A stretch of 30,902 nt of DNA, taken from contig JAUXFG010000034.1 of the NCBI GenBank assembly GCA_030620115.1, positions 1 to 30,902 of the forward strand, written 5' to 3'. Below the pieces are notes generated by a model. The model saw nothing but the letters and a program-made list of their open reading frames with translations. It ran no database searches and had not been told where the DNA came from. Shown here piece after piece: positions 1 to 30,902 of this stretch; the first letter of the stretch is position 1; the number at the start of each line of letters is the position of its first letter. Position numbers and translations under genes: made by a program. The DNA comes from Candidatus Fermentibacterota bacterium. Lineage in GTDB: Bacteria; JAFGKV01.

Positions 1-25
1 AGGAGGCTGATAGAGCGTAACGAAG

Positions 26-60
26 TCCCGCGTCGGACGCGGGATGAGAAGTTCGGGCTA
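26..60. repeat. Truncated copy of the CCCGGACTTCTCA palindromic element
   Basis: A perfect 7-bp stem (TCCCGCG at 26-32, CGCGGGA at 38-44, loop TCGGA) is followed by GATGAGAAGTTCGGGCTA. This matches the right arm of the perfect palindrome at 6903-6953 and the right end of the element inside truA (7736-7920). Only the right arm is present. Just upstream, GAGCGTAACGA (13-23) also matches, in reverse complement, the interior of the truA copy, so this is probably a decayed long copy running off the window edge. Confidence 0.6.
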
Positions 61-76
61 GGCGTGTCTGAATGCG

Positions 77-111
77 TGTCATTCTGAGGGAACGGAGCGA
101 CCGAAGAATCT
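77..111. repeat. Solo half of the 101-bp palindromic element (type a arm)
   Basis: The 35-nt arm begins TGTCATTCTGAGGGAACGG and ends CGAAGAATCT. The same arm occurs in the 101-bp elements at 11581-11681, 14831-14931 and 30400-30500, but here the partner arm is missing. It is followed by a run based on ACATCCA (153-176) that also follows the 14.9-kb copy, so the two loci share a longer composite context. The rest of 1-289 holds no convincing gene. Confidence 0.65.
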
Positions 112-289
112 GGGGGGAGGGGAAAAGGAAATGCGAAGTAAGGGATGGATTGAACATCCAACATCCAACGTCGAATGTGAGGAGGGGGGATTGGGAAGTG
201 AAGGATTGCGCAATCCTTGATTTCGAATTAGGGGAATGATTGAATGGGTGATGGGAATTGATTGAGGTGAACTGCATAAAGGACTACAG

Positions 290-1378
290 ATGGCAGAGAA
301 ACTAAAGGATCGTTTCTTCACTCGGTCTTCTGTCGGTGATATGGCGAAATCCATACGTCGATTCTATCCCGACTTCAACAAGAAGCGATTCTTGGATCTT
401 GTTTTTGACGACTTGGCCGATGAGAGAGAACTGAAAGAAAAGATGCATCACACAGCGATGTGCTTGTACAAAACATTGCCGGAATCCTATGAAGAGGCAT
501 TGAGCATACTGATGAGAGCTGCCCCGTGCGTGAAAGGATTCGATGCTCTCTCATTTCCTGATTATGTTGAGCTATTCGGGATGGAAAATTGGGATTTATC
601 ATTGCCCGCCTTGGTGTTTTTCACGAAGTACTCAACGTCTGAGTTGGCCATTCGCCCGTTTCTTGCCAGAGACCCGGAGAGAGTGATGGCGCATATGCGC
701 GCATGGGCGGAAGACGAAGACCCTCATGTTCGCCGCCTTGCGAGTGAAGGCTGTCGACCCAAGCTCCCATGGGCCAAAGCCTTGCCGGGATTTCGACAGG
801 ATCCAACTCCTATCTTGCCGATTCTGGAAAAGCTCAAGAACGATGAAGCGGAATACGTTCGGAAAAGCGTGGCCAACAACCTCAATGATATCTCCAAGGA
901 CCATCCCGAACTAGTACTGAGCATCTGCGAGCGCTGGTTTGGACACACAAGAAACACCGACTGGATCGTCAAACACGCATGCCGAGGAATGTTGAAGGCA
1001 GGGAACACTCAGGCATTGTTGCTATTCGGCTTCGAAGATCCCGCTCATGTCAGCGTCGAGAATCTATCACTCGATAAAGAGGTGTTACTCATAGGAGAAG
1101 AGCAACGCTTCACATTTGAGATGATGATAAACTCAATGGAGAAATCAAAAGTCAGGTTGGAATTCGGAGTCTATTATGTGAAAGCAAAAGGTGCATCGTC
1201 GCGCAAGATATTCAAAATCACGGAAGATGACTTTGATCCCGGTAGTCATTTTTTCTCCAAGAGACATTCCTTTGAGGACCGTTCTATACGTAGACACTAT
1301 GCCGGCATGCATCATATCTCGATCATCGTGAATGGCGTCGAAAAGGCGAAGGCCTCATTTCTGCTTGGAGGAATATGA
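290..1378 (+). CDS. AlkC/AlkD-type DNA alkylation repair glycosylase
   Basis: Predicted HEAT-like-repeat DNA glycosylase that removes N3- and N7-alkylated bases; cytoplasmic. The diagnostic stretch runs from residue 145 (DPHVRRLASEG) through RPKLPW (156-161) to EYVRKSVANNLNDISKDH (188-205), which is the signature of the COG4335/AlkC branch. About 110 residues after the helical part (from about 255) are beta-rich, matching the Ig-like C-terminal domain known in AlkC proteins. At 362 residues it has the length of AlkC with this extra domain rather than of the shorter AlkD. The ATG at 290 follows AAAGGA (278-283) with six bases between. It overlaps the next gene by one base, so the two are probably translated together. 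The family call is firm; AlkC versus another subgroup is inferred from the motif and the C-terminal domain. Confidence 0.85.
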   Translation: MAEKLKDRFFTRSSVGDMAKSIRRFYPDFNKKRFLDLVFDDLADERELKEKMHHTAMCLYKTLPESYEEALSILMRAAPCVKGFDALSFPDYVELFGMENWDLSLPALVFFTKYSTSELAIRPFLARDPERVMAHMRAWAEDEDPHVRRLASEGCRPKLPWAKALPGFRQDPTPILPILEKLKNDEAEYVRKSVANNLNDISKDHPELVLSICERWFGHTRNTDWIVKHACRGMLKAGNTQALLLFGFEDPAHVSVENLSLDKEVLLIGEEQRFTFEMMINSMEKSKVRLEFGVYYVKAKGASSRKIFKITEDDFDPGSHFFSKRHSFEDRSIRRHYAGMHHISIIVNGVEKAKASFLLGGI

Positions 1379-1710
1379 TGAGGGGACTAACTCTGGTCAT
1401 CTGTATGATGGTTGTTCTTGCTTTCATCTTTGTAGTCGGCTGTTCCAAACAGCAGGCGGATCCGGATGATATCTTCCCCATCTTGAAAGCCACTGATCAG
1501 GCAAATGTCATGAAGTGCCTGGCGAATCAACACACGCTCAGATCTGCCATAACCATGTACAGAATTGCTCATAACGGTGCAAACCCGAGTTCACTCTATG
1601 ATCTTGTTCCCCGGTACATCCGCGCAGTTCCGGAATGCCCAAGTGGCGGTGCATACGACTACGACGAAACCACTGGCGCCGTGAGCTGCCCCAGTGGGCA
1701 CAATCAATGA
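1378..1710 (+). CDS. Small lipoprotein with a pseudopilin-like body
   Basis: A 110-residue protein with a hydrophobic N-terminus ending in a lipobox (VVGC, Cys near residue 22), so it is a predicted lipoprotein. The remainder (about 45-110) resembles the C-terminal part of type II/IV pseudopilins: CLANQHTLRSAITMYRIAH, then P-SSLYDLVPRYI, then a CPSGG...CPSGH pair of cysteines. No prepilin peptidase site is present, so the usual N-terminal pilin helix has been replaced by a lipoprotein signal. Two adjacent ATGs exist (1375, 1378). GGAGG at 1367-1371 lies three bases from the first and six from the second, so 1378 is preferred. It is coupled to the upstream alkylation-repair gene, whose stop overlaps the start. 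Function unknown. Confidence 0.75.
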   Translation: MRGLTLVICMMVVLAFIFVVGCSKQQADPDDIFPILKATDQANVMKCLANQHTLRSAITMYRIAHNGANPSSLYDLVPRYIRAVPECPSGGAYDYDETTGAVSCPSGHNQ

Positions 1711-1892
1711 TGAGCTATTGAGCCGGGAGCCGTTGAGCTGAAGGATCGGGCACGGACCGGCGGACAACGACCTCGACTCGTGAAGTATCCGGATTAACCA
1801 ACATTCGAGCATTCGGGCTACCCCTGCCGCTCTATCCGCCTATATTGTGCCGATCAAAGATCGGTTCAAGCGATCATTCCAGGGAGGGTGAT

Positions 1893-3722
1893 GTGGAACA
1901 ATGGCGATCACATGCGGTTGGTGGACTCCGCAAGAAGCACGCGGGCCAGCATGTGAGACTCTGTGGGTGGATACATACGAAGCGGGAACATGGCGACCTT
2001 GTTTTTGTGCTCTTGCGTGACAGGGAAGGAACACTCCAGGTCAGCATCCAACGAACCGAGGAGAAAAAGGAGCTGTGGGCCACCGCCAGGGATTTGAGGC
2101 CGGAATTCTGTATACAAGTGGAAGGCAAGGTGCATCTCAGGCCCCCCGATGCGGTGAATCCTGATATGAAAACGGGCGAAGTTGAGCTAATCCCCACGGC
2201 TGTCACCATACTGAATGAATGTAAGCTGCTGCCCTTCCCGATCAATAAGGAAACGGACATTTCTGAGGAGCTTGCACTCAAGTATCGCTACCTGGAGATG
2301 AGAAAGCCCACGCTGGCGCGGACGATTCGGCTGCGCCACAATCTCGTCCTGTTCATCAGGAATCTCATGAACGACATGGGCTTCATAGAGGTGGAGACAC
2401 CTCTTCTTACCAGAAGCACCCCTGAAGGAGCCCGGGATTTTCTGGTTCCGAGTAGAGTCTATCCTGGGAAGTTCTTCGCCCTCCCTCAATCCCCCCAACA
2501 GTACAAAGAGCTCCTGATGGTGGGGGGAGTCGAGCGGTACTTCCAATTCGCCAGATGTCTGAGGGATGAGGATGCCCGGGCCGACAGACAAGCCGAGCAT
2601 ACGCAGCTCGACTTGGAGATGAGTTTCGTGGATACCGACGACATAATCGCTATACTGGAGAAAATCTTCGTAAGCGCGGCCGAACGATTCAGCGATCTCA
2701 CGATCAAGGAAAAGCCAATCCCTAGACTCACCTATCAGTATGTCATGGATACCTATGGAAGCGACAAACCGGACCTTCGGTTCGGCATGGAATTGATCGA
2801 TCTAGCTGGTGCGTTCACCGCATGTGAGCTTGTGCCTCTGAAGGAAGCTGCCACCAGACAGGATCAGACCCTCAGGGGAATGGTCATTCCGAAGGGAGGC
2901 CTCTGGTCGAGAAGAGAACTCGATCAGCTCAAGGAACTCCCCGAGAAGCTCGCGGGTACGGGAATCGCATGGGTCGCCTATAAGGCTGGCCAAGTTCGCG
3001 GGAGTTCCATCAAGCGAATCCTGGATGAACAAACCATGGCGGTCTTGGAGAAGTTGGCCTCACCAGGGCCTGACGACCTTCTCCTTTTTGCCGGTGGACC
3101 ATGGAAGCCCACGGTAGAGTTCCTTGGCAGAGTACGGACCCACATGGCAAACAAGCTTGACTTGATTGACAAGAGCATGCTTGCCTTCCTTTTCGTCGTC
3201 GATTTTCCACAGTTCGAATGGAATCCCGTTCAGAACAGATTAGATCCTGTGCATCACATGTTTGTGCTGCCCAAGAAAGAGCATATCCCACTGCTTGACA
3301 GTGAACCCCTTTCGGTGCTCAGCACCCAGATGGATGCAGTATGCAACGGGTTCGAGCTCTGCTCAGGCAGTCTCCGAAATCATCAACGCGAGCTTCAAGT
3401 CAAGATCATGAAGCTCATTGGTATCAGTGAGCAGGAAGGCATTGAGAAGTTCGGGCACCTTCTCAATGCTCTCGAGTTCGGCGCCCCTCCTCACGGGGGC
3501 GCAGCACCGGGACTCGACAGATTGCTCATGGTGTTACAAGGCACGGAACGGATGTCCGACGTCGTCGCATTCCCGAAGACGTATAGTGGCCGAGATCTTC
3601 TGATGGATGCGCCGGCGAGTGTCGATCAGTCGCAACTCGACGATCTTCATTTGGCCATAGTTGCCAGCGATACTCGGGGAAGTTCCGACTGTGATAAGGG
3701 GGATGGGTCTACTGAGTCATAG
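1893..3722 (+). CDS. aspS: Aspartyl-tRNA synthetase, possibly non-discriminating
   Basis: Class II aminoacyl-tRNA synthetase charging tRNA(Asp) with aspartate, cytoplasmic. The N-terminal OB-fold anticodon domain (CGWIHTKREHG, about 24-34) is followed by motif 2 (RCLRDEDARADRQ), a bacterial GAD insertion and motif 3 (GAPPHGGAAPGLDRL). Length 609 aa is normal for the bacterial type. The open frame extends upstream to a TTG at 1845, but AGGGAGG (1881-1887) sits five bases before GTG 1893, and homology also starts there, so 1893 is chosen. The anticodon-domain residue that is Leu in discriminating enzymes (E. coli L30) is His here (H33), as in non-discriminating enzymes that also charge tRNA(Asn). 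The second known determinant is ambiguous. The 'HHPF' motif reads HHMF. Confidence 0.96.
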   Translation: MEQWRSHAVGGLRKKHAGQHVRLCGWIHTKREHGDLVFVLLRDREGTLQVSIQRTEEKKELWATARDLRPEFCIQVEGKVHLRPPDAVNPDMKTGEVELIPTAVTILNECKLLPFPINKETDISEELALKYRYLEMRKPTLARTIRLRHNLVLFIRNLMNDMGFIEVETPLLTRSTPEGARDFLVPSRVYPGKFFALPQSPQQYKELLMVGGVERYFQFARCLRDEDARADRQAEHTQLDLEMSFVDTDDIIAILEKIFVSAAERFSDLTIKEKPIPRLTYQYVMDTYGSDKPDLRFGMELIDLAGAFTACELVPLKEAATRQDQTLRGMVIPKGGLWSRRELDQLKELPEKLAGTGIAWVAYKAGQVRGSSIKRILDEQTMAVLEKLASPGPDDLLLFAGGPWKPTVEFLGRVRTHMANKLDLIDKSMLAFLFVVDFPQFEWNPVQNRLDPVHHMFVLPKKEHIPLLDSEPLSVLSTQMDAVCNGFELCSGSLRNHQRELQVKIMKLIGISEQEGIEKFGHLLNALEFGAPPHGGAAPGLDRLLMVLQGTERMSDVVAFPKTYSGRDLLMDAPASVDQSQLDDLHLAIVASDTRGSSDCDKGDGSTES

Positions 3723-3751
3723 TTGACTATGCCTCGTCAACTATGTAAACT
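3718..3751. promoter_or_regulatory. 10-bp inverted repeat at the aspS stop, overlapping a possible promoter
   Basis: CATAGTTGAC (3718-3727) and GTCAACTATG (3736-3745) form a perfect 10-bp inverted repeat with an 8-nt loop, beginning at the aspS stop codon. No T-run follows, so it is not a classical intrinsic terminator. TTGACT (3723-3728), 17 bases and TAAACT (3746-3751) read as a sigma70-like promoter for the M23 gene at 3809. The hairpin would then overlap the -35 box, as an operator might. Both readings rest on pattern only. Confidence 0.35.
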
Positions 3752-3808
3752 TGAATCCCATCTATATGTAAGAGTGGCTCTCTTAGAAATCACCATTGGA
3801 AAAATGCT

Positions 3809-4645
3809 ATGAAATATGGATATAGATCATTGAAGACATATGCTGTGATGCTCCTCCTATTCCTTTCCGCCGTCCTGGGATTCTACTCCCTCGGAAGGCG
3901 CGTCAGCCAATATGAGATTGACAGGCTTTCCTGGGAGCAACAGGCGCATGAGACCCAATTCAAGGCCGTGGAAGTCAAGATCGAAGAACTGTCGCAACAG
4001 ATCGAGAACCTCAACAAGAATGATGCGGCTCTGCGGCGTACGGTGGGCCTCGATCAGATTCCGGACGAAGTCTACCAGGTAGGCATTGGAGGTCGCGAGA
4101 AAATATGGCCTACCCAGCCTTCCCCCGCAAAGGAAGCGTGGGAACGGCTCGACAAGATCTCCCGGGGTATCTCGTTGCTCAGGACAAATCTCGAGGAAGC
4201 AGAACGCAAGGCAACAGAGAATGCCGAATTCCTGAGTCGGATTCCCTCCATCTCACCAGTGCCCGGAGGTCTGATCAATAGCAGATTCGGCATGCGTATT
4301 CATCCCATCTACGGCGTCGAGGCTATGCACGAGGGCGTTGATTTGGCGGCCAAAGAGGGTACGCCTATCATCGCCTCGGCAGACGGAGTAGTCACCTTCA
4401 ACGGGAACTACGGCGGCTATGGGCGCATGATCGAGATCGATCATGGAAACGGCATAGTCACCCGTTACGCACACAATCGGATCAACAAGGTCCGGGTAGG
4501 CCAACGCGTGACCCGCAGTCAGATCGTGGCCTTAGTCGGATCCACAGGCATCACCACGGCGAGCCATCTTCATTATGAGGTGCGCCGTGACGGAAAACCC
4601 GTGGATCCCCTTCCCTATATTCTCCCAGGAGCCATTGTGGACTAG
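3809..4645 (+). CDS. M23 (LytM-type) peptidoglycan endopeptidase, membrane-anchored
   Basis: Predicted zinc endopeptidase cutting peptide cross-links of peptidoglycan, anchored in the inner membrane with the catalytic domain in the periplasm. Residues 11-28 form one membrane segment. Residues about 33-75 and 110-142 look like coiled coil. The M23 domain starts near 155 (GMRIHPIYG). Zinc ligands are seen as His174 and Asp178 (HEGVD) and His255 (HLHYEV), and the likely catalytic histidines are 222 and 253. All are present, so the enzyme is probably active, unlike EnvC/NlpD-type activators that lose them. The start at ATG 3809 has only a weak GGA (3798-3800). It stands alone between aspS and the DUF523 group. 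Confidence 0.9.
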   Translation: MKYGYRSLKTYAVMLLLFLSAVLGFYSLGRRVSQYEIDRLSWEQQAHETQFKAVEVKIEELSQQIENLNKNDAALRRTVGLDQIPDEVYQVGIGGREKIWPTQPSPAKEAWERLDKISRGISLLRTNLEEAERKATENAEFLSRIPSISPVPGGLINSRFGMRIHPIYGVEAMHEGVDLAAKEGTPIIASADGVVTFNGNYGGYGRMIEIDHGNGIVTRYAHNRINKVRVGQRVTRSQIVALVGSTGITTASHLHYEVRRDGKPVDPLPYILPGAIVD

Positions 4646-4709
4646 AGGCTTGCGCAAGAATAGCTCACCATTTTGACTCCCTATCTTGGATGGCAGTTGC
4701 TGGATGCTT

Positions 4710-4786
4710 GATGCTGGTTGCTGGATACTGGAAGGAAAGGACGAAGCAGATGCTCCGCCAGCAACCAGTAACCAGCAACCAGCATC
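4710..4786. repeat. Long inverted repeat (22-bp arms) in front of the DUF523 gene
   Basis: The left arm 4710-4731 (GATGCTGGTTGCTGG...) and right arm 4765-4786 (...CCAGCAACCAGCATC) are reverse complements with one mismatch in 22, separated by 33 bases. The arms are built from a degenerate TGGATGCTGG/CCAGCAACCAG repeat. An open frame runs through it into DUF523, but the composition and the palindrome argue that it is a non-coding repeat in the leader of 4818-5303. Confidence 0.6.
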
Positions 4787-4817
4787 GCGTAATCCTCGAT
4801 CCGGCGTTCAACGGTTG

Positions 4818-5303
4818 ATGGCGGCAGGTCCGGGGCCTGTGCTTGTGAGCGCATGTCTCCTGGGCTTCTCATGTAGATATGATGGCTGCATATTGCAGCC
4901 CGATTCCCAACTTCCGGCCATCATAAGGGAATACTTCACGCTGATACCCGTCTGTCCAGAACAGATGGGTGGTCTTCCTACGCCCCGTGTACCCTCAGAG
5001 ATCATATCAGGGAACGGATATGACGTGCTTCAGGGAGCTTCCAGGCTTTGCAATCTGGAGGGCAGAAATGTGACGGAATCCTTCCTGCGAGGAGCTCGTG
5101 AAGCCATCTTGGTTGCCCGAATCTGCGGTTGCCGAACGGCAATCATGAAAGAACGAAGCCCATCATGTGGCGTTCACCATGTGGTAAAGAACGGAGAAAC
5201 GGTGAGTGGTCCGGGAGTCAGCACCGCGGCTCTGTTGAAAGCCGGTGTTGCTGTTTTCAGCAGCGACGACGTCGCGCTCTGGGAGAGGCGGCCCCTCACA
5301 TGA
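4818..5303 (+). CDS. DUF523 family protein
   Basis: A 161-residue DUF523 protein of unknown biochemical role. Visible family marks are VSACLLGFSCRYDG near the N-terminus, CPEQMGGLPTPRVPSEI in the middle and KERSPSCG towards the end; the conserved cysteines suggest metal or cofactor binding. The frame is open from TTG 4686, but the extra 44 codons are the palindromic repeat 4710-4786 and do not match the family, whereas MAAGPGPVLVSACLLG at ATG 4818 begins where the family begins. Its stop overlaps the start of the next gene (ATGA at 5300-5303), so the two are coupled. Confidence 0.85.
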   Translation: MAAGPGPVLVSACLLGFSCRYDGCILQPDSQLPAIIREYFTLIPVCPEQMGGLPTPRVPSEIISGNGYDVLQGASRLCNLEGRNVTESFLRGAREAILVARICGCRTAIMKERSPSCGVHHVVKNGETVSGPGVSTAALLKAGVAVFSSDDVALWERRPLT

Positions 5304-6649
5304 AAACTCCATCGTCGCTCTTGTGCCATGGAGGCTTCTCGGCACATCTCCAATGTCCGGAACGCGACACCCTTCATCCGGGAAATCTCCATTGGTTGCA
5401 ACGTCTTTCCGGTCTCTTCCTTGCCCTCTTTTGGGTCACCACGGCATCGGCATCGTCGCTCCTGGTGCCTATGGACGAACCGCAACGGGATCACCTGCGA
5501 GCGTACGGACTCGCCTACCGTATTCTCGAATTCGGCGGGGAGGTCGAATGGTTGCTCAATTACCGGGGAGGTTCATTCCTTCTGAGCGAGAACGACCAGA
5601 CCAAACGTGAAGCCCTTGTCTATGGCGTGACTGTAGTCTCTTTGGATGCGGGCACGGTTTCAGGCCTTCGTACGGAGTTGGCCGCCGGCAACAAAAAATC
5701 CATCCTTCTCGAAAAGGCACCTATAATTGCCGTGTACTGCCCCCCGTCTGCCGAGCCATGGGATGATGCCGTGCGTTTGGCATTGGAATATGCGCGAATT
5801 CCCTATGATACGGTCTGGGACAGCGAAATCCTGGCAGGGGGGCTCGAGAAATATGACTGGCTCCATCTGCACCACGAGGATTTTACGGGCCAGTACGGGA
5901 AATTCTATGCCACATTCGGGCAGGCTCAGTGGTACCGCACCAGAAAGGCCCAGTATGAGGCTGATGCGGCAGCTGCCGGTTTTTCGAAGGTCTCAGCACA
6001 TAAGGGGGCTGTTGCCCTGGTCATCAGGCACTATGTTGAAGAGGGAGGCTTCCTATTCGCCATGTGCAGCGCTACTGACACAATCGATATAAGCCTCTCC
6101 GCACTGAAAACCGATATCGTGCATGAGGTATTTGACGGTGATCCAGTAGCCCCGGGCCATCAGAAGGCACTTGACTACTCGAGGACTTTGGCGTTCACTG
6201 GGTTCCGGGTCTTTCCAAACCCTTTGGTCTATGAGTTCTCTGACATTGACACCACGCCGGAACGAACACGAGTTCCTCGAGAGTTGGACTACTTTCGCCT
6301 CTTCGACTTCTCGGCACAGTTCGATCCGGTCCCGTGCATGCTGACACAGTGCCACGTGCGATTCGTCAAGGGTTTCATGGGTCAGACAACAGGCTACAAT
6401 GCGAGGATGCTCAAGGCTGATGTAATAAGGTTAGGCGAGACTCCGAAGACGAATGAGGTGAAATACCTCCATGGAAATCTTGGGAAGGGGACGTTTACTT
6501 TTCTTGGAGGACATGATCCGGAGGATTATCAGCATCTGGTGGGAGATCCTCCAACTGATCTGAACCTGAAGCGAAATTCCCCCGGATATAGATTGATACT
6601 CAACAATGTCCTGTTCCCTGCTGCACGCAAGCAGGAACGCAAGACATGA
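5300..6649 (+). CDS. Secreted conserved protein of the family often labelled 'asparagine synthetase B'
   Basis: A 449-residue protein matching, from memory, a highly conserved family in Bacteroidota and related phyla that databases often call asparagine synthetase B. The family blocks are clear: SSLLVPMDEPQRDHL, LLNYRGGSFLL, WLHLHHEDFTGQYGKFY, FAMCSATDTIDI, VKGFMGQTTGY, TFLGGHDPEDYQHLVG and SPGYRLILNNVLFPAARK. No N-terminal Cys glutaminase and no PP-loop (SGGxDS) are present, so the asparagine synthetase name is not supported by sequence. A hydrophobic segment near residues 34-51 (LSGLFLALFWVTTASAS) looks like a late signal peptide, so the protein is probably exported; the true start may be internal. 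The GHDPED and HHED clusters could bind metal. Coupled to DUF523 and followed 26 bases later by a zinc-ribbon gene. Function unknown. Confidence 0.8.
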   Translation: MKTPSSLLCHGGFSAHLQCPERDTLHPGNLHWLQRLSGLFLALFWVTTASASSLLVPMDEPQRDHLRAYGLAYRILEFGGEVEWLLNYRGGSFLLSENDQTKREALVYGVTVVSLDAGTVSGLRTELAAGNKKSILLEKAPIIAVYCPPSAEPWDDAVRLALEYARIPYDTVWDSEILAGGLEKYDWLHLHHEDFTGQYGKFYATFGQAQWYRTRKAQYEADAAAAGFSKVSAHKGAVALVIRHYVEEGGFLFAMCSATDTIDISLSALKTDIVHEVFDGDPVAPGHQKALDYSRTLAFTGFRVFPNPLVYEFSDIDTTPERTRVPRELDYFRLFDFSAQFDPVPCMLTQCHVRFVKGFMGQTTGYNARMLKADVIRLGETPKTNEVKYLHGNLGKGTFTFLGGHDPEDYQHLVGDPPTDLNLKRNSPGYRLILNNVLFPAARKQERKT

Positions 6650-6675
6650 GGCCCTGTTCTTGGAGGAGGTGATTT

Positions 6676-6861
6676 ATGGTGGAAGGATCTTATCCAGAGT
6701 GCCTCAAGTGCCATCTCGGAGTGCTCATTCCCCTTTCTGATTACGGTCGTGATGGGGCGAGCGTGATGTATAAGGCCTGGGTATGCACGAATCCCTCTTG
6801 CGGTTTCTACTTCCGGATCGACAAAGGAGAGATAAGTAGAGGCAGCTTGCCGCCGGAATAG
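6676..6861 (+). CDS. Small zinc-ribbon protein
   Basis: A 61-residue protein with two Cys pairs, Cys9-x2-Cys12 and Cys37-x4-Cys42, consistent with one zinc ribbon. There is no signal peptide. A very strong ribosome site (GGAGGAGGTGA, 6662-6672) precedes ATG 6676, which supports a real gene despite its size. It lies 26 bases after the preceding secreted protein and is probably the last gene of that operon. No specific family recognised. Confidence 0.7.
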   Translation: MVEGSYPECLKCHLGVLIPLSDYGRDGASVMYKAWVCTNPSCGFYFRIDKGEISRGSLPPE

Positions 6862-6902
6862 GCCCCCGGCAAAGGCGACATCCTCGATTCTTTCCAAACG
6901 CC

Positions 6903-6953
6903 TAACCCGGACTTCTCATCCCGCGGCGGACGCGGGATGAGAAGTCCGGGTTA
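6903..6953. repeat. Perfect 23-bp palindrome (short copy of the CCCGGACTTCTCA element)
   Basis: The arm 6903-6925 (TAACCCGGACTTCTCATCC...) is repeated exactly in reverse complement at 6931-6953, with loop GCGGA. The tips TAaCCCGGA...TCCGGGtTA match the ends of the element inserted in truA (7736-7920) and the partial copy at 26-60. No T-run follows. The 204-base gap between the zinc-ribbon gene and truA otherwise holds only small hairpins such as CCTCT/AGAGG at 7023-7036. Confidence 0.8.
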
Positions 6954-7065
6954 AGTCCGGAAGGAGATCATGTCATCCCGGATAGCGCGGATGTCTCGCG
7001 CGTGCTTGATGCCAACAATGAGCCTCTTTTCAGAGGGGATTCCCCCGTTTTCGTGTGAGTGAACC

Positions 7066-8058
7066 GTGCCAAGGATACGACTAATCATCGAGTATGACGG
7101 TTCACTGTTCTCCGGATGGCAGAGACAGTCGGATCGGAGAACGATTCAGGGCGAGCTTATGGCCGCGCTCTCCACTATCTATGGTGCTGCCATCGTGCCT
7201 ACTGGATCCGGAAGGACCGATTCAGGAGTCCACGCATTCGAACAGATCGCCCACGCCGATATCCCCAAGGCAATGAACCTTGCCGCCGTCAAACGATCCT
7301 TGAACGGCCTCTTGCCACCGGACATCCGGATACACGGAGTGTCTGGTGTTCCGGAGGACTGGGACGCCAGACGGCACGCACTCGCTCGGTACTATGAGTA
7401 CAGAATAGCTCTGAGACCCACCGCCCTCGAGAGAGCCCGCATGTGGATAGTCACCCAACCACTGGATGTTGAGGTGCTTCGAGGCTGCGCATCATTGCTT
7501 GTTGGATGGCATGATGTGGCCGGTTTCTGCAAACACGATCCGGCTCGTGACACCTACAGGACCCATTTCCATGGCGCCCGGTGGCTCTCTGCCGCACATG
7601 AGCTACGATTTCAGATCTGTGCATCGCATTTCTATCATCGCCTTGTGCGCAGATTGGTAGGCATGCAGGTTGACCTTGCCCGAAGAGCAGAGGGCATGAA
7701 CCGCTTTCGCGACGCGCTGGCAGGCGGCAGAAGCTTAGCCCGGATTTCTCACCAGCCTTCTACTACAACGACGGATATGGCACCGCCTGCCTCGTTACGC
7801 TCTGTCGGTCGCCCTCAGCGTATCGCAGAGGATACGCCTTCGGCCGGCCTCGGTCGCAAGCCTTGCGGGCAATGCCATCTCAGCCATTTCGCGACGAAGG
7901 CCGGTAAGAAGTCCGGGCTAGCTCCCTGTGCGCCTCCACAGGGGCTGAGCTTCATTGGCCCTATCTATCAGGACGAGACCGTGGATCCGGAAAACCTCAC
8001 CCATATGGTGTGGGAGGTTATGGCTCGAAGGTTCCCTTCTTCCCGACCCCTGCCTTGA
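7066..8058 (+). CDS. truA: tRNA pseudouridine(38-40) synthase TruA with a 61-codon insertion
   Basis: Isomerises uridines 38-40 of the anticodon stem to pseudouridine; cytoplasmic. The catalytic Asp is D52 in GRTDSGVHAF, preceded by IEYDGSLFSGWQRQ near the N-terminus; FYHRLVRRLVG (about 202-212) and the C-terminal APCAPPQGLSF block are also normal. The protein has 330 residues against about 250-270 for the family. The excess sits at about residues 224-285, between GGRSL and APCAPPQGL, which are adjacent in ordinary TruA. That stretch is low-complexity and coincides with a palindromic DNA element (7736-7920). The frame is kept and the conserved C-terminus follows, so the gene looks functional rather than broken. 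The start is GTG 7066, weakly preceded by GAGTGA. The 3' end overlaps convergent iadA by 41 bases. Confidence 0.93.
   Translation: MPRIRLIIEYDGSLFSGWQRQSDRRTIQGELMAALSTIYGAAIVPTGSGRTDSGVHAFEQIAHADIPKAMNLAAVKRSLNGLLPPDIRIHGVSGVPEDWDARRHALARYYEYRIALRPTALERARMWIVTQPLDVEVLRGCASLLVGWHDVAGFCKHDPARDTYRTHFHGARWLSAAHELRFQICASHFYHRLVRRLVGMQVDLARRAEGMNRFRDALAGGRSLARISHQPSTTTTDMAPPASLRSVGRPQRIAEDTPSAGLGRKPCGQCHLSHFATKAGKKSGLAPCAPPQGLSFIGPIYQDETVDPENLTHMVWEVMARRFPSSRPLP
7736..7920. repeat. Palindrome-ended element inserted in frame within truA
   Basis: The left end TAGCCCGGATTTCTCACC and right end GGTAAGAAGTCCGGGCTA are inverted repeats with two mismatches in 18. The tips match those of 6903-6953. TAGC occurs at both edges (7736-7739 and 7919-7922). 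Removing one repeat plus the interior takes out 183 bp (61 codons) and restores a standard TruA junction (RSL-APCAPPQGL). The interior carries GTTACGCTC, which matches, in reverse complement, the sequence beside the copy at the left window edge. Confidence 0.75.
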
Positions 8059-9193
8059 CAAGAAACCGGCCGCGGGCCAAAAGATGCGTGATCTGCCACT
8101 CCTCATCCACAAGGACAATGTCAGCATCGTATCCGAGCCCAATCTCTCCTTTGCCGGGCAGCCTGTATGTTCGGGCCGGATTTCGAGTCACCACGGACAA
8201 AGCTGATTCCATTGCCATATCCTCTTGGACCACCATATCCACCATCACGGTATAGATGGAGGAAGGCTGCCCAATATCGAGTCTCACGAGATTGCCTCGA
8301 TCGTCGAACCCGGGCAGGCTCCCATTCCCATCTGAGCTAAGCGTAATCCTGTCCAATGGAACCTCAGCGGCCAGCAGCTCACGAACCGCGATGCTCGGCT
8401 TGATCTCGACATCGGAGAAGTAAGGGTATGAACTTGCCGTAAGATCGATTCGTCCCCCTTTTCGACCAAATTCCTTGGCCGCTTCGAAAATCCACGCATT
8501 CCGATTCATATGTGTGGGCATGAACTGACTAAGAGGGATCATGCTCGCCTCAACGGCGTCGTGGATGGGCCTGAGAGGATTCTCTGCATCGCCCATGTGA
8601 AGCTGCACTATACCGGCTTTGCCACCCAACATGCCCCCAACTCTTGCCTTGCTGGCTAGATCGATGAGTGCGCCGGTATCCATGAAGCTGGCTCGGTGAT
8701 CGGAAATGGCCACCTCACCAACGCCGATTACCTCCTCGATCAGCGCAAGATCCCGCCCCACGTCACCAGTGATCGTAGGCGGGGGAACCTGGTAGGCCCC
8801 AGTGAGCATCCATGATGAAACGCCTTCGGCCCGAAGCGCCTTCACCTTCATGAGAACGCTCAGCGGGCTTCTGGTGTATCCATCAGTGCCCAAGCACCCG
8901 ATTACCGTGGTAATGCCTCCGGCCAGCAACTGGGAGAGAGTCACCTCAGGGGTTCGTGTGGCCGGTCCGCCCTCCCCGCCTGCACCTGCCACATGCACGT
9001 GGCCATCAATGAGCCCAGGAACGGCCTTGAGACCGGCGCAGTCGATGAGTTCCAATTCGATTCCGCCGCCCACCTGCATCTCTAACGATGGTCCCACAGC
9101 TATGATCTTGCCCCCGGCGACCAGGATATCCAGGAGCCCCAATGGAGCGGGCGAGAATATGTCTGCCCCCTTGAGCAGAAGCAGATGCTCCAT
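8018..9193 (-). CDS. iadA: Isoaspartyl dipeptidase (beta-aspartyl-peptidase)
   Basis: Amidohydrolase that cleaves beta-aspartyl dipeptides, including products of isoaspartate-containing proteins and of cyanophycin. The family marks are GLIDGHVHVAGAGGEGG near the start, GGMLGGKAGIVQLHMGD in the middle, PTHMNRN and LSSDGNGSLPGFDD. Metal ligands inferred by alignment to E. coli IadA are His66 and His68, His200, His229 and Asp289 (counted from the upstream ATG). The position of the bridging carboxylated Lys162 appears to be Glu (GEVAISDHR). Length is normal at 391 aa. Two ATGs occur (9196, 9193); the CCTCC complement at 9200-9204 gives a Shine-Dalgarno spaced 3 or 6 bases, so 9193 is preferred. 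The upstream cphA2-like stop overlaps the start, so the two are translationally coupled. Confidence 0.93.
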   Translation of the reverse strand: MEHLLLLKGADIFSPAPLGLLDILVAGGKIIAVGPSLEMQVGGGIELELIDCAGLKAVPGLIDGHVHVAGAGGEGGPATRTPEVTLSQLLAGGITTVIGCLGTDGYTRSPLSVLMKVKALRAEGVSSWMLTGAYQVPPPTITGDVGRDLALIEEVIGVGEVAISDHRASFMDTGALIDLASKARVGGMLGGKAGIVQLHMGDAENPLRPIHDAVEASMIPLSQFMPTHMNRNAWIFEAAKEFGRKGGRIDLTASSYPYFSDVEIKPSIAVRELLAAEVPLDRITLSSDGNGSLPGFDDRGNLVRLDIGQPSSIYTVMVDMVVQEDMAMESALSVVTRNPARTYRLPGKGEIGLGYDADIVLVDEEWQITHLLARGRFLVKAGVGKKGTFEP

Positions 9194-11202
9194 CATGCGC
9201 CTCCTGTTTCTTTGCAGTACGAATCCACAACCACCGGCATGATCTTGGCCAAGAATGAAGCAGTGATACTCTCCGCCAGAGAGAGACTCTCATCAGCCTC
9301 ACCTTGCTCACCCTCAAATCCTCCACCTAAGAAGACAGGCACCCCATCGCGAATCGTTGCCAGCACATCCGCACCTTCCGGCGGGGTGGAGAGTTCCCCA
9401 TCAACATCGATCACGGCGACCTTGACACGCTCTGGAACCTGGGCGAGAGGAAAAAGATCCTTGGCCACGAGGAGCCATCCCCCATCCTCGATGTCCCTGG
9501 CCAACACCTGCTCGGCTTCAGTGGCCTCCAGGAGGCATACGATGTCGGCCCCCGCATACCTGAGACCATCATCTACAATATCCTGATCACGGTATTCGAT
9601 GATGGCCGCATCAAGATGCTGATGACGGAGGAGCACCGCGACTTGGGTCCATTGCCGTTCGTTCTTGGAAAGAAATTTCCCATCAAAGTACACCCCTTCT
9701 GCTGATGCACTCCCCACAATAAGATCTTGGCCGCTTGAGCGCACGATGTTGGTGGTACGCTCTTGCATTGCACGAGATAACCTGCTGAAAACCAAAATCG
9801 GTATCCGTCCCCGTCCACCGGAATGAAAAAGAGACTTCATGATCATGCCCGGGACGTCTATGGATTCGCCCTGGGCCGGGGCAAGATGCATGAACACACC
9901 AGGACCCGCATTGATCTCGATGATCGACAGCGGCGATTCTCTCCATGATTTCGTAATGTCGTCAGCCAATACATCGACGCCGAGAATGGTAAGATTGAGA
10001 AAGGCGGCAACATGCTCCGCCAGGAGTTCGTTGTCAGGATGGATCTTATCCGTCACATTGATCGAGACCCCGCCCGCGGAAATATTGGCTACTCGTCTCA
10101 AGAATACTTGCTGTCCTTCATCCAACACCGAGTTCAGCCGCAGATCCTGGAGCCTCAGATACGCTTGCAGATCATCGTCGATGTTGATACTCGCCAAAGG
10201 GGAGCGCGCATTGTTCCGCCTCACAAAGGTCTGATTCTCTTTCTCTATGAGTTCCTCAATCGTCCCTCGACCGTCACCTATCACATAGGCGGGCACACGT
10301 TTGAGCGCGGCGACACATTTACCCCCCACGGTCAGGAGTCGGTGGTCATGCCCCGTGACCTGCTGTTCAACAATGATGCCTCCCTTCACCTCCGCCTCAA
10401 GCAACGCCGTGAAGGCCTCCTCGACTTCCGCCAAACTCTGAATATTCGTGGTAACCCCTTGGCCCTTATGGCCTGAGACCGGCTTGACCACCACGGGGAA
10501 TCCGAGCTCTTCCGCCATCTCCAACGCGGGCTCAAGCCGGGTGAATACCCCACCTCGGGGAACAGGCAAACCAGCGTCCGCAAGGAATTCCTTGACGGTA
10601 TCCTTGAAACAAGTGAACTCCGTATCCTTGATGCCGTCGGTGGAAACCGTTGTCGAGCGCCCTCGTACCTGCCTTCTTCCGTACCCCCACTGAAACTGAT
10701 TCGCGTACGACAGATAGAAAGTGGGTATGTTGGCGTGGTAGGCCGCATGGATGATGGAATAAAGCGTGGGCCCTCCGTAGAGCGTGCGACTAAAGGCGGC
10801 CTGTAGCCCTTGAAACTCCCTCTCGAATCCGAACGTCCTTCGATCGGCACAATTATTCAGCAGCTCTTCCGCTAGGTAGACTGCCTCTTCTCCGATGTGT
10901 TCATCGATGAGCTCTACGGCGACTTCATAGGTGCCAGGATCGATCTCCCGACATGAAGAAAAAGACACGTACAGCTCCATATCCATCTTCTCGATCTCAA
11001 TGACCGTCTTGATGAATAGGTCAGCAAGCGATTCAGGAGACCACTTCGCCGCGTTCGGCAGATATCGTTCCAGTTCTTCCAGAATATTGCTGAATTCCCC
11101 GCCGTCTTCCTTGATATTCAGCCTGAAAGAGACCGCCTTCTGGGGGAGAAATACGTTAGGACCGTTGAAGGTCCGAAGCCCTCGCACGGTGCAAAGAGAC
11201 AT
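9193..11202 (-). CDS. CphA2-like cyanophycin synthetase with a degenerate Mur-ligase domain
   Basis: A 669-residue relative of cyanophycin synthetase. The N-terminal domain (LRTFNGPNVFLP) and the ATP-grasp domain (FPVVVKPVSGHKGQGV, IVEQQVTGHDHRLL, YVIGDGRGTIEELI, EINAGPGVFMHLAP) follow CphA1 closely. In CphA1 the phrase after RIPI is a P-loop, GTNGKTTTTR. Here it reads SRLSRAMQERTTN, so nucleotide binding by the Mur-ligase-like domain is lost, and the rest is shorter than in CphA1. This is the architecture of CphA2, which polymerises beta-Asp-Arg dipeptides using one ATP site. The frame is open to 11253, but ATG 11202 follows GGAGGTG at a good distance and starts at the conserved region. It is coupled to iadA downstream. 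No cphA1 or cyanophycinase gene is in the window, so the polymer made is inferred. Confidence 0.85.
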   Translation of the reverse strand: MSLCTVRGLRTFNGPNVFLPQKAVSFRLNIKEDGGEFSNILEELERYLPNAAKWSPESLADLFIKTVIEIEKMDMELYVSFSSCREIDPGTYEVAVELIDEHIGEEAVYLAEELLNNCADRRTFGFEREFQGLQAAFSRTLYGGPTLYSIIHAAYHANIPTFYLSYANQFQWGYGRRQVRGRSTTVSTDGIKDTEFTCFKDTVKEFLADAGLPVPRGGVFTRLEPALEMAEELGFPVVVKPVSGHKGQGVTTNIQSLAEVEEAFTALLEAEVKGGIIVEQQVTGHDHRLLTVGGKCVAALKRVPAYVIGDGRGTIEELIEKENQTFVRRNNARSPLASINIDDDLQAYLRLQDLRLNSVLDEGQQVFLRRVANISAGGVSINVTDKIHPDNELLAEHVAAFLNLTILGVDVLADDITKSWRESPLSIIEINAGPGVFMHLAPAQGESIDVPGMIMKSLFHSGGRGRIPILVFSRLSRAMQERTTNIVRSSGQDLIVGSASAEGVYFDGKFLSKNERQWTQVAVLLRHQHLDAAIIEYRDQDIVDDGLRYAGADIVCLLEATEAEQVLARDIEDGGWLLVAKDLFPLAQVPERVKVAVIDVDGELSTPPEGADVLATIRDGVPVFLGGGFEGEQGEADESLSLAESITASFLAKIMPVVVDSYCKETGGA

Positions 11203-11371
11203 GATCACCTCCATCAACGAAAATATCAGGAATTCTAAAACTCCTTGGCACACAACGTCTTCTGCGCTGATTCACGCTTCGACCTCGCTCATGGAAGAAT
11301 GGCTTCCCGGAATGAACGGACAGCTATGGGCCCGCGCAGGAATAACTTCACATTCTGATATCCCATCTTCA

Positions 11372-11483
11372 TCCCGCACCCAAAGCATTGGGTGCGGGAC
11401 TACGCCTCCCGTCTACGTTTGACTACGCCGCGGCAGGCCGGTGCGCACCGTCCGCCAGCCGGCGGATACCCCCTACATGGGGG
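11372..11483. repeat. Cluster of short hairpins in the cphA2-like / DnaA-like gap
   Basis: Three simple inverted repeats lie together. TCCCGCACCCAA (11372-11383) pairs perfectly with 11388-11399. TCCGCC/GGCGGA (11451-11466) has a 4-nt loop. CCCCC/GGGGG (11469-11483) has a 5-nt loop. The TCCGCCAGCCGGCGGA motif recurs inside a variant REP unit at about 21276-21291 (reverse complement). No gene is seen between 11203 and 11930. Confidence 0.5.
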
Positions 11484-11580
11484 AGACCAAATTTGAGGCA
11501 AACCTGTGCCCCAAAACTGCGAACTCATTCTTCAGCGAACCCTGCCCTCCTTCTCATTCCTGCGTCCCCTCTCCCCGCCC

Positions 11581-11681
11581 AGATTCTTCGGGCGCTCTGC
11601 TCCCTCAGAATGACACGCGATTCCACATCCTTCTGGGAGCTGTCACTGTCATTCTGAGTGACTGCAGGGAGCGAAGAATCT
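11581..11681. repeat. 101-bp palindromic element, copy 1
   Basis: It starts AGATTCTTCG and ends CGAAGAATCT. The inner ends CTCAGAATGACA (11604-11615) and TGTCATTCTGAG (11647-11658) are also inverted, so the two 35-nt arms pair at base and tip with an unpaired middle. The interior is 31 bases. Relative to the copies at 14831 and 30400 it is in the opposite orientation (type a arm left, type b arm right). Length is exactly 101 bp, as in the other two full copies. Confidence 0.75.
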
Positions 11682-11859
11682 CTCTTCATTCCTATATCCC
11701 ATCATTCCATTGTTCCATTCTGCGCCACCATTCCATCACTTCAGTTCCCCAATCGCGCCTGCCGGCCGGCAGACAGGTAGCGAAGCGGCAAGCACTACCA
11801 AGCATCGGAAAGCCTTATCAGCATCCAATTCTCTCGATAAATCCCCTCCAGTGAAGAGA

Positions 11860-11925
11860 AACACTGGACTGTAGGCGCGAAGGAAGATATGATATCGGCG
11901 ATATTTAACCAGTGTTGGAGGAGGT
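11860..11925 (+). promoter_or_regulatory. Leader of the DnaA-like gene with an 8-bp inverted repeat and strong ribosome site
   Basis: AACACTGG (11860-11867) and CCAGTGTT (11909-11916) are inverted repeats 41 bases apart, and GGAGGAGGT (11917-11925) immediately follows, giving a strong ribosome site for ATG 11931. The right arm touches the Shine-Dalgarno sequence, so folding could affect ribosome access. This is a suggestion from position only. Confidence 0.3.
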
Positions 11926-11930
11926 AATCA

Positions 11931-13451
11931 ATGAGTCCCCCGTCAGGACCATGGCGTCCATCCTACAAAATCCTGGTTGCGAGCCCTGATCCCAAGATGC
12001 GCAGACTCATGTGCATTTCATTGGATGAGTTTGGCACGCTTCCAACGGAGGCATCTGATGGTGTGACGCTGCTTCGGGAAGCATACGCGGTTCATCCCGA
12101 CCTAATCGTCATGCAAAGGGAGCTCCCTGATAAGGACGGGCTCGAAGTACTGGCCAAGATCAGAGGGGAACTGCACCTCCATCGCCCCCCGGTTATCGTG
12201 CTCACCAAGGGTCTGGATGCAGACGCGCGCCTCGCCTGCTTCGCCGCTGAGGCTGACGACGTCATGTCCATGCCCTTCGACGCCAGGGAACTGAGGGCGC
12301 GTGTCGAGGCGGTCCTTCGAAGAGGCAGAAGTCGAGTGATAAGAAATCCCTTCGCGGAGAAGCATCTCACCGCCTTGGCAGGTAATATCTTTGACACGTT
12401 CGTCGAGGGGCGGGCAAACAGGGCGGCAGTGGAGGCCGCACGTGCAGTGGCAGAGAACCTGGGCAGTCGATTCAATCCACTTTTCATCTATGGACCTCCC
12501 GGCGTTGGCAAGACACATCTACTCAGCGCTATTGGGCATTATCTCTCCAGCACGGCGCCAGAAAAAGTGATGATGTATGTCCCCACTTCGGAGTTCTCGG
12601 ATGAGTTCCTGGCCGCCATTGCCACGGGAGAGATGGAGCTTTTCAGGAGCAAGTATGGGCATGCCGACGTACTGCTTCTGGATGACATCCAATACCTCGG
12701 CGGTGGAGACTCCCTGTTCACGGAAACCGCACGATTGTTCCTTTCCGTTACAGAGCACGGCAGACAGATTGTCGCCTCTGCGGACCGATCCCTGGAAGAG
12801 CTTCGAACAACGCTCCACGACGTCTATCCTGTATTGGGGAAAGGCCTCATCACAAAAATCGACCTTCCTGATCGCGATCTTCGTTATCGCATTCTCCAGA
12901 CCCAGAACCTCATTCACAAGTGGAGCCTGTCGGATCATATTCTGGCGTTGATCGCGGATATCGTGGCCAGTGACGCCCGCGCCCTTCAAGGCGCGGCGAG
13001 AAAACTCGTTGCATTGAGAAGCATTCAGGGTGGGGTCCTGACCGCCGAACGAGCGCGGGAAGCCATCGCTGATCTCGCGCGGGGTGAAGAGGTGATCGAA
13101 CAGGCCGCAATCATGGCGACCGCCACATTGGAAACAGATCGAGGGGCCAGAACAGGCTCATACGAACTCCGCGCTCAGGAGACCGCCCGGACGGAACGGG
13201 AAGTCGCTCCAGGGAGACCGCCACCCAAAAAATCGCCGGCTCCACCAAGACAACCGGCAACGGAACCAAAACAACCGTTGCACAAGAGTACCCCTGAGCA
13301 GACTGCACGTAGATCCTCTGCAGTTCCTACGGTGAGGCCACCCGAAGGCAAACGCATGAGGCCCTCCCCGGCACGAGCCCCAGCGCCTCGGCACAAAAAA
13401 CCCGTATCCCGCAGGAAAAGCTGGTTTGATCGCCTCATGGGAAGGAAATGA
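11931..13451 (+). CDS. Pseudo-receiver / DnaA-type AAA+ fusion with a basic tail
   Basis: A 506-residue protein with three parts. Residues 12-132 are a response-regulator receiver fold, but the phosphoacceptor Asp is Gln62 (DLIVMQREL), the acidic pair is Ser-Pro (ILVASPDP) and the conserved Lys is Met114 (MSMPF), so it is probably not phosphorylated. Residues about 140-365 are a DnaA domain III ATPase: NPLFIYGPPGVGKTHLL (Walker A 188-195), LLLDDIQYLGG (Walker B 248-258) and a sensor-2-like DARALQGAARKL. The DnaA arginine finger (SRF in E. coli) reads PVL here. There is no DnaA domain IV (helix-turn-helix); instead a Pro/Arg/Lys-rich tail (about 400-506) ends in KSWFDRLMGRK. It is not the initiator DnaA. 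A regulatory Hda-like role is possible but unproven. Confidence 0.85.
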   Translation: MSPPSGPWRPSYKILVASPDPKMRRLMCISLDEFGTLPTEASDGVTLLREAYAVHPDLIVMQRELPDKDGLEVLAKIRGELHLHRPPVIVLTKGLDADARLACFAAEADDVMSMPFDARELRARVEAVLRRGRSRVIRNPFAEKHLTALAGNIFDTFVEGRANRAAVEAARAVAENLGSRFNPLFIYGPPGVGKTHLLSAIGHYLSSTAPEKVMMYVPTSEFSDEFLAAIATGEMELFRSKYGHADVLLLDDIQYLGGGDSLFTETARLFLSVTEHGRQIVASADRSLEELRTTLHDVYPVLGKGLITKIDLPDRDLRYRILQTQNLIHKWSLSDHILALIADIVASDARALQGAARKLVALRSIQGGVLTAERAREAIADLARGEEVIEQAAIMATATLETDRGARTGSYELRAQETARTEREVAPGRPPPKKSPAPPRQPATEPKQPLHKSTPEQTARRSSAVPTVRPPEGKRMRPSPARAPAPRHKKPVSRRKSWFDRLMGRK

Positions 13452-13592
13452 TAACCTTCTTGACTCGGTCATTGCGCGAATCGCCGTGCAGTATTCTTGG
13501 TGTGGTGAATCCACCGTTGACGTCTGTGCGCTGTTCATAGAAATGCGGCGGTCCGCAATAGGAGCACTCCTCTTGGGCTGGATGGTTCGCAC

Positions 13593-14663
13593 ATGATGCG
13601 TCGGATACACATTCCCCTGGGGATTCGCGCCCTGGCCCTCGGATGCTTCCTCCTTCTTGGTGCACTGGCAGTCCTCCTCCGAACCGCACCAGCACTCAGC
13701 CCATTCCTATTGCCATTCGCCACATACCTGCCATACCTGGCCGCGGCCTATCTCGTCATCTTGCTTACAGGATGTCTCTTTGGAGAAAAGAAGACTGTCC
13801 TACCATGTCTAATCACCCTCCTGCTCTCCGCAGTGCTGATTGCTTCTATCCTTTGGACGCACGTCTGGAGGTCTATAGCGCCACCGGAACCTGACATGTT
13901 TCGCGTGGCAACATGGAATGTATTTCGTTGCAAGCGAGGAATTCCCCTTGTTCGGAGAAGCATCGCCGAGTTGGGTGCCGATATATTGGCGATCCAGGAG
14001 ATCATCGACGCGGAATCCGACGTGAGCCGTCCCCTGCAACTCGCCTCCCTGGTCGAGCCGTTGGGATATACATGGCAGTTCGTGGGATACACGGCAGGCA
14101 GGGAGGGCCCCCAAGCAGGAATCGCGGTCTGCGTGCGGGAACCGGTGAGACTCTTGCGGGTCTCTAGGCGCACCTATCACCCGTCGGGAAAATGGTGCTA
14201 TGTATTTGCTGAGACCCAGGTGGACGGTCGCGTGCTCAATGTCGTCATCCCCCACCTCTATCCTTTCGCCCTGGAGACCACAGTAAGGCTCACGGAGGGC
14301 GGCCTGGCCCGAAAGATCAGAAGGATTGCTCGCCGGATTTTCACCACCACGCATTGGCACCGGCAGGAGGTCGAGGAGCTTTTGCGGCTGGTTTCGACCT
14401 TCAAAGACCCAACCATAGTACTGGGTGACTTCAATAGCGCACCAACCCATCCCATTCATTGGAGACTTCGCAAGCATATGAATGACTGTCTTGCGGCGGC
14501 GGGCAAAGGGCTCTGCCCCACCTATGTGTTCGGCCTGCCGATACGAATTGACTACATCTACGTAACACCTTCCCTCCGCATCCACGATGCAAGGGTTTTG
14601 AAATCGTCTGGATCCGACCATCGCCCCGTGGTGGCGGCGCTGAGTTTCTCGAATGAGGGCTAA
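13593..14663 (+). CDS. Membrane-anchored endonuclease/exonuclease/phosphatase (EEP) family protein
   Basis: Three N-terminal membrane segments (about 10-30, 38-60, 68-90) precede an EEP hydrolase domain that begins at residue 103. Visible catalytic motifs are ATWNVF (Asn109), ILAIQEI (Glu), VLGDFNSAP (Asp and Asn), IDYIYV and the final SGSDHRPV (Asp-His), so the metal-dependent phosphodiesterase/phosphatase site is complete. Proteins of this layout hydrolyse phosphodiester or phospholipid-type substrates outside the cytoplasm; the substrate here cannot be told. The start is ATG 13593 (a second ATG follows at 13596) with no clear Shine-Dalgarno. The 141-base gap from the DnaA-like gene suggests a separate transcript. 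Confidence 0.85.
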   Translation: MMRRIHIPLGIRALALGCFLLLGALAVLLRTAPALSPFLLPFATYLPYLAAAYLVILLTGCLFGEKKTVLPCLITLLLSAVLIASILWTHVWRSIAPPEPDMFRVATWNVFRCKRGIPLVRRSIAELGADILAIQEIIDAESDVSRPLQLASLVEPLGYTWQFVGYTAGREGPQAGIAVCVREPVRLLRVSRRTYHPSGKWCYVFAETQVDGRVLNVVIPHLYPFALETTVRLTEGGLARKIRRIARRIFTTTHWHRQEVEELLRLVSTFKDPTIVLGDFNSAPTHPIHWRLRKHMNDCLAAAGKGLCPTYVFGLPIRIDYIYVTPSLRIHDARVLKSSGSDHRPVVAALSFSNEG

Positions 14664-14760
14664 CTCCTCATGGTGCCCGCTCTTCTCTCCGCCGTGTCGG
14701 GAGTGAAGAGTCGGTCGTGGGTTGTCCGTTGCGTGTTGTGGACTGCATTGCGCAAGGTTT

Positions 14761-14810
14761 GTGCTCGGTGTGTCATTCTGAATGTATGCGAACAATGACA
14801 CACCGAGCAC
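14761..14810. repeat. Perfect 17-bp inverted repeat
   Basis: GTGCTCGGTGTGTCATT (14761-14777) is matched exactly in reverse complement at 14794-14810, with a 16-base loop. The TGTCATTCTGA inside it is a fragment of the 101-bp element arm, which suggests that a broken copy was re-formed as a palindrome. It lies between the EEP gene and pepF. Confidence 0.65.
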
Positions 14811-14830
14811 AATCCCGGTCGCAACGAGAG

Positions 14831-14931
14831 AAATTCTTCGCTCCCTGCGCTCGCTCAGAATGACAGTGGGAGTGCCTATGTGGATGTGTGAATGCCTGTC
14901 ATTCTGAGGGAACGGAGCGACCGAAGAATCT
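14831..14931. repeat. 101-bp palindromic element, copy 2
   Basis: The left arm is 14831-14865 (AAATTCTTCGCTCCCTGCG...AGAATGACA) and the right arm 14897-14931 (TGTCATTCTGAGGGAACGG...GAAGAATCT). The interior is 31 bases. It is exactly 101 bp, in the same orientation as the 30.4-kb copy and inverted relative to the 11.6-kb copy. The 452-base gap 14664-15115 holds no gene. Confidence 0.78.
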
Positions 14932-14974
14932 GGGAGGGGAGAAGTGGGGAGAGAAGCGAAGTGCTTGAATGAGG

Positions 14975-15019
14975 GATTGAACATCCAACGTCCAACATCC
15001 AACATCCAACGTCCAACGT
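14975..15019. repeat. Short tandem run of CATCCAACGTCCAA type
   Basis: The units ACATCCA and ACGTCCA alternate about six times. A shorter version lies at 153-176, also downstream of a TGTCATTCTGAG arm, and a reverse-complement version (TTGAATGTTGAATGTT) occurs near 20185-20200. It is non-coding and lies about 100 bases before pepF. Confidence 0.55.
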
Positions 15020-15115
15020 CGGAGTAGGAGCCTCAACCGGCTGGTGGATTGAATGTGTGATGTTTCCCAGATCACCATATCGACGCGCCTATAACGCGAG
15101 AAGAGGGAGAATCAG

Positions 15116-16924
15116 ATGACACGTGCACCGCGGAGAAGAGAAGAGACCCCGGAATACGATCGGTGGGACCTAGAGGCCCTGTATCCCACGCTGGAATCGT
15201 GGGAGCAGGATTTCAAGAAAACGGAGGCGTTTCCTGAAAAGATCAGCCGCTGGTCCGGCATGCTATCCGAATCAGCCGGACAGCTCACCTCTGCGCTCAC
15301 GCTTCTTTTCCAGCAGAGAAGACTGCTGGCCAGGATCTACGCCTATGCCCACCACAAACGCGACGAGGATCTCAGCGTCAGCCGGCATCAAGACATGATC
15401 TCACGCATAACCGGGAGAACGACCGCATATGAGGCTGCCGCAGCATTCATCACTCCTGAGCTACTGGCCGTGGAGCGCGAAACCATGGATGCCTGGCTTG
15501 ACACCGAAGGGCTGAAGCCGTACAGGTCGTGGCTGGAGGATATCCTGCGGTTTCGTCCACATACGCTCAAGCCAAAGGAGGAACAACTGCTAACGCTGGC
15601 TCTCGACCCTCTCGGGGGCTTTCAGAGAGCATTCTCCATGCTCGACAACACCGATCGCCCCCAGCGATTGCCGGTTGTCGCCGATGAGCATGGCAACAAG
15701 ATCAAGATCACCAACGCGAATCTGAATCTCCTCCTCCAGTCACGCGCCAGGCCTGTGCGAAGAGGCGCCTTTCAAGGCTTTTATGGAGAGCTCAAAGGCA
15801 ACACCAATACACTCGCTGCGCTTCTCGACGGCCAGGTGAGGACCCATTGCTTCTTGGCGAAGGCCCGGAACTATGGCTCCGCAATCGAAGCTTCTCTCTT
15901 CAGGGACGGGGTCGACGTGGTCGTGTACGACTCCCTCATCTCTACAGTGCACAGCTTCCTGGGGCCCTTCCGTGAATACCTCGAGATCAAAAAGCGCCGG
16001 TTAGGCTTAGATGCCATGCATGTGTATGATATTTTGACGCCTATCGCAGATGTCCCCGATCGAAGATTTACGTTTGATGAGGCAAAACAGCTCACACTGG
16101 AAGCCTCTGAACCCCTTGGATCCGAATATGTTGAGATCCTTCGAGGTGGTTTTGACAACAGATGGGTGGATCGATACGAGAATATTGGAAAAAGGTCCGG
16201 GGCGTATTCTGGAGGATGCTATGACTCGTACCCCTACATCCTTCACAACTTCAACGGCACGCTGACCTCGGTGTTCACCCTGGCCCACGAAGCAGGGCAT
16301 TCCATGCATAGCTGGTTCTCATGGAATAATCAGCCCTATCACACGGCGAAGTATAAGATATTAGTGGCGGAAGTGGCATCCATCACGAATGAGATGCTCC
16401 TCGTGGACCACCTTCTCAAATCATCCCCGGAGGATAAGGAGCGGGCTTACCTCCTCGATCATCTGCTCTCTCGTTTCAGAGCCGTGATCTTCCGACAGAC
16501 CATGTTCGCCGAATTCGAAAAGAGAATACACGAGCAGATCGAGAAGGGTGATTCCCTTACGGTCGACTACCTTAATGATACGTATTTCGCACTGACGAAA
16601 CTCTATCATGGAGATGTAATAGAGAACGATCAAGAAGATGAACCAATTATGTTGGAATGGGGCCGTATTCCCCACTTCTTCTACGATTTCTACGTATACA
16701 AATATGCCACAGGCATGGCAGCCGCAGTGGACATATCATCGAGGATTCTCTCTCGAGAGCCAGGCGTGGTCGATGACTACTTCTCATTCCTCAAGTCAGG
16801 AGCGAGCAAGCCTCCCTTGGATCTCTTGAAGGACACGGGGGTCGATCTCACCACCGAACGCCCGGTGAAGTCCGCTCTTCTGAGAATGCAGGAACTCGTT
16901 CAGGAGCTGGCCAGTCTCGTCTAG
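15116..16924 (+). CDS. pepF: Oligoendopeptidase F (M3 family)
   Basis: Cytoplasmic zinc metallopeptidase that degrades short peptides. The zinc site HEAGHSMHS begins at His391 and the distal Glu ligand lies in VAEVASITNEMLL about 26 residues later. The upstream RWDLEALYPTLESWE and the downstream family block DEPIMLEWGRIPHFFYDFYVYKYATG are typical of PepF. The length of 602 aa is full. A ribosome site (GAGGGAG, 15104-15110) precedes ATG 15116. The gene stands alone, with the repeat-rich gap upstream and hairpins downstream separating it from the convergent MutL-like gene. Confidence 0.95.
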   Translation: MTRAPRRREETPEYDRWDLEALYPTLESWEQDFKKTEAFPEKISRWSGMLSESAGQLTSALTLLFQQRRLLARIYAYAHHKRDEDLSVSRHQDMISRITGRTTAYEAAAAFITPELLAVERETMDAWLDTEGLKPYRSWLEDILRFRPHTLKPKEEQLLTLALDPLGGFQRAFSMLDNTDRPQRLPVVADEHGNKIKITNANLNLLLQSRARPVRRGAFQGFYGELKGNTNTLAALLDGQVRTHCFLAKARNYGSAIEASLFRDGVDVVVYDSLISTVHSFLGPFREYLEIKKRRLGLDAMHVYDILTPIADVPDRRFTFDEAKQLTLEASEPLGSEYVEILRGGFDNRWVDRYENIGKRSGAYSGGCYDSYPYILHNFNGTLTSVFTLAHEAGHSMHSWFSWNNQPYHTAKYKILVAEVASITNEMLLVDHLLKSSPEDKERAYLLDHLLSRFRAVIFRQTMFAEFEKRIHEQIEKGDSLTVDYLNDTYFALTKLYHGDVIENDQEDEPIMLEWGRIPHFFYDFYVYKYATGMAAAVDISSRILSREPGVVDDYFSFLKSGASKPPLDLLKDTGVDLTTERPVKSALLRMQELVQELASLV

Positions 16925-16972
16925 AACGTAGATAGTCCATACCGGCTCTTGGTCGCTTTGTGGCGCGGAATC

Positions 16973-16993
16973 GACCACGCGAGCCGCGTGGTC
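16973..16993. terminator. Possible terminator hairpin after pepF
   Basis: GACCACGCG (16973-16981) and CGCGTGGTC (16985-16993) form a perfect 9-bp GC-rich stem with a 3-nt loop, 49 bases after the pepF stop. There is no T-run, so if it terminates it is not a canonical intrinsic terminator. It lies between two convergent genes. Confidence 0.4.
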
Positions 16994-17054
16994 TGATATG
17001 GATAGTATCCAATTCTGGTCTTGTTCCTACGCTCTGCGTTTCCCCTCTTCTGCT

Positions 17055-17084
17055 GACCTCTGACCTCTGTCTTCTGACCTCTCC
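17055..17084. repeat. Three copies of CTGACCTCT
   Basis: CTGACCTCT occurs at 17055-17063, 17062-17070 and 17076-17084, a simple pyrimidine-rich direct repeat in the pepF / MutL-like intergenic region. No function is evident. Confidence 0.5.
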
Positions 17085-17085
17085 A

Positions 17086-17128
17086 GCCCGAAGGGGCGGC
17101 TCAGTTCCGTGCGGAGTCGCGGAACTGA
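17086..17128 (-). terminator. Paired hairpins just downstream of the MutL-like gene
   Basis: On the minus strand, immediately after the stop (17131-17133), TCAGTTCCG and CGGAACTGA (17120-17128 with 17101-17109) form a perfect 9-bp stem. A second hairpin with a CTTCGG-type loop follows (about 17086-17098). No U-run is present, so this is terminator-like by position and structure only. Confidence 0.4.
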
Positions 17129-17130
17129 CC

Positions 17131-19983
17131 CTAGTCGCTGATCATCAGCATGGGGCGCTGAACCCCCGCGCGAATCTGCGTCCTCCCAATAAGGCTGGCA
17201 TACCGACCTTGGGCGCTGCGAAGGAATGATCGATGTGCCTCGTTCATCTCAATGCGCCCAAATCCTTCGGTAAGCACAAGACAGAAGGGGATGTCTTCAT
17301 CCCCAGTGAGCGCAACGCCAAGCTCAGAACCTCCAAACCTGACCCAGTCGATATTGTCGAGGGAGGGCGCCACAATACCTGAAGCGCCGGTTTCGGCGCA
17401 TCGCCTCAAAAAATCCTCGCCCACCGGCTCAAAGCACACCACTACTTTGCCTTTGATGGCTTCCCACTGGAATTCCTTCTCGCCAAAAAGCACAATCTCC
17501 CCGCTTGCCTCCGGCCCAAAGCCGATGATTCCTGGGAGAATTGAGCCTCTGCCAACGATTTCGGCGGAAAGGTGGTTCTCAACAACATCCACCGTTCCCT
17601 GCACAAACGCGCGCAGAACGATGGGCTTGATGTCATACTGGATCACCACGTTTCCATGAGTGGTATCTATCTTCTTCAATGTCCCTGTGCAGGGAGCAGA
17701 AATGGGAAGCCTTGCGCCGGAGCCTCTCACGAGCTGCTCACCCTTCTGTACGAAATCACCAACCTTGAACTCGAGACGATTCTGGATGTGTTTCGGCTTG
17801 ACATGCAGGTACTTCGCGATCTCGACGACCTTGGGATCAAGACTGTGGTCCTGGATCTCTCGCAGAATCACAAGGCCCGTCGGTTCGATCTGCACAACTT
17901 TTCCTCTCACCGGAGAGTTACAATAGTAGTGTCCTCCCAGAACCATTCCCTGATACCTGAACATCCTTTGCCCTATATTCACCTCATCACCGACCTCCAC
18001 CAAGATCCCTCTTTCGATCTCGTCAGGCGAGAGCTCATGATCGTAGCCGACCAGTCTCTGCATATCCACGATGTACAAGCGCGGCGGGGTGAACCGATTC
18101 TGACCAATAAGGCTGTCCGGCGCAACCTGATCGCCTGTTCGCACGAAGATTTCCCCCTCGTAGGGCAGCTCCCTCTTGAATCGATAGGTCCCGCTGACAA
18201 TATCCCCTGGAGACATTTGGATCTGTGAGCAAAACTGAACCTCGGATGTGCCGAACCCTGGAATCCCGTAGGATGAGAGGGATCGATCCATGGCCCCCTC
18301 GCCACGCCCCCGGCAATCAAAAAGAACGGGCAGCTTCGTAGTGAGGTCGGACTCTGTATCATGATTCTGCAGGCAAAGCTTCTTCCCGAGCACCATGGTG
18401 AACTTCCCGCCGTCAGGAAGGTAGAGGACATCGCCACCCAGGATATGATGCTCCCTGTCTCGATCCATATCCCGAACGGTAAGCGCCACCTTCGACGGGT
18501 TGATGTCTCCGGTGGGCGCAACAACATAGCCGATCTCCTCGAGGCACTCTCTCTCGAACAGATCGAGCGCCAGAGCAGAATCGATGGTGGAGAGAACACC
18601 AAGATGTGGGCTCTTGAAGAAGCGATCTATGGCGATTTTCGTGATCCCACATGGCCTGAATCCATCAACCAATATCCTCAATGCCTGCTCCCGGGTCTTC
18701 GTATGAGCAAGGACTCCGCCGGTGCCGATGATCGTATCAATATCCGAGACCTGAAATAGACTCTGCATGTCAAGACCATAGAATAGCTCTTGGAAAGGGT
18801 CATAATCCTTGCGCTTCCGCATACGATCGAGAAATCCCAGGGTCGCGATAGAGAAGTTGATCTCCCTATGTTGCTTCCAGGCAAGCTCGATCCCTCCGAT
18901 TGCCAGGGCGTGCTCAACAAGAAATTCTCCCTCTGATTGCGGCACGTAGGTTGGCTGGAGCATCTTATTCGAGAGATAGTTCCTGACATCGCTTTCAGAG
19001 AACTGGTCGGGTAGATCCGCCATGATTCTTTCCGATCCGGCGTTGGCCATCGTATTGCAGATCGAATAGCTCATTCCGATATTCGCGGCAACCGTTCTCG
19101 TATAATCCCCGTAGATATTCGAAAATATATCTGTCGTTGCTCCGCCGATATCCACCATAACGATGTTGACCGCGCGCTTCTCGGAATAGAGCTTCAAGAT
19201 ATTCTCCACGCCAGTCGGCGTTGGGATGATCCCTCTGCTCACAACCTTCTTCATCTCCGCGTAGCCCGGCGCTCTCTCCATAACATGATTCATGAACAGA
19301 TCAAGGATTTTTGCCTTCGCTGACGCAGTATTCAACTCGAGGAAATTGGGCCGTATGTTGTCGGCATAATGAACAGTGAACTTCTCATCGAGCGCCCGCG
19401 ATATGAATCTTCGTGCATCGATGTTCCCGCAGAAGATCAAATGGTTCCGCGCGGCTTCGTCAAATTTCGGTCTTGGATTTGCGAGGCTAAGGATTTCAGC
19501 CAATCGAACCAGGTTTGCTATGTCTCCTCCATCAATGCCGCCGGCCATGAGTATCAGGTCGGGGTGAAGATCCCTGATGAGTCTCATCTTATGGATGGCT
19601 GGAATCCTATCATCTATGGTGAACCTCTTGAGGATGACCGCACCTGCCCCATACGCCGTGATATCCGCAGCCTTGCCTGTATCCACGGACGTGAGCCCGA
19701 ACACGAGCATCTGAAGCCCCCCTCCCGCGGAACTCGTGGTGAGATAGGGAACCTTGAAGGCTTCAGCTTCATCGAGCAGATCAACGCCGGCACGTTGCTC
19801 CACGAGTCTGACGGCTTCCTTCACGCCAATACGCACATCCTCTCTTGGTTTCTCCACCGTTGTCGGCACCTCAACCTGGCAAGAAAAACGGTATTCTCCC
19901 GCTTGTTTGGTAATCAGAAGCGCCTTGGTGGTTGTACTCCCTATGTCGGTAATGAGCATCGTATCGAGATTGATATCGCCCAT
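17131..19983 (-). CDS. MutL-like (GlmL-type) ASKHA ATPase with a long C-terminal extension
   Basis: A 950-residue protein. The N-terminal half is the MutL/GlmL family of actin-fold ATPases found beside B12-dependent glutamate mutase and thought to reactivate it: LITDIGSTTTKALLI (about 10-24, phosphate 1), TSSAGGGLQMLVFGL, ILMAGGIDGGD, MVDIGGATTDIFS (phosphate 2) and TIIGTGGVLAH (adenosine). The C-terminal part (about 590-870) has repeated beta-rich blocks such as GDEVNIGQ, GKVVQIEPTGLVILRE, KVGDFVQKGEQLVRG and GTLKKIDTTHGNVVI, which look like biotinyl/lipoyl-type or sandwich-hybrid folds without an obvious modification Lys. The frame is open to 20088, but GGAGG six bases before ATG 19983 marks the start. 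No mutase genes are adjacent. The family call is firm; the partner is unknown. Confidence 0.85.
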   Translation of the reverse strand: MGDINLDTMLITDIGSTTTKALLITKQAGEYRFSCQVEVPTTVEKPREDVRIGVKEAVRLVEQRAGVDLLDEAEAFKVPYLTTSSAGGGLQMLVFGLTSVDTGKAADITAYGAGAVILKRFTIDDRIPAIHKMRLIRDLHPDLILMAGGIDGGDIANLVRLAEILSLANPRPKFDEAARNHLIFCGNIDARRFISRALDEKFTVHYADNIRPNFLELNTASAKAKILDLFMNHVMERAPGYAEMKKVVSRGIIPTPTGVENILKLYSEKRAVNIVMVDIGGATTDIFSNIYGDYTRTVAANIGMSYSICNTMANAGSERIMADLPDQFSESDVRNYLSNKMLQPTYVPQSEGEFLVEHALAIGGIELAWKQHREINFSIATLGFLDRMRKRKDYDPFQELFYGLDMQSLFQVSDIDTIIGTGGVLAHTKTREQALRILVDGFRPCGITKIAIDRFFKSPHLGVLSTIDSALALDLFERECLEEIGYVVAPTGDINPSKVALTVRDMDRDREHHILGGDVLYLPDGGKFTMVLGKKLCLQNHDTESDLTTKLPVLFDCRGRGEGAMDRSLSSYGIPGFGTSEVQFCSQIQMSPGDIVSGTYRFKRELPYEGEIFVRTGDQVAPDSLIGQNRFTPPRLYIVDMQRLVGYDHELSPDEIERGILVEVGDEVNIGQRMFRYQGMVLGGHYYCNSPVRGKVVQIEPTGLVILREIQDHSLDPKVVEIAKYLHVKPKHIQNRLEFKVGDFVQKGEQLVRGSGARLPISAPCTGTLKKIDTTHGNVVIQYDIKPIVLRAFVQGTVDVVENHLSAEIVGRGSILPGIIGFGPEASGEIVLFGEKEFQWEAIKGKVVVCFEPVGEDFLRRCAETGASGIVAPSLDNIDWVRFGGSELGVALTGDEDIPFCLVLTEGFGRIEMNEAHRSFLRSAQGRYASLIGRTQIRAGVQRPMLMISD

Positions 19984-20102
19984 GCCGCCCTCCTGGTTTG
20001 ACGTGGGAATCGTTGGGTTCTCGTAGATGAATACCCAAAGTGGTTCGTTTTGTCTCCTGGATCCTCCCTGCCACACTGGTTCTTCCACGAATTCCTGGAT
20101 TC

Positions 20103-20142
20103 ATAAATCTCTAGTAAATCCATAGATTTAGTGGAGATTTAT
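20103..20142. promoter_or_regulatory. AT-rich inverted repeat upstream of the MutL-like gene
   Basis: ATAAATCTC (20103-20111) and GAGATTTAT (20134-20142) are exact inverted repeats, with a nested TAAATC/GATTTA hairpin between them. The site is 120 bases upstream of the chosen start at 19983 and is the most AT-rich spot in the region. It could be an operator or the end of a repeat; no promoter boxes are claimed. Confidence 0.3.
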
Positions 20143-20364
20143 CACACCCATCGTCCTGACCTGAAACTTCCTCCCCACTTCCATGTTGAATGTTGAATGT
20201 TCGATTCGTCACGGCGTAGTCGATAGACGAAGACGGATGTTCGATGTTCAAACCTCCCCCAAACTTTCCCTCCCCTCCTCCCAAAAACCTCATCGCGAGC
20301 TTCATCGGGAGCCTCATCGATTTCCCAAAAATCCCTTCCCAGATTTCTTCAATTCATACCAAAG

Positions 20365-20578
20365 GGCCACGGTCTCTCGTGGCCGCCGTTGGCGCAAATA
20401 CCTCCGGACGTGACGGAGCACGTCCCTCCACTACACAATACGCTCACATCCCCCGCTGGAGGGCCATGCTCCGTCATGGCCGCCGTTGGCGCGAATACGA
20501 CCGGACGCGACGGAGCGCGTCCCTCCATAGGACAATACCTACACATTCCCCGCTGGAGGGCAATGCTCCGTCATGGCC
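20365..20578. repeat. BIME-like REP array, left segment (five hairpins)
   Basis: Alternating REP and inverted REP hairpins. The plus units are at 20365-20384, 20462-20481 and 20559-20578; the inverted units are at 20406-20425 and 20503-20522. A plus unit reads GGAG, then GGCCATG, loop CTCCGT, CATGGCC. The inverted unit read on the minus strand is GGAG, GGACGTG, loop CTCCGT, CACGTCC. The plus-plus period is 97 bp. The stems covary: GGACGTG/CACGTCC at 20406 becomes GGACGCG/CGCGTCC at 20503. A GGAG tetranucleotide 5' to each stem is the expected RAYT recognition mark. The rest of the 20089-20651 gap holds simple repeats and no gene. Confidence 0.85.
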
Positions 20579-20651
20579 ATTGATCTCGCGACACAGTACT
20601 TTGGAAGCGCTGGTTTCATAGGCGGCTCCATACCCTACCGGGAAATGAACA

Positions 20652-21131
20652 ATGGCTGAAGCGCTACGAAGACGCCGCTCTCCCGTGCATTACCCACCTC
20701 GCATTGACCATGATCGCCCCATCATCATTTTCCTCACCGTGTGCACCGCGGCAAAGAAACCAATCCTGGCAAATGACGAGACACACAATCTTCTCCTGAG
20801 CGCTTGGAGTGACGCTCGTGCCTGGCTCGTCGGCCGTTACGTCATTATGCCCGATCACGTGCATCTGTTCTGCGCTCCAGGTTCGATGGATGCTACAACT
20901 CTGGCTCGATGGGTCCGGTATTGGAAAACATTGGTATCCCGCCGGTGCCCACGGCCTCAAGAGCAACCGATATGGCAGAAATCATGCTGGGACACGCAGC
21001 TCCGCCGTGGCGAAGCATATGCCGAGAAGTGGGAGTACGTGCGGCATAATCCCGTCAGAGCCGGGCTGTGCGAGGATCCCGAGGCGTGGCCATACCAAGG
21101 CGAAATCAACGTTCTGGCCTGGAGAGATTGA
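20652..21131 (+). CDS. REP-associated tyrosine transposase (RAYT, Y1/HUH family)
   Basis: A 159-residue single-strand DNA transposase of the TnpA-REP type. The HUH motif is His69-Val-His71 (MPDHVHLF). The catalytic tyrosine is probably Tyr129 in WEYVRHNPVRAGL, the family's Y-x3-N-P block. Such proteins cut and join REP hairpins carrying a 5' GTAG or GGAG. Here the gene lies inside an array of GGAG-marked hairpins (20365-20578 and 21138-21545). The protein is intact and at the short end for the family. ATG 20652 has no clear Shine-Dalgarno sequence. It is probably a domesticated or semi-mobile gene maintaining the REP family. Confidence 0.92.
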   Translation: MAEALRRRRSPVHYPPRIDHDRPIIIFLTVCTAAKKPILANDETHNLLLSAWSDARAWLVGRYVIMPDHVHLFCAPGSMDATTLARWVRYWKTLVSRRCPRPQEQPIWQKSCWDTQLRRGEAYAEKWEYVRHNPVRAGLCEDPEAWPYQGEINVLAWRD

Positions 21132-21137
21132 AGGCTC

Positions 21138-21545
21138 GTTGTCATGGTCGCCGTTGGTGCAAATACCCCCGGACGTGACGGAGCACGTCCCTCCACAGGA
21201 TAATACGTACACATCCCCCGCTGGAGGGCCACGGTCGCTCATGGCCGCCATTGGCGCAAATACTTCCGGCCGCGATCCGCCGGCTGGCGGACATCCCTCC
21301 ACAGGATAAGACGTACACATTCCCCGCTGGAGGGCCATGCTCCGTCGTGGCCGCCGTTGGTGCAAATACCTCCGGACGTGACGGAGCACGTCCCTCCACA
21401 GGATAAGACGTACACATTCCCCGCTGGAGGGCCATGCTCCGTCATGGCCGCCGTTCGTGCAAATACAACGGACGCGACGGAGCGCGTCCCTCCACAGCAC
21501 AAGACGATCACATTCCCCTCTGGAGGGCCACGGTCTCTCGTGGCC
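21138..21545. repeat. BIME-like REP array, right segment (eight hairpins)
   Basis: A degenerate half unit (GTCATGGTCGCCGTTGG, about 21141-21157) is followed by the inverted unit 21171-21190, plus 21227-21246, a divergent inverted unit about 21266-21299 with a nested TCCGCC/GGCGGA hairpin, plus 21333-21352, inverted 21374-21393, plus 21429-21448, inverted 21470-21489 and plus 21526-21545. The period is 96-97 bp apart from one 106-bp interval at the divergent unit. The linker text (CCGTTGGYGCAAATAC and ACACATTCCCCGCTGGAG) is conserved with the left segment. No gene is seen here before 21743. Confidence 0.85.
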
Positions 21546-21742
21546 GCCGCCACCGCTAACCCACAGATATCGATCGAAGGCCTCACCTACTCGGCTCCCA
21601 GATGGTCATTGGTACACAAACACTAGTCTTGACCGCCTGCGAATCGGAGATGAGAATGCGGGCCACATCGAAACCTATTGAACGAAACATTAGCGTGCAA
21701 CACGAATGCACCGCACACGCTACCGGCTCTGGGGAGAACGAG

Positions 21743-22846
21743 ATGGCAACAAGAACGACCATGCGAGTGGGCATACTGACCGGGGGCGGTGACTGTCCCG
21801 GGCTCAATGCCGTCATACGTGCCGTGGCCAAACCAGCCATGAATGAGCACAATGCTCGTATCATAGGAATCGAAGATGGATTTGAAGGACTGGTTGAGGG
21901 ACGGATGCGTGAACTCACGAATCGAGATGTCTCAGGGATCCTGAATCTGGGAGGAACCATTCTTGGGACGTCCAACAAAGGTGATCCCTGGCACTATCCC
22001 ACCGAAAAAGTGGACGGTTCCATTGAGATCGTCGATACATCACATCGTGTGCTGAGGAATTACAGGCGCTGGGGTCTCGACGTACTCATTGCCATCGGCG
22101 GTGATGGCACCATGAATATCTGCCACCAGTGTGGACAGTTGGGCATGAACATAGTCGGCGTTCCAAAGACCATAGACAACGATCTCATGAGCACGGATCT
22201 GACCTTTGGGCATGACACCGCAGTACATATCGCCACCGAGGCCATCGACCGGCTACACACCACTGCCTCGTCTCATCATCGAGTCATGGTGATTGAGGTC
22301 ATGGGCAGGTATGCGGGGTGGATTGCGCTGTCGGCTGGGCTGGCGGGAGGAGCAGACATCATACTGATCCCCGAGATCCCTTTCCGGTGGGATTCAATCT
22401 TCAGGAAAGTTCGGGAACGCAGCTTCCAGGGGAAGCGGTTCAGCATTGTCTGTGTGGGGGAAGGAGCACAATGCCCCGATGTCGGCGAAATCGTAAAGAG
22501 CTACGACGTCAAGCGCACGGATGCAAAACAGCTCGGCGGTGTCGGCGAATTCGTCGCCAGAAGGATCACGGAAGACGCCGACTTGGAGACACGTGTAACG
22601 GTTCTTGGTCACCTCCAGCGCGGCGGCTCCCCCACGGCATTCGACCGCATCTTGGCCACAAGACTCGGCGCCAAGGCCATTGAGTTGGCTGCGCAAGGGC
22701 AATTCGGCGCCATGGCCGCCCTCAAGGCGAATGATATCGTCTCGGTCCCCATTGAGGAGGCAATCTCGCAGCTCAAACTCGTCCCTCCTGATCATCAGAT
22801 CGTGCGGGCTGCCCGCGCCGTGGGCACCAGCTTCGGAGATGAGTGA
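21743..22846 (+). CDS. pfkA: 6-phosphofructokinase, predicted ATP-dependent
   Basis: Phosphorylates fructose 6-phosphate to the 1,6-bisphosphate in glycolysis. Family marks are GILTGGGDCPGLNAVIR (10-26), AIGGDGT (117-123), PKTIDNDL (141-148), VMGRYAGWIAL and LGHLQRGGSPTAFDR. Gly122 at the E. coli 104 position points to ATP rather than pyrophosphate. Lys142 at the 124 position is the residue of PPi-type and of Streptomyces-like ATP enzymes, so this is a group III-type enzyme, probably without classical allostery. The length of 367 aa fits. The frame extends upstream to 21602, but GGGGAGAA (21731-21738) before ATG 21743 and the start of homology favour 21743. The 3' end overlaps the radical SAM gene by 8 bases. 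Confidence 0.94.
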   Translation: MATRTTMRVGILTGGGDCPGLNAVIRAVAKPAMNEHNARIIGIEDGFEGLVEGRMRELTNRDVSGILNLGGTILGTSNKGDPWHYPTEKVDGSIEIVDTSHRVLRNYRRWGLDVLIAIGGDGTMNICHQCGQLGMNIVGVPKTIDNDLMSTDLTFGHDTAVHIATEAIDRLHTTASSHHRVMVIEVMGRYAGWIALSAGLAGGADIILIPEIPFRWDSIFRKVRERSFQGKRFSIVCVGEGAQCPDVGEIVKSYDVKRTDAKQLGGVGEFVARRITEDADLETRVTVLGHLQRGGSPTAFDRILATRLGAKAIELAAQGQFGAMAALKANDIVSVPIEEAISQLKLVPPDHQIVRAARAVGTSFGDE

Positions 22847-24395
22847 GGCTTCTTACACATCCCAGGCATCAAGTGGGGCCAAAAGAGTTCTGCTGGTCTA
22901 TCCGCCACATACGCGTAACACCGAACCTCCTCTGGGAATCAGCCTCCTTGCCGCGGATCTCCGCTCGGAGGGAATCGAGACGAAATGCATTGACTTGAAT
23001 TGCACCGCAGGTCCAACATTGGCTCGAAAGGTAGCCGAACTGCCGGCCATGAGGAGTCATCGAACACATCGAGCAATACGCCACGTGGAGCGAGCTATCC
23101 TCCGACTCCAAAGCCCCGACCTCTACCAGAGCTACGCGCAATATCGAACAGCCCTCGATCACTACGCGGCTGCGCTGCATGCCGTCTCAAATGAACAACC
23201 ATGGACTGTCACCCCCAGTGACTATGCTGATTCCAGGTATCCCGACTACGGCGTTGAAACTTGCCAGGCAGCCCTCACCATGCGATCGGACTCGCCATTC
23301 TTCCCGTTGCTCATGTCACAGATGCAAGATGCCCTGGAGACATTCTCACCTACGCTCATTGGGATATCAGTGATCTACAGGACACAGTTCATCCCGGCGC
23401 TGGTACTGGCGGGCCGGCTTCGAGAAACGTTTTTGCGCGCAACCATCGTCCTTGGCGGAAGCTTCTTGTCTTCACTCCAAGAGCCTGTGATCAAATTCCT
23501 CTCGACGGAAGTCGGCCCGGTGGTTCCTGGTGACGGCGAACCATTCCTTCGAACGGAACTAGGGCTCCCGGATCGGCAATTGCCTCGTTTCCGCACACCT
23601 GACTTCAGGGATTTCAACTGGAGCGCCTACTTCGCCCCCATCAAAGTGATTCCACTCACTACAAGCCGAGGATGCTACTGGTCCCGCTGCGTGTTTTGCG
23701 CGGAAACGAGGAATCCATTCCACCAGTGGAACCCGGACTCATGCCTCGACGCCCTCCATCATCTCGCGGACGCGTCTTTCCAAAGCATTTTCCATTTTAC
23801 CGACAATGCCCTTCCGCCTTCCATGCTCCAACAGCTTGCTCACGCTGGTTCGCCGGCGCCCTGGTACGGTTTCGTCAGGGCCACGCCGGAGCTGAAGAAC
23901 CTCGATTATGTGCGTGCCTTGGCTCGGAGCGGCTGTCGTATGTTGCAGTTGGGGCTGGAGACGCCTGTCCAGAGGCTCCTCGATGATATGCACAAAGGGA
24001 TAGACGCAGAGAATTTCCCCCTTATCCTCAAGAATCTCAGGGAAGCAGGCATAAGAAGCTACGTGTATGTCATGCTCGGGTATCCGGCCGAGACACTTGA
24101 GGATAGGGAGAGAACCCTCGGATTCCTGGCCAAGAGCCCGATAGACTTCCTGAACGCTTCCCTATTCCGATTGCCGCCTTGCTCAACGCTTGCCTCAAGA
24201 CCGGATGTCTTCGGTCTGGATGGAATAAAACCCCCGCCAGAGGGCTCACTCTACGCCACCTTCGAGTCAGATGGCAAGCGGTTTCCGGAGCTCAGGCGGT
24301 GGATGTCCAAACGCTTCCTCCGCCATCCCTCCATCAGAAGTATGGTCTCCCGTACCCCGCGTTATTTCAAATCAAGCCACGCCGTCTTCTTCTAG
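22839..24395 (+). CDS. B12-binding-type radical SAM protein
   Basis: A 518-residue protein. The N-terminal part (RVLLVYPPHTRNTEPPLGISLLAADLRSEG) is a Rossmann-like cobalamin-binding domain typical of class B radical SAM enzymes. The radical SAM core carries SRGCYWSRCVFCAET: cysteines 279, 284 and 287, a C-x4-C-x2-C spacing instead of the usual C-x3-C-x2-C. Later core blocks are LQLGLETPVQRLLDDMHKG and GIRSYVYVMLGYPAET. The frame reaches back to 22605, but that part is pfkA read in another frame; ATG 22839 overlaps the pfkA stop (ATGAGTGA) and begins just before the conserved region. Reaction unknown; B12-type members often methylate or rearrange unactivated carbons. Confidence 0.85.
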   Translation: MSEASYTSQASSGAKRVLLVYPPHTRNTEPPLGISLLAADLRSEGIETKCIDLNCTAGPTLARKVAELPAMRSHRTHRAIRHVERAILRLQSPDLYQSYAQYRTALDHYAAALHAVSNEQPWTVTPSDYADSRYPDYGVETCQAALTMRSDSPFFPLLMSQMQDALETFSPTLIGISVIYRTQFIPALVLAGRLRETFLRATIVLGGSFLSSLQEPVIKFLSTEVGPVVPGDGEPFLRTELGLPDRQLPRFRTPDFRDFNWSAYFAPIKVIPLTTSRGCYWSRCVFCAETRNPFHQWNPDSCLDALHHLADASFQSIFHFTDNALPPSMLQQLAHAGSPAPWYGFVRATPELKNLDYVRALARSGCRMLQLGLETPVQRLLDDMHKGIDAENFPLILKNLREAGIRSYVYVMLGYPAETLEDRERTLGFLAKSPIDFLNASLFRLPPCSTLASRPDVFGLDGIKPPPEGSLYATFESDGKRFPELRRWMSKRFLRHPSIRSMVSRTPRYFKSSHAVFF

Positions 24396-24452
24396 CGAAG
24401 CTGCGCCTCAAACCGACGAGTGATAATAATGAGCCGGTATTAGGAGATGATG

Positions 24453-24894
24453 AACCACAGAGACACAGAGAACACAGAGGCTTTTTTTTCTTCGCGTGGG
24501 CGGGGGACGACGCCCGCGCAAAGCAAGGCCTCAACGTCTGTGGCTCCCCAGGAGGTTCGCCCTCCCGCAGATTGCAGATTCGCGAATGCGCTTGGGAGGG
24601 CAAGGTTCCTGCCGAGCCGAGAGTCCCCGGACCTCAACGCGCTAGCCGGTGGCATCAGATGTTGCCCGAAGGGCTGGAGACGTTTTGCCCGATCGTCGTC
24701 TCCCGATCGGGCAGAAGAAAATCCCTTCTCTGTGCCCTCTGTGTCTCTGTGGTTAACAATTCAGATGAGCCATAAGAACTCGTGTGGGGCATATGTCGAA
24801 TCGCCCGAAGGGCTGGAGTAGTTTGGCCCGATCGTCGTCTCCCGATCGGGCCAAAAGAGAATCTCCTCTCTGTGCCCTCTGTGTCTCTGTGGTT
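24453..24894. repeat. Mobile-looking repeat with ACCACAGAGACACAGAG ends and a duplicated right end
   Basis: The left end (24453-24480, AACCACAGAGACACAGAG...) is inverted at about 24726-24754 (...CTCTGTGTCTCTGTGGTT). The right end is then repeated: 24663-24755 and 24802-24895 are direct copies about 140 bases apart, each with a hairpin around the loop TCGTCTCC. The stems are TGCCCGATCG/CGATCGGGCA (24686-24713) and TTTGGCCCGATCG/CGATCGGGCCAAA (24822-24855), so the outer pair changes T-A to G-C with pairing kept. Open frames across it are low-complexity and not believed. The 629-base gap 24396-25024 has no gene. Confidence 0.65.
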
Positions 24895-25024
24895 AAACAT
24901 CTCCGGATTCTGCCACACGGGCGCGGGTGGGTGACATTGCCGGCTGCTGTGAAGGATGTAGAATTGCCGGAAACAGGTACAGAACCTCTGAAACACGATA
25001 CTAGAGCCTCGCCAGGCTGCACCG

Positions 25025-25915
25025 CTATTCAATCGGTACGCCGACATCCAATACGATCCGCCATCTCGAGCTCTGATTCCTTCTCCATATTCTCAAGAAG
25101 CCTATGGTTTCAGACGAGCCTTTGCCGGCAGGTGTTCGAACAACCATGGTCGAACCATAGGTGTACCCGAGATCCATGGAGACAGAAACCGCCGTCTTCA
25201 TGACCTCGTGCTTCTCATAGCGCTCCCCCTCCCCCACATGATCGAGCATTGTTTTCTTGCCGACGGAAGGAAGATGACCTTTACGATACAAGCGAATATC
25301 GTCCGCAGCATAAGCTGCCAGAGCGGTACCCAACCCTTGTGTTTTCGCCAAATGAGAGAAATCCCGCTCCGCTTCAGATAAAGCCATTCTCTCGGCGTCA
25401 ATTGATTTATCGGGATAACCTCGAAGGGGAGGCTCATAGAGCTCCAGAACATGGGGTTGATCAGCGGGGGGTTCATGCGCTACCCCCACATCCACCAAAA
25501 CACGCCAGGGCGCACCATTACGTGTACGCCAGATGGAAATATAGTGGCCGAAGCCTACAGGTTTCTCTGAGTGCGGGTCTGTCTTGTACTCCCACGGCCC
25601 CGTGGTATACCCCAAATCACCTGCACCGGATATCTCCGCATAGATTGGCTCCCACGCCAAGACTCCGGATCCCGATGGATGTTCGCGGTACCATTCTGTC
25701 GCCAGCACTGGGCCCGGCTGGAACACGACTCCATCCTCTGAAAGGAACTCCAAAAAAGCCTTCCGAATCCCCTCTTCTTCTACTGTCTGGCAAAAAGCCT
25801 GCTCAGCTTCCACCAATGGCAGCGCTGATTGAACAGCCATCTCAATTTCTCCCCCACCTGAGACAAGCACCGGGATAATAGAGGCCAGGAATGAGTATGC
25901 GTTCACAGGTCTCAT
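25025..25915 (-). CDS. Tandem NTF2-like (SnoaL/DUF4440) protein
   Basis: A 296-residue protein with two similar halves: about 35-150 (EAEQAFCQTVEEEGIRKAF ... WRVLVDVGV) and about 178-296 (EAERDFSHLAKTQGLGTAL ... WRIVLDVGV). Both have the helix-then-sheet pattern and the W-R-(V/I)-(L)-VDVGV end of DUF4440/SnoaL-like NTF2 folds. The N-terminus (MRPVNAYSFLASIIPVLVSGGG) is weakly hydrophobic and may be a signal peptide. The open frame begins at TTG 25918, but ATG 25915 directly follows and no Shine-Dalgarno decides it. It lies downstream of the large secreted protein with 137 bases between, mostly C-rich direct repeats (TCCCCCATCACCCCA, 26018-26050). Ligand unknown; members range from enzymes to small-molecule binders. 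Confidence 0.75.
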   Translation of the reverse strand: MRPVNAYSFLASIIPVLVSGGGEIEMAVQSALPLVEAEQAFCQTVEEEGIRKAFLEFLSEDGVVFQPGPVLATEWYREHPSGSGVLAWEPIYAEISGAGDLGYTTGPWEYKTDPHSEKPVGFGHYISIWRTRNGAPWRVLVDVGVAHEPPADQPHVLELYEPPLRGYPDKSIDAERMALSEAERDFSHLAKTQGLGTALAAYAADDIRLYRKGHLPSVGKKTMLDHVGEGERYEKHEVMKTAVSVSMDLGYTYGSTMVVRTPAGKGSSETIGFLRIWRRNQSSRWRIVLDVGVPIE

Positions 25916-26052
25916 CAATGCCGACCAACGTCGGATTTCACCACGAGGCGATACCGTGATCCGTCAATGATTCCCCCTCCTGAACCTCTCAACCACTGAA
26001 CCTTTCCTTCTTCCCAATCCCCCATCACCCCATTCCCCCATCACCCCAATCC

Positions 26053-29000
26053 CTACCGCGCAAGAATCATCTTGAGTGTACGGTGGCTGCTGTCGGCAGA
26101 GAGCCGACAAAAATAGATCCCATCGGCCACTGCTTTGTGCCCGATGTTCGTGCCATCCCACCTCACCGAATAGGCACCAGCCCCGAGTTGTTCGCACGAA
26201 ACCAGCCGCTTCACCAGCTTGCCTGAGATGTCATAGATGTTCAGGCACACGGTGCTCTCCAACGGCAGCTCATATTGCACCAAAGTCCATGAGCTGAATG
26301 GATTGGGATAGTTCTGTGAGAGAGATAGGGTTGTGGGCATCATATGACGTGGATCATTGCCGTCAGTGCCCACGCCGGTCTCTTCGATGGTCACGACCTG
26401 ATCAACCGCAAGGTCGATCTCGACCTGTACGATGCCGCTTGGCCAGTGAATAACAAGAGAGTCGATCATCGTCGCCTGACCCAAGCCGAAGTGCGCGCTC
26501 AGGCTGTTCTGCCCGCAGTAGCCTGTCTGGCCTGAAATCTCGCACATCTGCCAGACCGCATCGCCACCCGGAGAAACCTTGACAGAGACCCGTGCCCCAA
26601 TGGCGGAGGCATTGGAGTGCTGCCCTTGACACACAACCGTGATCCAATGATTGAGGTTTCCGTTGTTCCGATAGAGCGCATTGTCCTCGCCATTACCGAT
26701 CCATTTCGCCACAAAAAGATCCAGATCCCCGTCCTCATCATAATCGCCCCACGCCGCGCCGAAGGCCCAGCCCTCATCAACGGCAATGACGCCTTCGGTC
26801 ACTCTGACAAACGTGCCGTCACCGTTGTTCTCATAAAGGAAATTGACCTGGGGATCACCCCATCCGTTTGCCACGAACAGATCAAGATCGCCATCGTTAT
26901 CATAGTCGCCCCATGCACTGCCAATGGACCAACCATTGTCATTCACCACAGGTCCGTTTCGTATCCTCTCGAATGTGCCGTCACCATTGTTATGATAGAG
27001 AAAGTTGTTCTGATCCTCAGAGTTCGCCACGAACAGATCGAGATAGCCGTCACTATCATAATCGCCCCAACTACCTCCCATCGATTTCCCTCGATTACTG
27101 GCTACGTCATCATCGGTGACCTTGGTAAACGTGCCATCGCCGTTGTTCTGATACAAAGAGTTGTTCTGGTTCGCTTCATTGGCCACAAAGAGGTCGATAT
27201 CGCCATCATTGTCGTAGTCGCCCCAGATCGCTCCTCGCGACAGGGTCTCGTCAATCACCACATCGCCCTCTGTGACGGTGCGGAATGTCCCATCGCCCTC
27301 ATTATGATACAGGAAGTTCGCCTCTGCGCCGGCGTCTCCCGAGTTGCTCACAAACAGATCGAGGTGGCCATCATTGTCATAGTCACCCCACGCACAGGTT
27401 TCCGAATGGCCTCCATGGTTCACGAGATCACCGTCGGTGATCTTGGCGAATGTACCGTCGCCATTGTTCGTATAGAAGAAGTTGTCCTGTCCATACCAGT
27501 TCACCACAAAAACATCAAGATCACCATCATTATCATAGTCGCCCCAGCTGCTGCCATCGGAGCTTCCGCCGTCGCTTACAAGGACATCTCCCACTACTTG
27601 TGTGAACCCACCGTCCCCGTCGCCATGATACAGCAGATTGTCCTGACCGCCCGTGAGCCCGTTGCTCACGAAAAGATCAAGATGTCCGTCCTGGTCATAG
27701 TCGACCCAGTTCACGGACCGCGAATCAGTGCCGTCATTCACTGGATCACCCTCGGTGATCCTGCTGAACTGAAAGGTGGAGACCGCGAGGCGAAGTGGGT
27801 TGGGCGAATCCTCATCATCGTGATACACCAGCAGAGTATCACAAAGCGGCACATCCTCCACATTAGTCCAAACCACGTAGAGCGCGAGATTCTCGAAAGG
27901 ATCGACCGTAAGCGGCAAATCCTCCGCCACGAAGAGCACATAATCCGGACCCGGCGCCTGCTCGATGCGCTCCACGGTCAGAAGGCCACAACCTCTGTTC
28001 TCGACCACCAGCTCCGTGGTATCGCTCAAACCGGGTGATACATACTCAAAAACAAGCTCCGTGGTAGAGAGGGAAATGACCGGTGTGGTGAACTCGTCCC
28101 ATACCGCCCAGGATGCGCCCCCGTACGCTCCCATGTCGTTCCTCAGCCCTCCCATGGCGGGAAAAAGCGCCTGTCCGGGATCGGATGGATCCTCAGGATC
28201 GTCGGCCGATCCGGGATCACCTGCATCAATACATGGGGAGTCATCGGCCAGATAGACATTCTGAGACTGGAACTTCGGATGCGCGTCAATGTTGCCATCG
28301 CCGGAAAAACCGCCCTGTACAGCGCTGTAGGTGAGATCAACCACACCTGCTTGAGTGCCGATCTGCGGCCCGTCAGGCGCCAAGTTGCCCCAGATGATGT
28401 TGTTTCGCGCTTGGATCGAGGTTGCCCAGACACGAATCCCGCCCCCAAGCAACGCAGAGACGTTGCCGGTTATGGTGTTATGCTCTATGATGGTGGTTCC
28501 CGCCTCGTATGTCCAGATGCCGCTTCCCCCAAAGTCCTCACCGCCGGTGTTATTGCAGATCACATTGTTCCCGATGACGCCCGTGGCGAAGTTCATGACG
28601 ATGCCGGCGCCATAACGCCCGCGATTCGATGCAATGACGTTCCGCAGGATATGTGGATTCCCATCTCCACACCTGATCCCACCACCGCCGGCGCTGGTCA
28701 CGCCCGTCGCATCGATGGCCACATTGTCAACGATAAGGTTGTTCTTAATGGTGGGCGAGGAAAGCTCGATGAGGATTCCTCCTCCCTCCCGGTAGTCTGC
28801 GTTGTAATGAATATCTGTCCAGATCGTTCCAGTGCCGCCCGTGAGTGTGAAACCTTCCAATACGGCGGTGGAATCCTCTCCTGAGACGATGAGCACACAG
28901 CTCGCCGTGTCGGCATGGGCTGGTTGACTCCCGTCGATGATAGTCCCCATAATGTGGGCGGGATCATCATCCATCATGTAGTGGCTCGCCACCACGATGT

Positions 29001-29190
29001 TCTTTCCACGGAAATTGATGTTCTCCGGGTATCGTCCTTCGGCCACCAACACCGTGTCACCCTGAGCCGCCGCGATGATTGCCGCTTGGATGGTGGCCTG
29101 ATCCGCGGGAACGTTGATGATGCTTGCCTGCGCCGTCATCACCACAAGCATCGCCATGACACACGCACTAAACATGATCGTTCTTCCCAT
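26053..29190 (-). CDS. Large secreted beta-helix / FG-GAP repeat / ASPIC protein with FlgD-like sorting domain
   Basis: A 1045-residue exported protein. In order: a signal peptide (cleavage near AQAS-IINVP, about residue 22); a right-handed beta-helix (about 25-350; TIQAAIIAAAQGDTVLV, then repeated IxNNxI rungs); a choice-of-anchor-like Ig domain (ISLSTTELVFEYVSPG, about 372-470); seven FG-GAP/VCBS repeats (about 475-845) each with WGDYDNDGDLDLFVAN-type calcium loops; an ASPIC/UnbV domain (HWITVVCQG ... FGLGQATMIDSLVIHWPSG); and a C-terminal FlgD-like domain (LSQNYPNPFSSWT to LKMILAR) of the kind used as a type IX-like sorting signal. The start is ATG 29190, eight bases after GAGGAG; a TTG two codons earlier is less likely. 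The gap to the upstream sigma gene is 12 bases, so they form an operon. Probably a surface adhesin or binding protein. Confidence 0.9.
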   Translation of the reverse strand: MGRTIMFSACVMAMLVVMTAQASIINVPADQATIQAAIIAAAQGDTVLVAEGRYPENINFRGKNIVVASHYMMDDDPAHIMGTIIDGSQPAHADTASCVLIVSGEDSTAVLEGFTLTGGTGTIWTDIHYNADYREGGGILIELSSPTIKNNLIVDNVAIDATGVTSAGGGGIRCGDGNPHILRNVIASNRGRYGAGIVMNFATGVIGNNVICNNTGGEDFGGSGIWTYEAGTTIIEHNTITGNVSALLGGGIRVWATSIQARNNIIWGNLAPDGPQIGTQAGVVDLTYSAVQGGFSGDGNIDAHPKFQSQNVYLADDSPCIDAGDPGSADDPEDPSDPGQALFPAMGGLRNDMGAYGGASWAVWDEFTTPVISLSTTELVFEYVSPGLSDTTELVVENRGCGLLTVERIEQAPGPDYVLFVAEDLPLTVDPFENLALYVVWTNVEDVPLCDTLLVYHDDEDSPNPLRLAVSTFQFSRITEGDPVNDGTDSRSVNWVDYDQDGHLDLFVSNGLTGGQDNLLYHGDGDGGFTQVVGDVLVSDGGSSDGSSWGDYDNDGDLDVFVVNWYGQDNFFYTNNGDGTFAKITDGDLVNHGGHSETCAWGDYDNDGHLDLFVSNSGDAGAEANFLYHNEGDGTFRTVTEGDVVIDETLSRGAIWGDYDNDGDIDLFVANEANQNNSLYQNNGDGTFTKVTDDDVASNRGKSMGGSWGDYDSDGYLDLFVANSEDQNNFLYHNNGDGTFERIRNGPVVNDNGWSIGSAWGDYDNDGDLDLFVANGWGDPQVNFLYENNGDGTFVRVTEGVIAVDEGWAFGAAWGDYDEDGDLDLFVAKWIGNGEDNALYRNNGNLNHWITVVCQGQHSNASAIGARVSVKVSPGGDAVWQMCEISGQTGYCGQNSLSAHFGLGQATMIDSLVIHWPSGIVQVEIDLAVDQVVTIEETGVGTDGNDPRHMMPTTLSLSQNYPNPFSSWTLVQYELPLESTVCLNIYDISGKLVKRLVSCEQLGAGAYSVRWDGTNIGHKAVADGIYFCRLSADSSHRTLKMILAR
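26652..27765 (-). repeat. Seven tandem FG-GAP coding repeats
   Basis: Within the secreted protein, seven units of about 52-55 codons each carry a WGDYD(N/S/E)DG(D/H/Y)(L/I)DLFV calcium loop followed by FLYxNNGDGTF (the first unit reads WVDYDQDGHLDLFV). Units 2 to 7 are the most alike at the DNA level, which suggests recent duplication or gene conversion. This regularity also produces a long antisense open frame on the plus strand (26617-28038) that is not a gene. Confidence 0.85.
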
Positions 29191-29202
29191 GATCAATTCT
29201 CC

Positions 29203-30126
29203 TCAATGCTGGAAGTGAAGAATGTCTTGGAACTGATCACTCGCGACCAGTTGCCTGAATGATGCGACGAAATCGGGTGATTTCTGGAATGGATGCTCAC
29301 GGAACAGTTCTTGGCATCGTGCCTCAAAGAAATCATCGAGCTGCTCAGTCTTCTGCCGCGCCACAGTCTTCACGGACTGGGCCTCTTTCGTGCTGAACAG
29401 GAGGTGAAGCGGATCCACATGCCCACAATCCAGAAGAGCTTTGGTCTTGAGCTCACAGTGGCACGCATTCCGCTCCCGAACCAACCCGCACTTCTCGCTC
29501 ATGAAATCAGTCATTCTCCGTCTCGCGCGGCATAGCCTCTGACGAAAGTTCGCTCTGGAGATACCCATGATCTCGCTGCCAAGCCTATCGGTGACGCCAA
29601 GTACCGAGCCGAGAATGAAAATCAGCCGCTGCTCCCGATCGAGGCAGAGAAGCATGCCGGTCATACATCCGATCCTGGTCTCTTCTACGATCAATCTGAT
29701 ATCCACGGGAATAGTCCGCGGATCGGGCAGATCATAGTCGGGGGTTTGGTCGATGCTCTTGCCGTAAGCGTCAAAGGAATACAAGTCATCCTCCGAGCGG
29801 CGCTTTTTCATGTTGATTACATGATTGGCAACAATGCGATACAACCACGTCCGAAAGCTACTCCTGCCCTGGAATGACGAGAGCTTGGTGATCACCTTGA
29901 TCAGAATGTCTTGTGTCACATCCTCGGCATCATCCGGATGCCACACCATGCGCCACGCGATGTTGTAGATCCAGGCCTGATGCCTCAGGATGAGTTCCTC
30001 CAAGGAAGATCGATCACCTTCCACCGAAGCCCTGACAAGCTCCTGATCTTCTGTTTCGCTGACATACTCTTCAGCAAAGGGATTGGCCATGCGTCCCTCA
30101 GATCGCTTAGCGCGAGAATAGCCCAC
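29203..30126 (-). CDS. ECF-type RNA polymerase sigma factor with Cys-rich C-terminal extension
   Basis: A 307-residue ECF sigma factor. Region 2 is visible from LVRASVEGDRSSLEEL through DDAEDVTQDILIKV to FRTWLYRIVANHVINMKKRR. Region 4 is LDREQRLIFILGSVLGVTDRLGSEIMGISRANFRQRLCRARRRM. After it comes an extension of about 100 residues with CGLVRERNACHCELKTKALLDCGHVDPLHLLF, whose Cys/His set could bind zinc or sense redox state, and a tail (EHPFQKSPDFVASFRQLV). Ordinary ECF factors end soon after region 4. The start is GTG 30126, preceded by GGAGGAG with five bases between. The stop is 12 bases before the secreted beta-helix protein, so that gene is the obvious candidate target. No anti-sigma gene is adjacent; the tail may replace it. 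Confidence 0.92.
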   Translation of the reverse strand: MGYSRAKRSEGRMANPFAEEYVSETEDQELVRASVEGDRSSLEELILRHQAWIYNIAWRMVWHPDDAEDVTQDILIKVITKLSSFQGRSSFRTWLYRIVANHVINMKKRRSEDDLYSFDAYGKSIDQTPDYDLPDPRTIPVDIRLIVEETRIGCMTGMLLCLDREQRLIFILGSVLGVTDRLGSEIMGISRANFRQRLCRARRRMTDFMSEKCGLVRERNACHCELKTKALLDCGHVDPLHLLFSTKEAQSVKTVARQKTEQLDDFFEARCQELFREHPFQKSPDFVASFRQLVASDQFQDILHFQH

Positions 30127-30399
30127 AATAGCTCCTCCTTATCTGGTCTCAATCAGCCCTCACACCGATCTACACCCTTGGACATCTTGAAATCCGAACT
30201 GTGACAGATGGGCAGCCTTCCTTCCGTTGATTCATGGGGTCGGCAGCAAGCTGCATGCCGATTCGCTATCAATAAGGACTGTTTAAGTCACTCGTTACGA
30301 GGTATGAGGTGCCCATAATCGAACAGCGCAATGTCCATGATCGGACAACCAGAGGAGATGTTGGTTTTAATCGATCTGTCATCTTGCGTCCAACAAGAG

Positions 30400-30500
30400 A
30401 GATTCTTCGCTCCCTGCGGTCACTCAGAATGACAGGGGTTTCAGGCAGAGATATGGGCCACAGTGTGTCATTCTGAGGGAACAGAACGACCGAAGAATCT
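30400..30500. repeat. 101-bp palindromic element, copy 3
   Basis: The left arm is 30400-30434 (AGATTCTTCGCTCCCTGCGG...GAATGACA), the right arm 30466-30500 (TGTCATTCTGAGGGAACAG...CGAAGAATCT), with a 31-base interior. It is exactly 101 bp, like copies 1 and 2. The interior differs from theirs, so the length is conserved more than the central sequence. The surrounding 30127-30822 holds no supported gene. Confidence 0.78.
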
Positions 30501-30568
30501 GGGAAGGGAGGAGGTGGAAGAGAGCGTGCAGCGTGCACGCGTGCAGATGATAGAATGGGGGCAAGAAG

Positions 30569-30603
30569 AGATTCTTCGCTCCCTGCGCTCACTCAGAATG
30601 ACA
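30569..30603. repeat. Solo half of the 101-bp element (type b arm)
   Basis: AGATTCTTCGCTCCCTGCGC...AGAATGACA matches the left arm of copies 2 and 3, but no right arm follows at the usual 31-base distance. It is probably a remnant or a single-arm insertion beside copy 3. Confidence 0.65.
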
Positions 30604-30742
30604 ACGCAGCGGAACACGCGCGTCCGTGTGAGGAAGTCACTGCCGTTCAGTCTATCCCCTGCCTAACCACTTCCCCGTGCAGATTCCTGCTGTTCGCTTA
30701 CCACTCCTATTTCTTCCACAACCATGCCGACAGAATGCGATA

Positions 30743-30800
30743 GGGAAATGTGTACGTCTTGTCCTATGGAGGGACGTCCGACCACCGGCGGATCGCGTCC
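30743..30800. repeat. Isolated, inverted copy of the REP-array unit
   Basis: GGGAAATGTGTACGTCTTGTC followed by CTATGGAGGGACG (30743-30776) is the reverse complement of the linker plus inverted-REP end seen at 21290-21325 and 21388-21422. It continues as the long-loop variant also found at 21266-21299 (CCGGCGGATCGCG). It lies about 9 kb from the array, so the family is not confined to the RAYT locus. Confidence 0.6.
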
Positions 30801-30822
30801 GCGGTGTCGGCACCAACCTCGA

Positions 30823-30902
30823 TCATCTGATTAAGTTCCTGCGCATAAACTTAATCAGTTCGGGTTGGCCCGGATATTTCTCCAGCTCCTCCCCCACTTC
30901 GA
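30823..30902 (-). CDS. C-terminal end of an unidentified protein (partial)
   Basis: On the minus strand an open frame enters from the right edge and ends at TGA (30825-30823). The last 25 residues read EVGEELEKYPGQPELIKFM then RRNLIR. The composition looks like a real protein end rather than repeat sequence, but the piece is too short to identify. The rest lies beyond the window. Confidence 0.35.
   Translation of the reverse strand, partial: EVGEELEKYPGQPELIKFMRRNLIR

Follow-up and report, generated by a model that had tools for sequence, protein, structure and literature searches.

The truA gene of a Candidatus Fermentibacterota genome very probably carries a non-autonomous, MITE-like palindromic element that inserted at a TA dinucleotide and is translated as an insert of 61 codons. 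The gene was analysed within a window of 30,902 nucleotides, the whole stretch of DNA under study, and the features are collected in Table 1. The open reading frame, which carries PF01416, scores 145.2 bits against TIGR00071 (NCBIfam), where the cut-off is 142.85. Within it, the element is bounded by two arms of 25 nt that are 88% complementary and separated by a spacer of 135 nt, and, folded as RNA, it is very stable (-86 kcal/mol, z = -6.0). The initial annotation had described an 18-bp imperfect inverted repeat around a segment of 185 bp; the length of the segment stands, and the arms are longer than had been described. The TAGC that it had read at both edges is present, but represents the terminal inverted repeat (TAGC...GCTA), and no more than TA is duplicated at the target. 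In agreement with a further claim, in-silico excision of 183 bp, which leaves one TA, restores a stop-free TruA of 269 codons that reads ...AGGRSLAPCAPPQGLSFIG... (the rejoined junction is also given as ...AGGRSLAPCAPPQGLSFIGPIY...). With the element in place, one of the six frames is open through the truA copy, namely the TruA frame, and the P-x-G-L motif at the C-terminus is intact, as had been noted. A tryptic peptide within the insert is IAEDTPSAGLGR. A comparison of the window with the known RNA families in Rfam gave no match.

Table 1. Position of truA, of the inserted element and of related palindromes in the window
Feature	Position	Strand	Description or basis
truA, tRNA pseudouridine(38-40) synthase	7066..8058	+	330 aa with insert; TIGR00071, PF01416
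Palindromic TA-bounded element	7736..7920	+	185 bp including both TA, net 183 bp, 61 in-frame codons
Left terminal inverted repeat TAGCCCGGATTTCTCACCAGCCTTC	7736..7760	+	Inverted-repeat search
Right terminal inverted repeat GAAGGCCGGTAAGAAGTCCGGGCTA	7896..7920	-	Inverted-repeat search
Target duplication TA, left copy	7736..7737		Family-wide TA ends, YTAR context
Target duplication TA, right copy	7919..7920		Family-wide TA ends, YTAR context; excision of 183 bp
Retained TruA C-terminus with conserved A-P-P-x-G-L motif	7921..8055	+	Alignment columns P290, G293 and L294 kept
51-bp perfect foldback element, same tips, TCCCGCGGCGGACGCGGGA centre	6903..6953		Intergenic, upstream of truA
Half copy of the 51-bp element (second arm and centre)	26..60		Families D13 and I6

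The insert is missing from the TruA proteins of other bacteria, as the initial annotation had predicted for relatives. The window TruA was aligned with its counterparts from 11 other genomes, one of which, G001, belongs to the same family of bacteria. None of these 11 proteins has the inserted residues, and the gap of 60 columns that each shows coincides exactly with the element. Every position that is invariant in this alignment of 12 proteins, GRTDxGVH included, is intact in the window protein, and the C-terminal P-x-x-G-L motif 3' of the insert is kept. The closest TruA found in the search, that of G011, is only about 40% identical, and the nearest genome, which merely belongs to the same family, has a TruA 30-35% identical to that of the window. 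The empty site is seen at the protein level, in 11 relatives that are too distant for an empty site at the DNA level. Judged from these sequences, the 185-bp element is an insertion in truA, and the surface loop that the initial annotation had predicted for it would, by its position in the alignment, follow the last helix region of known TruA and precede the final strand region. An AlphaFold model of TruA with the insert, based on a two-row alignment, was poor (mean pLDDT 41.5) and was discarded.

The element is one of many copies in the same genome. A DNA search returned 48 stretches matching it with 100-77% identity, and the 18-nt tip pattern TARCCCGNAYTTCTCAYC (the tips of the element are also given as TARCCCGNAYTTCTCACC) was found 645 times (305+340) in the 4.1-Mb genome with at most two mismatches, against 0+0 for a reversed-pattern control; these counts place the element far beyond chance. 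Two other palindromes of the window, at 26-60 and 6903-6953, had been reported to match its tips, and both were found to share them. A sample of 540 kb chosen without regard to coding context holds 67 element matches, a density that is approximate, the sample consisting mostly of contigs C1-C33 together with several contigs known to bear copies. The sequence collected in all amounts to 1.09 Mb and is a copy-enriched, non-random sample, enriched partly for truA-like copies. Subfamily A measures 185 bp (net 183), subfamily A' measures 197 bp (net 195) and has a mini-hairpin of 19 nt in place of 7 nt, and the large subfamily B measures 183 bp (net 181).

Among 103 paired elements in the 1.09 Mb, TA is found at the left end of 77, at the right end of 72 and at both ends of 59, and the flanking bases give a YTAR consensus. 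Tests on these pairs favoured a TA duplication over a duplication of 4 bp, the few non-TA pairs being unable to separate target duplication from terminal repeat. A 4-bp target duplication (YTAR) was also considered, and is not convincingly supported: the base beside TA pairs across the element, as part of the inverted repeat.

The element fits best the description of a non-autonomous, IS630-like MITE that duplicates a TA within YTAR targets. It is short and bounded by paired arms (185 bp with arms of 25 nt), its copies are numerous and dispersed, and its target duplication, TA, has a fixed size. No autonomous parent with the same ends was found among the long tip-flanked segments examined in the 1.09 Mb. 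Autonomous parents of MITEs are often lost, so that a missing parent does not exclude membership in this class. A duplicated TA is found with both IS630 and Tc1/mariner elements, CTAG being the preferred target of IS630 (PMC2170065 and references therein), which, together with the TA duplication in YTAR, suggests an IS630-type origin of the element family. The family thus resembles the IS630/Tc1-mariner group (ISY100, IS630) in its TA target duplication and in its CTAG-like target, YTAR in this case (PMC2170065). It differs in coming from genomes with no match to the DDE_3 transposase PF13358, either in the whole window genome or in G274 and G120, the two other host genomes.

Reading through the element is limited by its own ends. 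The TruA frame is free of stops in 19 subfamily-A copies and in one fragmentary copy (20 of 20), and the remaining five frames contain stops in most subfamily-A copies. The tips account for two closed frames in the forward direction, through a TAG at the left tip and, in the right arm, a TGA for which the truA copy has TAA, and the symmetry of the ends tends to close two frames likewise on the opposite strand. In subfamily A, the third frame of that other strand is interrupted by stops further inside, the interior being stop-free on one strand only. Since the tip stops close two forward frames, read-through is possible only when the target TA occupies codon positions 2-3 and, with a single open frame, an insertion into a gene survives only in a single combination of orientation and codon phase. 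About one sixth of random TA insertions into genes would therefore be expected to keep the frame. A more far-reaching proposal, which is conceivable but doubtful, is that the terminal repeats act as a frame filter, where the stops at the tips leave one read-through frame per strand; the family would then be pre-adapted to genes and would have spread across distant bacteria, repeatedly lengthening conserved proteins.

In-frame insertion in several unrelated conserved genes is certain in the case of truA, and roughly four to six more copies seem to be read in frame within other genes, in the same strand and phase as in truA, a count from a sample partly enriched for truA-like copies and not a genome-wide figure. 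Such copies, which the initial annotation had suggested looking for, are likely in gpmI (C45), C43 and C266, and possible in C276 and C155. In gpmI (TIGR01307, 419.8 bits), the profile match begins just past the element, and an ATG with a purine-rich, Shine-Dalgarno-like stretch lies upstream of it, which would give an insert of 65 residues after MATTEALKLSA; an alternative TTG start downstream of the element may be used instead. C43 encodes a BNR/sortilin-type exported protein of 892 codons with the insert after a signal-peptide-like start, and C266 holds a membrane ORF of 507 codons or more, with 284 codons before the insert and 161 after it, that gave no Pfam domain. The element of C276 stands at the N-terminus of a glycosyltransferase of family 2, and that of C155 follows the signal-peptide-like start of a small exported ORF. 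Elsewhere the element ends the protein: the C-terminus and stop codon of an RND adaptor in C233 and of an O-antigen ligase in C122 both come from it. Most other copies are intergenic, as classed by open-frame lengths.

Two copies in long open frames, C207 (35.5 kb) and C108, were excluded as coding copies, as they probably lie just upstream of the true start; in C108, as in C276, the start codon may lie downstream of the element. Codon-usage scoring of the flanks was also tried as a means of separating genic from intergenic copies, and was not discriminating, truA itself being scored as 'none'.

It is unlikely that the insertion inactivated truA, leaving a young pseudogene whose frame is open by chance. 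The truA copy does look recent, being 94% identical to the copy in C263 and having one private substitution, and most of the 20 aligned subfamily-A copies with the same frame open lie outside recognisable genes, so that openness alone is no proof of use. However, the phase and strand found in truA are the single in-frame combination of the six, the conserved residues of the enzyme are kept on both sides of the insert, and the genome has one PF01416 gene, the truA with the insert, and no second truA. The initial annotation had named two outcomes that would speak against its reading, namely close relatives that all carry the same 61 residues with no palindrome, and genomic copies never found in coding frames together with a truA reduced to a pseudogene; the relatives lack these residues, other copies appear in coding frames, and the gene is open and single-copy.

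It is less probable still that the family has been selected for read-through and that its basic linker peptide is a domesticated module. This proposal draws on the common frame and orientation of all coding copies, on the lengths of the subfamily-A variants checked, most of which are divisible by three (net 183, 195 and 204), on a copy in G274 with 69% identity from end to end, in which the same frame is open, and on the pI of the encoded peptide (10.4). The 69 private substitutions across copies, read in the truA frame, nevertheless fit the neutral expectation, with 49 non-synonymous (46.1 expected) and 18 synonymous changes (19.4 expected) and no stops against 1.4 expected (P = 0.23), which leaves purifying selection on the encoded peptide unsupported. 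In addition, subfamily B shifts the frame, the A-like copy C223, at about 193 bp, is not a multiple of three, and the insert peptide has no match in Pfam. As purifying selection on the peptide is not seen across copies, the simplest reading is that the insert would be tolerated rather than functional. Lastly, a repeat-mediated mis-joining of contigs that placed the element in truA is hardly credible, for although the genome is a draft of 296 contigs, several of which end at or near such elements, the flanks are two halves of one TruA that rejoin exactly at TA, and a false join between two repeat copies would not put a single gene back together.

For a MITE-like element inserted and translated within truA, the following course of events may be proposed. 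A transposase of the Tc1/mariner (IS630) type would have moved the element in trans, and one copy would have landed at a TA in truA, where the net gain of 183 bp, a multiple of three, left TruA intact on both sides. Copies in the wrong phase or orientation within genes would have been purged, or lie between genes, and those whose phase is right and whose site is a permissive loop or terminus would have been kept as near-neutral additions. From its sequence, TruA with the insert would be expected to stay active, and a special function for the added peptide would be unnecessary.

Beyond this genome, a search of 290 genomes found the tips 216 times in G274 and 102 times in G120, against 4 and 3 in controls. 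Both genomes are outside the window's own family, and their relation to the window genome is labelled only as 'same domain'; in the two further genomes from the window's own family, the tip counts are near the control level. The repeat family is wider than one lineage, by way of horizontal spread or of old common descent. A copy in G274 (L159, contig C123, 1139-1324) stands one codon past an ATG, in frame with the exported M28 peptidase that begins there. The element gave no match in plasmid and phage collections. Nine viral contigs contain the tip pattern, several of them at contig ends, and two that were read by eye showed nothing decisive. In L164, L169, L170 and L171 (IMG/VR), the tip lies about 100 bp from the contig ends, as if assembly had broken at a repeat, and some of these may be bacterial fragments.

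The best known coding palindromes are the Rickettsia palindromic elements (RPE), repeats of about 100-150 bp that form long stem-loops and occur both between genes and in frame in conserved genes; at least 19 genes hold an RPE in frame, and a Gmk with an RPE is translated and active (PMC2229807, PMC10969869). The initial annotation had proposed a comparable case in an unrelated lineage, and the in-frame copies in truA and likely in other genes bear this out. Like RPE, the family described here consists of palindromic repeats that are both intergenic and in frame within conserved protein genes, but it differs in its unrelated lineage, its uniform TA target duplication, its hundreds of copies and its host gene, truA. 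The element would accordingly not be filed as an RPE, as both host and ends differ and the likeness is one of behaviour.

Correia/NEMIS, ERIC and RUP, the TA-ended MITEs, share terminal inverted repeats, TA ends, stable hairpin transcripts and high copy number with the truA element, as compared by description, and ERIC also carries an open frame (PMC2229807); unlike the truA element, in-frame insertion in conserved genes is not their usual state. The Wolbachia WPE and the coding palindromes of Methanocaldococcus jannaschii are alike in having coding capacity, and some of them are reported to lie in frame in genes. QMITE1/2 from Coxiella are likewise MITEs with coding capacity, QMITE1 encoding basic peptides, but mostly touch gene ends or hypothetical genes. 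All of these are other families, in other hosts.

In-frame coding palindromes have so far come mainly from Rickettsia, Wolbachia and one archaeon, and the truA element adds an independent family from another lineage, with hundreds of copies and a simple mechanical rule of tolerance (one strand, target TA at codon positions 2 and 3). Together with the copies in G274 and G120, it opens a way to study the frequency with which conserved enzymes are extended by mobile elements, and it raises the question of whether a TruA bearing the insert modifies tRNA.

Other repeats were observed alongside this family. A second dispersed inverted-repeat family, TGTCATTCTGAGGGA...GAAGAATCT, is found in the window at 77-134, 11571-11686, 14827-14954 and 30395-30607. 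At 20318-21549, repeats of about 97 bp flank an ORF of 159 aa (20652-21131) with an HVHLF motif, which gave no Pfam match at 1e-3 and by eye resembles a REP-associated (RAYT-type) transposase. Tiny palindromes are also present: TCCCGCG(N)CGCGGGA occurs 80 times in the 1.09 Mb, 56 of them in or near larger elements, and TCCGCCAGCTGGCGGA occurs 44 times, 15 of them so placed, against 0-1 for five control hairpins in each case. They occur, for example, at 26-60 and 6903-6953 of the window and in L013, L024, L015, L019 and L032; they are nested in the larger elements and seem to overwrite the sequence that they enter, with 19 nt taking the place of 7, or 19 that of 19.
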